The notes under the pieces: generated by a model
What the model saw: the letters and a program-made list of their open reading frames with translations, nothing else
What the model was told of the DNA's origin: nothing
The model's database searches: none
Translations under genes and position numbers: made by a program
DNA from: Conus ventricosus
Taxonomy: Eukaryota > Mollusca > Gastropoda > Neogastropoda > Conidae
Assembly (NCBI GenBank): GCA_018398815.1
Contig: CM031620.1
Location: forward strand, 60,580,634 to 60,644,633
Direction: 5' to 3'
DNA length: 64,000 bases
Part shown: one piece after another, positions 1-64,000 of the stretch
Position numbering within the stretch: position 1 is the stretch's first letter
Layout of the letters: every line of letters begins with the position of its first letter

Positions 1-686
1 GATTATCATAATCAAGATGGCGGATCAGAGACGAAGCTCGACACTGCGACCTGTTTTGAAGCGTTATAGCGCACTGGAAGTTTTAGATGAAGTGTTGAAT
101 GATATTGATGTTGGTGACGAAGACTTCCAAGCATCAGGTGACAGTGATAGTGATGAGGGAGAGAGGGACGGTAACCAGCACCATCCACTTTTGTCGGAAC
201 TCGTGGTGGTCACGAAGAAGAAGGCCCGGACTTCGACCACGTGATGTTTGGTCAAGAGCGATACCGGCCATGATTCGACCAAGAATCAGAACCAGAGCCG
301 ATTCCAGCACCAGCACAGCACCCTCTACTGTCATGAGAGGTCGTGGTAGGGGCAGGGGAAGACCTAGAGGCACTGGACAGCATCAAATAAGGGGGCGTGG
401 CAGAGGGCGTGGAGCTCGACAATCTTGCTCCAGTATTCCAATGCAAATCAGTGGGAACTGATGGGAATCGTGCGACTGCCTGCAATTGAGCTGTACTGGT
501 CGAAGAAGGTGCTGTACCCCATTCCAGTCTTCAGCTCAGTAATGACAAGAAACAGATTTCAAGTAAGTTTCTTTACTCTCTCTGAGTCTCTCTCTCTGTT
601 TACTTGTTCTCATAAATTTCCTTCCACCCTCCTCTCCAACTCCTTTCCATGTGAAGTCTTTCTTTTAGCATTACAATAGATGAGGA

Positions 687-688
687 TG

Positions 689-745
<57 letters not shown>

Positions 746-804
746 TGCTTCTCTGTAATGTGTGTGTGTGCACTTCTGTTTTGTGTGTGTGTGTGTGCTT
801 CTGT

Positions 805-862
<58 letters not shown>

Positions 863-965
863 GTGTGTGTGCGTGCTTCTATGTGGTGTGTTGTGTGTAT
901 GCTTCTATGTGGTGTATTTGTGTGTCATTGTTTATGGTGTGTGTGTGTGTGTGTATGTGTGTGCT
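687..965. repeat. (TG)n microsatellite, interrupted
   Basis: Long runs of TG at 690-741 and about 805-860 are separated by short unique pieces such as CTTCTATGTGGTG. Apparent reading frames rich in Val-Cys across it are artefacts. Confidence 0.95.
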
Positions 966-1584
966 TCACGGCTGTTCAGAGCAAGCACTTAGTTCTGAGA
1001 GGCAGGGGAGTTTACAGCTCTCCCACAGCTGCAGAGGCCAAGCGTGAATGCAGGTCAAGGAAAGGGGTGTTTTCTGCAGGCTGCTCCCCACCCGCCAGCT
1101 AACGTGCTGTACTCGACCAACTGAATGTCATCTGTGTACAGCCGGTCTGGCAGCAATGTGTTCGGCATTGATGAGCGGCCATTACAAATGGGGCTCTTAG
1201 TTTGATAATCAGTGGTTGTCATGAAAAATGTAATATATCTGTGCTCTTGAGATGACTGAATAGGCGAATTTTCCCCACAATTCTTTTAATACCAAACTCG
1301 ACTAGGTTTATTTTCCTGTAGATAATGTAGATACGGCATGAAAGCTTGTACACAAGAGGTCAGGCGATATTCAAACAATGACAACACACACACACAATTG
1401 TGAAAGAATGACGTCATCACTTTCTGGGAACTTAATTTTCCCTAGTTAACTAGTACACAAGTTTGATACATGCCTCTGCTTGGACTACAACAACAAATGT
1501 GTTGGGTCAGAAATGTGTAAGGCTTGTTTGTTTGGCCCTATAACTAAGTGTCTCGAATGGGACAGAAAATAAAGCTGTGGCTTC

Positions 1585-1643
1585 TATGTGGTGTGTATGT
1601 GTGTATACTTCTATGTGGTGTATTTGTGTGTCATTGTTTATGA

Positions 1644-1736
<93 letters not shown>

Positions 1737-1805
1737 AAATGTTTGTATGTGTACTTGATTGTTTCTGGTGTGTGTGTGGTGTGTGTGTGTGTTTGCTTGT
1801 TTACA
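1585..1805. repeat. (TG)n/(GA)n microsatellite
   Basis: TG-rich block with an internal (GA)n stretch at about 1661-1676. It shares the phrase CTTCTATGTGGTGTATTTG with the block near 905, so the two blocks may be duplicates of one sequence. Confidence 0.95.
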
Positions 1806-2306
1806 CACACTGATCAAATGTTTTCAATCCTATTTCAGATCATCCTACAATTTATCCACTTTCACAACTCTGCGATGCCACCACCAGACCATCCCATTTA
1901 TGACCGGCTGTACAAGATCCGCCCAGTACTGGACCACCTCCATGAAAGATTTCAGGAGGTGTATGAGCCACGGTGAGGGGTGTGTGTGGATGAAAGCCTA
2001 CTCCTTTGGAAGGGTGGGCTTATATTTTGCCAATACATCCCCCTCAAGCGTGTCAGGTTCGTGATCAAGTTATACCTCTGCTACCGGTCAAACGATGAAG
2101 TGAGGCTGATGGAGAGGCATTTCATGTTCCCCATCCCACCAACACCCAACAAGGCAGCACCACAGAGGGCCTGCAGGGTCTGCACCAAGAAGCTGAAGAT
2201 CAGGCGTGATGTGCGGCCCCACTGCCCCTCCTGTCCCTCCAAGCCTGCACTGTGCTATCCACAGTGCTACATGGATTATCACACTAAGTTCAACCACTGG
2301 GAGTAG

Positions 2307-2760
2307 TGTGGATCCTGTAGCACAGCTTAGTTTTGCAGTGCATTTTTTTTTCATAGATCTTCTTCAGTTAGTCAGTGCGTGCTTTTATCTCTGTGTTTTT
2401 ATATTCTTGAGTGCCTGTGTGTTTTTCTTTTTTCTTTCTTCATGGTGGTGTTTCTTCTGAAACTGTTCAATGGTGGAAATAATCAGACTGGGTTATATTA
2501 GTGAGGCTGCTCAACCAAGAACAACCCCACAAACCTGCGAGATGTGCAGAAGAAGTACTGGATTAGTGTACAGACATGTACTGAGTGAGTACCAGATGTT
2601 TCTCCTCGCATCCAGTGAACACTAACATCAGTTTTTCTAGTGTTTTGTGTGGTTTTATATACAGCAATATGACTGTTTTTCTTTTGAAACTGTCATAAGA
2701 TTTGATTTCATCAAATTTTTACTGTTTACTAACAAAATCTGATTATTTAGTACATCAGGT
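2307..2760. other. Non-coding tail between the piggyBac gene and the satellite
   Basis: AT- and T-rich sequence after the transposase stop. No gene, RNA or clear repeat is seen. It probably belongs to the 3' part of the piggyBac-type element. Confidence 0.5.
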
Positions 2761-4720
2761 TATAGCCAAAGATGCAAGAAAAAAACATGCAAAGATGTAA
2801 GACTTGTCTGAGTAAATGAGTCAGTAGTGATCACATTAGTAAACTACTGCAAAAGGCAAAATTTGGTCCTTTATGTCTGGATTATGGTACCTACAATGAT
2901 ATATGTATGTATTATCACACAGAACAGACTTTGCTGGCATTCATATCAATGCCAGATGTTTATATTATGTTCAGTCAATTCTAACATCATTTTTTTTCAA
3001 AGTTTTGTATGGTTTGATGAGCTGCAATGTATGTGTGTGTGCCCAAAACAGTCATTTCATTACTAAAAAAGTTGGTTATGTTACTTTTTGCCATATTACT
3101 TATCAACAAAATCAAAATGTAATGACATCACATCATGCCACAAGGCATAAGGGGGAAAACATGCAAACAATCTAAGAGATATCTCAATAAATGAATGAGT
3201 AGTGAACAGATGAGTGAACCTACTGTCAAAGCAGAATTCTGTCCCTTTACCCTGGGATTGGGGTACCCCAAAGATGTATATATTACCACACAGAAGATGA
3301 TTTGCTGGCAATGATACCAATACCAGATGTTTGTATGATGTCAATCAATACTAACACCAATTTTTTCCATGTTTTGTATGGTTTGATGAGCTGCAATGTA
3401 TGTGTGTGTGCCCCAAAAACAGTCATTTCATTACTAAAAAAGTTGGTTATGTTACTTTTTGCCATATTACTTATCAACAAAATCAAAATGTAATGACATC
3501 ACATCATGCCACAAGGTATAAGGGAAAACATGCAAACAATCTAAGAGATATCTCAATAAATGAATGAGTAGTGAACAGATGAGTGAACCTACTGTCAAAA
3601 GCAGAATTCTGTCCCTTTACCCTGGGATTGGGGTACCCCCAAAGATGTATGTATTACACACAGAAGATGATTTGCTGGCAATGATATCAATACCAGATGT
3701 TTGTATGATGTTCAGGCAATACTCACACCAATTTTTTGTATGTGTTGTATGGTTTGATGTGTTGCAGTGTGTATGCGTGTGCTCGAACACTGTCATTTTA
3801 TAAAAAACATGTTGATTGTGTTACTTTTTACTATACTAGTGCCACCAAAATCAAAATACTATGATACCACATAATACCTCATGCTATTAGGAGGACAACT
3901 GCAAACTATCTAACAGATATCTCAATAAATGAATGAGTAGTGAACAGATACGTGAACCTACCACAAAATCAAAAATTTTGTCCTTTACTCCCGAATTGGG
4001 GTAACCCAGTGATGGATGTATTACCATAAAAGAACATTTGATTGGAATGATATCAATACCAGATGTTTGTATGATGCTCAGCTAATACAAACACCCATTT
4101 TTTTCATTGTTTTGTGTAGTTTGATGTGTTTCAATGTGTGTGTGTATGTTCAAAAACAATTATTTTATTTCAAAAAGGTTTATCATAATACTTTTTACCA
4201 AAATATTTGGCAACAGAATCAAAATATTATGAGATCTCATTATAGACCAGGCACTAAGAAAGAATCATGCAAAAATCTAAGACATATCTCCATAAATGAA
4301 TGAGTATTGAACAGATTAGTGAATCTCACTAAAGCAAAATTCTGTCCCTTTACCTGGGATTGGGGTACCCTAATTATGCATGTGTTACCACACAGAAAAA
4401 CATTTGCTGGCAGTAATCTGAATACCAGATGTTTGTATAATGTTCAGTCAATAAAATCACCAGTTTTTTCACTTTTCTCTTTGGTTTGATGTGCTGCAAT
4501 GTGTGTGCGTATGCAGAAAAAGTGTCAATTTATTACAAAAATGGTTGATAATATTGATTTTTATCATACTTATGACCAGCCAAATCAAATTATTATGACA
4601 CTACATCATAGCACAGGGTATAAGAAAAAAACATGCAAAAAATCTAAGAGATATCTCAATAAATGAATGAGTAGTGAACAGATGAGTGAACCTACTGCAA
4701 AAAGCAAAATTTGGCCCGGC
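2760..4720. repeat. ~368-bp tandem satellite, about 5-6 copies
   Basis: The landmark ATCTCAATAAATGAATGAGT recurs at about 3181, 3549, 3919, 4285 and 4652, with a diverged copy near 2806, giving a period of 366-375 bp. Each unit also carries GGGATTGGGGTACCC, ACCAGATGTTTGTATGATG and a GTGTGTGTG-like patch. Copies differ by substitutions and short indels. No coding capacity is evident. Confidence 0.9.
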
Positions 4721-4746
4721 ACACAGCAATACAGAAAAGCACTTAT

Positions 4747-4771
4747 ACTGTGGCAGGGAAGGGGTTAACAT
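4747..4771 (-). other. piggyBac-like terminal inverted repeat with TTAA
   Basis: Reading the minus strand from 4771 gives TTAACCCCTTCCCTGCCACA. TTAA followed by a C/T-rich run and TGCCA resembles piggyBac-type ends, and a similar end occurs at 61801. It may be the right end of the element that contains the broken transposase and the satellite. The left end would lie before the window. Confidence 0.45.
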
Positions 4772-4924
4772 CATGTCCATAGAGTTGATCTCCGTCTCTG
4801 TAGCTCTTCAATAACGCATTGCTCTGTTTATGTGGTGCAGTGCAGCATAAGATTTTGAAAGTCATGAAATGAATTCTAAGAATTTTCCTGTGCGATATAA
4901 AATGTTCACTTTATTTAATGGTAA

Positions 4925-4945
4925 ACATGCTGAGTGTGTGTGTGT

Positions 4946-4976
<31 letters not shown>

Positions 4977-5043
4977 CGTTGTGCGCATGGTGTGTGTACG
5001 TATGCACGCGTGTGTATGTATGCACGCTTGTGCATGAGCGCAG
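4925..5043. repeat. TG/CG-rich microsatellite at a splice acceptor
   Basis: Alternating purine-pyrimidine sequence (TGTGCGTG, TATGCACGCG) runs up to the acceptor CAG at 5041-5043. It takes the place of a normal pyrimidine tract upstream of the first visible KANSL2 exon. Confidence 0.85.
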
Positions 5044-5207
5044 ACATGCAGGGGTGTTCAGCCAAGAAGAGGCGGCGCTGCTGCTGCGCGACAAACTGAT
5101 CCGACTGCAGTCGCTGTACATCGACCAGTTCAAGCGTCCCGCAGCACGTGCTGAAAGAGAAGAGGGGCAAGTTCCTGCACACCTACAGACAGGAACGGGA
5201 ATGCTGG
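5044..5207 (+). CDS. KANSL2: KANSL2 exon (conserved HAGV...[11 protein letters not shown] segment)
   Basis: KANSL2 is a scaffold subunit of the nuclear NSL complex, which carries the acetyltransferase KAT8/MOF and acetylates histone H4. The exon encodes [17 protein letters not shown] and then [14 protein letters not shown], nearly identical to the central segment of vertebrate KANSL2. A Lys/Arg-rich helix ending in HTYRQER follows. The acceptor is CAG at 5041-5043 and the donor is GT at 5208. Two single-base changes break the frame, an extra base near 5131 and a missing base near 5200. They compensate, so the exon leaves in the phase (one base, G) that joins the next exon. The N-terminal exons, including the first Cys-rich finger, must lie before the window. 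Confidence 0.88.
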
Positions 5208-5214
5208 GTTAGTC

Positions 5215-5400
5215 TCAACCTCTGACCATGGGGGTTTGTGAGGAAGAAGAGGTGCGGTAGTCTCTTACCCCCTGTACCATGGTGGTTTGTGAGAAGAAGA
5301 GGTGCAGGTAGTTCTCTACCCTTGTACCATGGTGGGTTTTTGAGAAAAAGAGGTGCAGGGAGTCACTACCCTCTGCTGCATGTGGATTTTAAACATTTAT
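5215..5400. repeat. ~57-60-bp tandem repeat, about 3 copies
   Basis: Units share ACCATGGTGGTTTGTGAG and AAGAGGTGCAGG and begin immediately after the KANSL2 exon donor. Confidence 0.75.
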
Positions 5401-5439
5401 GAGGGTGAAGAGACGGACGTTCCTGCACACTCAGACCGG

Positions 5440-8400
5440 GGTGAGAAAGACTGGATCATCCCATTCAGTCTGTACAGGAGGTCTGTACAGCACCCAGTGT
5501 CCTACACTGCGGTCTGTATAAGAGGGGTCGTTACACCCACATGACAGTGACACGTCCTGACACTGCAGTGTGTGTAGAGAAGGGTCGTTACACCCACAGT
5601 GGGCACGTCCTGACGCTGCAGTGTGTGAGAGGGGTCTTACACCCACAGTGACAGTGACACTTCCTGATACTGCAGTGTGTGTAGAGAGGGGTCGTTACAA
5701 ACCCCCAGTGACAGTGACATTGTCCTGACACTGCATTGTGTGTAGAGAGGGTCGTTACACCCACAGTGACAGTGACATTGTCCTGACACTGCAGTGTGGG
5801 AGAGAGGGGTCGTAAATCCCACAGTGACAAAGACAGTGTCATGACACTGCAGTCTGTGTAGAGAGGGGTCGTTACACCACAGTGACAGTGCCTTGCACTG
5901 CAGTCTGTGTAAAAGGGGTCGTTACAGTGACCCGTGACAGTGTCTGACACTGCAGTTTGTGTAAGAGGGTCGTTACACCCACAGTGACAAAGACAGTGTC
6001 CTGCACTGCAGGTTGTAGAGAGGGGTCATTACACCCACAGTGACAGTGACAGTGTCCTGACACTGCAGTGTGTGTAGAGAGGGGTCGTTACACCCACATG
6101 ATAGTGACAGTGTCCTGACACTGCATCTGTGTAAGAGGGGTCGTTACCCCACAGTGACAATAACAGTTCATGACACTGCAGTCTGTGTAGAGAAAGGGGG
6201 CGTTAACCCCACAGGACAATGGGCAGTGTCATGACACTGCAGTCTGTGTAGAGTGGGGTCGTTTCACCCACAGTGAAAATGACAGTGTCCTGACACGCAT
6301 GGTGTGTATAGACCCACAGTGCAATGACAGTGTCATGACACTGCAGTCTGTGTAGAGTGGGGTCGTTACACCCACAGTGACAATGACAGTGTCCTGACAC
6401 TGCAGTGTGTGTAGAGAGGGGGCGTTACCCCCACAGTGACAGTGACAGTGCCTGACACTGCAGTCGTGTAGAAAAGGGGTTGTTACCCCACAGTGACAGT
6501 GACACTGTCCTGACACTGCGGTCTGTGTAGAGAGGGATCGTTACACCCCCAGGGCAATGACGGTGTCCTGACACTGCAGTCTGTGTAGAGAGGGGGTTTT
6601 TACCACCCACAGTGACAATGACAGTGTCCTGACACTGCAGTCTGTGAAAAGAGGGGTCATTACACCAACAGTTTACAATGACAGTGTCCTACACTGCAGT
6701 GTGTGTAGAGAGGGGTTGTTACAACCACAGTGATAGTGACACTGTCCTGACACTGCAGTGTGTGTAGAGAGGGGCGTTACACCCACAGTGACAGTGACAC
6801 TGTCCTGACACTGCAGTGTGTGTAGAGAGGGGTCGTTACACCCACAGTGACACTGTCCTGACACTGCCGTGTGTGTAGAGAGGGGTTGTTACACCCCCAC
6901 AGTGACAATGACAAATGGGCCTGACACTGCAGTGTGTGTAGAGAGGGGGCGTTACACCCACAGTGACAGTGTCCTGACACTGCAGTGTGTGTAAGAGGGG
7001 TCGTTACACCCACAGTGTAGTGAACAGGTCCCACAAATGCAGTTCTGTTAGAGAGGGGTCGTTTACACCCACAGTGACGTGTCCTGACACTGCATTGTGT
7101 GTAGAGGGGGTTTGTTACACCCACAGGCAATGACATGTCCTTACACTGCAGTCGTGTAGAGAGGGGGCGTTACTCCCCCCAGTGACAATGACAGTTTCCT
7201 GACACTGCAGGGGTTTTTTAGAGAGGGGTTTGTTACACCCACAGTGACAGTGTCCTGACCCCTGCAGTCTTTTGTAGAGAGGGGTCGTTACACCCACAGT
7301 GAAGTGACACTGTCCCGACACTCCAGTGTGTAAGAGCGGGGGCGTTACAACCCCCCATGAAGTGACAGTGTCCTGACACTGCAGTCTGTGTAGAGAGGGG
7401 TCGTTAACACCCACAGTGACATGACAGTGTCTGACACTGCCCGTGTGTGAGAGAGGGGTCGTTACACCCACAGTGACAATAACAGTGTCCTGACACTGCA
7501 GTCGTGTAGAGAGGGGGCGTTACAGCCACAGGACAGTGACAGTGTCCTGACACTGCAGTCTGTTGTAAAAGGGGTCGTTACACCCACAGTGACAATAACA
7601 TGTCCTGGGCACGCAGTCTGTGTAGAGAGGGGTCGTTACACCCACAGTGACATGACATGTCCTGACACTGCATTGTTTTAGAGAGGGGTTGTTACACCCC
7701 CAGTGACAATGACAGTGTCCTGACATGCAGTTGTGTAGAGAGGGTCGTTACACCCACAGTGACCAGTGTCCTGACACTGCAGTGGTGTAAGAGGGGGCAT
7801 TACACCCACAATGACATGTCCTGACACTGCAGTTGTGTAGAGAGGAGTCGTTACACCCACATGATAGTGACAGTGTCCTGACACTGCAGTTGTGTAGAGA
7901 GTGGGCGTTACACCCACAGTGACTGTGTCCGACACTGCATTGTGTGTAGAGAGGGGTTGTTACACCCAGTGACAATGCAGTGTCCTACACGCAGTGGTAG
8001 AAGGGGTGGTACCCCACATGGGCATGAGCCTGACCTGCAGTGTTGTAGAGGGGTTGTTCACCCACAAAGTGACAGTGTCCTGACACTGCAGTCTGTGTAA
8101 GAGGGTCGTTACCCCACATGATAGTGCAGTGTCCTGACACTGCAGTGTGTGTAAGAGGGACGTTACACCCCGTGATAGTGACAGTGTCCTGGGCACTGCA
8201 GTTGTGTAGAGAGGGGTCGTTACACCACAGTGAAATGACAGTGTCCTGACACTGCAGTGTGTGTAAGAGGGTCGTTACACCCCCAGATGGGCATGTCCTG
8301 ACACTGCAGTGTGTTAGAGGGGGTCGTTACCCACAGTGAAATGACAGTGTCCTGACACTGCAGTGTGTAGAGAGGGGCGTTACACCCACAGGAAGTGACA

Positions 8401-8905
8401 GTGTCCTGACACTGCATGTGTGTAGAGAGGGTCGTTACACCCACAGTGAATACAGTGTCCTGACACTGCAGTCTGTGTAGAGAGGGGTCGTTACCCCCAC
8501 AGTGACAGTGACAGTGTCCTGACACTGCAGTGTGTGTAGAGGGGTCGTTACACCCACAGTGACAATAACATGTCCTGACACTGCAGTCTGTGTAGAGAGG
8601 GTTCGTTACAGCCACAGTGACAGTGACAGTGTCCTGACACGCAGTTGTGTAGAGAGGGGTCGTTACACCCACAGTGACAATAACATGTCCTGACACTGCA
8701 GTCTGTGTAGAGAGGGTCGTTACAGCCACAGTGACAGTGACAGTGTCTGACACTCAGTTGTGTAGAGAGGGTCGTTACACCCACAAGGACAATGAACAGT
8801 GTCCTGACACTGCAGCTGTGTAAAGGGGTCCGTTACACCACAGAAGTTGACATGTCCTGACAGCTGCAGTAGGTGTGTAGAGGGGCGTTACAAACCACAG
8901 TGAAA
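5440..8905. repeat. ~59-bp minisatellite, about 58 copies
   Basis: A 3.4-kb intronic array. Each unit has CACTGCAG, then TGTGTAGAGAGGGGTCGTTA, then CACCCACAGTGACAGTGACA, then the short palindrome CAGTGTCCTGACACTG. The period is 59-60 bp but many copies lack or gain single bases. No real gene is present; reading frames across it are repeat translations. Confidence 0.95.
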
Positions 8906-10139
8906 ATAAAAACAAAATGTGAAAACCCACCTAGCATATCAGAGGTTCGTAACAAGACTGGAAGTACTGATTCCTGACGACAACAGTTTAGAGTGAGTTG
9001 TTTCAGACGTTGACATTTTTCAAATGGAATGGGTGGGGGGAGAGTGTCATTTCTGGTAAGAATAAAAATCCCGCATTAGAAAGAACTCCATACAGATAAC
9101 TTAATAAATGTTTGAACGGGCTGGCAACCCTCTACAAGACAAACAAGATTTTGATGGTTTGAGGGCAGTGGTCAGAAGGTTGTCATGGTGTCCCCACTGG
9201 GTCCAAAGAGATTATTAAAGTACAAGCATTTTGCATGAAGATAATGGTTTGAATAAATTTTTTTTAAATAATGTTACAGAAGCCCCAAAATGACACTAAG
9301 TCCCCCACACAAAAATTGGGGTCAAGCAGATGTTCAGAATTAAAAACAAAGGGCAGGTTCCTAAGTCCAAAAAATTCTTGAAAAGTTTGATTTTCACTGG
9401 TCCTTAATGGTTATCAAGGTAAAAAAACAGGCAAATTTTCCGCCAGTAGTTGTGTTTGAAAATGACCTTTAAAAAAAACAGAAATTGAATTTTAAGAAAA
9501 AGCAAAAGTGTGAGACTCGAAGTTGACCGTTGATCTCGCCGATAAGTTGTATGCTGCAGGTAAAAACACTGGAGTTACCGCCTTCATGAAGCCTGCATAT
9601 GTGTGATAGAGTGATCCGCTGTCTTAAAATTGAGAAGCCACCATGCTGGGGAAGGGTCCATTTCATAATTATTGTTTGGCAGAAAAAAAGAAGTGTCCAA
9701 AGAATGGTGGCAGGCGGACCCAGGTGGAGACCAAAATAAGGCCTTTGGTCACCAACACAAAAAGTCCTAGACAGAGGATGATTTAATTGGTGCAAGTATT
9801 TCGTGATTATTATTCTTAAAATCATCCTTGAAATAAGTCCTTGAAGTTTGTTTTTTTAGTGCTTGAAAAGTCCTTTAAAAAGTACTTGAATTTCATGTCA
9901 GGAAATCTGTGTGAGCCCTGGGATTGCTAGTTGGACTGGGATTGCCTGAGCTGTGACAGGCAATGTGTAGGTGTGGCCGTGCATGCAGTGGTGAAAACAA
10001 AGAGTGTGAGAATATTGCCTGTCAGGTACCCACAAGATGAATGGCTGAAACGTGCACGGACCAAGACTCCCTGGTTTACCGGCCACAATAAAGATGGACT
10101 CTCGACTTTTGAGTTTTGGGAGATGGAACAAATTGCTTT
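8906..10139. other. Intronic sequence without recognised genes
   Basis: Mixed unique sequence, AT-rich from 9200 to 9480. Open frames at 9469-9825 (-) and 9931-10197 (+) show no family I recognise. I treat them as chance. Confidence 0.5.
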
Positions 10140-10560
10140 GAACTTGTATTTAAAATTAATAAAAAGAGCAGGAATGACAGCAGTCTTCCTGTTTTAATAG
10201 ACGTAGAATAGATTGGCCTGAATATGTCAAACAATGAACAGAATGACAACATTCTTCCACTGTTAATAAATACAGCATAGAGTGCTTGCAATATATGAAA
10301 TGGTAAAAGACAACAACAACAACAACAAAATGACTGCAGGCTTCTGTTTTGATAGGCACATAGTAGATCGTGTTGAATGTGTAAGACAGTTGAAAAAAAA
10401 AGAAAAGGAAAAAATAGGACCGGTGACTTGTACAGGCATAGAATAGGTTTCTTGGATTATGTAAGCCACTAATGAAACAGGAAAGAGAGAGAAGAGAACT
10501 GACAGCAGACGTTTTGACAATCACTGAATAGATTGCTTTGAAAGTGTCAAACAGGAAACA
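10140..10560. repeat. Diverged ~95-bp tandem repeat, about 4 copies
   Basis: Phrases such as GACAGCAGTCTTCCTGTTTT, ATAGATTG and GTCAAACA recur in diverged form at roughly 95-bp spacing. The array ends just before a KANSL2 exon. Confidence 0.55.
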
Positions 10561-10623
10561 GGTTCTGCAGGATTAAACGAATCGAAGGCAGTAACGAATC
10601 GAAGGCAGTTTCTTTTTATCCAG

Positions 10624-10715
10624 GACCAATTCAAGCCTACAAGCAAGACCCAGTTCAGCGCAAGAAATATGAACGCCTTCGAGCCATGAGACGCTACCAC
10701 AAATTTTTTGGCAAG
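10624..10715 (+). CDS. KANSL2: KANSL2 exon (YERLRAMRRYHKFFGK)
   Basis: A 92-bp exon between a CAG acceptor (10621-10623) and a GTATTT donor (10716). With the incoming G from the previous exon it reads GPIQAYKQDPVQRKK followed by YERLRAMRRYHKFFGK. It matches the basic helix of KANSL2 that precedes the EALLH motif. The exon ends on a complete codon (phase 0), as required by the next exon. The frame is intact. Confidence 0.85.
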
Positions 10716-10979
10716 GTATTTAACAGATTGTCTCAGCTCCACTGCAATGGGCATAGACTCCCCGTCATTGATTGTGATCATTTCAACTTGCGTGAATTTG
10801 ACATCTTTCAGATAGCACATTAGTTTACACAGATTTTTTTCTTATGGATGCTTACAAGTTTGTTTTTCCCTGTAGATTGCCTACACATAGTGCTTACTTT
10901 CCATGTTGTTCAAGGTGACCGTCTCGTGATGTTCCATTCTCAGGTTGTGAAGACCACCTCAGCATCAAATTAACCTCCG

Positions 10980-12795
10980 GAGACCTGTTGATGGACCTGA
11001 TCTTTCCTTTTTGTATGACTTATTTGTGGATCTTTCTTTTTTTTCTGTATGATGTATTTTGGATGTTTATCTGTATGTTATGATTTAGTTGTGGATCTTT
11101 TTCTTTCTGCTACAACATATTTATGAATCTGACTTTTCTTTTCCGTAATGACGTTTTGTAGACTTTTTTTTTCTGTTATGACATTTATGGGTTATGTTTT
11201 CTTTATGTATGACTTACTTGTGGGTTTTTTTTTTTCGGTTATGACCTTGGATGTTTTTCTTTCTGTTATGACTTATTTCTGGACCTTTTTCTTTCTGCTA
11301 AAACATATTTGTAAACCTGACTTTTCCTTTCCATAATGACTTTTTGTAGAGGTTCTTTTTTCAGTTATGATGCATGTATGGGTCATGTTTCCTTTCCATC
11401 ATGAGTTATTAGTAGATCTGATTTTTTACAATCTGTCTTTGTGGATTTTGTTTGTTTGCTTTTGTTTCCTGTGATGATGACTTATTTGTGGAAGTGACCT
11501 GTCTTTTCTCTTTTTGCCATGACTACTGTATAGATTTGACGTTTCCTTTCTGCTTTTGTTGTGACTTGTGGATTTGACCTTTCCTTTCTATTTTAGTTAT
11601 GACTGACTTGTAGATTTTACCTTCGCTCTCCACTGTGACTCATTTGTGGATCTTACCTTTCCTTTCTGTTATCACTTGTTTGCTTGAAAAAAAAGTTGCT
11701 TTTTGCCGTTATTTAAGGTTTGAATCTGACCATTGGTTTTTGCATGGCTTATCTATGGATCTGACTGTTGGCATCTGTTGTGACTTATTTGTATGTCTGA
11801 TCTTTACTTTCTGTGACGACTTACTTGTGAGTCTGACCTTTATTGATGACTTATTTGTATGTCTGATCTTTACTTTCTGTGATGACTTATTTGTGAGTCT
11901 GACCTTTTCTTGATGACTTATTTGTATATATATCTGATCTTCACTTTCTGTGATGACTTATTTGTGAGTCTGACCTTTTATTGATGACTTATTTGTATAT
12001 CTGATCATCACTTTCTGTGATGACTTATTTGTGAGTCTGACCTATTATTGATGACTTATTTGTATGTCTGATCTTCACTTTCTGTGATGACTTATTTGTG
12101 AGTCTGAACTTTTCTTGATGACTTATTTGTATATGCGATCTTCACTTTCTGTGATGACTTATTTGTGAGTCTGACCTTTTCTTGATGACTTACTTGTATG
12201 CCTGATCATCGCTTTATGTGATGACTTACTTATGGGTCTGACCTTTTATTGATGACTTATTTGTGGGTCTGACCTTTCTGTGATGACTTACTTTTGGATC
12301 TTCACTTCCTGTGATGACTTACTTTTGGATCTTCACTTTCTGTGATGACTTACTTTTGGATCTTCACTTTCTGTGATGACTTATTTTGTGGGTCTGACCT
12401 TTTATTGATGACTTATATTGGGTCTGACCTTTTATTGATGACTTATTTGTGGGTCTGACCTTTCTGTGATGACTTATTTGTGGGTCTGACCTTTCTGTGA
12501 TGACATATTTGTGGGTCTGACCTTATATTGATGACTTATTTGTGGGTCAGACCTTTCTGTGATGACTTATTTGTGGTCTGACCTTTCTGTGATGACATAT
12601 TTGTGGGTCTGACCTTTTATTGATGATTTATTTGTGGGTCAGACCTTTCTGTGATGACTTATTTGTGGGTCTGACTTTTCTGTGATGACTTATTTGTGAG
12701 TGTGATGACTTATTTATGGGTCTGACCTTTCTGTGAACTTTTTTGTGGGTCTGACCTTTCTGTGATGACCTATTTGTGGGTCTGACCTTTACCTT
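10980..12795. repeat. ~31-bp T/G-rich minisatellite
   Basis: The unit is close to TGATGACTTATTTGTGGGTC followed by TGACCTTTCTG. Copies are strongly diverged at the left (10980-11800) and regular at the right, in an array of about 1.8 kb. It ends within a few bases of the acceptor of the next exon, so the pyrimidine tract of that acceptor is formed by repeat sequence. Confidence 0.9.
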
Positions 12796-12803
12796 CTTTC
12801 CAG

Positions 12804-12957
12804 GAAGCATTGCTGCACCAGAAATGTAACCTGCGGCGTATCGCTGTGGCGGAGGGAATAAACCACCGGCCCCCTGTCTTCAGTCGCTGCACGGTGGCCA
12901 CGCCCGATGGTCGCTGCAACAAGAAAGTGGTGCCTCTGTCCAGATTCTGCATGGCTC
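12804..12957 (+). CDS. KANSL2: KANSL2 exon (EALLH and second Cys-rich finger)
   Basis: This 154-bp exon has acceptor TTCCAG (ending 12803) and a donor GT at 12958. It encodes EALLHQKCNLRRIAVAEG, then a Cys/His finger segment with SRCTV, DGRCNKK and PLSRFC. Human KANSL2 has the same order (EALLH, ERR, RCL, VRCSN, PMTRHC). It ends with one base (C) that joins AC of the next exon to form the His of the conserved CMAHIL. The frame is intact. The paralog INO80D has a similar finger, but EALLH and the preceding helix favour KANSL2. Confidence 0.9.
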
Positions 12958-13744
12958 GTATCCTTGTGGAAGTGGTCAAGATAAATGTGGGCGTTGGTCA
13001 GTCTCTGACAAGGCTTCTGTCCTCACAAGCATGGGTAGGACAGGTGTGGGCATTGGTCAGTCTGCGACAAGGCTCCTGTCCTTGTAGACATGGTCAGTCT
13101 TATCGTGTGGCATTTTGTTCATACTGCGACATGCTGGTAGGGAGCAGGTAGGGGAGAGTCCATGGTCCCGACACTTAGAATTGTGGTCCTCTCTTCAGCC
13201 CTGAGATGGGACTCTGGCTTGCTGACAGTCTTGAAAATCATCATGAAATAGATGCACCAGTGTCATTCTGGAAACGTGCCAGTGTGCAGCTCACTGTAGA
13301 CATCAAGACAATCAAAAACACGTAGGTCGTCTTGCATACCTGTTTACCCTATTCATTTTGCAGTATTAATAGCCTTGATTTTTTTTTTTTTTAATAACCT
13401 TTGAATTAAAATCAGTATTTGAAATTAATATATGCATCTCTAACTCATATTTTTTTACCTGTGAGCAAAATGATGCAATTTTAATTCTGAAAGGAAAACG
13501 GTTGTTCTTATCTGTAACTTTTAGCAGATACATTTATGTCTTTTTGTTCAGAGAAGAGAGTGAGGTAAACAGTGTTTAGCCAAGAGAAAAACTAATCCCA
13601 TTGCAAGGTTGTTGATTTGGTGGATGTGGCCGATGGTGGTTTTGTATTGGAACAAGCGGAGGTAGCCCCCTTCAGGCTGCACACTGTTGATTGTGGCATG
13701 TTTGCATGACAAGTGCCTGGAGTGCTTTCCCAAAGAAACTGGTG
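12958..13744. other. Intronic sequence without recognised genes
   Basis: The first part (12995-13100) contains a diverged duplicate phrase (GTGGGCGTTGGTCAGTCT / GTGGGCATTGGTCAGTCT). A minus-strand open frame at 13548-13733 is not recognised. Confidence 0.5.
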
Positions 13745-14170
13745 TATTCTGGATAAACAGGGTGTATTTTACCAGCAGCTGGAAGCACTTGAATGGTGTA
13801 TTTTACCAGCAGCTAGAAGCACTTGAATGGTGTATTTTACCAGCAGCTAGAAGTATTTGAATGGTGTATTTTACCAGCAGCTGGAAGCACTTGAATGGTG
13901 TATTTTACGAGCAGTTGGAAGCACTTGAATGGTGTATTTTACCAGCAGCTGGAAGCACTTGAATGGTGTATTTTTACCAGCAGCTAGAAGCATTTGAATG
14001 GTGTATTTTACGAGCAGTTGGAAGCACTTGAATGGTGTATTTTACCAGCAGTTGGAAGCACTTGAATGGTGTATTTCACCAGCAGCTAGAAGCACTTGAA
14101 TGGTTTATTTTACCAGCAGCTAGAAGCACTTGAATGGTTTATTTTACCAGCAGCTAGAAGCACATGAATG
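13745..14170. repeat. 34-bp minisatellite, about 12 copies
   Basis: The unit is TTTTACCAGCAGCTGGAAGC followed by ACTTGAATGGTGTA. The copies are regular, with common G/A and C/T variants. Confidence 0.93.
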
Positions 14171-14974
14171 GCAAGTGGTAAAAGTCACAGTGACATCCTG
14201 TGTGAAGTCATGCCGTTTCCTCCATACGGTGCAGCAGCTTGCTTTGCCATCACAGGATCTGTGGGCGCCCTGTTTCAGCTATGTTGCTCAAAGTCCTCGG
14301 TGCTGGAATGGGTGGTAGAAAAATCTGAAAGGCGGTGCTAAAAAGCATGCGAATGATCAGCCAAGAGATCAGTCATTCACCCCTGGTTCAGTCGTCTGTC
14401 GTTCAAGGAAGATGTGTGGTCTGTGAAATTTTTAACTTTCTGATCATCAATTGACATGCTTGTTCCGTTCATGCTGAAGAACTGACAAACTCTTTGCAGA
14501 CAAGGGAAACAGTGTTCAGTGGAAACACATGAGCCAGATGCTCCATGATGATGAACGCACACATGGGGCCCACAAAATCTGCTGTTAGAGTCTGCAAAGT
14601 CATAACTCCTGCAAACACATTGTTCTGTCTACTGTATAAAAATTTCTATTTAAACAAAATTTGTCCAGTTTTGTTGTATAGGTATGTTTTTGAGTTGAGA
14701 AGCCTGTTGTTGAATTAGTGCTAAAATAGGATACAAAATCTGCCCCAAGTATGGGGGGTGGGTAGATCTGTGGAGCGAACTGCACATCAGGCTGCATGGC
14801 AGGCAGCAACACTCGTGGGCCACATTGATCAGCTGTTCTGGCACACACGTTTGTGCAGTGGTCCATTGTTCCACCATTTCCATGATTTTGCAGATGGTTC
14901 TCTGAACAGAAATTGGCAATACTGTAATTTTTGACGAGCCAACTTTGACTTTCAAGTATTGATGTTGCTGGAAG
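14171..14974. other. Intronic sequence without recognised genes
   Basis: Unique sequence. The long minus-strand frame covering 14600-15049 runs into the SINE and shows no conserved domain, so it is not reported as a gene. Confidence 0.5.
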
Positions 14975-15440
14975 GGGCCAGAATAGCTCATTTGGTGGTG
15001 TGCCAGAGTCGTGGTCCTGGGTTGTGAGTTCAAATTTCCAGTGGGCCATTTCAGTATGGGGGCATTTTAACCTTGGAGAATGCTGGTTCCAACTTTACTT
15101 CCCAAGAAGTTTTTTTAAATGATCCTGTAATCCGAGTTTCCATCTGTGAACACATGCAGAACATGTTGCTGTCTGTAAAATCCCATCACCAACTTTCGGA
15201 AGAGGAGGCCAGTTTGGCATTGGTATGGATGACATGTATACGCATAACATGCACCGAAAGAATGAAAATGTGAAAGATGGGCAAGTGACTGAATGTGGTC
15301 CCAGCAGCAGCTTTTCGGTCGGCTCTACTCAGGTAGGCAGCCTGTTCTGCGCAGGAAAGTGTAGATTGTCACTCATGTACAGCTTGGTCTTTAACCATGA
15401 CAGATGTTGTGATAATGTGCTAAAATTGGCTGGGCTATAG
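14975..15440 (+). mobile_element. tRNA-derived SINE
   Basis: A-box-like TAGCTCATTTGGT (14984-14996) and B-box-like GAGTTCAAATTTCC (15026-15039) have the spacing of a tRNA promoter. The body shares CACCAACTTTCGGAAGAG and TTGGCATTGGTATGGATGAC with the SINE near 31055. It lies in the same intron as two arrays. Confidence 0.65.
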
Positions 15441-15660
15441 AAACATTATCTATCTAACTAACTAGTGGCTCACAACTTGCTGGGTTTGCACAGTAGAAAC
15501 TTATCATGCTGCCTTGAGGCTAATAAGAGAAAACCTGGAACAGAGGTTCTCCCGGTATATTTAACTAACAAGTCTGTAGATGATGTTCAGGGAATGCTCT
15601 CAAGTGGTGGTGTTACTGACAGTCCATTGGTCACTGGCATTGACCTTGACCTTGGGTCAG

Positions 15661-15814
15661 ACATTTTGATGGATCCCCACCAGGTGCTGTTTGAGCCATG
15701 CCGATTCCACAGTGGCCAGTGTGGGAGCCTGTTTTCAGCGTGGACGAGGTCCCGTTGTGTCGCCGCCACTTTGCTGCTGCTTCTGCCTCCTCCTCTACCT
15801 CCACATCAGCACAG
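15661..15814 (+). CDS. KANSL2: KANSL2 exon (HILMDPHQVLFEPC, end of second finger)
   Basis: The acceptor is GGGTCAG (15654-15660) and the donor is GTAAAT (15815). The incoming C plus AC gives His, then ILMDPHQVLFEPCRFHSGQC, corresponding to the vertebrate THICQDTNQVLFKCC segment. One base is missing near 15723. With it corrected, the second half reads EPVFSVDEVPLCRRHFAAAS and then a Ser/Thr-rich tail. As printed it shifts into an unrelated Leu/Pro frame. The exon is 155 bp when corrected and leaves in phase 0. The last ~25 bp and the donor are repeated downstream. Confidence 0.85.
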
Positions 15815-16050
15815 GTAAATGGTTGGGGATTTTCTGTGACAGTGTAAGTTGCTATATTTACTCCTCTACCTCCACATCTGCACAGGTACATGGCTAGGGT
15901 TTTCCTGTGACAGTGTAAGGTGTTTTAGATTCCCCCTCTACCTCCACATCTTCACGGGTACATGGTTGGGAATTTTCTCTGACAATGTAGGTTGCTCTGC
16001 TCCTCCTCTACCTCCACATCTGCACAGGTACATGGCTTGGGGATTTTCTG
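15788..16050 (+). repeat. ~75-bp tandem repeat duplicating exon end and splice donor, 4 copies
   Basis: The exon-end phrase CCTCTACCTCCACATC followed by a GCACAG|GTA-type donor recurs at about 15792, 15863, 15936 and 16008. Each is followed by a diverged GGGATTTTCTGTGACA intron stretch. Copies 2 and 4 keep CACAGGTACATGG; copy 3 has CACGGGTACATGG. Confidence 0.88.
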
Positions 16051-16159
16051 TGACAATTTGATTTCTGTATTCACACACCTTGTGAAGGAAAAAAATCCAT
16101 GAAAAACCTACACTCACAATCTTTGTCTCGAGTTCCAGCTCATGCCTCTGGCAGTGGTG

Positions 16160-18030
16160 AAGCATGACTGCTACACCAAGTTCCCCAGTGCACGTCACTG
16201 TCAGGACTGCTACACCAAGTTCCCCAGTGCACGTCACTGTCAGTGACTGCTACACCAAGTTCCCCAGTGCACGTCACTGTCAGTGACTGCTACACCAAGT
16301 TCCCCAGTGCACGTCACTGTCAGTGACTGCTACACCAAGTTCCCCAGTGCACGTCACTGTCAGTGACTGCTACACCAAGTTCCCCAGTGCACGTCACTGC
16401 AGGGACTGCTACACCAAGTTCCCCAGTGCACGTCACTGTCAGTGACTGCTACACCAAGTTCCCCAGTGCACGTCACGTCAGTGACTGCTACACCAAGTTC
16501 CCCAGTGCACGTCACTGCCAGTGCATGACTGCTACACCAAGTTCCCCAGTGCACGTCACTGTCAGTGACTGCTACACCAAGTTCCCCAGTGCACGTCACT
16601 GTCAGTGACTGCTCACCCAAGTTCCCCAGTGCACGTCACTGTCGGGGACTGCTACACCAAGTTCCCAGCAGTCAGCAGTGACTGTACACCAAGTTCCCAG
16701 TGCAGTCGACTGCATGACTGCTAACCAAGTTCCCCAGTGCACGTCACTGTCAGTGACTGCTACACCAAGTTCCCCAGTGCACGTCACTGTCAGTGACTGC
16801 ACACCAAGTTCCCCAGTGCACGTCGTGTCATGACTGCTACACCAAGTTCCCCAGTGCATGTCACTGTCAGTGACTGCTACACCAAGTTCCCCAGTGCAAG
16901 TCACTGTCAGTGACTGCTACACCAAGTTCCCCAGTGCACGTCATGCAGTGACTGTACACCAGTTCCCAGTGCACGTCACTGTCAGTGACTGCTACATCCA
17001 AGTTCCCCAGTGCACGTCACTGTCAGTGACTGCTACACCAAGTTCCCCAGTGCACGTCACTGTCAGTGACTGCTCACACAAGTTCCCCAGTGCATGTCAC
17101 TGTCAGTGGTGAAGCATGACTGCTACACCAAGTTCCCCAGTGCACGTCACTGTCAGTGACTGCTACACCAAGTTCCCCAGTGCACGTCACTGTCAGTGAC
17201 TGCTCCCAAGTTCCCCAGTGCACGTCACTGCCAGTGACTGCTACACCAAGTTCCCCAGTGCACGTCACTGTCAGTGACTGCTACACCAAGTTCCCAGTGC
17301 ACGTCACTGCCAGTGAGCTGCGCTACACCAAGTTCCCCAGTGCACGTCACTGTCAGTGACTGCTACACCAAGTTCCCCAGTGCACGTCACTGTCAGTGAC
17401 TGCTACACCAAGTTCCCCAGTGCACGTCACTGTCAGTGACTGTCATCAAGTTCCATGCACGTCACTGTCAGTGGACTGCTACACCAAGTTCCCCAGTGCA
17501 CGTCACTGTCAGTGACTGCTACACCAAGTTCCCCAGTGCACGTCACTGTCAGTGACTGCTCCACCAAGTTCCCCAGTGCACGTCACTGTCGAGTGACTGC
17601 TACACCAAGTTCCCCAGTGCATGTCACTGTCAGTGACTGCTCCACCAAGTTCCCCAGTGCAGTCACTGTCGGTGACTGCTACACCAAGTTCCCAGTGCAC
17701 GTCACTGTCAGTGACTGCTCCACCAAGTTCCCCAGTGCACGCATGTCTACTGCTCCCCAAGTTCCCAGTGCAGTCACTGCAGTGACTGCTACACCAAGTT
17801 CCCCAGTGCACGTCACTGTCAGTGACTGCTCACCAAGTTCCCCAGTGCACGTCACTGTCAGTGACTGCTCCACCAAGTTCCCCAGTGCACGTCACTGTCT
17901 GGTGACTGCTACACCAAGTTCCCCAGTGCACGTCACTGTCAGTGACTGCTCACCAAGTTCCCCAGTGCAGTCACCCATGTGAAGCATGACTGCTCCACCA
18001 AGTTCCCCAGTGCACGTCACTGTCGGTTGG
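16160..18030. repeat. 40-bp minisatellite, about 46 copies
   Basis: The unit is TGACTGCTACACCAAGTTCC followed by CCAGTGCACGTCACTGTCAG, with an exact 40-bp period in the best part (16244, 16284 and on). A variant phrase GGTGAAGCATGACTG appears at about 16159, 17107 and 17980, hinting at block duplication. Confidence 0.95.
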
Positions 18031-18099
18031 ACTGTACCAGTTTCCCTCTGCATAGTCCTCAACGCCACCTTCCCAGCAGTTGTTGACGTCCCAGCCAGT

Positions 18100-18620
18100 G
18101 ACTCCATCCTCATGCTGTCACACAAGTTCACAAGGCTCAGCCAGTTTTTCATCATGTGCATCACCCTTAGTGTGTAACAAGGTCCCAGTTTCTTCATGTG
18201 TACACCCTAGTGTTGTACTGCTCACCAAGTTCTCATGCATCACCCTTCGTGACGCTCAGCCAGTTTCCGTGCATCACCCTTGGTGAACAGGCTCACAAGT
18301 TCTCATCAGTCATCCCCTTGGGGTTGTAACATAGCTCAGCCAGTTTTTTATCTGGCATCACCTCTTTGTCTGTAACAAGGCTCAGCCAGTTTTTCATCTG
18401 CATCACCCTTTAGGTTGTAACAAGGCTCAGCCAGTTTTTCATCTGTGTATCACCCTTTAGTGTTGTAACAAGGCTCAGCAAGTTTTTCATCTGCATCACC
18501 CTTTAGCGTTGGAACAAGGCTCAGCCAGTTTTTCATCTGTGCATCACCATTTGCGTTGTAAACAGCACTTGGTGAATCTTCATTCTGTGCATTACCCTTT
18601 AGCGTACCGACAATATTTGG
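18100..18620. repeat. ~55-bp minisatellite, about 9 copies
   Basis: Units share AACAAGGCTCAGCCAGTTTT, TCATCTG and CATCACCCTTTAG. The array follows the 40-bp array almost directly. Confidence 0.85.
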
Positions 18621-18759
18621 CGAGTTCTTCAGTCTGTGGCTAATATGACCCTTGGAGCAGTCCTTGCTATTCCACTTGATTTGCTCTCTTGTCCATGGTT
18701 TCCCCAGCTTGCCGTTGATAGTACAAATGAATAGTGTGAACAGGGATGAAAACAGTTTT

Positions 18760-18890
18760 TTAAAAAAAAAGAGGAGATTGGCAGGATCTGTGGTTCACCA
18801 TGGGCCCCCAGTGGGGTCCATGGGCAACAGCCCGCGGGGGTCAGGGGTGCCGCCCCCTGAAGCTGAAGCATATTTTGCATTAATAAGGCG
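18760..18890 (+). repeat. Dispersed repeat fragment ending CCCTGAAGCTGAAGCAT
   Basis: GC-rich patch with GGGGTCAGGGGTGCCGCCCC and CTGAAGCTGAAGCAT. The same order (GGGTCAGGGC...CCCTGAAGCTGAAGCATTTT) occurs at 26575-26625. It looks like one end of a transposable element I cannot name. Confidence 0.5.
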
Positions 18891-19140
18891 TAAAAATCTT
18901 TAGAAATCACTTTCTTGCTTCTAAACAACTCATTCTAATTTCTATAGAACAGCTTTCAACACCATGAAGACAGACTGACGGGAAAGAAACTATGTCATTT
19001 GAGACAAAGCAAACATTTAGCATGATGAATCCTCAGAACTGTAGCTAAAGAAAATTTGACAAACAGTGCTTTCAGAACATAAAGAATAAGGCCTGTAGAT
19101 AAGTAAATCAGAGTGGGAAATCAAACTAAGTAATCAGATG

Positions 19141-19325
19141 TATGAAAACGACTGCTGGACTTCAATAAACACAATATGAAAAATGATTACTTTGAAGTCC
19201 TTTAAAAAATTAAAAAAAACCACTCAAGCTTTTGGGCCTTTGACCCCTTCGTCAGGAAACACTAACACAAAAAAGAACATAAAAGAACAAATGACATCAA
19301 AACAAACTGATGTCACAACAGTACA
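19141..19325 (-). repeat. Dispersed repeat copy (minus), hammerhead-like core
   Basis: Read on the minus strand it contains GACATCAGTTTGTTTTGATG, then CCTGACGAAGGGGTC, GGCCCAAAAGCTTG and AAGGACTTCAAAGTAATCAT. The same blocks in the same order, plus strand, lie at 25810-26060. Confidence 0.75.
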
Positions 19326-19334
19326 CCACACACA

Positions 19335-19520
19335 ACACCCCCCCCCCCCCCCCTCACACACACACACACACTTCCCCTTAAACTAATCATATCCCCCCCC
19401 CCCCTTGACAAGTTTGTGTGTGTGTGTTGGGGGGGGGGGTGCTTGTGTGTGTGTGTGTGTGGGGGGGGGGGGGTGTTTATGTGTGTGAGATGGGGACGGG
19501 TGGGGCAATGTGGTGTTGTG
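19335..19520. repeat. Low-complexity C, CA, TG and G tracts
   Basis: Runs of C (about 19339-19352 and 19394-19404), (CA)n, (TG)n and G lie in a loosely mirrored C/CA...TG/G order, so the segment could fold back. Confidence 0.9.
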
Positions 19521-20162
19521 GGGTGAGGGTGGGGGTTGTGGGAGAAGGAGGAGGAGTAGAGGAAGTATATATGTAGTGGGCACGGCGCACGAAACCCAGC
19601 CGTTGCTCCGCACTCAGTATCATCGAGACTGCCATTTCAATGGCTCACAGCTAAATAAAGCGGCCAGCTATGAACCAATCAGCGTGAAGGCGTGCACGGC
19701 GACCACCTTCAATAGCAGGAAAGAAGACGACCTTACCCGCCATGTGCGCGTGGTGTTGTCTGTGGTGAATTTGTGCAAAAAGTGCGAATTTCGGTGTGTT
19801 TTGGATACTGCAGTTCATCATCTTCGGTGGTTGCTGTGTTCAAATGTCTTAGCTCTGTAAAGAAGTAGACAGGATATCACTTTTGTCCAGATCTTCAAAA
19901 CACCAACTTGATCAGTGCGAGCGACTGGAAACGTTTCCTTCTCGAGATAAGTATAAATTCGTGCATTTTGGGGTTTGTTGACAATATTAAAACTTAAATT
20001 AAGGTCTTTTGGTTTTTTTGTCCGCTTTTACAATTGTTCTCAGGAAAGTTTTTAGTTTCCAGTATTAAGTTAAAGTCATATACCCGCTGGAAGGCTATAC
20101 GTAGGGTGCTTAAAGTACTTAAACCGTGGGTTGTTCCCGGCCCAGTACAGCCTCTCCGTGTC

Positions 20163-20170
20163 TGACGTCA
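20163..20170. promoter_or_regulatory. Consensus CRE (TGACGTCA)
   Basis: A perfect palindromic cAMP-response/ATF site sits about 550 bp upstream of the start of the transposase-like gene, followed by a CT-rich stretch. Whether it is used is unknown. One 8-mer can occur by chance in 64 kb. Confidence 0.25.
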
Positions 20171-20444
20171 CTGTCTGTGTCGGTTTAACACGCAGGTGCG
20201 TGCTCCTGCTCAGGCCTCGTGCTGTTCGTTCACTCTCTCTCTCTCTCTGGTGTCTGTCTGTCTGTCTCTCTCTGTCTCTGTCCTCTCTCTGCATGCTTAC
20301 TGAATTTTGTCATTGCAGGAGTCATCATTTTCCCCTGTGTTTTCTTCACTTAAGAATTCGGCGGCTTTTCCCCGTATTAACTTCCTCGCAACTTCAGTCC
20401 CCCCGCCCTGTGCTTTGACTTACTAACTGATTGATTCTTTTCCC

Positions 20445-20712
20445 TGTCTGCAGTGTGTGTGTGTGGGTGGGGCGCGTGTGCATGCCACGGTACGTGCGCG
20501 TCGTGGTGTTGTGGTGTGTGTGTGTGTGTTGTGTGTGTGTGTGAGAGAGAGAGAGAAGAGAAGGAGAGAGAGAGTTGCGCGTCAGTGACTAATTTGTGTA
20601 CTGCACTGTGTCTTTCAGATAAGTTAATGAATGTGCATGTAAGTGTACATTGCCGTCCTGGTGTCTATTGTGTGTTATGTGTGTGTGTGTTGTGTGTGTG
20701 TGTGGTGGTTGA
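20445..20712. repeat. TG and GA microsatellites
   Basis: TG runs at 20453-20540 and 20670-20705 with a (GA)n patch at about 20543-20572. Confidence 0.85.
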
Positions 20713-20718
20713 CTGAAG

Positions 20719-23700
20719 ATGGCGTCCGTTCAGCACACAGAAACTAATCATACAGTGAGACTGAACTCTTTATGTAGACTATGTGTGGTCGTTAAACCAA
20801 CCCGTTACAGGAAAACATTTATTGCAATAAATATGCATCAGAACTGGAACAGGCATATGGACTTATCATTTCTGAAGAAACAGAGGGCAAGCTGTACTCT
20901 AGAACAATGTGTACAAATTGTTATGGTATATGAAACGGAAAAAAAGTGCTGCTGTTCTCCAATCAATAAAAGAACAGATAGCCAGTACACATAGCCTGTG
21001 GACTGAGTTTGACCCAACGATTGAAGAAGCTGATTGCACTGTGTGCCACACGTTTCATGAACAGTCCAAACCACGTAGACCTGTTAAAAAAAGGAAACTG
21101 GACCCCCTAGCAAATCAAAACCGAACAGTCGGCAGCAGGGAAATCTGTGATGACAGTAAGAAAGGCGAGTCGCTTGACACAGATAGTGTAGTGATATTTC
21201 TGACAGTGCTGTTCCTTATTCAGATGGGGATATTTGTGGCAGCAATGTTGCAGACGACATAGCAAGAGACAGGACAATGACCACCACTTGTAACACAAAT
21301 ATAGATCAGAGTGATGACTACGTTGATGGAATCAGTGAGCAAGCTTGTAATACAGGCCCTCCTAGTAGTAGTGATGACGTCAATGTCAGCAACGTCACTG
21401 CAACTGAGACAGTGCATGATAGTAGTGTGGCCGACATAAGTGAAGTTCTTGACAATACCCTCAGTGGTGCCTGTGAAGAAACATCTCTCAGCGCAATAAC
21501 ACTAGCAGAACAGAAGCTGACAGCAGTGACAGAGGAGCAATGTTCCAGCCTTCAGCATCGTCAACACCTCAACAGAAGACTGTCAAAAGGCGGCTGTTGG
21601 ACTTTCTCAATGCCCGAAGGCCAGACTTCTTTCAGAATGATGCCAACAATATGAGCAGTTTACAAGTCCAAACAGAGATTGATAAGGTATCAACTGACTG
21701 CACACCAGGAATGCAAACACAGTCAGTGCTGAGCACACCTGTAACTAACCCTCATACACAAGATTCAGGGACTAACAAAACCACACAAAACAGTGAAGCA
21801 CCGCTCATCACAAACTGAGAAAAGAAAATTAGTTCGACCACTAGAAGATTTGTGTGCACATCTGACAGCTGGAGAAGAAGCATATCTCACTCGTTTAGTC
21901 CGTATCAAAATGGAACAATCCAGTGACAAACAGACTGTTGCATGCAAAACTAGGGGTCAGCCTAAAAAAGATCATCAAAGCCAGAAAGTCTTCAGCCTTT
22001 GCAAGTACTCCCACTAGAAGGAAAAGAGGACAGCAAGTTGCACAAATCCGCAAAGAATATTCAGGTGCTTCGGAGTCTGATTTGTTGAAACAGCAAAGCA
22101 CTGAGCTTAGATTCACCGGAAAAAGAAAAAGGACAAGAACTAAAAGCTGCTGTGTTTGAAAGGACATGTCACTGCAAAACAGGCAACAAAAATGAAAGCA
22201 AGAATGTTGCTGACTTGGGCAAAACAGAGGCAGTTTAGGAAGATATCAAAACAGGCAGGGATAACACTTGATAGTGAGGAAAAAGAAAGACAGTTTCAAA
22301 ACAGTTTGAAGTGTGGAAAGATTCCGGTAGACTGGAAAAAACTAATCTTCCATGACCAGAAAACTAACAGAGATGAAAAGAAAAGTACCCCTGTGGTGCG
22401 GGTTGAAGATTTGCCAACATTCCTGAAAAAACTGTTAGACCAGTATGAAGAAAAGAAGTTGTTGACATGGCATCATAACACCATTCCTGAAAATGAAATA
22501 TGGGTGAAAGTTGGAGTGATCATGGGGGTGGCAGTTTCAAACTGGTCATGTCTGTCGCAAATGTTGAACCCCCAATGCCAAGGAAAACTGTTTCCTGGTC
22601 TGCATAGTAGAGGCAAAAGACAGCAGTGCAAACATCAGAACTGTTTTGAATCCTTTCAAACAGCAGATCAGTCGGCTTGCACAAACCAACATGGAAAGGA
22701 AAAAACATTAGGCCGTTTCTGTTTGGGATTATGATTTCCTCCTGAAAATGTATGGGCTGTCTGGAGCTCAGGGTGTGTATCCATGTCTGTGGTGTACAGC
22801 CACAAAAGAACAAGCACAAAAGAAGTGCAGTGATCGATTTGGGGATACCATCGAACAGAGAACGCTTGAAGGCATGAAGAAAATGCATGCAAAGTTTGTG
22901 AAAGAAGGTGGGAAAATATCTCAGGCCAAGTGCTTCCAGAATCTTATCTTGCCGAATGTGTGGGACATTGAACTAGATCATGTCGCCCCTCCCTACCTTC
23001 ATATCCTTTTGGGAATTGTCAAGAAGCATCATGATCTTTTGGAAGATGACTGCTATGATGTTGACAAAAGGATAGCGCTAGATATGGCAAAGAAAGAGGA
23101 AACCAAATGTAAGAGGTACACACCGGGAGTTTCAAAGAAGTGTTCGGAGGGTGAAGATGTGCTGTCAAAGTCAGAAAACAGATACTCCTTCACTGAAAGG
23201 CCTGAATCCTTTCAAGAAGGGTGAAGGACCAGTAGGTGTTGCAGTTGAGTCTGTGCTTCAAAGACACAGGATCGTGAAGCAAGCCTACTACAGTGGCACT
23301 TTTATCGGCAACCACTGCAACAAATACCTCAAAGCAGAGGTCATTACGGATATCTTTGACAGCATTGAGAATACAGTGAATAGTATGACAGACGACCAAA
23401 GCATTCAGGCCATAGAAGAAATAAAACGTAAACACACCACGTTGAACAAGGCTTATTCCAATGTGCACAGCCTACTGTCATCAAGCCAGCCTGTTGAGAA
23501 TGATTTTAAAGAGATCCAACTCGCAATCGACCAGTATATGACACTGTACAGAGTGTACTTTGGTCATCAGATCAATGTTATCCCAAAGCAGCACATCCTG
23601 AAGACACTGTGCTGACTGGATCCAGAGGTGAAATTTGGGTTAGCTTTACTTGGTGAACAGGGGGAGAAGGTATGCATGCCACTGTCAACCAGCTGAAGCG

Positions 23701-23824
23701 CAGAGCATGGGGTATTAGAAAAGATGACCAGAGGCTGGCCCTGATCATGCAAGAGCAATGGATGCAAGCCTCCCCCATAATGCAGGACACGCCTAAGAAA
23801 AAAAAGAAAGGAAAGGCAAAGTAA
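20719..23824 (+). mobile_element. Frameshifted transposase-like gene with RAG1/Transib-like core motifs
   Basis: A start at 20719 (AAGATGG context) opens a coding stretch of about 3.1 kb, broken into several frames. In order: a CxxC...CxxC finger (SLCRLC near 20770, MCTNCYG at 20907-20927); DCTVCHTFH then a basic KKRKLD patch (21033-21100); and a Ser/Thr-rich low-complexity part. The core carries DHGGGSFKLVMSVANV (first Asp at 22518), EAKDSSAN (Asp at 22619), MYGLSGAQGVYPCLWC (about 22750-22799), an HVAPPYLHILLGI helix (about 22978) and GTFIGNHCNKYL (about 23296). It ends with an acidic GEQG-type motif with MHATVNQLKRR (about 23652-23708) and a Lys-rich tail. The order D, D, GLxxxGxVYxCxxC, GxF and a final Glu-rich motif parallels the RAG1/Transib catalytic core. 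The family name is uncertain. No terminal repeats were found. Confidence 0.6.
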
Positions 23825-25799
23825 CATTCCAAATTTTAGACAATGGACAAACCATTGTGTGTGTGGTGTGTGTGTGTGTGTGTGTGTGTCTTTCACCAGA
23901 TAACTGCACGCCCATTGTAGTCATCATGAATGCGCAGCTGCATATGCTTTATGCATTATCTCAGGTGTCAACTTACACAGTCATCATGTTTCGTGTTCTC
24001 TATGTTGTATATAGTCTAGTGTCAGTTCTGTTTGTCCGCGTCCATTCGCTTTTAAAGTTTTTTGTTATTTAATTTGTTTCTTTGTGGTTTGGATGGTTGG
24101 GTTGGCTGACTGGTTTGTTGCTTTGTTTTGTTGTTGAATGCTTTTGTATGAAATCGCAGTTTGTTTGGTATTCTTAAGTCAACTTGTTCTTTCTTGCACT
24201 GCCATTTTGATTCATTCATTGCACATAAAGACTGCTTTCTTTTTAAGAGTAAAACCGTTTTTTACGTTAGCATACATTATTTAACGACCAACCCAGTTTA
24301 ACCCCACCCTCACCCCTCCTCAGGCCGCGTATTGCTCTGCACATTCGCGTACTGTGGCACATTACCAGGAAGGAAATTGAATCATTCAGGAATCTAGTTC
24401 ATAAAGGAAACACAATACTGTATGATCTTTGTGGCATCGAACAAACACAATCGAAGCAGTTTTCAATGTGAACCTCGTAGGATAAGTGACATGTGTAGAA
24501 TCTTGTTTCCTGTCGCTTGATTGGACTCCCCCTTTCCTCCTTTATTCGCCGACGGTTTTATTCCTGTCACCATTCTTCCCCAACAATCTTGCTGCTTCTC
24601 TGTTCCTGTTTGCTTGCCCAACCCCCTCTTCACCTCTAAATCTACGCCCCACTGCTTTATTCTATGCAATTATCTTTACATCCCACACATTAATTGAGTG
24701 TGTGAGTTGTGTGTTAAATCAGTGTTAAAAGTACGTAAAAAAGCATGAAACATGCACACCAAAAAGCTGTCATGTTTAAGTGGAAATTAAGCTGTTACAT
24801 CACAGCAAAAACTACGTCATGAAAACAAACCAAATCTTCCATGTTTATGGGAAATAAGATTTACACTCACAGCAAAAAGAAAAAAAAATGAAAAACACGC
24901 AAATCAAATTGTGATTGTAGTGCTGTGTTTACTTCGGTCCTGGTGAATGGGCTGACAACGTTTGGGACAGCAAACAGTGACGAACTGATTACCTAGTATT
25001 AAATAGCTTCCACTCTTCTCTCCACACACACACTTCACCTCTCTTACTACTTCTCTCCGTTGTTTGGGTGATTTGAATTGGCGGAAAACTCACAACGCTA
25101 GCAGACACACGAGCGGTTCAACACCAACACGAGAAACACGGAAAGCGAAAGAAGTGGATTTTGTTAATCAGTCGGAGGTAACTTGTCTTTTGAATCAAAA
25201 TTGGTGTTGTTTGTTCAATGTTATTCGACTTCTTTCCAATAAAGTGGAATTAGACGTGTGTGTGTATTGTGTGGGTATTGTGGGGTTTCTTTTGCGCTCA
25301 TCGTTCTCTTTTGTCATGTCTGTCTCGATCCGCTCTCCCTGTGCGTGCGTTTGCCCCCGAATTCTACTCCCACTTGCCTTGTCTGGTCCTGCGTAGACCG
25401 GAGTATCTTGAATACCCAAGCTCGACCGCAAAGGGCCATACACACGACACAGTGAGGGTCAGTTTTTCGTAAAGCCAACTTTCTTGGGAAGACAAGCATT
25501 AGGGCCCTACATTTCCGATCGGTACAACGTGTACCCGCCACACAGTGATGCCAGCCATTTCGGTGTGGGTGTCCCCCCACTGCAGATCAGTTGGAGAAGT
25601 TGCGGCGGGCGCATGCGAGAGGGAGACTGGGTAGGGAGAGGTGGAGGCTACTGGGGGGAAGGGTTGTCCCTCTTGGAAAAAAGGGACCCCCTCGCCGCAA
25701 GATTGTAATTAGGTGCCGTGGGGGGGGAATAAGGAAAAGGATTCATAGGGGCTGTTAGCAACATCTAACAAATGTTAGAAACGTTGCTATACCAGGGGT
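23825..25799. other. Sequence without recognised genes
   Basis: A TG microsatellite lies at 23856-23890, followed by T-rich sequence that could be a 3' untranslated part of the preceding gene. From 24300 on nothing is recognised. Short frames at 25064-25470 and 25484-25708 have no family resemblance. Confidence 0.5.
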
Positions 25800-25809
25800 A
25801 TGTTCACGT

Positions 25810-26065
25810 TACTGTGGACATCAGTTTATTTTGATGTCATTTGTTCTTTTATATTTTTTTTGTCACTTTAGACGTTTTTCCCTTGCTTTACAGACTCTAC
25901 CAGTGGAAGTACTCAATTCCCATCTCTCCTGGTTCTGAAGTTGTTTTTTTTCCTCCGTTTATTTGTAAATCCGTTTTCCTTGTGTTTACGTTTCCTATGA
26001 AGGGTCCAAGACCCGAAAGCTTGTGTTATATTTTCTGTAAAAAAGGACTTCAAATTACTATTAAT
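25810..26065 (+). repeat. Dispersed repeat copy (plus), hammerhead-like stem II
   Basis: Contains GACATCAGTTTATTTTGATG, then about 130 bp not found in the other copy, then TTTCCTATGAAGGGTCCAAG, ACCCGAAAGCTTG and AAGGACTTCAAATTACTA. GGGTC-CAA-GACCC is a perfect 5-bp hairpin before GAAA. It is inverted relative to 19141-19325. Confidence 0.75.
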
Positions 26066-26504
26066 AAATCAGGTTAGAATCAAATATCATGGAAATGGAA
26101 TTGGAAAAAATCGAGTATGAGTCGACTACTCTGAATTAAACGTAGATCTATTGTTCATACCCAATGATGAAAACAAGCTGTAAGGTGGGAAACACAACAT
26201 ATTCTTGTGACTCGGGATGCTCGATGTATCTCTGATTGCCACAAAGCACGACTACCAAGTGACAGTTTTTGGCAAGGCTTGCAAAACACTTCAAATTCAG
26301 CCTTTGCATGTTTTCTTATGACGTCAACACACTGGCGTCCACAAGTATTTGCACCTCGTCTTCTAGTGTTCACAATACTTCTTCTTTTTTTTTTGCGTTT
26401 TGTGTTGCACTGGCGGCAAACTCTCGCTTAGAGTCACGCCATATGAGAAATGATTGGAGAAGAATGAGAACTACATGGGTGAAACTGGGAAAATTGAAAA
26501 TGCC

Positions 26505-26640
26505 TGAAAGGTGGGTGTCAGGGGCCGGTAGGCCCCTGCGGGTATTCTTTTCCTTGTTTCATGGGCCAGTCCCTTGTCGGGGTCAGGGCAAAGCCCTGAA
26601 GCTGAAGCATTTTTACATTTCGTTATTAAAATCGACCATT
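26505..26640 (+). repeat. Dispersed repeat fragment, second copy of the 18760 type
   Basis: Has GGGGCCGGTAGGCCCCTGCG (an imperfect palindrome) and GGGTCAGGGCAAAGCCCTGA followed by AGCTGAAGCATTTTT. The downstream ATTATTAA-like text also matches the copy at 18760. Confidence 0.5.
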
Positions 26641-29121
26641 TGAGTACTGTCAGCATTTTTTAAGTGAAATAAGCACCTGTGTCCAAGAGAATTCAGCTCA
26701 CGCATGCAAGGCGTTCCTGTAACCCCTCCCCCGCCCCCCCTTACCCCAACAAAAAAGAGAAAAACTGTGACTCCAAGATAATAAAACATAGTCTGCATAA
26801 TCTTGATGACAGAATTTACTTACGATGGTGCATTACTGTCCAAGGAAATTCACATTCCAGCAGCAGCAGGTGTCCAGATGTTCATCACTGAGCAGTACAA
26901 AATTGAAAAGCCCACTATCCAAACAAAACCCACAGGTGTTAAATAATCTTTACAACGCAGAGCCAAGAACAGTATCTTATAGCCCGACATCACATCGTTA
27001 AAGTAGTCATACAGCGGACAATTTTATAATTGCAGAAAGTGCCCAGGGGGGGGGCGGTGGAAGGTTTCATAGGCGGGGTTTCCTGGAAGCTATATCACTT
27101 CTATCAAGGGTAAAGTCAATCTGTCTTTGAACATGTGTCTTGATACCTTACTTTAAAAAACTTTCTAATGTGTCCTGAACCAACTTCCTTTTCAGAGATC
27201 CGTATGTTCACTCAACACTCATTTCGTTGTAGAAAAAAGGGCACCGGTTTAGAAATCGGTTTCCTCGGAAAAAATGGCACAGAAAAATAGGCACCCCAAA
27301 GTATAGTTACATTTTTTGAAAAGGGGAAAAACACGTAAATTCTGATTTGTGTTGAGTAATTTTATGGAATGGTATTTTGAACATTCAGACGTAAAAGTGA
27401 ATTTTCTGAAATTACAACACGTGTCAGTCTAAAAAATAAAAAAGCGTAATCGTGTGGGAAAAAACAAATTATTGCATGGATGTGTGTGTGTGTGTTGTCG
27501 CGTGTGTGACTGAGTGTTGTTTTGGGAAAGGGGGTATGTAAAAGGTGAGCTTGTTTATTGTTTTCTATTCTCCTCTCTGTGGGTGTGAGTGCTTGTGGCT
27601 TGGTCCACCATTAGGCCATATTACGGGTCCATTTATTTCCGGGTGCATTTATTCCGGTGCTAATTTCCGATGCCATTTTTCCGGTGCTTTCATGCCATTT
27701 TTTCGGAGGGCGTTTTTATTCCGTGACCCCATTTTGACACCAAAGAATTCCCTCCCCCGCCCACAAAAAAAAAAAAAACCCTCAATAAATCTGACCACCG
27801 ACTCCTATTTAAAAACTGGTGTGTGTGAATGTGTGTGTGTGAGAGGCGAGAGAGAGTTATGACGAGAGAAAATTGATTGATAATGATCTTTAATACCCAA
27901 GGATGAAGATTTTAGCCAAAGCCTAGCTTACAATCTGTCCAATCTCCAAGTCTTATTGAAATCATTCATACAGTATTCACATAGCAAATGTTGGTATGAG
28001 TAAGAGAGCTTGACTTACTTTGCATTTCTGGTGTTTCTTTGTATTTCATGCTTGTTGATAGCCTATTCATGCTTCCATCTTGATTCCTGCAAGCAGACGA
28101 TGTCCGGTAAACACGCGTTGGTTTTGCGCACCAAGTCAGAAATTCGTCATTCCCATTTCGCCATCATGTCCGAACCTCTTTCGTCCAGCCATCGCCAAGA
28201 CCATTTGTGGGGCACAGAGCACGACCACCAACGTGTCTTCATTAGCGCAAAGAACAGTGCTAAGGGCATGGAACAGTGAGGCAATTGAACACGATTCACT
28301 AGATCTAGGCAAAGGATCGTTCCACGTGAAGAAGATCGTTGCGACGGAAGAGGGCAGTGGAACACTGTAGGCATGTGAAAATGGGCGCATTCGGAAGACA
28401 AGTTTTCAAACTTGGAGGCGCAGCGCGATTGTTCAAGACGCAGCTTCACAAACACCCAAAAAGGAAAATCGACGAAACGAACCTGATGTCCGATTTCCGG
28501 ACAAACGACCAATACGAAATCGGTTCCGATTTTCGGACGTGGGTTCACCCATGGAAACTATGCCGTTGAGAACATTACCGACAGAGAGAAATTCGCTGTG
28601 CAGACAAGTTGAGATCGTTTCGAGCTTTTCACTCTTCGAATAATTTTTCGGCGGAGACTTTCTTTCGGCGAGATGCGAAAAATAACGGCGGAGACGGCGG
28701 AGGAGTTTTCATCCCTGGTGAAAACAGAGATGTCACACACACACTAGGCTCTAGCTTCGTCTACTACATGATTTTTGAGAAATAAATAAATGCAAAAGTA
28801 CTCCAAGTCTTAATTGTGAAGACCGAGTTCATATTGGTTGGTTTACTTACATAATGTTGTAAACCTGCTGAAAGATATCTCATTTTTAATTCATGCGGTG
28901 AAAATCCTTTTTGATGTTCATGACATGGCTTAGTTGATATAGTACACATTATCTCTTCACTCAGTTCTTCTTTCTATATCTTTGGTTTGCCTTTTATATT
29001 GTCTGCTGTTTGGAATGATTTTGTTGTGTGTTGCTCATCTTCATGTAATTTTTGAAATCTGTACATGTCCCTTTGATAGTGATGATACCGATTTTTTAAA
29101 ACCCTTTTATACCACTTTCAG
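26641..29121. other. Sequence without recognised genes
   Basis: AT-rich, with C-rich and TG patches at 26715-26745, 27480-27515 and 27818-27855. The stretch 27600-27740 repeats TTTCCGGTGC-like words in diverged form. Open frames at 28010-28570 are short and unrecognised. Confidence 0.45.
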
Positions 29122-29484
29122 ATTTAAGACCCCCCCAAAGTGAGTGTGGAGATGGCGGACGTCAAGATAGAAGTGGATGATACGCTGGCCCACTTGGACA
29201 CCACAGCTGTAGCAGAGGGCTTGGAAACCTCTCTGACCGGCAAAGGCCTTCATACCACAGGCTTTCACCCAGTCGGTCAGGACAGAAGGGCGGGGCTAAG
29301 TGCTGGTCATGTGACAGACAGCGTGCTGGACGAATCGGAGGACAGACTCAACTCTTCTGGTGAGGGGGCGCTGGACATTGGGGATCTCAACGTCAGCATG
29401 GACGAGGACGATTTGATTCGCTATGTGGAAGGGGAACACATTGATGCTATCAACAATGTCCTGGACGAAAATTTGTTGGACTGA
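29122..29484 (+). CDS. Acidic C-terminal exon, possibly the last exon of KANSL2
   Basis: A TTTCAG acceptor (29116-29121) is followed by coding sequence with MADVKIEVDDTLAHLD, ALDIGDLNVSMDEDDLIRYV and a terminal INNVLDENLLD, then TGA at 29482. The C-terminal third is rich in Asp, Glu and Leu, like an acidic interaction or activation tail. Vertebrate KANSL2 also ends in an acidic, Leu-rich tail after its second finger, and this is the next plausible exon on the same strand. A C7 homopolymer at 29130-29136 must change length by one for the frame to enter from the acceptor without the TAA at 29125. The assignment to KANSL2 is inference; it could be the end of another gene. Confidence 0.5.
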
Positions 29485-30667
29485 CAAGGGTCACAGCAAC
29501 ATTGTCTGTGAGGTTCAGCCAGTGCCAGCAAAGTAAACACTACAGACCTTTTTGCTCTAAAACCCCTAGGTGTGTACTATTTTAAAAGAAATATTTTTTG
29601 TTTTCTACAGAGTGTACAAACCTAATGTTTATGAAAATGGAGAGGGAAGGAGGGGGATGTTTCATATTCCAAAAGTTTTGTATGCAGGGGAGAGGGGGTG
29701 GGATGGATTAATTTACAGGGGAGAGGGGGGGTGGGTGGGTGGGTATGGATGTGTCACCTGCCATCACATATAAGAGGGTACAGGGATACCTGAATTTGCA
29801 GGAGCTACGGTGAAAATGGGATTCTTCCAACACAAATTACTTTCAAACCCAGTTCTTCAGCATACTCTGGCACAAGTACGTGGTCTCTCACCGTTTTTGT
29901 TTTGCGATATTTCAGGGCATGATTTTGACTCGCCAAGGTGCTATTTGTCATGTGAAAGTGAGAGTTGTCACACAGAAGAAGTGAACACCATGGTTACACA
30001 CAGTACAGTTAATGCTTAAGAACATTGTCTCCAAATTTGTGACACAACATACTTTGTTTTGGATGTCCTATTTTCGCCAGTTGTGTATTAACTACAGTGA
30101 AATCCTATGGGTAAACAGGTCTGCTATTGACAGTATCCTTCTGCTCACGACAGAAGTGGTCCTATTTCTTCAGCAAGAGCTGTATGCGAGTTGATGGGGA
30201 AACTCACTTTCTGTGTGTAAACATAGGGAGAACAAAAGACTTCAGCGAGACATTTGGCGCTGACGAAGGCATCTGGATGGAGGCTGAAAGCTTCGCTTCG
30301 GCAGTTTATTCCTGTGGTGAAAAGGTAAAAGACTGTGTTTAATCACTTCAGTGTGTGTTCACAGGAGAACGGAAGACTTCAGTTCCATGATGTGAAGTAT
30401 GTGCAGAATGTAAGAAAAGTGCTTAAGTTGCTGTTTATGACAGTAAACGCCCAAGTCACATTTTTTTTTCCACCGTCTTCATTGGTATTTGTAAACACGA
30501 TGAAGAAATAATTATTTGCTTAAAAACACACTGACGTTTCCTGGAAAGTGAAATGATTATGGCTCAGACATTTGCACATCACAATGAAATGCAGTGTTCT
30601 CATCTTGGCCACAAATCCTCATCAGAACCAAGACGCCCTGTTCTCATTGTACTTTGCAGCGTGGCGA
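29485..30667. other. 3' untranslated or intergenic sequence
   Basis: G-rich patches (29690-29745) and otherwise unique sequence. At 30258-30300 a CTGACGAAGGC...GGCTGAAAGCTT block again resembles the hammerhead-like core seen in other repeats of this window. No gene is recognised. Confidence 0.45.
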
Positions 30668-30955
30668 CTACTGTGTTAGGACTTATGTCCTCCCTACAAA
30701 CATGGACTACTGTTAGGACTTATGTCCTCCCTACAAACATGGACTAGTGTGTTATGACATATCCTCCCTACAAACATGGACTACTGTGTAGGACTTATGT
30801 CCTCCCTACAAACATGGACTAGTGTGTTAGGACTTATGTCCTCCCTACAAACATGGACTAGTGTGTTATGAATCATGTCCTCCCTACAAACATAGACTAC
30901 TGTGTTATGAATCATGTCCTCCCTACAAACAGACTACTGTGTTATGAATCATGTC
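30668..30955. repeat. ~37-bp minisatellite, about 7 copies
   Basis: Units share TTAGGACTTATGTCCTCCCT and ACAAACATGGACTA. Later copies change GGACTTATG to GAATCATG. Confidence 0.88.
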
Positions 30956-31054
30956 CTCGCACACACACATCATAGACGGACACATCTTGGACATACACTC
31001 TCCTCCTATCCTCTATTGAAGTCTGCAATACATACACCATGTACAAACACTCCT

Positions 31055-31530
31055 TGTCAAAGCTTTTGACAGAGCACTGCACTTGTGATCCTGGGGTTGT
31101 GGGTTCAAATCTCCGCCAGGCCGAAGGATATTTCCTTCCTAGCAAGTTAACGAAGCTTCTGACTCCATTGCCTGAAAAGAGTCCTTTGAATGAGACTTTA
31201 AACTGAGGCTCCACGTGAGAACACAAGCATAACATCTCGCACACATGAAAACTCACATCACCAGTGTTCGGAAGAGTTGGCCAGTTCAGACTTTGGCATG
31301 GAAGACATGTTACACAGAACATGGACCCTTTGTGAAAAATCAAAAGAATGAAGGAAACAAGGCTGAATGATTGATAATGACTGAACGACACCAGAAATGA
31401 TTAATGCAGCACAAGCAGGCCGGCCTTCAATCACGCCTGCCCATGTAGGCAGCATGTGTCAATGATGGCACATGGATTATAAAGCACTTAGTGCTTAGTT
31501 TCTGACAGAGGTTGGATGCAATTTAAGTAT
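31055..31530 (+). mobile_element. tRNA-derived SINE, second copy of the 14975 family
   Basis: A B-box GGGTTCAAATCTC (31101-31113) follows a weak A-box-like AGCTTTTGACAGAGC. The body has TTCGGAAGAG, GGCCAGTT and TTTGGCATGGAAGACATG in common with 14975-15440. It ends with AAGCACTTAGTGCTTAG (a palindrome) and an AT-rich tail. Confidence 0.68.
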
Positions 31531-31759
31531 TCATAATAATCATGATTATTCCAGACACTCGTTCCAGACACTCCCATCTAAGGAAGTCTGCTTCTGCTTA
31601 ACGAACACACACATCATGGATTAACATTTCCCTCTATCATCTGTTAAAGACTGCTTTACACACATACACATTGTAACATACACTCCCCTCTGCCACCTAT
31701 AAAAGCCTGACTCCCCTCTATTAGCTATACACAGACCTACTTCTGCAGCAACCTTGTCC
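31531..31759. repeat. Diverged outlying units of the 28-bp CTCCCCTCT array
   Basis: CACTCCCCTCTGCCACCTAT and GACTCCCCTCTATTAGCTAT at 31682-31735 match the unit of the array at 32335-32735, so the MITE between them lies within or beside an older array. Confidence 0.6.
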
Positions 31760-31762
31760 TTA

Positions 31763-32277
31763 TGCCTGGTTCACACGAGTGCAACAATGAGGCAACAATG
31801 GGTGGCAACTCCAAGTTGCCTATGTGTTGCTACATTGTTGCTTCAAAAGTTGTCACTACAGCAACTCATTATAAACCAATTAGACCCCATTGGATTTTCC
31901 CAATAAAAGTTGCCTATGAAGTTGTCACAGCCAAAAGTTGAACGTCGGGAGATATAACTTTTGGTGGGGTTGGCAACTTTTGCATGACAACTTCAAGTTG
32001 CTTTTGTGTGAACAGCTTGGCAACACAAGTATATCCGGTAGGCAACAAAAAAGGGGCGGAGCAAAGTGCATGCGTGCGACAAAAAGCGGCACGTGCCGCC
32101 ACGCTTTTCTCGCTTTTTTCCACACGCATGCTACGGAGTTGCCATATAGTTGCCTCTTGCGTTCACATATGACGAAGCAACTTTGGCCAAAATCTATTTT
32201 TGATTTGTTGCACATCGAGTTGGCAACTTTGGGGTCTATTTGTTGGCAGTAAAAGTTGCTCTCGTGTGAACCGTGTC
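31763..32277. mobile_element. Harbinger-like MITE, 515 bp, TTA duplication
   Basis: The left end is TGCCTGGTTCACACGAG and the right end, reversed, is GACACGGTTCACACGAG, followed by TGCAAC and AGCAAC. TTA flanks both sides (31760-31762 and 32278-32280). TIRs with GGTTCACAC and 3-bp TTA/TAA duplications are typical of PIF/Harbinger MITEs. The inside is studded with GTTGCC and GGCAAC, so the whole element can fold back. There is no coding capacity. Confidence 0.72.
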
Positions 32278-32334
32278 TTAACAGCCTCAGGCCAATAGTG
32301 TATAAAACTCACCGTTAACCTAACCTAACCTTTG

Positions 32335-32735
32335 AAGCTCGACTCCCCTTTTATCACCTATACAAGCCCGACTCCCCTCTATCACCTATTGAAGCCGGAC
32401 TCCCCTCTACCACCTATTGAAGCCTGACTCCCCTCTACCACCTATTGAAGCCTGACTCCCCTCTACCACCTATTGAAGCCTGACTCCCCTCTACCACCTA
32501 TTGAAGCCTGACTCCCCTCTATCACCTATTGAAGCCTGACTCCCCTCTATCACCTATTGAAGCCTGACTCCCCTCTATCACCTATAGAAGCCAGACTCCC
32601 TTCTATCACCTATTGAAGCCTGACTCCCCTCTGTCACCTATTGAAGCCCGACTCCCCTCTATCACCTATTGAAGCCTGACTCTCCTCTAACACCTATTGA
32701 GGCCTGATTCCCCTCTATCACTTACTGAAGCCTGC
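32335..32735. repeat. 28-bp minisatellite, about 14 copies
   Basis: The unit is CCTGACTCCCCTCTACCACC followed by TATTGAAG, with an almost perfect 28-bp period. Confidence 0.95.
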
Positions 32736-33067
32736 ATTAAAAGCACACATAGGGGTGCTAATTTTCCGGTGTGAGCCGGAATTCCGGTTTCTGATTTCGT
32801 TCAAAATATATTTTCCGGTTTTGAAATAATTTCGGGAGAATGTTTCCGGTTTCCGATTCGTTCAAAGTATATTTTGCGGTAGAAATAATTTCGGAGAATT
32901 TCACCGGTTTTCAACATTGTTTCCGAAGAAACATCGCATCGGCAGTGAAGAGAAGTCGTCTGCTTCGTGAGCCTCGAAAGAGACGTACATTGTTCGCTGA
33001 GAGTAACGTCCCTTGTTATCAAGCGGCATGGTCGAAATCACCATTTTAAGGCCAAAGGAAGTGAAAA

Positions 33068-34197
33068 ATGAAAGTACTGACTTTGGACAGTGACGTTTCT
33101 TTCCTTGAAAAAAAGGTGTTAAAAAAAAAAAAAAACAGATGGAGGTGGGTGTGGCTGGAGGAAAAAAACAACGATGGTGTGTACTTCGAAAGTTGGTGCA
33201 GGAAGATTGACTCGCCCGGTGTTTGCTTTTGTGTTCCCTGCAACCGGACGGTAACTTACGGTTCTAGTGGGAAAAAAGCCTTGTCGGCTCATGCAATTGA
33301 TACTGAGCACAAGCGCATTCTAGGCACGTTGCAACAGACTGCTAAGCTTGATGGGGCTGCTAAAACTACTGTGACCCGAGATGGAATTGGTGATCGAACT
33401 GCCGAGTTGAACACTGTTCTGTGTGCGTTCATAGCTGAACATTGTTTGCCGTTTTCAATTGGATTAGATGTCGTTGAACTGGGAAAACAGTTGAAAGTTA
33501 TCCTTTGAGAATTAAAAGGGACAATTTTGCTGATAACTTTCAGCAAGATCAGCATGCATCAGATCTGTATCCAGAAGATGGTCCCGCACTTACACCCGTA
33601 TGCATTTATGGAGGCGGTAACTGTCTCACAAGAAGAGCCTCAGTAATAGCCTGTGGCAGTGAAGATTTGCACTTGGAAATGTGTGCCAGAATTGTTATGG
33701 AACTGGCACTGAATGAAGATCACTACTGTCATCACTCAGACATTCCTGAAGTCACAAAGGTGTATGCTCAGTACTCTGAGTTTTATAACATGGATGAACT
33801 GACCACTGAAAAAATTAAGCGTGTTTTTCAAGAGGAGGTAAAGGCTGCAACTGTGAACTCGTACTTGGGTATTTGGCAAGTGCATGCTGTTGCCAGTGTC
33901 TTCCAGACTGTGGTCTTCTCCATATACCCTACATTTGGGGGTAACAACGTCCGCTACCACCTTCATCAACCACTTCTTCCGAGAAAACTTGCTTCTCAGG
34001 AAACATGTACCAGGAGCAAAAGTCGGTATAGTGTGGTCACGGATAAATGGGAAGGACCTTCCTGAGGTTGTGTGGCGACCGAACCACTTCGTTGTCTGTC
34101 TCCTAACAAGAAAAGCTGACAAATTTGCCAAGCTTAAAAGGCCAGCCAAAAATGACATACGTGCTTTTTTCTCAAAAATACCCAAAACAGATTAGGA
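33068..34197 (+). pseudogene. BED-finger/hAT-like N-terminus joined to an OTU-like domain, frameshifted
   Basis: The first part (33200-33480) has a BED-like finger (VCFCVPCNRTVTYG...ALSAHAIDTEH) and the helix ELNTVLCAFIAEHCLPFSI common after BED fingers in hAT-type proteins. After a frame break at about 33508 the text changes to an OTU-like domain of the type found in vertnin-like proteins: GGGNCLTRRASVIACGSEDL, HLEMCARIVMELALNEDHY (33610-33725), YLGIWQVHAVASVF (33862-33903), SIYPTF and, after another frame break at about 33950, PGAKVGIVWS and WRPNHFVV. The OTU Cys and His are present. The Asp normally in the DGNC motif is Gly. It ends FFSKIPKTD at 34195. There is no start Met I trust; 33068 is the first available. 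It may be a chimera or two neighbouring fragments. Confidence 0.55.
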
Positions 34198-34283
34198 ATC
34201 ATGTTTTGCTGTTAGATGGATGGGATGCAGATGCCAAGTGGCATTCATGCCTTGCCTTGTTGGCTACATCAGTATATGAATTA

Positions 34284-35343
34284 CAGACCTGTTTACCCCA
34301 ATTTCGTGTACCTGTAATGTCTCATAAAAAAACCTGTAATTTCAGAAAAAAACCCTGTAATTTTCATAATCGCAATATTTAGCGACTTTTTGCACTTACA
34401 CATGTATATCAAATGTAAAGCATTTATACCATAATAACAAGACTTTGGTTAATTATACAATTATAGTATTTAATTTTTAATGACACTTTACTTACCAGTT
34501 ACCTTCAAATTGTTCAGCTACCAGGCACTCTCAAGTCTGTTTCATGCTTGAACTTGTAAACACCACAACTGAGAGTGGGAGTATCCTTGTATTTCATACA
34601 CACAAATCACTTTATGATGAAGAAGCCACTCTTGAATACTGTTTATAAGTATACTAATGTTGCAAGTCACTATATGTTGTTCAGCTAGCAGGCACTCTGA
34701 AGTCAACTTCATGCTTCTTGAACTTGGAAACACCACAATGATAACATCAGACACAGACAATGGCACGTTCATTTTCACCAAGGTTTCCGCTACCATTGCT
34801 TCTGCCCTTATGACAGACAAATCATCGAACTCCTTTTTGGTATTCTTCTTTTCAGTCGTGAAAAACGATGTCAGTTTCTGTGAAGACTCGGCATCTTTCT
34901 TCGTTTCAACGTACTTCAGGTGTTTTTTTTTTCGTTTTGCAGTGTAACTCTATGTCATACTGGCCTGAATGCGCGATAGAAAAATCCGATGAACAGTAAC
35001 CACAGAAGGCATACTCTTCGCCAAGTGACGATCTCTGTATTCCAGGCGTCTTCAGGTATGATTCACGGAACTGTTGCCGAACTTTTGCAACTTTTGAACA
35101 TTTGGATGAACCAGCCGTGGGCGCGCGTGTTCGCTTCGTCGCCATCTTTGCAAAGGATAAGACGCAAGGCACGCTGGGAAACGCTTCAATGCTGTTTGCC
35201 TTTTGACCGGAATCGTAGCAAAAGAAACTTTGCGTTTAAGATTTTTTTTTTTTCCCGTAATAATTTTTTTTGGCCGTAATTCCCGTAATTTCGATTTTTT
35301 TCCCGTAAAAATTACGGCAAAATCGTAAGAGTAAACAGGTCTG
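34284..35343 (-). mobile_element. hAT-like element, 1,060 bp, with 13-bp perfect TIRs
   Basis: The left end is CAGACCTGTTTACCCC. The right end, reversed, is CAGACCTGTTTACTCTTAC. GAATTA flanks both sides (34278-34283 and 35344-35349). Inside, on the minus strand, a frame from about 35145 encodes a basic start (MATKRTRAPTAGSSKCSKVA), a BED-like finger (EYAFCGYCSSDFSIAHSGQY, DIELHCKT) and little more. The transposase core is absent, so this is a deletion derivative. It sits 86 bp after the OTU-like fragment. Confidence 0.82.
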
Positions 35344-35349
35344 GAATTA

Positions 35350-35924
35350 CTTGCTCAGTAGTCATTCTTCTGCAATTTTGACTTTGTAAGGGTAATCTCC
35401 ACAAGATGACATAATCACTATTTCTTGCTTTGTATAATGTTTATTTTTTTAGGCATTGAGATGTGTGTGATTGAAACAAATGACTAAAATAAAGTCTGTT
35501 GATTTGACTTTAAAAATTGAGAGAAAGAAGCTTACAAAATATTTTTTTGAAATTACACACCAACTTTGAACACTTCCAGCACTGACACATCTTTGACCTT
35601 ATTGTTTCAAACATCAGTAATGAAACTTTATATAAAAAAAAATGAGGAACTAGGGAATGATGATTATTTTATTATTTATGTGATAACTGAAACGTGTACA
35701 ATGTCACACAGATGCTGGTTGTTTCTGATCAAATTCATGTAAATTAACTACAAAGACTTGGGTCACATGGGGAGTAAACAATTTTAGGTCAATAAAAACG
35801 TATCTGCATGTTGTTTGTGTCAGACAAAAACTAATACACAAGTTAAATATTAGATACTTTATATTTGGCAGTTTTTATATTCTAGTGTCTAATGTAATGC
35901 AGTTTACTTCTACACGATACTAAA
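35350..35924. other. AT-rich sequence without recognised genes
   Basis: No repeats or frames of note. Confidence 0.5.
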
Positions 35925-36195
35925 AGGTAAGGTAAAGGTATCAAGTGGCCATTTCGGCCGTATGGAGCAGAACGCTAGTTTCCACTACTCGGGGGTCATC
36001 ATAATATGGCAGGGCCCAATACTCTCCCTCGCTGCATTCACCTTCCCCAAACCTGAATAGGGCCAGTACCCATTTTCAGCTGGGTGGACTGGAGAGCATA
36101 TGGAAAATTGTCCTTCTTCTGAGAGTGTCTTGATCACAGGTCTCCTGCGCGGCAGGCAAGCACCCTAACCACTCAGCAAACCGGGCTCTCCTTCA
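35925..36195 (-). mobile_element. tRNA-derived SINE of a second family (minus strand)
   Basis: The minus strand begins near 36190 with AGCCCGGTTTGCTGAGTGGT TAGGGTGCTTGCCTGC, a tRNA-like A-box region. A degraded B-box (CTGTGATCAAGAC) follows, and it ends in ACCTTTACCTTACCTTTTAG, a short tandem tail. The body includes CCGAAATGGCCACTTGATAC. Confidence 0.6.
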
Positions 36196-36635
36196 CAGTA
36201 CCATCAATCTATTAATGATTTTAACAATGGTTATATTGATATTTAAAATGATACATGCCACTGATTTTAAAACTTTCTTCAAAAATTGTTTTCTTTTTAC
36301 ATTGAGGTTTTGGAAGTGAATCTCCGTCACCGAAGAAATACAGACTCGTGGTGCATTATGTTTAATGTCTGATTCAGTGTTTTCTTCACTTGCTAGGACT
36401 CAGTCTTACAAGTTGGACTTCTGACCTTCGTTTGGTTGGGTTTTACACTCTTAATTTTTTTTGGGGGGATTAAAAAATCAATTTGATTTTTTTAATGTTT
36501 TCCCTTCACTATCTTTTATAATTAATGGAACATCACTCCATCCCATTAATGGTTAGCAAGTTGAATCTCCCAAAAATCATTTTATGAAATAACTGAATTT
36601 ATATTTTTTCTTTTGTAGTTATATATATATATATA

Positions 36636-36674
<39 letters not shown>

Positions 36675-37330
36675 CAGTTCAAATGCTTTTAAAATCCACT
36701 GGCCCCTATGAAAATGTTTAACTAACAGTTAAATGTTTCCTTATTTAAATGTATACCACTGCCTTGAGAAATAAGCTCGGGTTCTTTGTAAGTTTGGATA
36801 TTTTCTAGTCAGTATTGTAATGCGGGTTGCACTTGAACAGTGATGAAAAAATTCATCATACAATGGAATAACATTCTGTGTATGTAATTTATATGTTAGT
36901 GAAAACAGTGTGTCTTCTTTACTTTTGTTTTAGCAAGGCAAATCGTATTTGGGCTTAAGTTTACCTAAAGAAATTGTGCTGGTTTTTATGTTTTGTTTTG
37001 GGTTAGGAAAAAGTCGGGGAAAACATTTCCTGTTCACTTTCTTTCCTTAAAACATTCATGGAATTATAAGAAACAGCTAATATGTATAACGTTTCAAATC
37101 TTGTCTGTAAAATACAAGTGTTTAGTTTGTGCTGTTTTTGGCAGCAATGTCCATTAACAGAAAGGGCTCCTAAAGTTATGGTTTGCCAAGTCACAATTCA
37201 AAGTTGTTTTGTTCATGTATTACACCTGAAGGGAAACACTTATATATAAATCTGATATAAAGAAATGCTATTCATATTTGTGCCACTGCATGAAGCTGTC
37301 TGAATTTTTGTTCCTACCGATTAGATCTGT
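36196..37330. other. AT-rich sequence with (TA)n
   Basis: A (TA)n microsatellite is at 36620-36675. The rest is AT-rich, with no gene recognised. Confidence 0.6.
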
Positions 37331-37334
37331 CTCT

Positions 37335-37825
37335 TTTGTGTGTGTGTGTGTGTGTGGTGTGTGTTTTAAGGAACTGATTGACAAAGGTAGACAATATTAT
37401 TGTGAAAGGACTTTAATGTTGAATTTCTAAAGCTTCTACAAAGAGAGAGCATCAAGAACGTTTGTAAACAAAAAAACATTTTGTGGGAAAAGGGATTGCT
37501 CCATTTCCTCCCGCCCCCCGCCCCCCTATTAGGGCACATCCCCTATCCTGTATACCTACCATAAGCCCGTGTGTGGTGTGTGGTTGTGTGTGTGTGTGTG
37601 TAAGGAACGATTGACAAAGGGAGACAATATTATTGTGAAAGGACTTTAATGTTGAATTTTTAAAGCTTCTACAAAGAGAGAGCATCAAGAACGTTTGTAA
37701 ACAAGAAAACATTTTGTGGGAAAAGGGGGATTGCTCCATTTCCCCCCCCCCCCCCCCCTCCCCCCCCCCCCCCCCCCCTATTAGGGCACTATCCCCTATC
37801 CCTATATACCTACCATAAGCCAATG
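37335..37825. repeat. ~235-bp direct duplication with TG start and C-rich end
   Basis: Both copies contain GATTGACAAAGG, GACAATATTATTGTGAAAGG, ATCAAGAACGTTTGTAAACA and CTACCATAAGCC. The two starts of the unique part (about 37374 and 37608) are ~234 bp apart. The C tract is much longer in the second copy. Confidence 0.9.
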
Positions 37826-38885
37826 CGCCCACTTCACCAACATTGTCCTCTCATCCCCCACACCTCCAAGGCGGCTGCTTATGCCTGACCTGCGTTAGCA
37901 TTGCAGTATTACTGACTAGGCACAGCTGTTTAGTTTCAACATTTTCTTATATATGGGGTTTCAGGTTTACGGCTCTCAGGATTTTTAGTTTCAGGTTTGG
38001 CAACAGGGTAGTCCTAGCACCCATGCACACACCATGAACTACTTTCCCTGCTATCATCTACTGAAGCCTGCTGTACAAATTCCCACACGGCATGGCCAAG
38101 TCCCCTGCATAATGCCCTCTTTCTTTTCCTTCTATTTATGGGCTACTCCACCAAGCTGTTGGGAAAATGTGCGTGTCAGGTGTTGGCCAAGCCTTGCTCA
38201 CGACGCCGTGGTTTCACGATTTTCTCCTTTCTCATCTGCCATGTCACAGAAAACCAGCCAGCTGGTGCTCAAGGATGCCAGGATTAGGAAGTGGCAGGAT
38301 TGTGTAAAGTGAAATGATTCACTGATGGCAGTGCTGGTTGTGTGTAGTTAACACTGAAAGAAAAAAAAGTATTGTGTAAATTTTCCCCCAAAATTCAGAC
38401 CACTTCAGGCCTTCCTCATACATAATTAATATACACACTACACAGGTGCCAATGGCATTGATATCCCTTTCATTCTGTGCTTGGCTGAGCGCAATGCTGA
38501 CAGGATTCAGCATGCTATGCAAGGTGTGCTGTATCTGCATCACTGATAGCAGCATGTGGTCGTTAATTTGGCTTGCTGTAAAATTTGCCATCACACACGT
38601 TTTCTGCTGAATGCTGGACAGGACACGAAGTTGTAGTCTTTTTGGCAGGTGACGGTGAACATGGAGCCAAGGCCGCTACTGGTGGTAAGGTCGATGCAAA
38701 GTGTGCAAGCCTCGTATTTAGCCTCTTGACAGTTGTAGAGTTGTCAAAAGGCGAGTGAAGACAAACTTTCACTCACATACAGGCTGGAGCACAGCTGACT
38801 TGAAAAATCTCTGGAAAACAGCCAGGGCCCATGGGCCACGCCCTGATGGGAGATTGGTTTGTTTTGTGAGTTATCCATGTCGCCT
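37826..38885. other. Sequence without recognised genes
   Basis: Short frames only. Nothing is recognised. Confidence 0.45.
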
Positions 38886-38886
38886 G

Positions 38887-39035
38887 GTGATGACAGAACA
38901 ATATCTCTAGTGTGGACACAACCACAGTCACTGAATGATGATGGAACAATATCTCTAGTGTGGACACGACCACTGTCACTGAATGATGAAAGAACAATAT
39001 CTCTAGTGTGGACACAACCACTGTGACTCTGTGCA
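38887..39035. repeat. 48-bp tandem repeat, 3 copies
   Basis: AACAATATCTCTAGTGTGGA recurs at 38897, 38945 and 38993. Because 48 is a multiple of three, the minus strand stays open across it (HHSVTVVVSTLEILF-type units). I do not regard it as coding. Confidence 0.9.
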
Positions 39036-39284
39036 TCTCACTTCTTGCTGTTTATAACCAAGCCCAACGCACGAGTACATACGACATATCACTTATCAGG
39101 GCTGTCACAGTGTTGAAATAAAATCCACACATGTTCCTTTTAAAAAAAAAAAAGGGGGGGGGGAGGGGGGACCATTAATCAAATGAGGAAATGCAGTGTG
39201 CTGTGGTCCTGAAGCATCACCATGCTTCTTGCAGTGCACGTGTTCTTGCAGTGCACGTGTTCACACAGCACTGTTAACATGACT

Positions 39285-39800
39285 GGCATAGTTCAGCTCT
39301 TTTCAAAAACAAAAAAATGACAACATGCACATGCCATTCCTAACTTGTTCACTTTCCGAAAACAAAACAAAACAAAAAAACAACAACACTGATTGGTTTT
39401 GTTCACTTTTGTAGTCTTTTCAATCCACACAGATCAGCAGTTGAGAGTTATGCCTTCCTCAAACGTTTTGTCTTGATTAATGATTCATGACATGCAAGAC
39501 TTCAGATTCGGCCTAAAGCCAAAGTCTATGCGTAATGCACAACCAGAAAAAAAAATGGCTGAAGAAGTAGCATTCACCTACATATATGCCCACCAACGAA
39601 CTGGTCTGATCAATGAATGCAGAAGCACAGCAACACACCGTAACAGCTGCAGACGGCACCTGTGTTGAACATAGAATCATGGAAACCTGGTTTGGAAAAA
39701 CTGGGTATGGCAACAAGACTCGGGTGATTAAGCGTTTCGTGACCCTTTTCTTCTTATCAGCGAACCTTTTTTTGCCTCAGATGTTCGCTTTTTCCTCTCT
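39285..39800. repeat. Dispersed ~500-bp repeat, copy 1
   Basis: Ordered blocks are shared with 58605-59040: AGCTCTTTT, GCCATTCCT, GACA(T/C)GCAAGAC, AAAATGGC, ACCTACATA, ACTGGTCTGATCAATG, AGAATCATG and ATTAAGCGTTTC. The orientation is the same. Confidence 0.75.
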
Positions 39801-40330
39801 CTGATAATCAGGTGATTTTAACTAAAATCCTTGGAGCCAAGAATTCTGCAGCCTGCACATATTTATATAAAAAGTGTTATTTTATGCCTCTTGTTTCATA
39901 ATGAAACTTTAAATTTAAAAATGCCAGTGGACTTAATCTGAACCCCTTTCACACTGTTGAGATAACATGAAGGCAGAGAAAGCTGTTTCTTCTTCTAAAG
40001 TGAGACGACAGGCCTTGATTTTGATGGCTACTTTAACTTTTCTTTTTGTGAGGAAAAGTTAAAGAAGCCATCGAAATCAAGACCAGATGCCCCAGCCTGA
40101 ACAAGATCAAGGCTTTGAACTTCCCCCATCTACAATCAGATCCTGACAACCGTTCACACCCCCACAACATCGCCCCATCAGGCCTCGCTGCCACAACAGC
40201 AACAGTGAGCTGAAGAAGAGACAGGGCGACCCTGTCAAAATATTCTCCAAGTAAGTTTTTGATTCTGAGTCTAATTACGTTTCTAATGTCAAATCCAAAA
40301 ACCTATTTTCTTATTTGCTTATGAATATTT

Positions 40331-40533
40331 CCAGAACCACAGCCAGCACTGTGAAGTATGAAGAAACTGGTGCGGGAGATGGCCGACTGTAACATTTCCA
40401 GAACCACAGCCAGCACTGTGAAGTATGAAGAAACTGGTGCGGGAGATGACCGACTGTAACATTTCCAGAACCACAGCCACACTGTGAAGTATGAAGAAAC
40501 TGGTGCGGGAGATGACCGACTGTAACATTTCCA
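40331..40533. repeat. 67-bp tandem repeat, 3 copies
   Basis: ATTTCCAGAACCACAGCCAG, GAAGTATGAAGAAACTGGTG and GACCGACTGTAAC recur three times with 1-2 base differences. Confidence 0.93.
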
Positions 40534-41389
40534 CGCACATTGAATAGATTGAGAGATGTGCACTTTCAAACAAACTCAGCATGCTGCAGGCAGATCAAAT
40601 GACACAAGTTTAAGAAATAGTATCCCAAGCCTGAAGGGAAGCCGATTCTAGATTCTTTTGAACATGTGAAAAAGGGAGTTAAAGTGAAAAAGTGGAGTTA
40701 AAGCTGTCATTGTTTGAAAATTGGCATACCGTTGAATTCAAACACCTTGGCTCATGTTTCTCATCGCTGAAATTTCACAGCCAATGGAAAATGGGGAATG
40801 ATTACAAAATTTAATGAACCTACCTGGGGCCCTGAAATTTAACTTGAATCAACTTGAATAAATCATTTGGTCAGTGCTCAATTGCCAGTCCATCATGATT
40901 ATAAATGATCCTACTTCCAACCCAGGCAAATCTTATTTCAGATCGAGAAACACTTGCAGCCAGATCCTGGCTAGTTTCCAGCTTCACATCCCCACACGAG
41001 TGCTGACCCCCCCCCAAAGACATGCTCAAAATGATGTCAAACATAGTAGATATATGTCAATTTCAGTAATGTATGTGGTGTGACATTAACAGGCTGGTCC
41101 GCATGCACTGGTGTGGTGTGACATAAACTGGCTGGTCCGCATGCACTAATGATGCCTTGGAACAGACCCTGAAGCGTAGTATCATCTGATGGAACGTAGT
41201 TTTCAGTGGTAATAAGAAATATTAAAAAAAGAAAAGAAGAGATGACACAGACACAACATCACACACAACAAACACACCAGCTCTCAGATGATAAACCCTC
41301 CAACAAGACGGTCTGGCTGCAAAGGATGTCATCACTCTTGCAACTACAATGTTTCCCAGTATAACTTTGTGACAGTCACTCCAAGTCCT
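40534..41389. other. Sequence without recognised genes
   Basis: Includes a ~46-bp doublet (GGCTGGTCCGCATGCACT at about 41091 and 41130). It lies downstream of the minus-strand terminal exon and may hold its 3' untranslated region. Confidence 0.5.
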
Positions 41390-41600
41390 TCACCACCCCA
41401 CCCCCCCAAAGTCTCTTTGGCTGGAGTCTATCCTCTGGGCGTCCGAGTCCAGCCGATTCAGAATGTGTCGGTACATGTCCACATGTTCCTGAAACTGCTT
41501 CTCCAGCACCATCTGACGCTGCTCGGAGGACGTTGCTCATCATCTGGGCCAGCTCACCCGGCTGCAGGGCACGCTCCAGCTTGTGGTAGTCACGCGCGTC
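41390..41600 (-). CDS. Probable terminal exon of an unrecognised coiled-coil protein
   Basis: On the minus strand an acceptor GCAGAG ends at 41601 and the exon reads DARDYHKLERALQPGELAQM. After one missing base near 41527 it continues with EQRQMVLEKQFQEHV, DMYRHILNRLDSDAQRIDSS and QRDF, then a G7 run and a TGA at 41390-41392. The heptad-like, charged composition points to a long helix. The frame joins in phase 0 with the exon at 59795-59937. Codon choice is GC-rich in third positions, like the KANSL2 exons, which supports a host gene rather than a transposon. I cannot name the family. Confidence 0.65.
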
Positions 41601-41601
41601 C

Positions 41602-43790
41602 TCTGCACACACACACGCATAGAGTCAGTTCTTTGCACATTCATACACCCTGTCACAGTTCTCTGCACATACATACACCCTGTCACAGTTCTCTGCACAC
41701 ACACCCTGTCACAGTTCTCTGGACACAACCCGTCACAGTTCTCTGCACACGCACACCCTGTCACAGTTCCTGGACACACACACCCTGTCACAGTTCTATG
41801 CACACACAAACCCCGTCACAGTTCTCTGGACACAACCCGTCACAGTTCTCTGGACACACACACCCTGTCACAGTTCTCTGGACACACACCCTGTCACAGT
41901 TCTCTGACACACACACCCTGTCACAGTTCTCTGCACACACACCCTGTCACAGTTCTCTGCACACACACACACACCCTGTCACAGTTCTCTGCACACACAC
42001 CCTGTCACAGTTCTCTGGACACACACCCTGTCACAGTTCTCCTGCACACACACACACCCTGTCACAGTTCTCTGCACACACACGCACACCCTGTCACAGT
42101 TCTCTGACACACACCCTGTCACAGTTCTCTGCACACACACCCTTCACAGTTCCCCTGGACACACACCCTGTCACAGTTCTCTGCACACACACACACACAC
42201 ACACCCTGTCACAGTTCTCTGGACACACACCCTGTCACAGTTCTCTACACACACACACACACACCCTGTCACAGTTTTTCTTTCACACACACCCTGTCAC
42301 AGTTCTCTGCACACACACACACACACCCTGTCACAGTTCTCTGCACACACCCTGTCACAGTTCTCCCGCACACACACACCCTGTCACAGTTCTCTGCACA
42401 CACACACACACACACACCCTGTCACAGTTCTCTGCACACACCCCCTGTCACAGTTCTCTGCACACCACACACCCTGTCACAGTTCACTGGACACAACCCT
42501 GTCACAGTTCTCTGCAACACGCACACCCTGTCACAGTTCTCTGCACACACACACACCCTGTCACAGTTTCTCTGCACACACCACACCCTGTCACAGTTCT
42601 CTGCACACACACACACCCTGTCACAGTTTCTCTGGACACACACCCTGTCACAGTTCTCTGCACACACACACACACACCCTGTCACAGTTCTCTGCACACA
42701 CACCCTGTCACAGTTCTCTGCACACACACACACCATGTCACAGTTCTCTGCATACACACACCCTGTCACAGTTCACTGGACACAACCCTGTCACAGTTCT
42801 CTGCACACACACACACACCCTGTCACAGTTCTCTGCACACACACACCATGTCACAGTTCTTCTGCATACACACACCCTGTCACAGTTCACTGGACACAAC
42901 CCTGTCACAGTTCTCTGCACACGCACACCCTGTCACAGTTCTCTGCACACACACACACCCTGTCACAGTTCTCTGCACACACACACACCCTGTCCACAGT
43001 TCTCTGCACACACACACACCCTGTCACAGTTCTCTGGACACACACCCTGTCACAGTTCTCTGCACACACACACACACACACCCCCGTCAGTTCTCTGCAC
43101 ACACAACACACCATGTCACAGTTCTCTGCATACACACACCCTGTCACAGTTCACTGGACACAACCCTGTCACAGTTCTCTGCACACACACACACACCCTG
43201 TCACAGTTCTCTGCACACACACACACCCTGTCACAGTTCTCTGCACACACACACACCCTGTCACAGTTCTCTGCACACACACACACACCCTGTCACAGTT
43301 CTCCTGCACACACACACACCCTGCACAGTTCTCTGCACACACGCACACCCTGTCACAGTTCTCTGCACACACACACACACCCTGTCACAGTTCTCTGCCA
43401 CACACACCCTGTCACAGTTCTCTGCACACACACACACACCATGTCACAGTTCTCTGCATACACACACCCTGTCACAGTTCTTTTGCATACACACACCCGT
43501 CACAGTTCTCTGCACACACACACCCTGTCACAGTTCTCTGCACACACACACACACACCCTGTCAGAGTTCTCTGCACACACACAACCTTGTCACAGTTCT
43601 CTGCACACACACACCCTGTCACAGTTCTCTGCACACACACACACACACCCTGTCACAGTTCTCTGCACACACACACACCCTGTCACAGTTCTCTGCACAC
43701 ACGCACACCCTGTCACAGTTCTCTGCACACACACACACACACCCTGTCACAGTTCTCTGCACACACACCCTGTCATAGAACTGCTGCTCT
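41602..43790. repeat. CA-rich minisatellite, ~28-36-bp units, about 70 copies
   Basis: Each unit is CCCTGTCACAGTTCTCTG followed by a (CA)n spacer of varying length. The variants GGACACA, GCATACACA and CACCATGTCAC recur in blocks, suggesting higher-order duplication. Units usually lack stop codons, which creates an 889-codon plus-strand frame (41288-43957) of His/Thr/Ser/Pro/Cys text; it is not a gene. On the minus strand the array supplies the sequence just upstream of the terminal exon acceptor. Confidence 0.93.
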
Positions 43791-43861
43791 TGAAATATTG
43801 CAACCATCTTTGTGCATTAACTGTTAAGTATGGGCAATGCTCTGTGCTTTCCTGTCTGGCA

Positions 43862-44315
43862 CTCCTGTCTTACCTGAAACGGTCTGTTCAGACATCTCTT
43901 CACATCCAGGTGTACCTGTTGTACGTTGAGATACTGCAGCCGATCTGTCTCACCTAAAACGGTCTGTTCAGACATCTCGTCACATCCAGGTGTACCTGTT
44001 GTACGTTGAGATACTGCAGCTGATCTGTCTCTCCTGAAACGTCTGTTCAGACATCTCTTCACATCCAGGTGTACCTGTTGTACATTGAGATACTGCAGCT
44101 GATCTGTCTCTCCTGAAACGGTCTGTTCAGACATCTCTTCACATCCAGGTGTACCTGTTGTACATTGAGATACTGCAGCTGATCTGTCTCACCTGAAAGG
44201 GTTTGTTCAGACGTCTCTTCACTTCCAGGTGTACCTGTTGTACATTGAGATACAGCAGCTGATCTGTCTCACCTGAAAGGGTTTGTTCAGACGTCTCTTC
44301 ACATCCAATCTGTAA
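43862..44315 (-). repeat. 80-bp tandem repeat, about 5.5 copies, with donor-like CAG|GTGAGA
   Basis: GGTCTGTTCAGACATCTC or its variant recurs at 43881, 43961, 44040, 44120, 44200 and 44280, an 80-bp period. On the minus strand each unit reads LNVQQVHLDVKRCLNRPFQ and then CAGGTGAGACAG, so each resembles an exon end with a splice donor. I see no matching acceptor and no phase consistent with the neighbouring exons. Confidence 0.88.
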
Positions 44316-44467
44316 ATGTTTGTACATAGAGACGTTGCTCTCGTCAGTGATCTCAGACGCAGGATCTCATAAAACCCGCCTGGTCTGCCGCTGTAACAGA
44401 ATCCAATTCACACGTTATCATGTCAACGCCCATTCCTTTTTTTGTCTTTTTACAGAAATGTATAAAG

Positions 44468-47093
44468 ACTTAGGTGAACACTCTGCCTCATGTCCAACCT
44501 TAAGTGAACACTCTGCCTCATGTCCAATCTAAAGTGAACACACTGCCTCATGTCCGATCTTAAGTGAACACACTGCCTCATGTCCAACCTTAAGTGAACA
44601 CACTGCCTCATATCCAACCTTAAGTGAACACACTGCCTCATGTCCAACCTTAATGAACACACTGCCTCATGTCCAATCTTAAGTGAACACTCTGCCTCAT
44701 GTCCAACCTTAAGTGAACACACTGCCTCATATCCAACCTTAAGTGAACACACTGCCTCATGTCCAATCTTAAGTGAACACTCTGCCTCATGTCCCACCTT
44801 AAGTGAACACACTGCCTCATGTCTAATCTATAGTGAACACACTGCCTCATGTCCAATCTTAAGTGAACACTCTGCTCATGTCCAACCTTAAGTGAACACA
44901 CTGCCTCATGTCTAATCTATAGTAACACACTGCCTCATGTCCAACCTTAAGTGAACACTCTGCCTCATGTCCAATCTAAAGTGAACACACTGCCTCATGT
45001 CCAATCTTAATGAACACACTGCCTCATATCCAACCTTAAGTGAACACACTGCCTCATGTCCAACCTTAAGTGAACACTCTGCCTCATGTCCAATCTAAAG
45101 TGAACACACTGCCTCATGTCCAACCTTAAGTGAACACACTGCCTCATGTCCAACCTTAAGTGAACACACTGCCTCATGTCCAACCTTAAGTGAACACACG
45201 CCTCATGTCTAATCTATAGTGAACACACTGCCTCATGTCCAACCTTAAGTGAACACACTGCCTCATATCCAACCTTAAGTGAACACACTGCCTCATGTCT
45301 AATCTAAAGTGAACACACTGCCTCATGTCCGATATTAATGAACACACTGCCTCATGTCCAATCTTAAGTGAACACACTGCCTCATGTCCAACCTTAAGTG
45401 AACACACTGCCTCATGTCTAATCTATAGTGAACACACTGCCTCATGTCCAACCTTAAGTGAACACACTGCCTCATATCCAACCTTAAGTGAACACACTGC
45501 CTCATGTCTAATCTATAGTGAACACACTGCCTCATCTCCAACCTTAAGTGAACACACTGCCTCATGTCCAACCTTAAGTGAACACACTGCCTCATGTCTA
45601 ATCTATAGTGAACACACTGCCTCATGTCCAATCTTAAGTGAACACCTGCCTCATGTCCAACCTTAAGTGAACACACTGCCTCATGTCTAATCTATAGTGA
45701 ACACACTGCCTCATGTCCAACCTTAAGTGAACACTCTGCCTCATGTCCAATCTAAAGTGAACACACTGCCTCATGTCCAATCTTAAGTGAACACACTGCC
45801 TCATATCCAACCTTAAGTGAACACACTGCCTCATGTCCAACCTTAAGTGAACACTCTGCCTCATGTCTAATCTAAAGTGAACACACTGCCTCATGTCCAA
45901 TCTAAAGTGAACACACTGCCTCATAACCAACCTTAAGTGAACACACTGCCTCATGTCCAACCTTAAGTGAACACACTGCCTCATGTCTAATCTATAGTGA
46001 ACACACTGCCTCATGTCCAACCTAAGTGAACACACTGCCTCACGTCCAACCTTAAGTGAACACACTGCCTCATGTCTAATCTATAGTGAACACACTGCCT
46101 CATGTCCAACCTTAAGTGAACACACTGCCTCATGTCCAACCTTAAGTGAACACACTGCCTCATGTCCAACCTTAAGTGAACACACTGCCTCACGTCCAAC
46201 CTTAAGTGAACACACTGCCTCACGTCCAACCTTAAGTGAACACACTGCCTCATGTCCAACCTTAGGTGAACACACTGCCTCTACCAACCTTAAGTGAACA
46301 CACTGCCTCATGTCCAACCTTAAGTGAACACACTGCCTCATGTCCAACCTTAAGTGAACACACTGCCTCATGTCTAATCTATAGTGAACACACTGCCTCA
46401 TGTCCAACCTTAAGTGAACACACTACCTCATATCCAACCTTAAGTGAACACACTGCCTCATGTCTAATCTATAGTGAACACACTGCCTCATGTCCGATAT
46501 TAAGTGAACACACTGCCTCATGTCCAACCTTAAGTGAACACACTGCCTCATGTCCAACCTTAAGTGAACACACTGCCTCATGTCTAATCTATAGTGACAC
46601 ACTGCCTCATGTCCAACCTAAGTGAACACACTGCCTCATACCAACCTTAATGAACACACTGCCTCATGTCTAATCTATAGTGAACACACTGCCTCATGTC
46701 CAACCTAAGTGAACACACTGCCTCATATCCAACCTTAAGTGAACACACTGCCTCATGTCTAATCTATAGTGAACACACTGCCTCATGTCTAATCTATAGT
46801 GAACACACTGCCTCATGTCCAACCTAAGTGAACACACTGCCTCATATCCAACCTTAAGTGAACACACTGCCTCATGTCCAACCTTAAGTGAACACACTGC
46901 CTCATGTCTAATCTATAGTGAACACACTGCCTCATGTCCAACCTTAAGTGAACACACTGCCTCACGTCCAAACCTTAAGTGAACACACTGCCTCATGTCC
47001 AATCTAAAGTGAACACACGCCTCATGTCCAACCTTAAGTGAACACACTGCCTCATATCCAACCTTAAGTGAACACACTGCCTCATGTCTAATC
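44468..47093. repeat. 30-bp minisatellite, about 87 copies
   Basis: The unit is TGAACACACTGCCTCATGTC followed by CAACCTTAAG. Common variants are TCTAATCTATAG, CACTCTGCC, CATATCC and CACGTCC. Being 30 bp and stop-poor it opens frames of 60-140 codons on both strands; none is a gene. The array continues after the insertion, at 48666-48775. Confidence 0.96.
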
Positions 47094-48665
47094 CAGACCT
47101 GCCAACCATTACGCATTTCGCGTAATTTATTACGCCCAAGTGTAAATTTCTTACGCCCTTACGCATTTACCCAAAACATTAACGCATTGAAAGTTTTCAA
47201 CAACAAAAAAAAACAAAAAAAAAACGGACGAAAAAATCGGCTTATGTACAGACAGGCACGGCGCCGTGCGTATAACCATGTCTTCAAGAAGCGTTTCCGT
47301 ATGCGCAGTTCGTTTCACCATCTTTACCATTCAGCGAAGTGGCGTTGTTTTGAAGTTTTAGCTACGAAAATGTCGAAACGTGGAGTAGAAAGTTTTGGAC
47401 AAGATGCAAAAAAGAAAAAACTTGGTCAGAAGTTCCGAAAAGAATACTCGGAAAAGTTCCCCTGCATACGACGTTCGGCTAAAGGTGTAAATTGTGCACG
47501 GTGTACCACTTGCGAGTCGACTTCACAATTTCCAATCGCGGGATGGTGGATGTGAAGCGTCACCTTGAGTCACGCAAACACATCGATTCCTCAAACGCGC
47601 CGAATTCTTCCAGCATTACATTTTTTTTCAGACTGTAGACACCTCAAAAGAGGATGAAATTAGGAAAAGGTAATTCGGCTGAAGCATTGGTGGCCGGATT
47701 TTTCGTCGAGCACATCGCTCTTAGCGCAGCCGACCACGCATCCCAGCTTTTAAAGAAGCGTTCTCAGATTCGAGATCACCAAACAGTTCAAGAGCAGTCG
47801 AACAAAGACAACACACATTTGTAAGGACCCTTCTCATGGAAGCCTAAACTGCTGCTGCATCTTGACTGCAGAATGACCGTTTGTGTGTTGGGGGTTGATG
47901 AAGTCAGGAAAGGGGGGGGGGGGGGACAAATTCTTTCCTGGATGTGCGATACTTAAAAAAATGACACAATCACCACTGAGCTGATAGCCAACCCCACATC
48001 ACAGAATCAGCAACAGGGAGAACATTCTTTTGGTTATATATTTCTTAATTTCATGTCCCAGTTTCTCTCCATCTTCGAACCTCCCCCCCCCCCCCCCCCC
48101 CCCACCCCACATCCTCAAGTCCAGAAGCTTTGCCAAGTTCATTACTTATCAGACAGTATGAGTTGTTGGCCTGCGCCTTTTTTTTGTCCCCCACTATTAG
48201 ATTGTTCGTTATGTATTCGTCTTATGTATGTGTCTGACCTTATGTTCAAGTGTAATAAGTGTGCCAGTCTTGAATAAAAGTTACTTTGTGTTAGGTTTTC
48301 CTTTTGGGAGCAAAGTTACCCCAACTTGTTTATGTTATTGTTTTACTGTTCCTGCTCATTTCTTTTCCAATTTTTTAGGTTGTTTTCTGGCGGCACTATC
48401 CAAGCTTGGTGTGCCCATGCCATTAATGGTTCAGGGGATTTGTGTGTGTTTTCTCGTGTTAGTCTACATTTCATAATTTGTAGAGATTTCTTGTGACACT
48501 TAAGTAAAGTTCACAAAAATTGTTGTGAACAAGTTCATGCATCGTGTTTGTTTGAAAATAAAGTAAATGGCGCGTCTTGATTCTCTTAGCTCTCAGATAT
48601 TACACATTTCTGCTCACTGAGGCTTCAATGTCTTAATATTGGTCTCTTAGGAGGTGGCAGGTCTG
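47094..48665 (+). mobile_element. hAT-like element, 1,572 bp, inserted in the 30-bp array
   Basis: The left end is CAGACCTGCCAACC and the right end, reversed, is CAGACCTGCCACCTCC. CTAATC flanks both sides (47088-47093 and 48666-48671), part of the array unit. Next to the left end are repeated TTACGC words. A plus-strand frame from 47370 (MSKRGVESFGQDAKKKKLGQ) leads to a BED-like finger (NCARC...VDFTISNRGMVDVKRH, 47487-47560, with a frame break) and an ALVAGFFVEHIALSAADHAS helix (about 47683-47745) as in hAT-type proteins. It then stops at about 47822. The catalytic domain is missing. A long C tract is at about 48085-48103. Confidence 0.85.
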
Positions 48666-48775
48666 CTAATCTATATGTGAACACACTGCTCATGTCCAAC
48701 CTTAAGTGAACACACTGCCTCTTGTCCAACTTAAGTGAAACACACTGCCTCTTGTCCAATCTATGTGAAACATCT
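48666..48775. repeat. Continuation of the 30-bp minisatellite beyond the insertion
   Basis: Three to four units (CTATATGTGAACACACTGC, CTCTTGTCCAACTTAAGTG) match the array that ends at 47093. Confidence 0.9.
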
Positions 48776-49788
48776 TAGACTGTGTTCCTTTGGGAAACGC
48801 ATTGTGTGTAGCTTACCTGGTGAGTCATGAAGGGCTTTGGGCTTGTTAATCTTCATGCATCATCAAATGGGTGTATTCGTGCACACATGGGTGTCGTGAC
48901 TTAACGAGAAGAGCATGCTGTGTTTCGTCACACACTTTAGCCAACTACGTCTCTGGAACCAGCTGTGACGTGCCAACATTTACGACAGGAAATTTGAGGA
49001 AAGTGCCCAGAGATAAAAGCAAAAAATTGGACTTTTGATGTGATGATTGTTTTATAAAGAGAAAACGGGAAAGGTGATTGCTCATGAAGTGACAAAGCTT
49101 TCTTGAGCCAGAGTGACAGCAGCAGTAATGGCGGATTTTAACAGATCAGTGGATTTTGTTGAAAACGTTAATTTGTGATGAAGTTTGGGGACACTTTTCA
49201 ATGACCTTTTTCAACATACATAAATCTCACATTGTTGGGACTGACAATGGGACATCAACAAGGCCAATCTGGTTGAGTTGAAAATCTGTCAGTTGTTTCC
49301 CGACATGTGTGGACCAAAACCACTTCTGTAACTGCATCAACAGCAGTCTCCATTTAATTGTGGAACTGAGGCCAATACCGATTTCATTTGAAAATGTTGA
49401 AATTTAAAAACCAGATGCTCCGTCTGCAAATCTATCTAGGATGACAAACAGTGATGCCCTAATTCAAGTTTGGAAACAAGGGCTGAGGGTGTTGGTGCAG
49501 AATCTAGAGATTCTACAATGTCTGAACATTCTTTTTGTATGGAATGTGTGCTAGGTGGTGGGGAAAAAAAAAAAGGCAAATGAACTTTGTAATATCTAGT
49601 TTACATATTTCAAGATTTTCTTTCTTATAATTCAAGGAACGTTAGTTTTGCGTTGTGGAATTAAATTTCAAAATAATTTAGATTGAAAAAACGTCAACCG
49701 TTGCTCCCGTGGCAAAGCAATTTCCACAGACAAAGGGAAGTAATCCCCACAGTGAGGATAAAGGAGACAGACGCAGAAAAATGGGGAG
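48776..49788. other. Sequence without recognised genes
   Basis: Mostly AT-rich unique sequence. No frame or repeat was identified. Confidence 0.45.
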
Positions 49789-50098
49789 TTTGTATTATAC
49801 TCCTGTGTGGCTAGTATACTTACCAGTAGCAATCGCATTCCCCGGCAGTTAGTCTGCTCTGCCAGGGCCCCGATGTTTTTGTGTGGCTAATGCATTGAAT
49901 AATAAGGACGTCACGTGGTGCCCACCCCACTTCCGGTAGGAGAAGATGCCAGGGGTAAGTCTCCATAACGTCATTCATCGAGGCCTACGCGCAAGGTTAA
50001 CCCAGAAACCTTGGCGCTAGGGGGAAGGTTGGGCGGGCATTGGGGCATTAGAGTTGACTTGGTAAGTTATACTAGCCAAACAGGGAGTATAATTACAA
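49789..50098. repeat. Hairpin arms at the left end of the DIRS-like element
   Basis: GTATTATACTCCTGTGTGGC/TAGTATACTTACC at 49790-49824 is the near-perfect reverse complement of GGTAAGTTATACTAGCC/AAACAGGGAGTATAATTAC at 50060-50096. This gives ~36-bp arms around a ~235-bp loop that includes the GTTAGTC...GCTAATGCA inverted-repeat segment. Confidence 0.8.
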
Positions 50099-50611
50099 CT
50101 CCCCCATTTTGGCGTATATACTGTACCATGTCAGAAATGCGAATTCATAGTATAAAAGAGAGGAGGGCGAGTGCCCTAGGGGTTCCTGGGGTTACCGATA
50201 TGGATGCATTAGCCGCCACAAAGGTATCCATTGTAGAACCAATCAGCCCTGGTCATGGGATGTCCCTTCAGATATAAAATTTTATGAAGGGAGTCTCGAA
50301 CGCCAGAAGGCTGCCTCAGGAGGTGGGCATGGGAAACAGGTGTGGAATGCTGCCGAAGTGGCAGCGCTCTGACTCATGGGCCGGGGGGAAGAGGAAGGGG
50401 AGATCCTGGTTGCCTGGGAAATAGGCAGTTCTGACCGTCTTGGAGAGCCACCTAGAGGACAGTTGCCAGCTGAGATGTCTTTAGTGTTACTGGGGTTGAT
50501 GGAAATGAGAAGACGGTCTTTGTGATACGCGCCTGGGGCGCGCGAGCCGTTCCAGTAGTGTGTTAGACATCGAGAAGAAGGGCAAGGGCTATGTCCGTAG
50601 AGGTGTCGCCC

Positions 50612-51720
50612 CTAGTGTATCCGCCAGCGGGGCGGATGTGAGGTAAGGGAGGGACTGCCGGGTTCCTGGTTCTTGGCTAGGAACTCGGGAAAGGAACTTA
50701 AGAGAGACGGCCGTCTCGGTGGAAGGCAATGTCTTCTGGGGTCCCCGCTAAGGCATGGATCTGCCTCGCCGTCTCGCGGGAAAGCGTGAGGGCGAGGAGG
50801 AGGAGGAAGGTAGTCTTTCATGGACAGTAAGGTCGAGGGAAGGATCGAAAGGATATGGAGGACAAAGGCTCAAAGGGGGGGGTTTATTGAGGACGTCAAG
50901 AACAGGTGATAGAGGTCCCAAGGGGAAACAGTCTAGGGGATTGGGCCTCACGAAGAGAGAAGCCCCTGGAGGATCTCTCTGAGAGGAGGGAAATCATTCT
51001 CAAGGACGGTCCGGCACTTTTGGGATGGTCGTGCATGATGGCCGAATGTAGCCCTGATGGAGCTAGCAGAGAGGTTAAGTGGGACCAGGAATGTCCTATT
51101 TGGAATGTTGGTGGGGCGGAATGGAGGGACAGAATTGGTTTGCTCCATGAGACCCATTTTCCTCCATCTGCAGTCTTAATGGGTCTCCGTGCTTAGCTCT
51201 GCGAAGAGGACTGCTAGGTATCGGAGTTCTGAGAGGCCCCGGCGATAGCCGGCGATGGAGAGGGTATTGAGGACGGAACGGGACCTGTCCGTTCGGAGGG
51301 GGATTTGGAATGTTCGCTGCCGGGTGACACAGAAGCCAGGCGTGGAGGTGAAGAACCTGGGGATTGGCGTGAGGGAGGCCCGAACGGGGTTGCTGAGCAT
51401 GTCCCCACGGTGTTCAACTGGAGAGGGGGTTCGTGAGTGAGGGACTTGAGTCCGGGAACCAGGACTGAGTGGGCACAATGGGGTATGAGAATGAGGCCTG
51501 GCGTTCTCTCGAGAGTCTTCGGCCTTCCTGATCACCTTGTGGAGATCGGGGAAAGGGAGTGGAAGGCGGTAAGCTATGAGGCCGGATTCAAAGGAGGGAC
51601 AGGGCGGTCGTGGGGTAAGCCTCTGGGGGTCCGGGACGGGGAACATACCATGGCAGACGATGGTTGAAACCGTGTGGCAAAGAGGTCGTTCATTGAGTGT
51701 GAAACCAATGTTCTCCCACA
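50612..51720 (-). pseudogene. DIRS-like tyrosine recombinase region, frameshifted
   Basis: Minus-strand pieces in order: HKVIRKAEDSRENA (about 51540), PHCAHS-type linker text, GYRRGLSELRYLAVLFAEL (about 51200-51240), then DYLLLLLALTLS-type helix text split over frames (about 50800-50830) and PEFLAKNQEPG (about 50665-50700). The phrase order matches the C-terminal recombinase of DIRS elements. I could not locate all of the Arg-His-Arg-Tyr catalytic set because of frame breaks. Confidence 0.6.
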
Positions 51721-52421
51721 CGGTTGAAAGGGGTGTAAGCCGGCCTGAGGGTCCATTCGTGTGTAGGCAGACTTGGATCGGCTGAGAGAGTCTGCCAGGA
51801 TGTTGTGAGTCCTGCTATGTTGTGTCTCGCGCGAAGGGTGACCCCCTGCGTATGTGACACCAGAGGAGGGAGGGGTGCCTCGGTACGGAGGGAGAGGCCG
51901 ATGGAGTGTTTGCACCCCCCCCCCTTGTTGATGTAACAAGCTACCGAAGTGTTGTCCGTGAAAAGGAGGAACAAATCGTGTGGGCGACTATGGACTGGAA
52001 ACTGGAGGAGGCGAGTCCTGACAGCCTCCAGTTCCAGATGTTGTGTTGAAGACGAGCAGTCAGTGGATCCCAAACCCCGAGGCGTGATGCTCTCCAGATG
52101 GGCCCCCCAGCCCGAGTTGGAGGCCGTCTGTGAAAAGTTCCAGGCGCCTGGGGATGGAGGGAGATGGGAACTCCGGGGGCAGGGTGGATGGGCTGAGCCA
52201 CTCCTCCGTGGCCCAAACGATCCAAGGCCCCTAGGGGGTCGGGCTGGGTTCAGCTGTCGTTGGGCTGGGTACCAAAGACGGCGGAACTCCCTCTGAAGCT
52301 GTCGCTTTGGAACTCTGCCTAGGGGAATGTGAGGAGACAGGGACTCCATCATCCTAGGAGGGAGGGTAGTGTCCTTGCGAAGTGATGTGTAGAGAAGGCG
52401 AAGGTGGGAAATGAGATCCAC
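51690..52421 (-). pseudogene. DIRS-like RNase H domain
   Basis: A 243-codon minus-strand frame. Near its middle LELEAVRTRLLQF gives the catalytic Glu, and LLFTDNTSVACYINKGGG (about 51920-51970) gives the Asp region. Later ARHNIAGL and ADPSL resemble the HIPG...AD.LSR end of DIRS RNase H, slightly altered. The upstream half continues from the reverse transcriptase connection region. Confidence 0.75.
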
Positions 52422-53010
52422 TAGGCGTGCGGACCTCTCCGGGGCTCGGGGAGACTACCATGGAGGTGGTGTCGAGCTATGCCAGGAAGGTGAATTTGCA
52501 TGACTGGGCGAGAGCTTCGCATTTTGCGGGGTTGGTGGCGAACCCAGAGGAGGAGCAAAGCTGATGAAGTAGCTTTGAGGTGTGGGATTGGGCTAGGGGC
52601 CTGAGAGGGGGGCAAGGACGAGCAGGTCGTCGAGGTAGACAAGGAGGCGATTGTCCTCCTGTCTGGCAAGGGAGGCATCTCCTTGACTACCTTCGTTGAA
52701 GAGGGGGAAGGGAGCCAGGGAGAGTCCGAATGGGAGGGCCCTTTTTGAATTGAAACACCCGGCCCCGCAGAGAAAACGAAGTATCGTCTGTGGGACGGTG
52801 ATGAGGGTCTGGAAGTAAGCTCTGTGAGTTCTATCGAGGGGCCCCAGTCCAGATTGGTGGTGGAAAGTCCCTGATCGGGTCCGCGGGGGTCTCCCATCTT
52901 GAATTGGTTGTCCTGAGGATATCTGTTGAGAGGGGAAAGGTCGTGTGATGGGCCTCCTGCCGCCGGAGGTTTGGGACTACAAAAAGAGGCGAGATAAAAC
53001 CCGGGGTTAG
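52422..53010 (-). pseudogene. DIRS-like reverse transcriptase domain, frameshifted
   Basis: Minus-strand motifs in order: GFYLASFCSPK (about 53000), DLSPLNRY (about 52920-52945), FKMGDPRG, and the catalytic YLDD at 52626-52637 within LLVYLDDLLVLAP. The last lies in a different frame from the motifs upstream, so at least one indel separates them. After it comes GFATNPAKCEA, the usual primer-grip region. Confidence 0.8.
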
Positions 53011-56000
53011 GGGGTGGTGGTGGTACCTCGGTGTGGCCCCTTGCGGGAAGAGAGAAGAGAAGAAGAAGAGCTCCTCGATTTCCTGAGCGAAGGGCCTCGT
53101 GGGGGGGAGGTGGGGTCGCCCGGTGGAAGAGGAGGAGGGGAGGGACAGGAGGGGGGGCGCGTTCGTTGTCCCAGGGTAGACGGAACCCATCCTGCAGAAC
53201 AGAAACCGCCCCGGGGGTTGAGACCAGGCGCCGCCACTGGTGGGCGTGCCGGGACAGGACTGCAGCCAGGGGGGCAGATGGGCTGAGGTGTGTCTGGAAG
53301 ACTGACATGGTCCCGCCCCTCGGAAGGTGGGTCCGCTAGTCACCTCCGGGTGACGGGCCTGTGGCCGAACCGAAAATTCTGTTGGTGTTTTTCGGTTTGG
53401 GCGTAGGGGGTTGTGGCGGGCCTCGAGGGACGCTGCTTGGGGTAGGGCTGGGGGTGGTGTGGGTGGGCCTGACGAAAGTATGGTCTAGATGGGCGGTGTG
53501 ACGAGGGTTTGTGGTCGCAAAGAAGAGGCCTGCTTTGCGCTCCTCGACGGCATGGGAATGATCCGCAGAGGAATAGTCGCGAAAAAAAAAAGCGACTGCT
53601 CCTGACCCGGAATGCAGCGTTAAGGCCGCCTTGAGCGCTGGGGAGAATGGGCTGTGATAGCAGGCGGCTCTCACTGCCAGAAGGCAGTTTAAAGTGACTC
53701 CTGGCTGCGCTGTCCGCCGCACTGCCCCACGGGGAGTTGCGCTATCTTGTTGACAAGAAACGCATAAGGGCGGTCATCAAACAGGCTGGGGCCTGCCTCA
53801 GTGTCGCCGGGTCTGGAAGACGTGAGGGGACAATGCCTCCCTCATTTGGCCAGAGGTCCTCCGCTAGCTGTAGAACAATGTCATTGAAGGCATGACCCCG
53901 CGGGGTGGTGTGCAGAATTGCAGCTCTGGCGATTCTGTCCCACTCTGTCAGGGTTTTGATAGGAAAGAGAGGTGGTGGATGTGGGTGGGGGGCGGTTAGG
54001 AGTGAGCCTGAGGGTTCTAGCCGGGGAAATGGCAATCTCCCTGGTGGCCGGATTGGCAGAAAGGAGAAAAGACATGAGGGGCCTGGACGCGGGTCCTTGA
54101 GGAATATCTCCTATTGGGGCCGCGTTGGGGGCTGATAAGATGTCAGGCCCCGGTGGGGGAAACGGCATGTGTTCCCCCTGGCGAGGGAGGCGATCTGCCC
54201 AACAAAGGAGTGATGGTCTGGGGGGCGGTTGCTATCTTGACCGTGATCGCTGGTAGGGGGTGGACCCAGTGTACCGGGAAAGGGCGAAGATGTTGTGAAG
54301 AGGGAGGGGATTCCCTAACAAACAAGATCAGGCGCCAGCCTCTCCAATATGGAAAAAAAGGTCCCCAGATGGGGGAGGAATTCCTCAAGCCCCTCCTCCA
54401 TTAATTTTTGGGGGGGTGGGTCAGTCTGTATCGTGTAAGGGAAGTTCAGGTCCACCCTTCGGAAGGCCATGTCAGGAGGTGCGTGGGAGTCGTAACTGTT
54501 GGGAAGAGGGGGGGGGGGGTGGGGGTGTGATGAAAACGTGGAGACGACTCCCCGGTGTTCCGATAATTGGCGTGGGGTGAAAAACTAGGGGGACTGGCCG
54601 TTCGGACAGCGCCCGAGAGGAATGGGGCCCAGGTTCGACTTCCAGCTCTGGGAGGCCGGGATGCCACATGAGGCAAAGGATGGTGTAGGGGGAGAGTCCG
54701 AGCTAAGCCACTGATTCCTCTCGGGGGAATAGAACCACCGGTCCCCAGGGGAGGAGATGGAGGGCTGTGGAGGCAGAGGCAGAGTTCCCTCGGGGGGACC
54801 CGGGGTAACTTTGCGCCACCCCCGGGGAGCACTGCCTCCTGCACTTCTCCGGGTGGGGTCCGCACCGGCCCCTGTGCGTGGCAGAGGGGTCGGGGAGTGT
54901 TTCGATCGCCGAGCCTCACTGCCGATGTGGTTAGCGGACCGGGATGGCTGAGACGACGCGTAAAAAATCAAGGGACGAGGGGTTTACCCCTGGTCCCGCT
55001 GGTTCGTTTCCTCCTCCTGAGGAACGGGACGAGGGGCGTTGCCCAATAGGGACGGGAAGAAGTCGGCTCCCAACGTCCTGGTACCCCTAGGGGCGATTGA
55101 GACGATCGATCGGGGCGGTTCGGACCGTTCCGGGGGTGAGGTCGCAGATCCGAGCTACTCGATTGCCTGCCGTACCTGACCCGGGATTGTGGTCAGTGGG
55201 GGAGGGGTTCCACCGAAAAGACTGGCCACATTCCCTCCACGGAGTGTGGACGCTCCTCGTGTCCGGGTCGTGGCTGAAAACCCGGACCCGGTTGGGGAGA
55301 GCGTCCTGAGGACTGTGTGACGTTCGTGTGTGGAGGTGCTAGCGTCACATGTCTCTTAGATCGGTGTGTTCGTGCGGTTGAGTCCGGTCCGCGAGCGCCA
55401 CCCGTGCGGTCCGGGTTGGTATCGGCGCTAAGGGTCCCCTTGGGGCCGATGATCGCCGGACGCGGCCTTGATGGGAGGGGGTCTCCTTACGCGGCTCGAA
55501 GTCGAACAGGCGAACCAGTCAGGGAACGTGATGATATAGAACGGGAAGGTCCTTTCATGGGAGAGACTTTTGCCTTGGAGGATTTGGGCTTAGGGAAGGA
55601 AGCAATGAAAAACCGTCGGCAATGGACTGCCGATTGTTCATCGACTGAGATGACTGTTAGGACTTCGATCGCGACGATCGTGTATCCGTCGGTCGGGTAG
55701 AGGGGGAATCGGATATGATGGGTAGGCGTTCCCTGCACGGAACCCTCCTCTCACCGACCGTACGCTCATCGTCTGTGCGTGAGCGGTTGGTTCCCGTGGA
55801 ATCGGGACACACGACCCTCCGGGGTAGGAGAGTCGACTGCCGATGAGTGGAGCGCCTCGAGCCTTAGTGTCCTTCACCATGTGGGCACTGTGTGGTGGGG
55901 ACCAAACACGGACCGCCACGTCGCAAAGGGGAGACAAGAGGAGGGTTTGAGGGATAGAAAGGGCTCAACCAACGTCGTGGAGTGACACTGAAATTTATTA

Positions 56001-56668
56001 AATGCTACGAGAAAGTCAGTGAGAGATCGAGGCATGGTCGATCGTTTAAGTGACGCGGTTTTGGCCGGTCGAAAACAAAATGGCGGAACGACGGCGAAAG
56101 AAGAAATGGACTCCGAGGGATACGTGAAAGTTAGGCGAATCGGGGAGTCCAAATGGAAGGAGAAGGGACGAGACTTCGTTAAACCAAGGGGGCAGTTAAA
56201 GCCAAAACTGGGAGCGAAAGGGCGAAAACCGGCGATGGGAGTTCCGACTATCGAAGTCGAAAAGCGCCGAATGCAAAGTCGCAAGTGCCAGACAAAGGCT
56301 CAAGGCGGGGATTGGCGTGGTTAAACAATTGGAAATAAAGCACCCAAACAATTAAGCCCCACGGTTCAGAATGAAAGGGATGAAGCGCGCAAGCCACAAC
56401 AAAGAAAGCAAAGAAGCAAAACATGGTATCTAAAACACAACGGCAAAAGAGAAGGCGAGACAGAGAAAGACTTAATATTGCTTGGGGGACGGCGAGGCCG
56501 AGAGAGAATTGACGTATGGGAGACTTACACTGGCTTCTCCCGACGGCGGGGAAGTGGGTTGAGCACCTCGATGCTGTCTTATCACTGCATTAGCCACACA
56601 AAAACTTGGCATGGCTGAGCGACTAACTGCGTGGATGCTATTTGTCTGTCATGGTACAGTATATGACG

Positions 56669-57540
56669 CAAACATTAGGTTCCACAAAATAAATGTTGGG
56701 GGTAATAAAGAGTTCGCACTGTTACAAGGATGATTACAAAACAAAGAATAGAACAAGGAGGAGGGAAAAATTCAGACCTTAAAAAAAAAAAAAAGGCAAC
56801 AAAAGGCAAGACAGAATGGTGTACCTGGGACAGATAGTCACTGCTAGCCATGGGGAGAGGGACAGGTGCACAGCAGTGCTCAAGGGAGGAAAAGCTTGCG
56901 ATCATCAGCAATGGAGGCAGGAGAACCGGAAAGTGACTTGGCTCTGGGGTTGCCTTTGAAATTCAGGTCAGCAGGCAAACACACTGCTCAGGACTCGCCC
57001 TAGTCTGACACTGAACAGAAAGTAAAGGCCTCAAACAAAGGGTTTTTGACTGGTCGACCTTCCTGGCGCTGTATAATTCTAAAACACTTGTGGAGGCACG
57101 TTTCCGTTTTGTACTTCTCCGAGTTTTACCATAGTAGCTACGTTGTGGTTGGTCTTATTATGTCTTGATTGATGCTTATCGATGTTGCCAGTGTATTGCA
57201 ATGTCTATGTGGTCTATATACAGATCACACCCTTGCCATTGCGTCGCTTTTTTTTTTGATGAATTTCTGTGATTTGAGGTCTTGCGATTTCACGCTCTTG
57301 TTAGTAGTTACGGAGTGGGTTTCATTGTCAATGGCGCGTTGTTAGGCCTGTTCCCTACATTTGTGGGCTTTTGGAAGAACCCCCCTTCGGAAATTCGTTC
57401 CATGGAAAGGGGGGAGGGAGGTGGGGGTGGTGTCTTGCGCATGATGCGCAGAGATGACACCACCCTGACCTGAACATTCCATGTAAAGATAACCTCACAT
57501 TTCTCTTGGAACTGAAATAGGAACGGCATTACAACTGAGT
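56669..57540. other. Sequence without recognised genes
   Basis: Unique sequence. A strong hairpin is at 57430-57466 (GGTGTC...GCGCAT-G-ATGCGC...GACACC), just after a G-rich patch. No gene is seen. Confidence 0.5.
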
Positions 57541-58185
57541 TAACTCCTCTACCTAAACAAAAAAGTCATCCACGACAGCTCCTGTTTGAGCAATGAGTCT
57601 ACCTACCTCTACCAAACAGTCCCCATGACACCCCTCCTGTTTGAATAATGTGTCTTCCTCTACCAAAACAGACGTCCATGACACCCTCCTGTTTGAACAA
57701 TGAGTCTACCGCTCTCTTACAATAACAGAGTCCTTGGACACCCTCCTGTGTGACAATGAGTCTACCTCCTCTACCGAAACAGACGGTCATTGACACCCTC
57801 CTGTTTGGAACAATGAGTTACCTCCTCTACCAAAAACAGACGTCATGGACACTCTGTTTGAAACAATGAGTCTACCTCCTCTACCAAAACAGACGTCCAT
57901 GACACCCTACTGTTTGAACAATTGAGTCTACCTCCTCTTTCCAAAAACAGACGTTCCCATGACAGCCTCCAGTTGAACAATGAGTCTAACCTACTCTACC
58001 GAAAACAGTCGTTCCATGACACCCTCCTGTTTGAACAATGAGTCTACCTCACTCTACCGAAACTGACGTCCATGACACACTCCTGTTTGAAACAATGAGT
58101 TCACCTCTCTACCGTAAACAGACGTCCATGACAGCCTCCTGTTTGAACAATGAGCTACCTTCTCTACCAAACCAGATGCCGTAAA
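57541..58185. repeat. ~54-bp minisatellite, about 11 copies
   Basis: Units share CACCCTCCTGTTTGAACAAT, GAGTCTACCTCCTCTACC and AAAACAGACGTCCATGA. Many 1-bp length differences occur. Confidence 0.92.
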
Positions 58186-58604
58186 AAGAAAGGAACCGAG
58201 AACAGAAGATTTCAAACTGCTTCAAAAAATATCTTCACATGACAGAACATGAAAACAGGACAATCTCCGAAGATAAACCAAAAAGAGGACGTGGTGAAGG
58301 AGCCTTCAGGCCAAGGGGAATAAACTGTTGGAAATCCTGCTTGGAAACCGGTGCCTTACAGCAGATGTGGAGGTCGAGATTAGTTGCTGTTACTTGTTTA
58401 CTCCAATCACTTGGCAGTTAAGTAACTCCCTTGGTTTTTTTTTGTTTTGTATTTTTTTGCTCTGTCTTTCCCTTCAATTGCCCTCTGCAGTCACCTTTCT
58501 CTGAAACAAGGATTTGTTGAACAAGAGGATTAACAACATTATAATTATTTCATTCCTTCATTTGAACAACAACAACAAATCTATCAGGCTGTAAACCTCA
58601 AGCC
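58186..58604. other. Sequence without recognised genes
   Basis: Contains an (AAC)n patch at about 58566-58576. A 60-codon plus-strand frame at 58239 is not recognised. Confidence 0.45.
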
Positions 58605-59040
58605 CTTGACCTCGAGGTCAGCTCTTTTTAACAAATTGAAAATGTAACAACACGCCATTCCTGGCTAGTTCATTTTCGCAAAACAAAAACCGCCAACTGA
58701 AATTTCTCATCTTCCTAAACGGTGTCACATGAGTTACGATTTGTGACACGCAAGACATACTTTCCCCAAAAGACAAGACCTATGCCTGAGCCTTGGCGAG
58801 AACAAAAAATGGCCAAACAAACAGCGTTTACCTACATACTTGCCCAGCATTCAACTGGTCTGATCAATGCCACCAGAAGCACAGCCATGTAACCCAACGA
58901 CTGCCGGCCCACTGCTTTGAATGCAGAATCATGAAAACCTGGACTGGAAAATCTGACGAAGGTAGGAGATGCGGGGTAATTAAGCGTTTCACTGAGTTTT
59001 TTAGAACTTCAGCGGACTTTTTTCCTTCTCTCTGATGTTG
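58605..59040. repeat. Dispersed ~450-bp repeat, copy 2
   Basis: Matches 39285-39800 block by block in the same orientation, ending ATTAAGCGTTTCACTGAG. It directly precedes the long inverted repeat at 59088, so both may belong to one element. Confidence 0.75.
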
Positions 59041-59087
59041 GGTCTAGTTGCAAAGTGAGGCGGCTGCAGGTGGAAATCTAAGCAAAT

Positions 59088-59373
59088 TTGAAAAGTTATT
59101 GATAAAGGATCGCCAAAAAAACCGTAGACAAACAAATCACAGGACAAAATATGACGAATTTCGACCTCTTAGGTCTTCTTCAGGCAAGATACACAACACT
59201 CAGCGCCCATCTTGCGCCGAACTGGTTGAAGACAAGTGACTGCTCCTTCATTTCGTTGTCCTGCGTGTTGTGTAACTTGCCTGAAGAAGCCTAAGAGGTT
59301 GAAACGCATTGTGTTTTGTCTTCTGATTCGTTCTACATTTTTTGGCAGTGCTTTATCAATAACTTTTCAAATA
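59088..59373. repeat. Long inverted repeat, ~110-bp arms, hammerhead-like cores
   Basis: The left arm 59088-59199 is the reverse complement of the right arm 59265-59373 with a ~65-bp spacer. Shared blocks are AATTTGAAAAGTTATTGATAAAG / CTTTATCAATAACTTTTCAAAT and GTGTTGTGTA.CTTGCCTGAA. Each arm holds CTGAAGA, a short hairpin (AGACCT-AAG-AGGTC or AGCCT-AAG-AGGTT) and GAAA, which fits the hammerhead ribozyme pattern CUGANGA, stem II, GAAA. This layout is reminiscent of Penelope-like element ends. Confidence 0.7.
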
Positions 59374-59794
59374 TTTCTCCCAGATTTTGCTTTCTGTGCC
59401 TCTGAAAATCGGTGACTTTCCAGAAACCCTCATATCAGAAATCCTCATATCCATGGAGAGTTGTCCAGCCTGGCACATGTGCCGTGAGACTGCTCGGCTC
59501 CCCTCTTCCACAACAAACCTTGGTACTTGACTGTAGGGCATGCTTCAAGCCAAGCAGGAATAATGTCTTTGACAGTTAAGTCTGAGAAAAAGTACAATCA
59601 GTAAAACTTCTGATGCGACTGCTAGTAACCGGTTAAATTACCAGACAGCTCTGAAGATTTCACACAAAGTGTGTTTCGTGTCCTTGCTCTCTGACCCCTC
59701 ACTGTAAACTGCCGCGGGACACGCGTCCCATGATGGCTGCTAAACATCTGAGCTGTGGAGTGGGACAGTGAGCGCGTCTGAGGACCGTGCCTAC
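59374..59794. other. Intronic sequence of the minus-strand gene
   Basis: Nothing recognised. It lies just downstream (minus sense) of the 59.8-kb exon. Confidence 0.45.
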
Positions 59795-59937
59795 CTTGTT
59801 CATTTTGATTTGGAGCGTGGCCTCTTCTGCCATGGCCGTTGGAAGCCCTCCAGCAGGTAGTCAGGCTGGAAGTTGGTCAGACGCATGCAGTTCCGCGCAT
59901 CCACAAAGTCACGCAGACGCTGAATTTTCTGACGGAT
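59795..59937 (-). CDS. Exon of an unrecognised coiled-coil protein
   Basis: On the minus strand the acceptor GTGAAG ends at 59938 and the donor is GTAGGC at 59794. The text reads IRQKIQRLRDFVDARNCMRL, TNFQPDYLLEGFQ and, after one missing base near 59831, AMAEEATLQIKMNK. As printed, the frame instead runs to a Lys/Arg-rich end with a stop. The corrected exon is 144 bp (48 codons), phase 0 at both ends. It is directly compatible with the exon at 41390-41600, giving MNK followed by DARDYHKLERAL. High helix content is likely. No family is recognised. Confidence 0.68.
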
Positions 59938-59984
59938 CTTCACGTGGAAAAGGAATCAATGTGTTCATATGCAACACATGAACA

Positions 59985-60367
59985 GGGACAAAAACACAGG
60001 AACATTAATGGCTGATTGTTATGCAACACACAAAAATGACAGAAACACAGAAACATTAAAGGCTGATTGTTAGCAACACACAAAAATGACAACAGTAATG
60101 GCTGATTGTTAGCAACACACAAAAATGCAGAAACATTAATGCTGATTGTATGCAACGACACAAAAATGACAGAAACACAGAAACATTAAAGGCTGATTGT
60201 TAGCAACACACAAAAATGACAAACAGTAATGGCTGATTGTTAGCAACACACAAAAATGACAGAAACATTAATGGCTGATTGTTATGCAACACACAAAAAT
60301 GACAGAAACACAGAAACATAATGGCTGATTGTTAGCAACACACAAAAATGACAGAAACACAGAAATA
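59985..60367. repeat. ~50-bp minisatellite, first half (about 8 copies)
   Basis: The unit is ATTAATGGCTGATTGTTATG followed by CAACACACAAAAATGACAGA and AACACAGAAAC. It continues after the insertion at 61801. Confidence 0.9.
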
Positions 60368-60371
60368 CTAA

Positions 60372-61800
60372 CTCTCACGCCACCGACGTCGCATGTCTGC
60401 GACCATGTGGCTCACTGCCCATGTCGCTGAATGCGAGCAACTCAGTTCGCATTTCAACTCCGATACTCTCACTCTCCCAAGTTGATGAGACAGAAAGCCA
60501 GCAATAAACGTCATAGTTGGAAGAATTCCTGACCTGTGCTCACAGCCATTTGCTTTGTCAGAGCGCTGTTTAGTGAAGTGTTTTTATTGATTTTACACCG
60601 ATTGTTTTTCCATCACTATGACGTCACAACCAAGCACTTCACATACTCAACCTCACCGCACATTTACCACAGATCAGGTGCTGGAAATGTTGAATAAACG
60701 GTCAGTTGATCCGATTCAGATGAGAAGACCCGATAAGATAAGATAAGATAATGTTGCTTATAGCCCACCGACCGCAAAGGCCAATAGTGACCAGGAAACA
60801 TTATGGGGTAGTGAGAGCTTGACGGAATTACTGCAAAGTGAGGCGTTGGACGTGTGCCAAGCGATGGGAGAGAAGAGAAGACGAGAGATCAGACCAGACG
60901 CAGGCTCAGCGTGTGTGTCCAGTGTTTTGGCGTTGAGCCAACCAGCAATAACCGACAGTTGAAAGTGTATTCGTGGGGAGAGCAAGACGAATAGCTATGA
61001 CTAGTGAAAGGCAATGAACTTCAAACACAGCTGGCTTGCAGGTCGAGGTTGAAGGGGGCGTGGCCGACTGAGACATGTCAAGAGGTGAGCAGCAGAGAGG
61101 TGTTTGAGTGGGAATTATGATCAGCTTGAATGGCTCCCCAGGTTCCAGAGAGTGAAATTTGTTTTCATAAAAAATATTGCTTTCAACAGTGAGAGTGAAG
61201 TGTGTGTGTGTGTGTTGTGTGTGTGTGTGTGTCTCTGTCTGTCTGTGCGTGCGTGTGTGCGTGCGTGCTTTATGTGTGTTCCCTTTTTCTTTCTTTCATG
61301 TGTACCTGCAATTAGGCATAAGAATGTGTGTGTGTGTGTGGTGTGTGTGTGTGTATGTGCGCGGGCGCGTGTGTTCCTTGCAATTAGAGTAGTTGGATAT
61401 ATGGCTGTTTCTTCCATTTTTCAGTTGGATATACCATACTTTCTGGTCTTCATTTGTGAGTGGGGTATTTTTCCTCCCTTGTTGAGAGTTTGTTGGCAGG
61501 CTTTCTTCTTTTTTTACGCTGAAAAGAAAGATAACATTCATTTTTTTTCATTTTGCGTTTTTTGTGCACTTGAAATTACTAAAAATTGATACTGTTGTTG
61601 ACTAACCATTACTAACATGTTATAATATAATAAAACAAAATACAGCGTATCTCCCCCACTTTACAAAAAATAGCATGAGAATTGGTTGTCTAGTTCCAGA
61701 GATATCCGCGTTTCTCATATGCTGGTATGAAATAAGAGTTTTTTTTAAAATGGCTGGTGATGGGGATTTATGCAAAATAGACCGTCTGGCAGTGAAGGGA
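60372..61800. mobile_element. TTAA-inserted element (piggyBac-like ends), 1,429 bp
   Basis: It splits the ~50-bp array exactly at the unit's own TTAA: CTAA at 60368-60371 on the left (one mismatch) and TTAA at 61801-61804 on the right. The left end CTCTCACGCCACCGACG and the reversed right end TCCCTTCACTGCCAGACGG share TCAC.GCCA..GACG. The contents are (GATAA)n at 60732-60750, a TG microsatellite at 61195-61375 and no transposase. It is likely non-autonomous. Confidence 0.6.
61195..61372. repeat. TG microsatellite, interrupted
   Basis: TG-rich runs at about 61199-61235 and 61326-61355, inside the TTAA-inserted element. Confidence 0.9.
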
Positions 61801-62260
61801 TTAATGGCCGATTGTTATGCAACACATGGGCATGACAGAAACATGAATGAGTCAAAGACTGAAAAAAACAAAACCAAAAAAAACAACCTGGAAACATCAG
61901 GTTTGTTATGCAACACATAAACATAAAAAACCAAAATGACTGACTGAAATTTCTGCCCTTATCATGTTTGTTCAGGAACACAAAACACGATGACACATAC
62001 ACACACAGATGGAACCTTAATGACCGACACTTATGAAATGCCTGTTCCTTCCGTGACACACAAACATAACTAAAACACAGGAACAGTGACACACAAACAT
62101 AACTAAAACACAGGAACTTTAATGATTGTGACGGAACATGTTCATTTTGCAACACACAAACAAACATGGGGGAAAACCCCCCAGTAAAATTAATCACGAC
62201 CATGTTTGTAATGCCACAAACAATCATGACAAACCATGCATCAAAACTAATGCCTGATCA
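61801..62260. repeat. ~50-bp minisatellite, second half, diverged
   Basis: TTAATGGCCGATTGTTATGC at 61801 matches the unit before the insertion. Later copies are diverged, with repeated CAACACACAAACA, AACATAACTAAAACACAGGAAC and TTAATGA words. Confidence 0.8.
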
Positions 62261-62499
62261 CATTCTGCAACACAGGATCATAAACTGCTGAACTGCCTAT
62301 CTGCCTGAGTCCAAAGTTACCAGATAATAACCATTCATTCAGAGGGTGACCTCAAAATTTCTTCCCAAACAGCTCGTTAGGGAAGACGAGCATTCTGAAA
62401 TGTTTCCTAAAGTGCTAGAGACAGCCATTAGCACAGTGCTTCCACCACACGCTTCAATGATTTTTTTTCCCACTTGTATGAGTATGACGATGGTGACAG

Positions 62500-62745
62500 T
62501 AGTGACGCTGTGTGCACTGAACCTGACCGGCCAATGGCAATGCCCCGACTCTGTTGAAGGAATGGCAACACTTAGAAAGCTGTGTAGACTACAGACCTGT
62601 GCTGGACATCACTTCAGACTTCAGTGACAGTGACTAAGGTGTGTACACTGAACCTGACCGGCCAATGTCAATGCCCAGACTCTTGTTGAACGAGTCACAA
62701 CAGCTCAGAAAGCAGTGTGGACTGTACATGGGTTTGAAATCTCTT
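62500..62745. repeat. ~130-bp direct duplication
   Basis: ACTGAACCTGACCGGCCAAT, CAATGCCC and AGACT...GTTGAA occur at about 62517 and 62647. Confidence 0.85.
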
Positions 62746-62859
62746 CACGCCCCCCCCCCCCACCCCCTTGCCTGTAGCAGTGTCCAAGAAGACTCAGCAG
62801 TCCTACTGCTGAGTATGCACTGATATCCCACTGCTCGATCATGTCAAGCGCTATTGCTA

Positions 62860-63085
62860 CTTCCTCTTACAAACATTCTGAACTGCTGCTGATTGATTTC
62901 TTTGTGAAATGTAAAACCATACAAAGATACCTGATACTTCCCATCCTAACCATCATATCTCCTGAACCCAACTGCGAATAACATACAAAGATGCTGATAC
63001 TTCCTCCTACCAATCATTCTGAACCACTGCGAACAACGTACAAAGATGCTGATACTTCCTCTCACAAATTATTCAGAACTGCTCT
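62860..63085. repeat. Diverged ~60-75-bp tandem repeat, 3-4 copies
   Basis: ACAAAGATGCTGATACTTCC and CATTCTGAACCACTGC-type words recur at about 62925, 62983 and 63040. The array lies close to the donor side of the 63.2-kb exon. Confidence 0.75.
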
Positions 63086-63198
63086 AGACAGTTCTTTTTG
63101 CCCAATGTCAAACTATAGACCGACTGCAGAAAACCACCCCCACCTCCCATCCCTGTCCACAGTGACCGAGAGTTCTGCGCAGTGTGCTCCCTGCTGAC

Positions 63199-63303
63199 CT
63201 GTAATGTCGATGACCTCGGGTCGTGGCACCACGTCGTCGTAGAAGGTCTGCAGCAACACTGCCCGTGGCCCTGCCGCTGGAAGGGGGTAGAACCAGGAAC
63301 TGA
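63199..63303 (-). CDS. Exon of a minus-strand gene (WFYPLPAAGPRAVLLQTFYD)
   Basis: The minus strand has acceptor TTTCCCAG ending at 63304 (or CAG ending at 63300) and donor GTCAGC at 63198. The uninterrupted frame reads SWFYPLPAAGPRAVLLQTF, YDDVVPRPEVIDITG and has the GC-rich third positions of the other host exons. It may be an upstream exon of the gene at 59.8 and 41.4 kb, or of another gene. I do not recognise the family. Confidence 0.6.
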
Positions 63304-63905
63304 CTGGGAAACACAAATGAATTTCCGTCAGGCATTGGTTATTTATCCCTTCTGGCTTTGAGTTAATTTTTGTTCCGGACTTTTGACCTGTGACAAGGGT
63401 TCACTGGGACACATGCACCCTGACTGTGAGCTCTGGCACAGGTGTATGTGAGCTGCACCAGGGACAGGTACCCACACTCCCTGGCTGTCGCCTTTAACCG
63501 GTCAGGCAGGTCAAGGCGAGCGTTGGTGTATGGGGAATGTTTTTTGATCTACTGACCCCTCTGTCCTTAAAAAACAACTAACACATCTACGATTGTTAAA
63601 TAAAAAAGAAAAGAGAAAAGGAACGTAGACTGTGACTGCAAATCAGACGTTTTCTGACTTTTCTTCCTTGAAAGGAACCTGCTGTGTTTTCCTAAGGCGG
63701 TGAAGTGAAGAGTGTCTTTTTCTGTGTGACTGAGGAAAAGAACATGTGTGTGTGTGTCCCTAGGCCAGGACACTGGTCACTTCCAGTCTGTGCATCGGGT
63801 GTGAAACTCCCGTTTCTTCTGGTGTGAAGTCACTTGGATGGTTGGAGGCTGGCTGTCGACCCAATAAGCTATTCTGCAACAGAGAGCTGTCCTGCCTAGA
63901 TTTCA
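63304..63905. other. Sequence without recognised genes
   Basis: Intronic or upstream sequence of the minus-strand gene. No repeat or frame is identified. Confidence 0.45.
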
Positions 63906-63909
63906 GTAG

Positions 63910-63910
<1 letters not shown>

Positions 63911-63944
<34 letters not shown>
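63911..63944. repeat. Poly-C tract
   Basis: A run of about 34 C. Similar tracts occur at about 37743, 48085 and 19339. Their lengths are unlikely to be reliable. Confidence 0.95.
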
Positions 63945-64000
63945 ACTTTCTCTCAACCTATAAGATTCCTCACAAGAGGAGAGAGAGAGTCTTGGGAGTG

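Follow-up and report, generated by a model that had tools for sequence, protein, structure and literature searches.

A transposase gene interrupted by frameshifts was identified on the forward strand of the window, the whole stretch of 64,000 nucleotides analyzed here, inside a repeated element the extent of which was determined by performing BLAST comparisons on the window and 16 fetched copies. The gene consists of a single exon running from an ATG at 20719 to a TAA ending at 23824, and its identification is based on frame analysis, on the 18 frame-shifting indels found relative to the majority of the 10 best copies, and on the DUF1280 domain of the joined protein described below. The features of the locus are as follows:

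19581..25720, forward strand: whole copy of a Chapaev-type transposon, 6140 bp
19581..19591, forward strand: 5' terminal inverted repeat, CACGGCGCACG
20719..23824, forward strand: transposase gene, single exon, frameshift-interrupted
20764..21097, forward strand: Chapa zinc-binding domain, CRLC...CTNC...W...CTVC, detected by HMM, frameshifted here
21943..22273, forward strand: tentatively, helical region CKTRGQP... at the position of the nonamer-binding domain of RAG1 (end approximate)
22492..22544, forward strand: predicted first catalytic Asp, GGDHGG (D606)
22724..22795, forward strand: predicted second catalytic Asp, GDYDFL (D676), and C(2)C zinc ligands (CLWC)
22988..23014, forward strand: LH motif, PPYLHILLG
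23583..23704, forward strand: H(4)H zinc motif and predicted third catalytic residue (E991)
25713..25720, forward strand: decayed 3' terminal repeat, GTGCCGTG

The coding motifs of the window copy are distributed over several frames. One frame contains DHGGG, GTFIGNHCNKYL and GEQG, the second frame contains EAKDS, DYDFL, YPCLWC, PPYLHILLG, and HATVN, and NEIWVKV is found just upstream, in the third frame. When three relatives were compared with this copy by tblastn, P0010 and P0012 traversed it in the frame order 1-3-2-3-2, starting at 21820, with one extra frame-2 piece in the case of P0012, and P0001 gave pieces in frames 3, 1, 3, 2, and 2. The window copy differs from the majority of the 10 best copies by 32 substitutions and 19 indels, including the 18 frame-shifting ones, the spread among these 10 copies being 20–61 substitutions and 4–38 indels. 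The large proportion of single-base indels may be partly derived from the assembly.

The protein was analyzed in the form of a 1042-residue read-through built from two copies (the joined protein). In the Pfam scan, it matched DUF1280 at 5.5e-20 (72.4 bits, the cut-off being 25) and zf-AD weakly (0.029, below the cut-off), and no RING was found. The protein search with the joined core yielded 179 homologues at E<=0.001, and the ten best matches were 39–50% identical across 94–99% of the core query. Among the best 120 of these 179, the named homologues come from Littorina, Haliotis, Plakobranchus, Branchiostoma, and the sponge Ephydatia, and the precomputed domains include a RAG1 importin-binding domain in P0014, P0020, and P0116 and a RING in P0091 and P0108. 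When ten proteins were rescanned with Pfam, P0014, P0020, and P0116 scored above the cut-off for the importin-binding domain, and the RING of P0091 was just below its cut-off.

Conservation was assessed on 103 rows, consisting of the joined protein and those 102 of the 120 listed proteins which are longer than 480 residues. In the covering rows, D606, D640, D676, C695, C698, H767, H965, H970, and E991 are conserved at 98–100%, and the C695/C698, L766-H767, and H965-x4-H970 motifs at 99–100% each. The Asp of GGDHGG, a motif inside which the frame changes in the window copy, is present in all 102 covering rows, and the His of the LH motif in 103 of the 103 rows. The H(4)H motif reads PKQHILEDH in copy L004, its second His being out of frame in the window copy, and E991, the second Glu of GEQGGE, sits at a frame change there. 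The order of motifs resembling that of RAG1, to which the first-pass annotation had drawn attention, is confirmed in part: the motifs exist and their conservation, along with the 179 homologues, is far above chance, but in the window they are spread over three frames.

Searches based on the sequence of the core gave weak results, and its kinship with RAG1 rests on the fold. No relative of the joined core was detected in the PDB by phmmer, and the family core profile gave only five weak, unrelated matches there. In the comparison of the core profile with RAG1, of the kind proposed in the first-pass annotation, hhalign scored 27.8, above the maximum of 24.9 reached in 100 shuffles, but with a probability of only 5% in the local and 20% in the global alignment. 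The fold was modeled on two close relatives, P0001 and P0012 (50 and 40% identical to the joined core, respectively), rather than on the protein of the window. In the structural comparison, all 47 PDB matches at E<=0.001 were to RAG1 (41), HzTransib (5), or the amphioxus RAG1-like protein (1). The RAG1 structural alignments show 14–16% identity, and the fit of a relative's model is slightly better to RAG1 than to HzTransib. The predicted RAG1 core fold places the family in the RAG1/Transib superfamily in the wide sense.

In the profile comparison, D676 and E991 align with D708 and E962 of RAG1, and the C(2)C and H(4)H ligands with C727/C730 and H937/H942. RAG1 D600 is unaligned, and judging from the fold, D606 would be its counterpart. 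D606, D676, and E991, all of which are conserved, are predicted to form the DDE triad. The second catalytic Asp had previously been sought in EAKDS: this residue is invariant too, but it lies opposite the ADES segment of RAG1, and the residue aligned with D708 is the Asp of GDYDFL.

The N-terminus, which had been thought to differ from that of RAG1, turned out to resemble it. An HMM consisting of the columns of the first 130 residues in 27 of the 42 aligned relatives (E-values for a nominal 100,000 sequences) matched the joined protein at 1.6e-26 and residues 100–248 of mouse RAG1 at 1.1e-10 (best single domain 4.8e-8). With the full-length family profile, E-values of 2.5e-7 to 2.4e-6 were obtained for RAG1 chains, the best match being an N-terminal fragment. 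This domain, which is homologous to the RAG1 N-terminal region, is regarded, on the basis of the published description, as the one that PMC4411706 calls Chapa. Residues 18–81 of P0091, P0020, P0012, and the joined protein gave weak zf-AD scores (4.8e-5 to 0.04), all below the cut-off. The full-length profile touches the solved fly chain 7po9, presumably a ZAD, at 0.18. The N-terminal zinc region of RAG1 may be a relative of the ZAD. Further downstream, the CKTRGQP... region falls where the nonamer-binding domain (NBD, GGRP) of RAG1 lies: it is collinear in the full-length profile alignment and is included in some of the RAG1 structural alignments (rows starting from model residue 172–195, with a high rmsd). 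Tested alone, this region did not score above shuffles.

The boundaries of the element were examined in the other copies. CACGGC stands at the 5' boundary in 11 of 14 copies compared at this end, the exceptions being L017, L020, and L021, and the 5' repeat of the window copy matches, in reverse complement, the 3' ends that other copies have. The 3' end at 25720 was set by comparison with these copies, in which CGTGCGCCGTG occupies the place of the decayed repeat; the latter was missed by a pattern search for the terminal repeat and was positioned by eye, as were the ends of the nine two-ended copies. The element usually starts with CACGGCRCACG and finishes with the reverse complement of this sequence. 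Several copies have variants, and the altered ends include the 3' end of the window copy, the 5' end of L020, and the 3' end of L022. All nine two-ended copies start with CAC and eight of them end with GTG (L013 ends with CGT). Exact 4-bp target duplications were found in five of the nine (acgt, tcgg, ctta, acct, and gaat) and flanking duplications of 5–8 bp in none. No exact flanking duplication was present in L013, L015, or L016, and the flanks of the window copy, tggg and gggg, are identical at 2 and 3 bp only, in a G run. For L019, an empty counterpart was found in L010, which apart from one mismatch is consistent with a duplication of 4 bp, and the corresponding comparison between L016 and L011 was too altered to be read.

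The genome-wide search for further copies and their ends, suggested in the first-pass annotation, showed, in addition to the CAC...GTG ends, that the DNA of the gene has at least 50 matches in the 3.5 Gb genome, at least 11 of which (window included) cover the full query at 86–100%, and that DUF1280 matches occur at no fewer than 124 places. L016 and L021 are alike at 89% across the element and both flanks; since the flanks also match, one of these copies was probably duplicated together with the DNA around it and did not transpose. At two of the DUF1280 places, L026 and L030, the open frames (2144 and 1879 aa) enter long N stretches, and these lengths are therefore not real. Just upstream of the element, a separate repeat (18736–19280) matches DNA near L018 at 91%.

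The duplications bear on the identity of the element. Chapaev3 elements belong to the same group and also carry the Chapa domain according to PMC4411706, but the 3-bp TWA duplications attributed to them in PMC4079192 are contradicted by the 4-bp, non-TWA duplications observed here, and it is extremely unlikely that the element is a Chapaev3. A Transib element or a RAG1-RAG2-like (ProtoRAG) transposon would share the fold, the active-site order, and the zinc motifs. The 5-bp duplication which is the hallmark of Transib and RAGL (PMC7204232) is contradicted by those of 4 bp, however, none of the nine copies having one of 5 bp; the joined protein does not match Pfam RAG1 (PF12940) at E<=1; and the Chapa domain is at odds with canonical Transib, described in PMC4411706 and PMC7204232 as having no such domain beyond the core. 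In agreement with the first-pass annotation, no RAG2-like gene was recognized in the 26 ORFs of at least 60 aa surrounding the transposase of the window copy, which is decayed: none has a Pfam match at E<=0.05, and the sub-threshold matches in two of them (DUF5796, 0.078, and Aft1_HRR, 0.082) are neither kelch nor PHD. We consider a Transib or ProtoRAG origin exceedingly improbable.

According to PMC4079192, Chapaev elements were first identified in 2007, and their hallmarks are duplications of 3–4 bp, termini reading CAC/GTG, the DDE residues, and the C(2)C, LH, and H(4)H motifs. PMC3985635 treats DUF1280 as Chapaev and groups it with RAG1 in a single clade, and in PMC4411706 Chapaev, Chapaev3, Transib, and TransibSU form one superfamily, with a RING in two Chapaev subgroups. 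DUF1280, the CAC/GTG ends, the 4-bp duplication, C(2)C-LH-H(4)H, the conserved DDE residues, and the Chapa finger were all found here. It might be argued that the family is a separate, undescribed superfamily lying between Chapaev and RAG1, given the better fit of the model to RAG1 than to HzTransib and the fact that the likeness to Chapaev is drawn from published hallmarks rather than from direct comparison with Repbase Chapaev sequences; but with the hallmarks of PMC4079192 present and DUF1280 being Chapaev in PMC3985635, this is very unlikely. The locus almost certainly contains a DNA transposon of the Chapaev group which was mobile until recently and the copy of which seems to have decayed here. 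Its host is an animal and, to judge from the closest named matches, probably a gastropod. The one gene recognized in the element encoded a DDE transposase with the RAG1 fold and, at its N-terminus, a Chapa zinc finger. The separate RAG1/Transib branch previously postulated is borne out by the PDB matches, but it had already been described, as the Chapaev group, and placed with RAG1/Transib in print.

The transposase would pair the two CAC...GTG ends, and its putative D-D-E site, together with metal ions, would nick and excise the element, possibly via hairpins, as in RAG1 and Transib. Insertion at staggered cuts would then produce the 4-bp duplications. The present data add one more Chapaev family in an animal genome, with its ends, duplications, and copies, and provide fold models, predicted with confidence, for two relatives, the core sequence searches having given no related solved structure. 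These models lend support to the idea, already in print, that Chapaev, Transib, and RAG1 had a common ancestor, and Chapaev can be used as an outgroup for asking which parts of RAG1 are old. It is conceivable, if rather doubtful, that Chapaev transposases have the whole RAG1 layout, including an NBD-like DNA-binding domain ahead of the core and, in some relatives, a RING, and that the complete architecture of zinc finger, end-reading domain, and catalytic core is older than both Transib and the partnership with RAG2 and was lost by Transib. The presence of Chapa and RING in Chapaev has been published (PMC4411706); if this reading were true, the new piece would be the NBD part.

Compared with Chapaev on the basis of published hallmarks rather than Repbase sequences, where PMC4079192 names ACa Chapaevs (ACa being Aplysia californica in PMC4411706), the element is similar in terms of DUF1280, the Chapa domain, C(2)C-LH-H(4)H, the CAC...GTG ends, and the 4-bp duplications, and nothing distinguishing was found. 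N-RAG-TP of Aplysia californica is likewise, judging by description, a mollusc mobile element with RAG1 N-terminal-like sequence, but it differs in that PMC8355894 describes it as made up wholly of this part. Transib differs in its 5-bp duplications and in having no Chapa domain. Vertebrate RAG1, the enzyme which assembles antibody genes, is a distant relative and is encoded by a host gene, whereas the element is mobile, with no recognized RING (two relatives have one) or RAG2-like gene; the two are alike in their fold, their catalytic order, their CxxC and H(4)H zinc motifs, and their N-terminal zinc-binding region.
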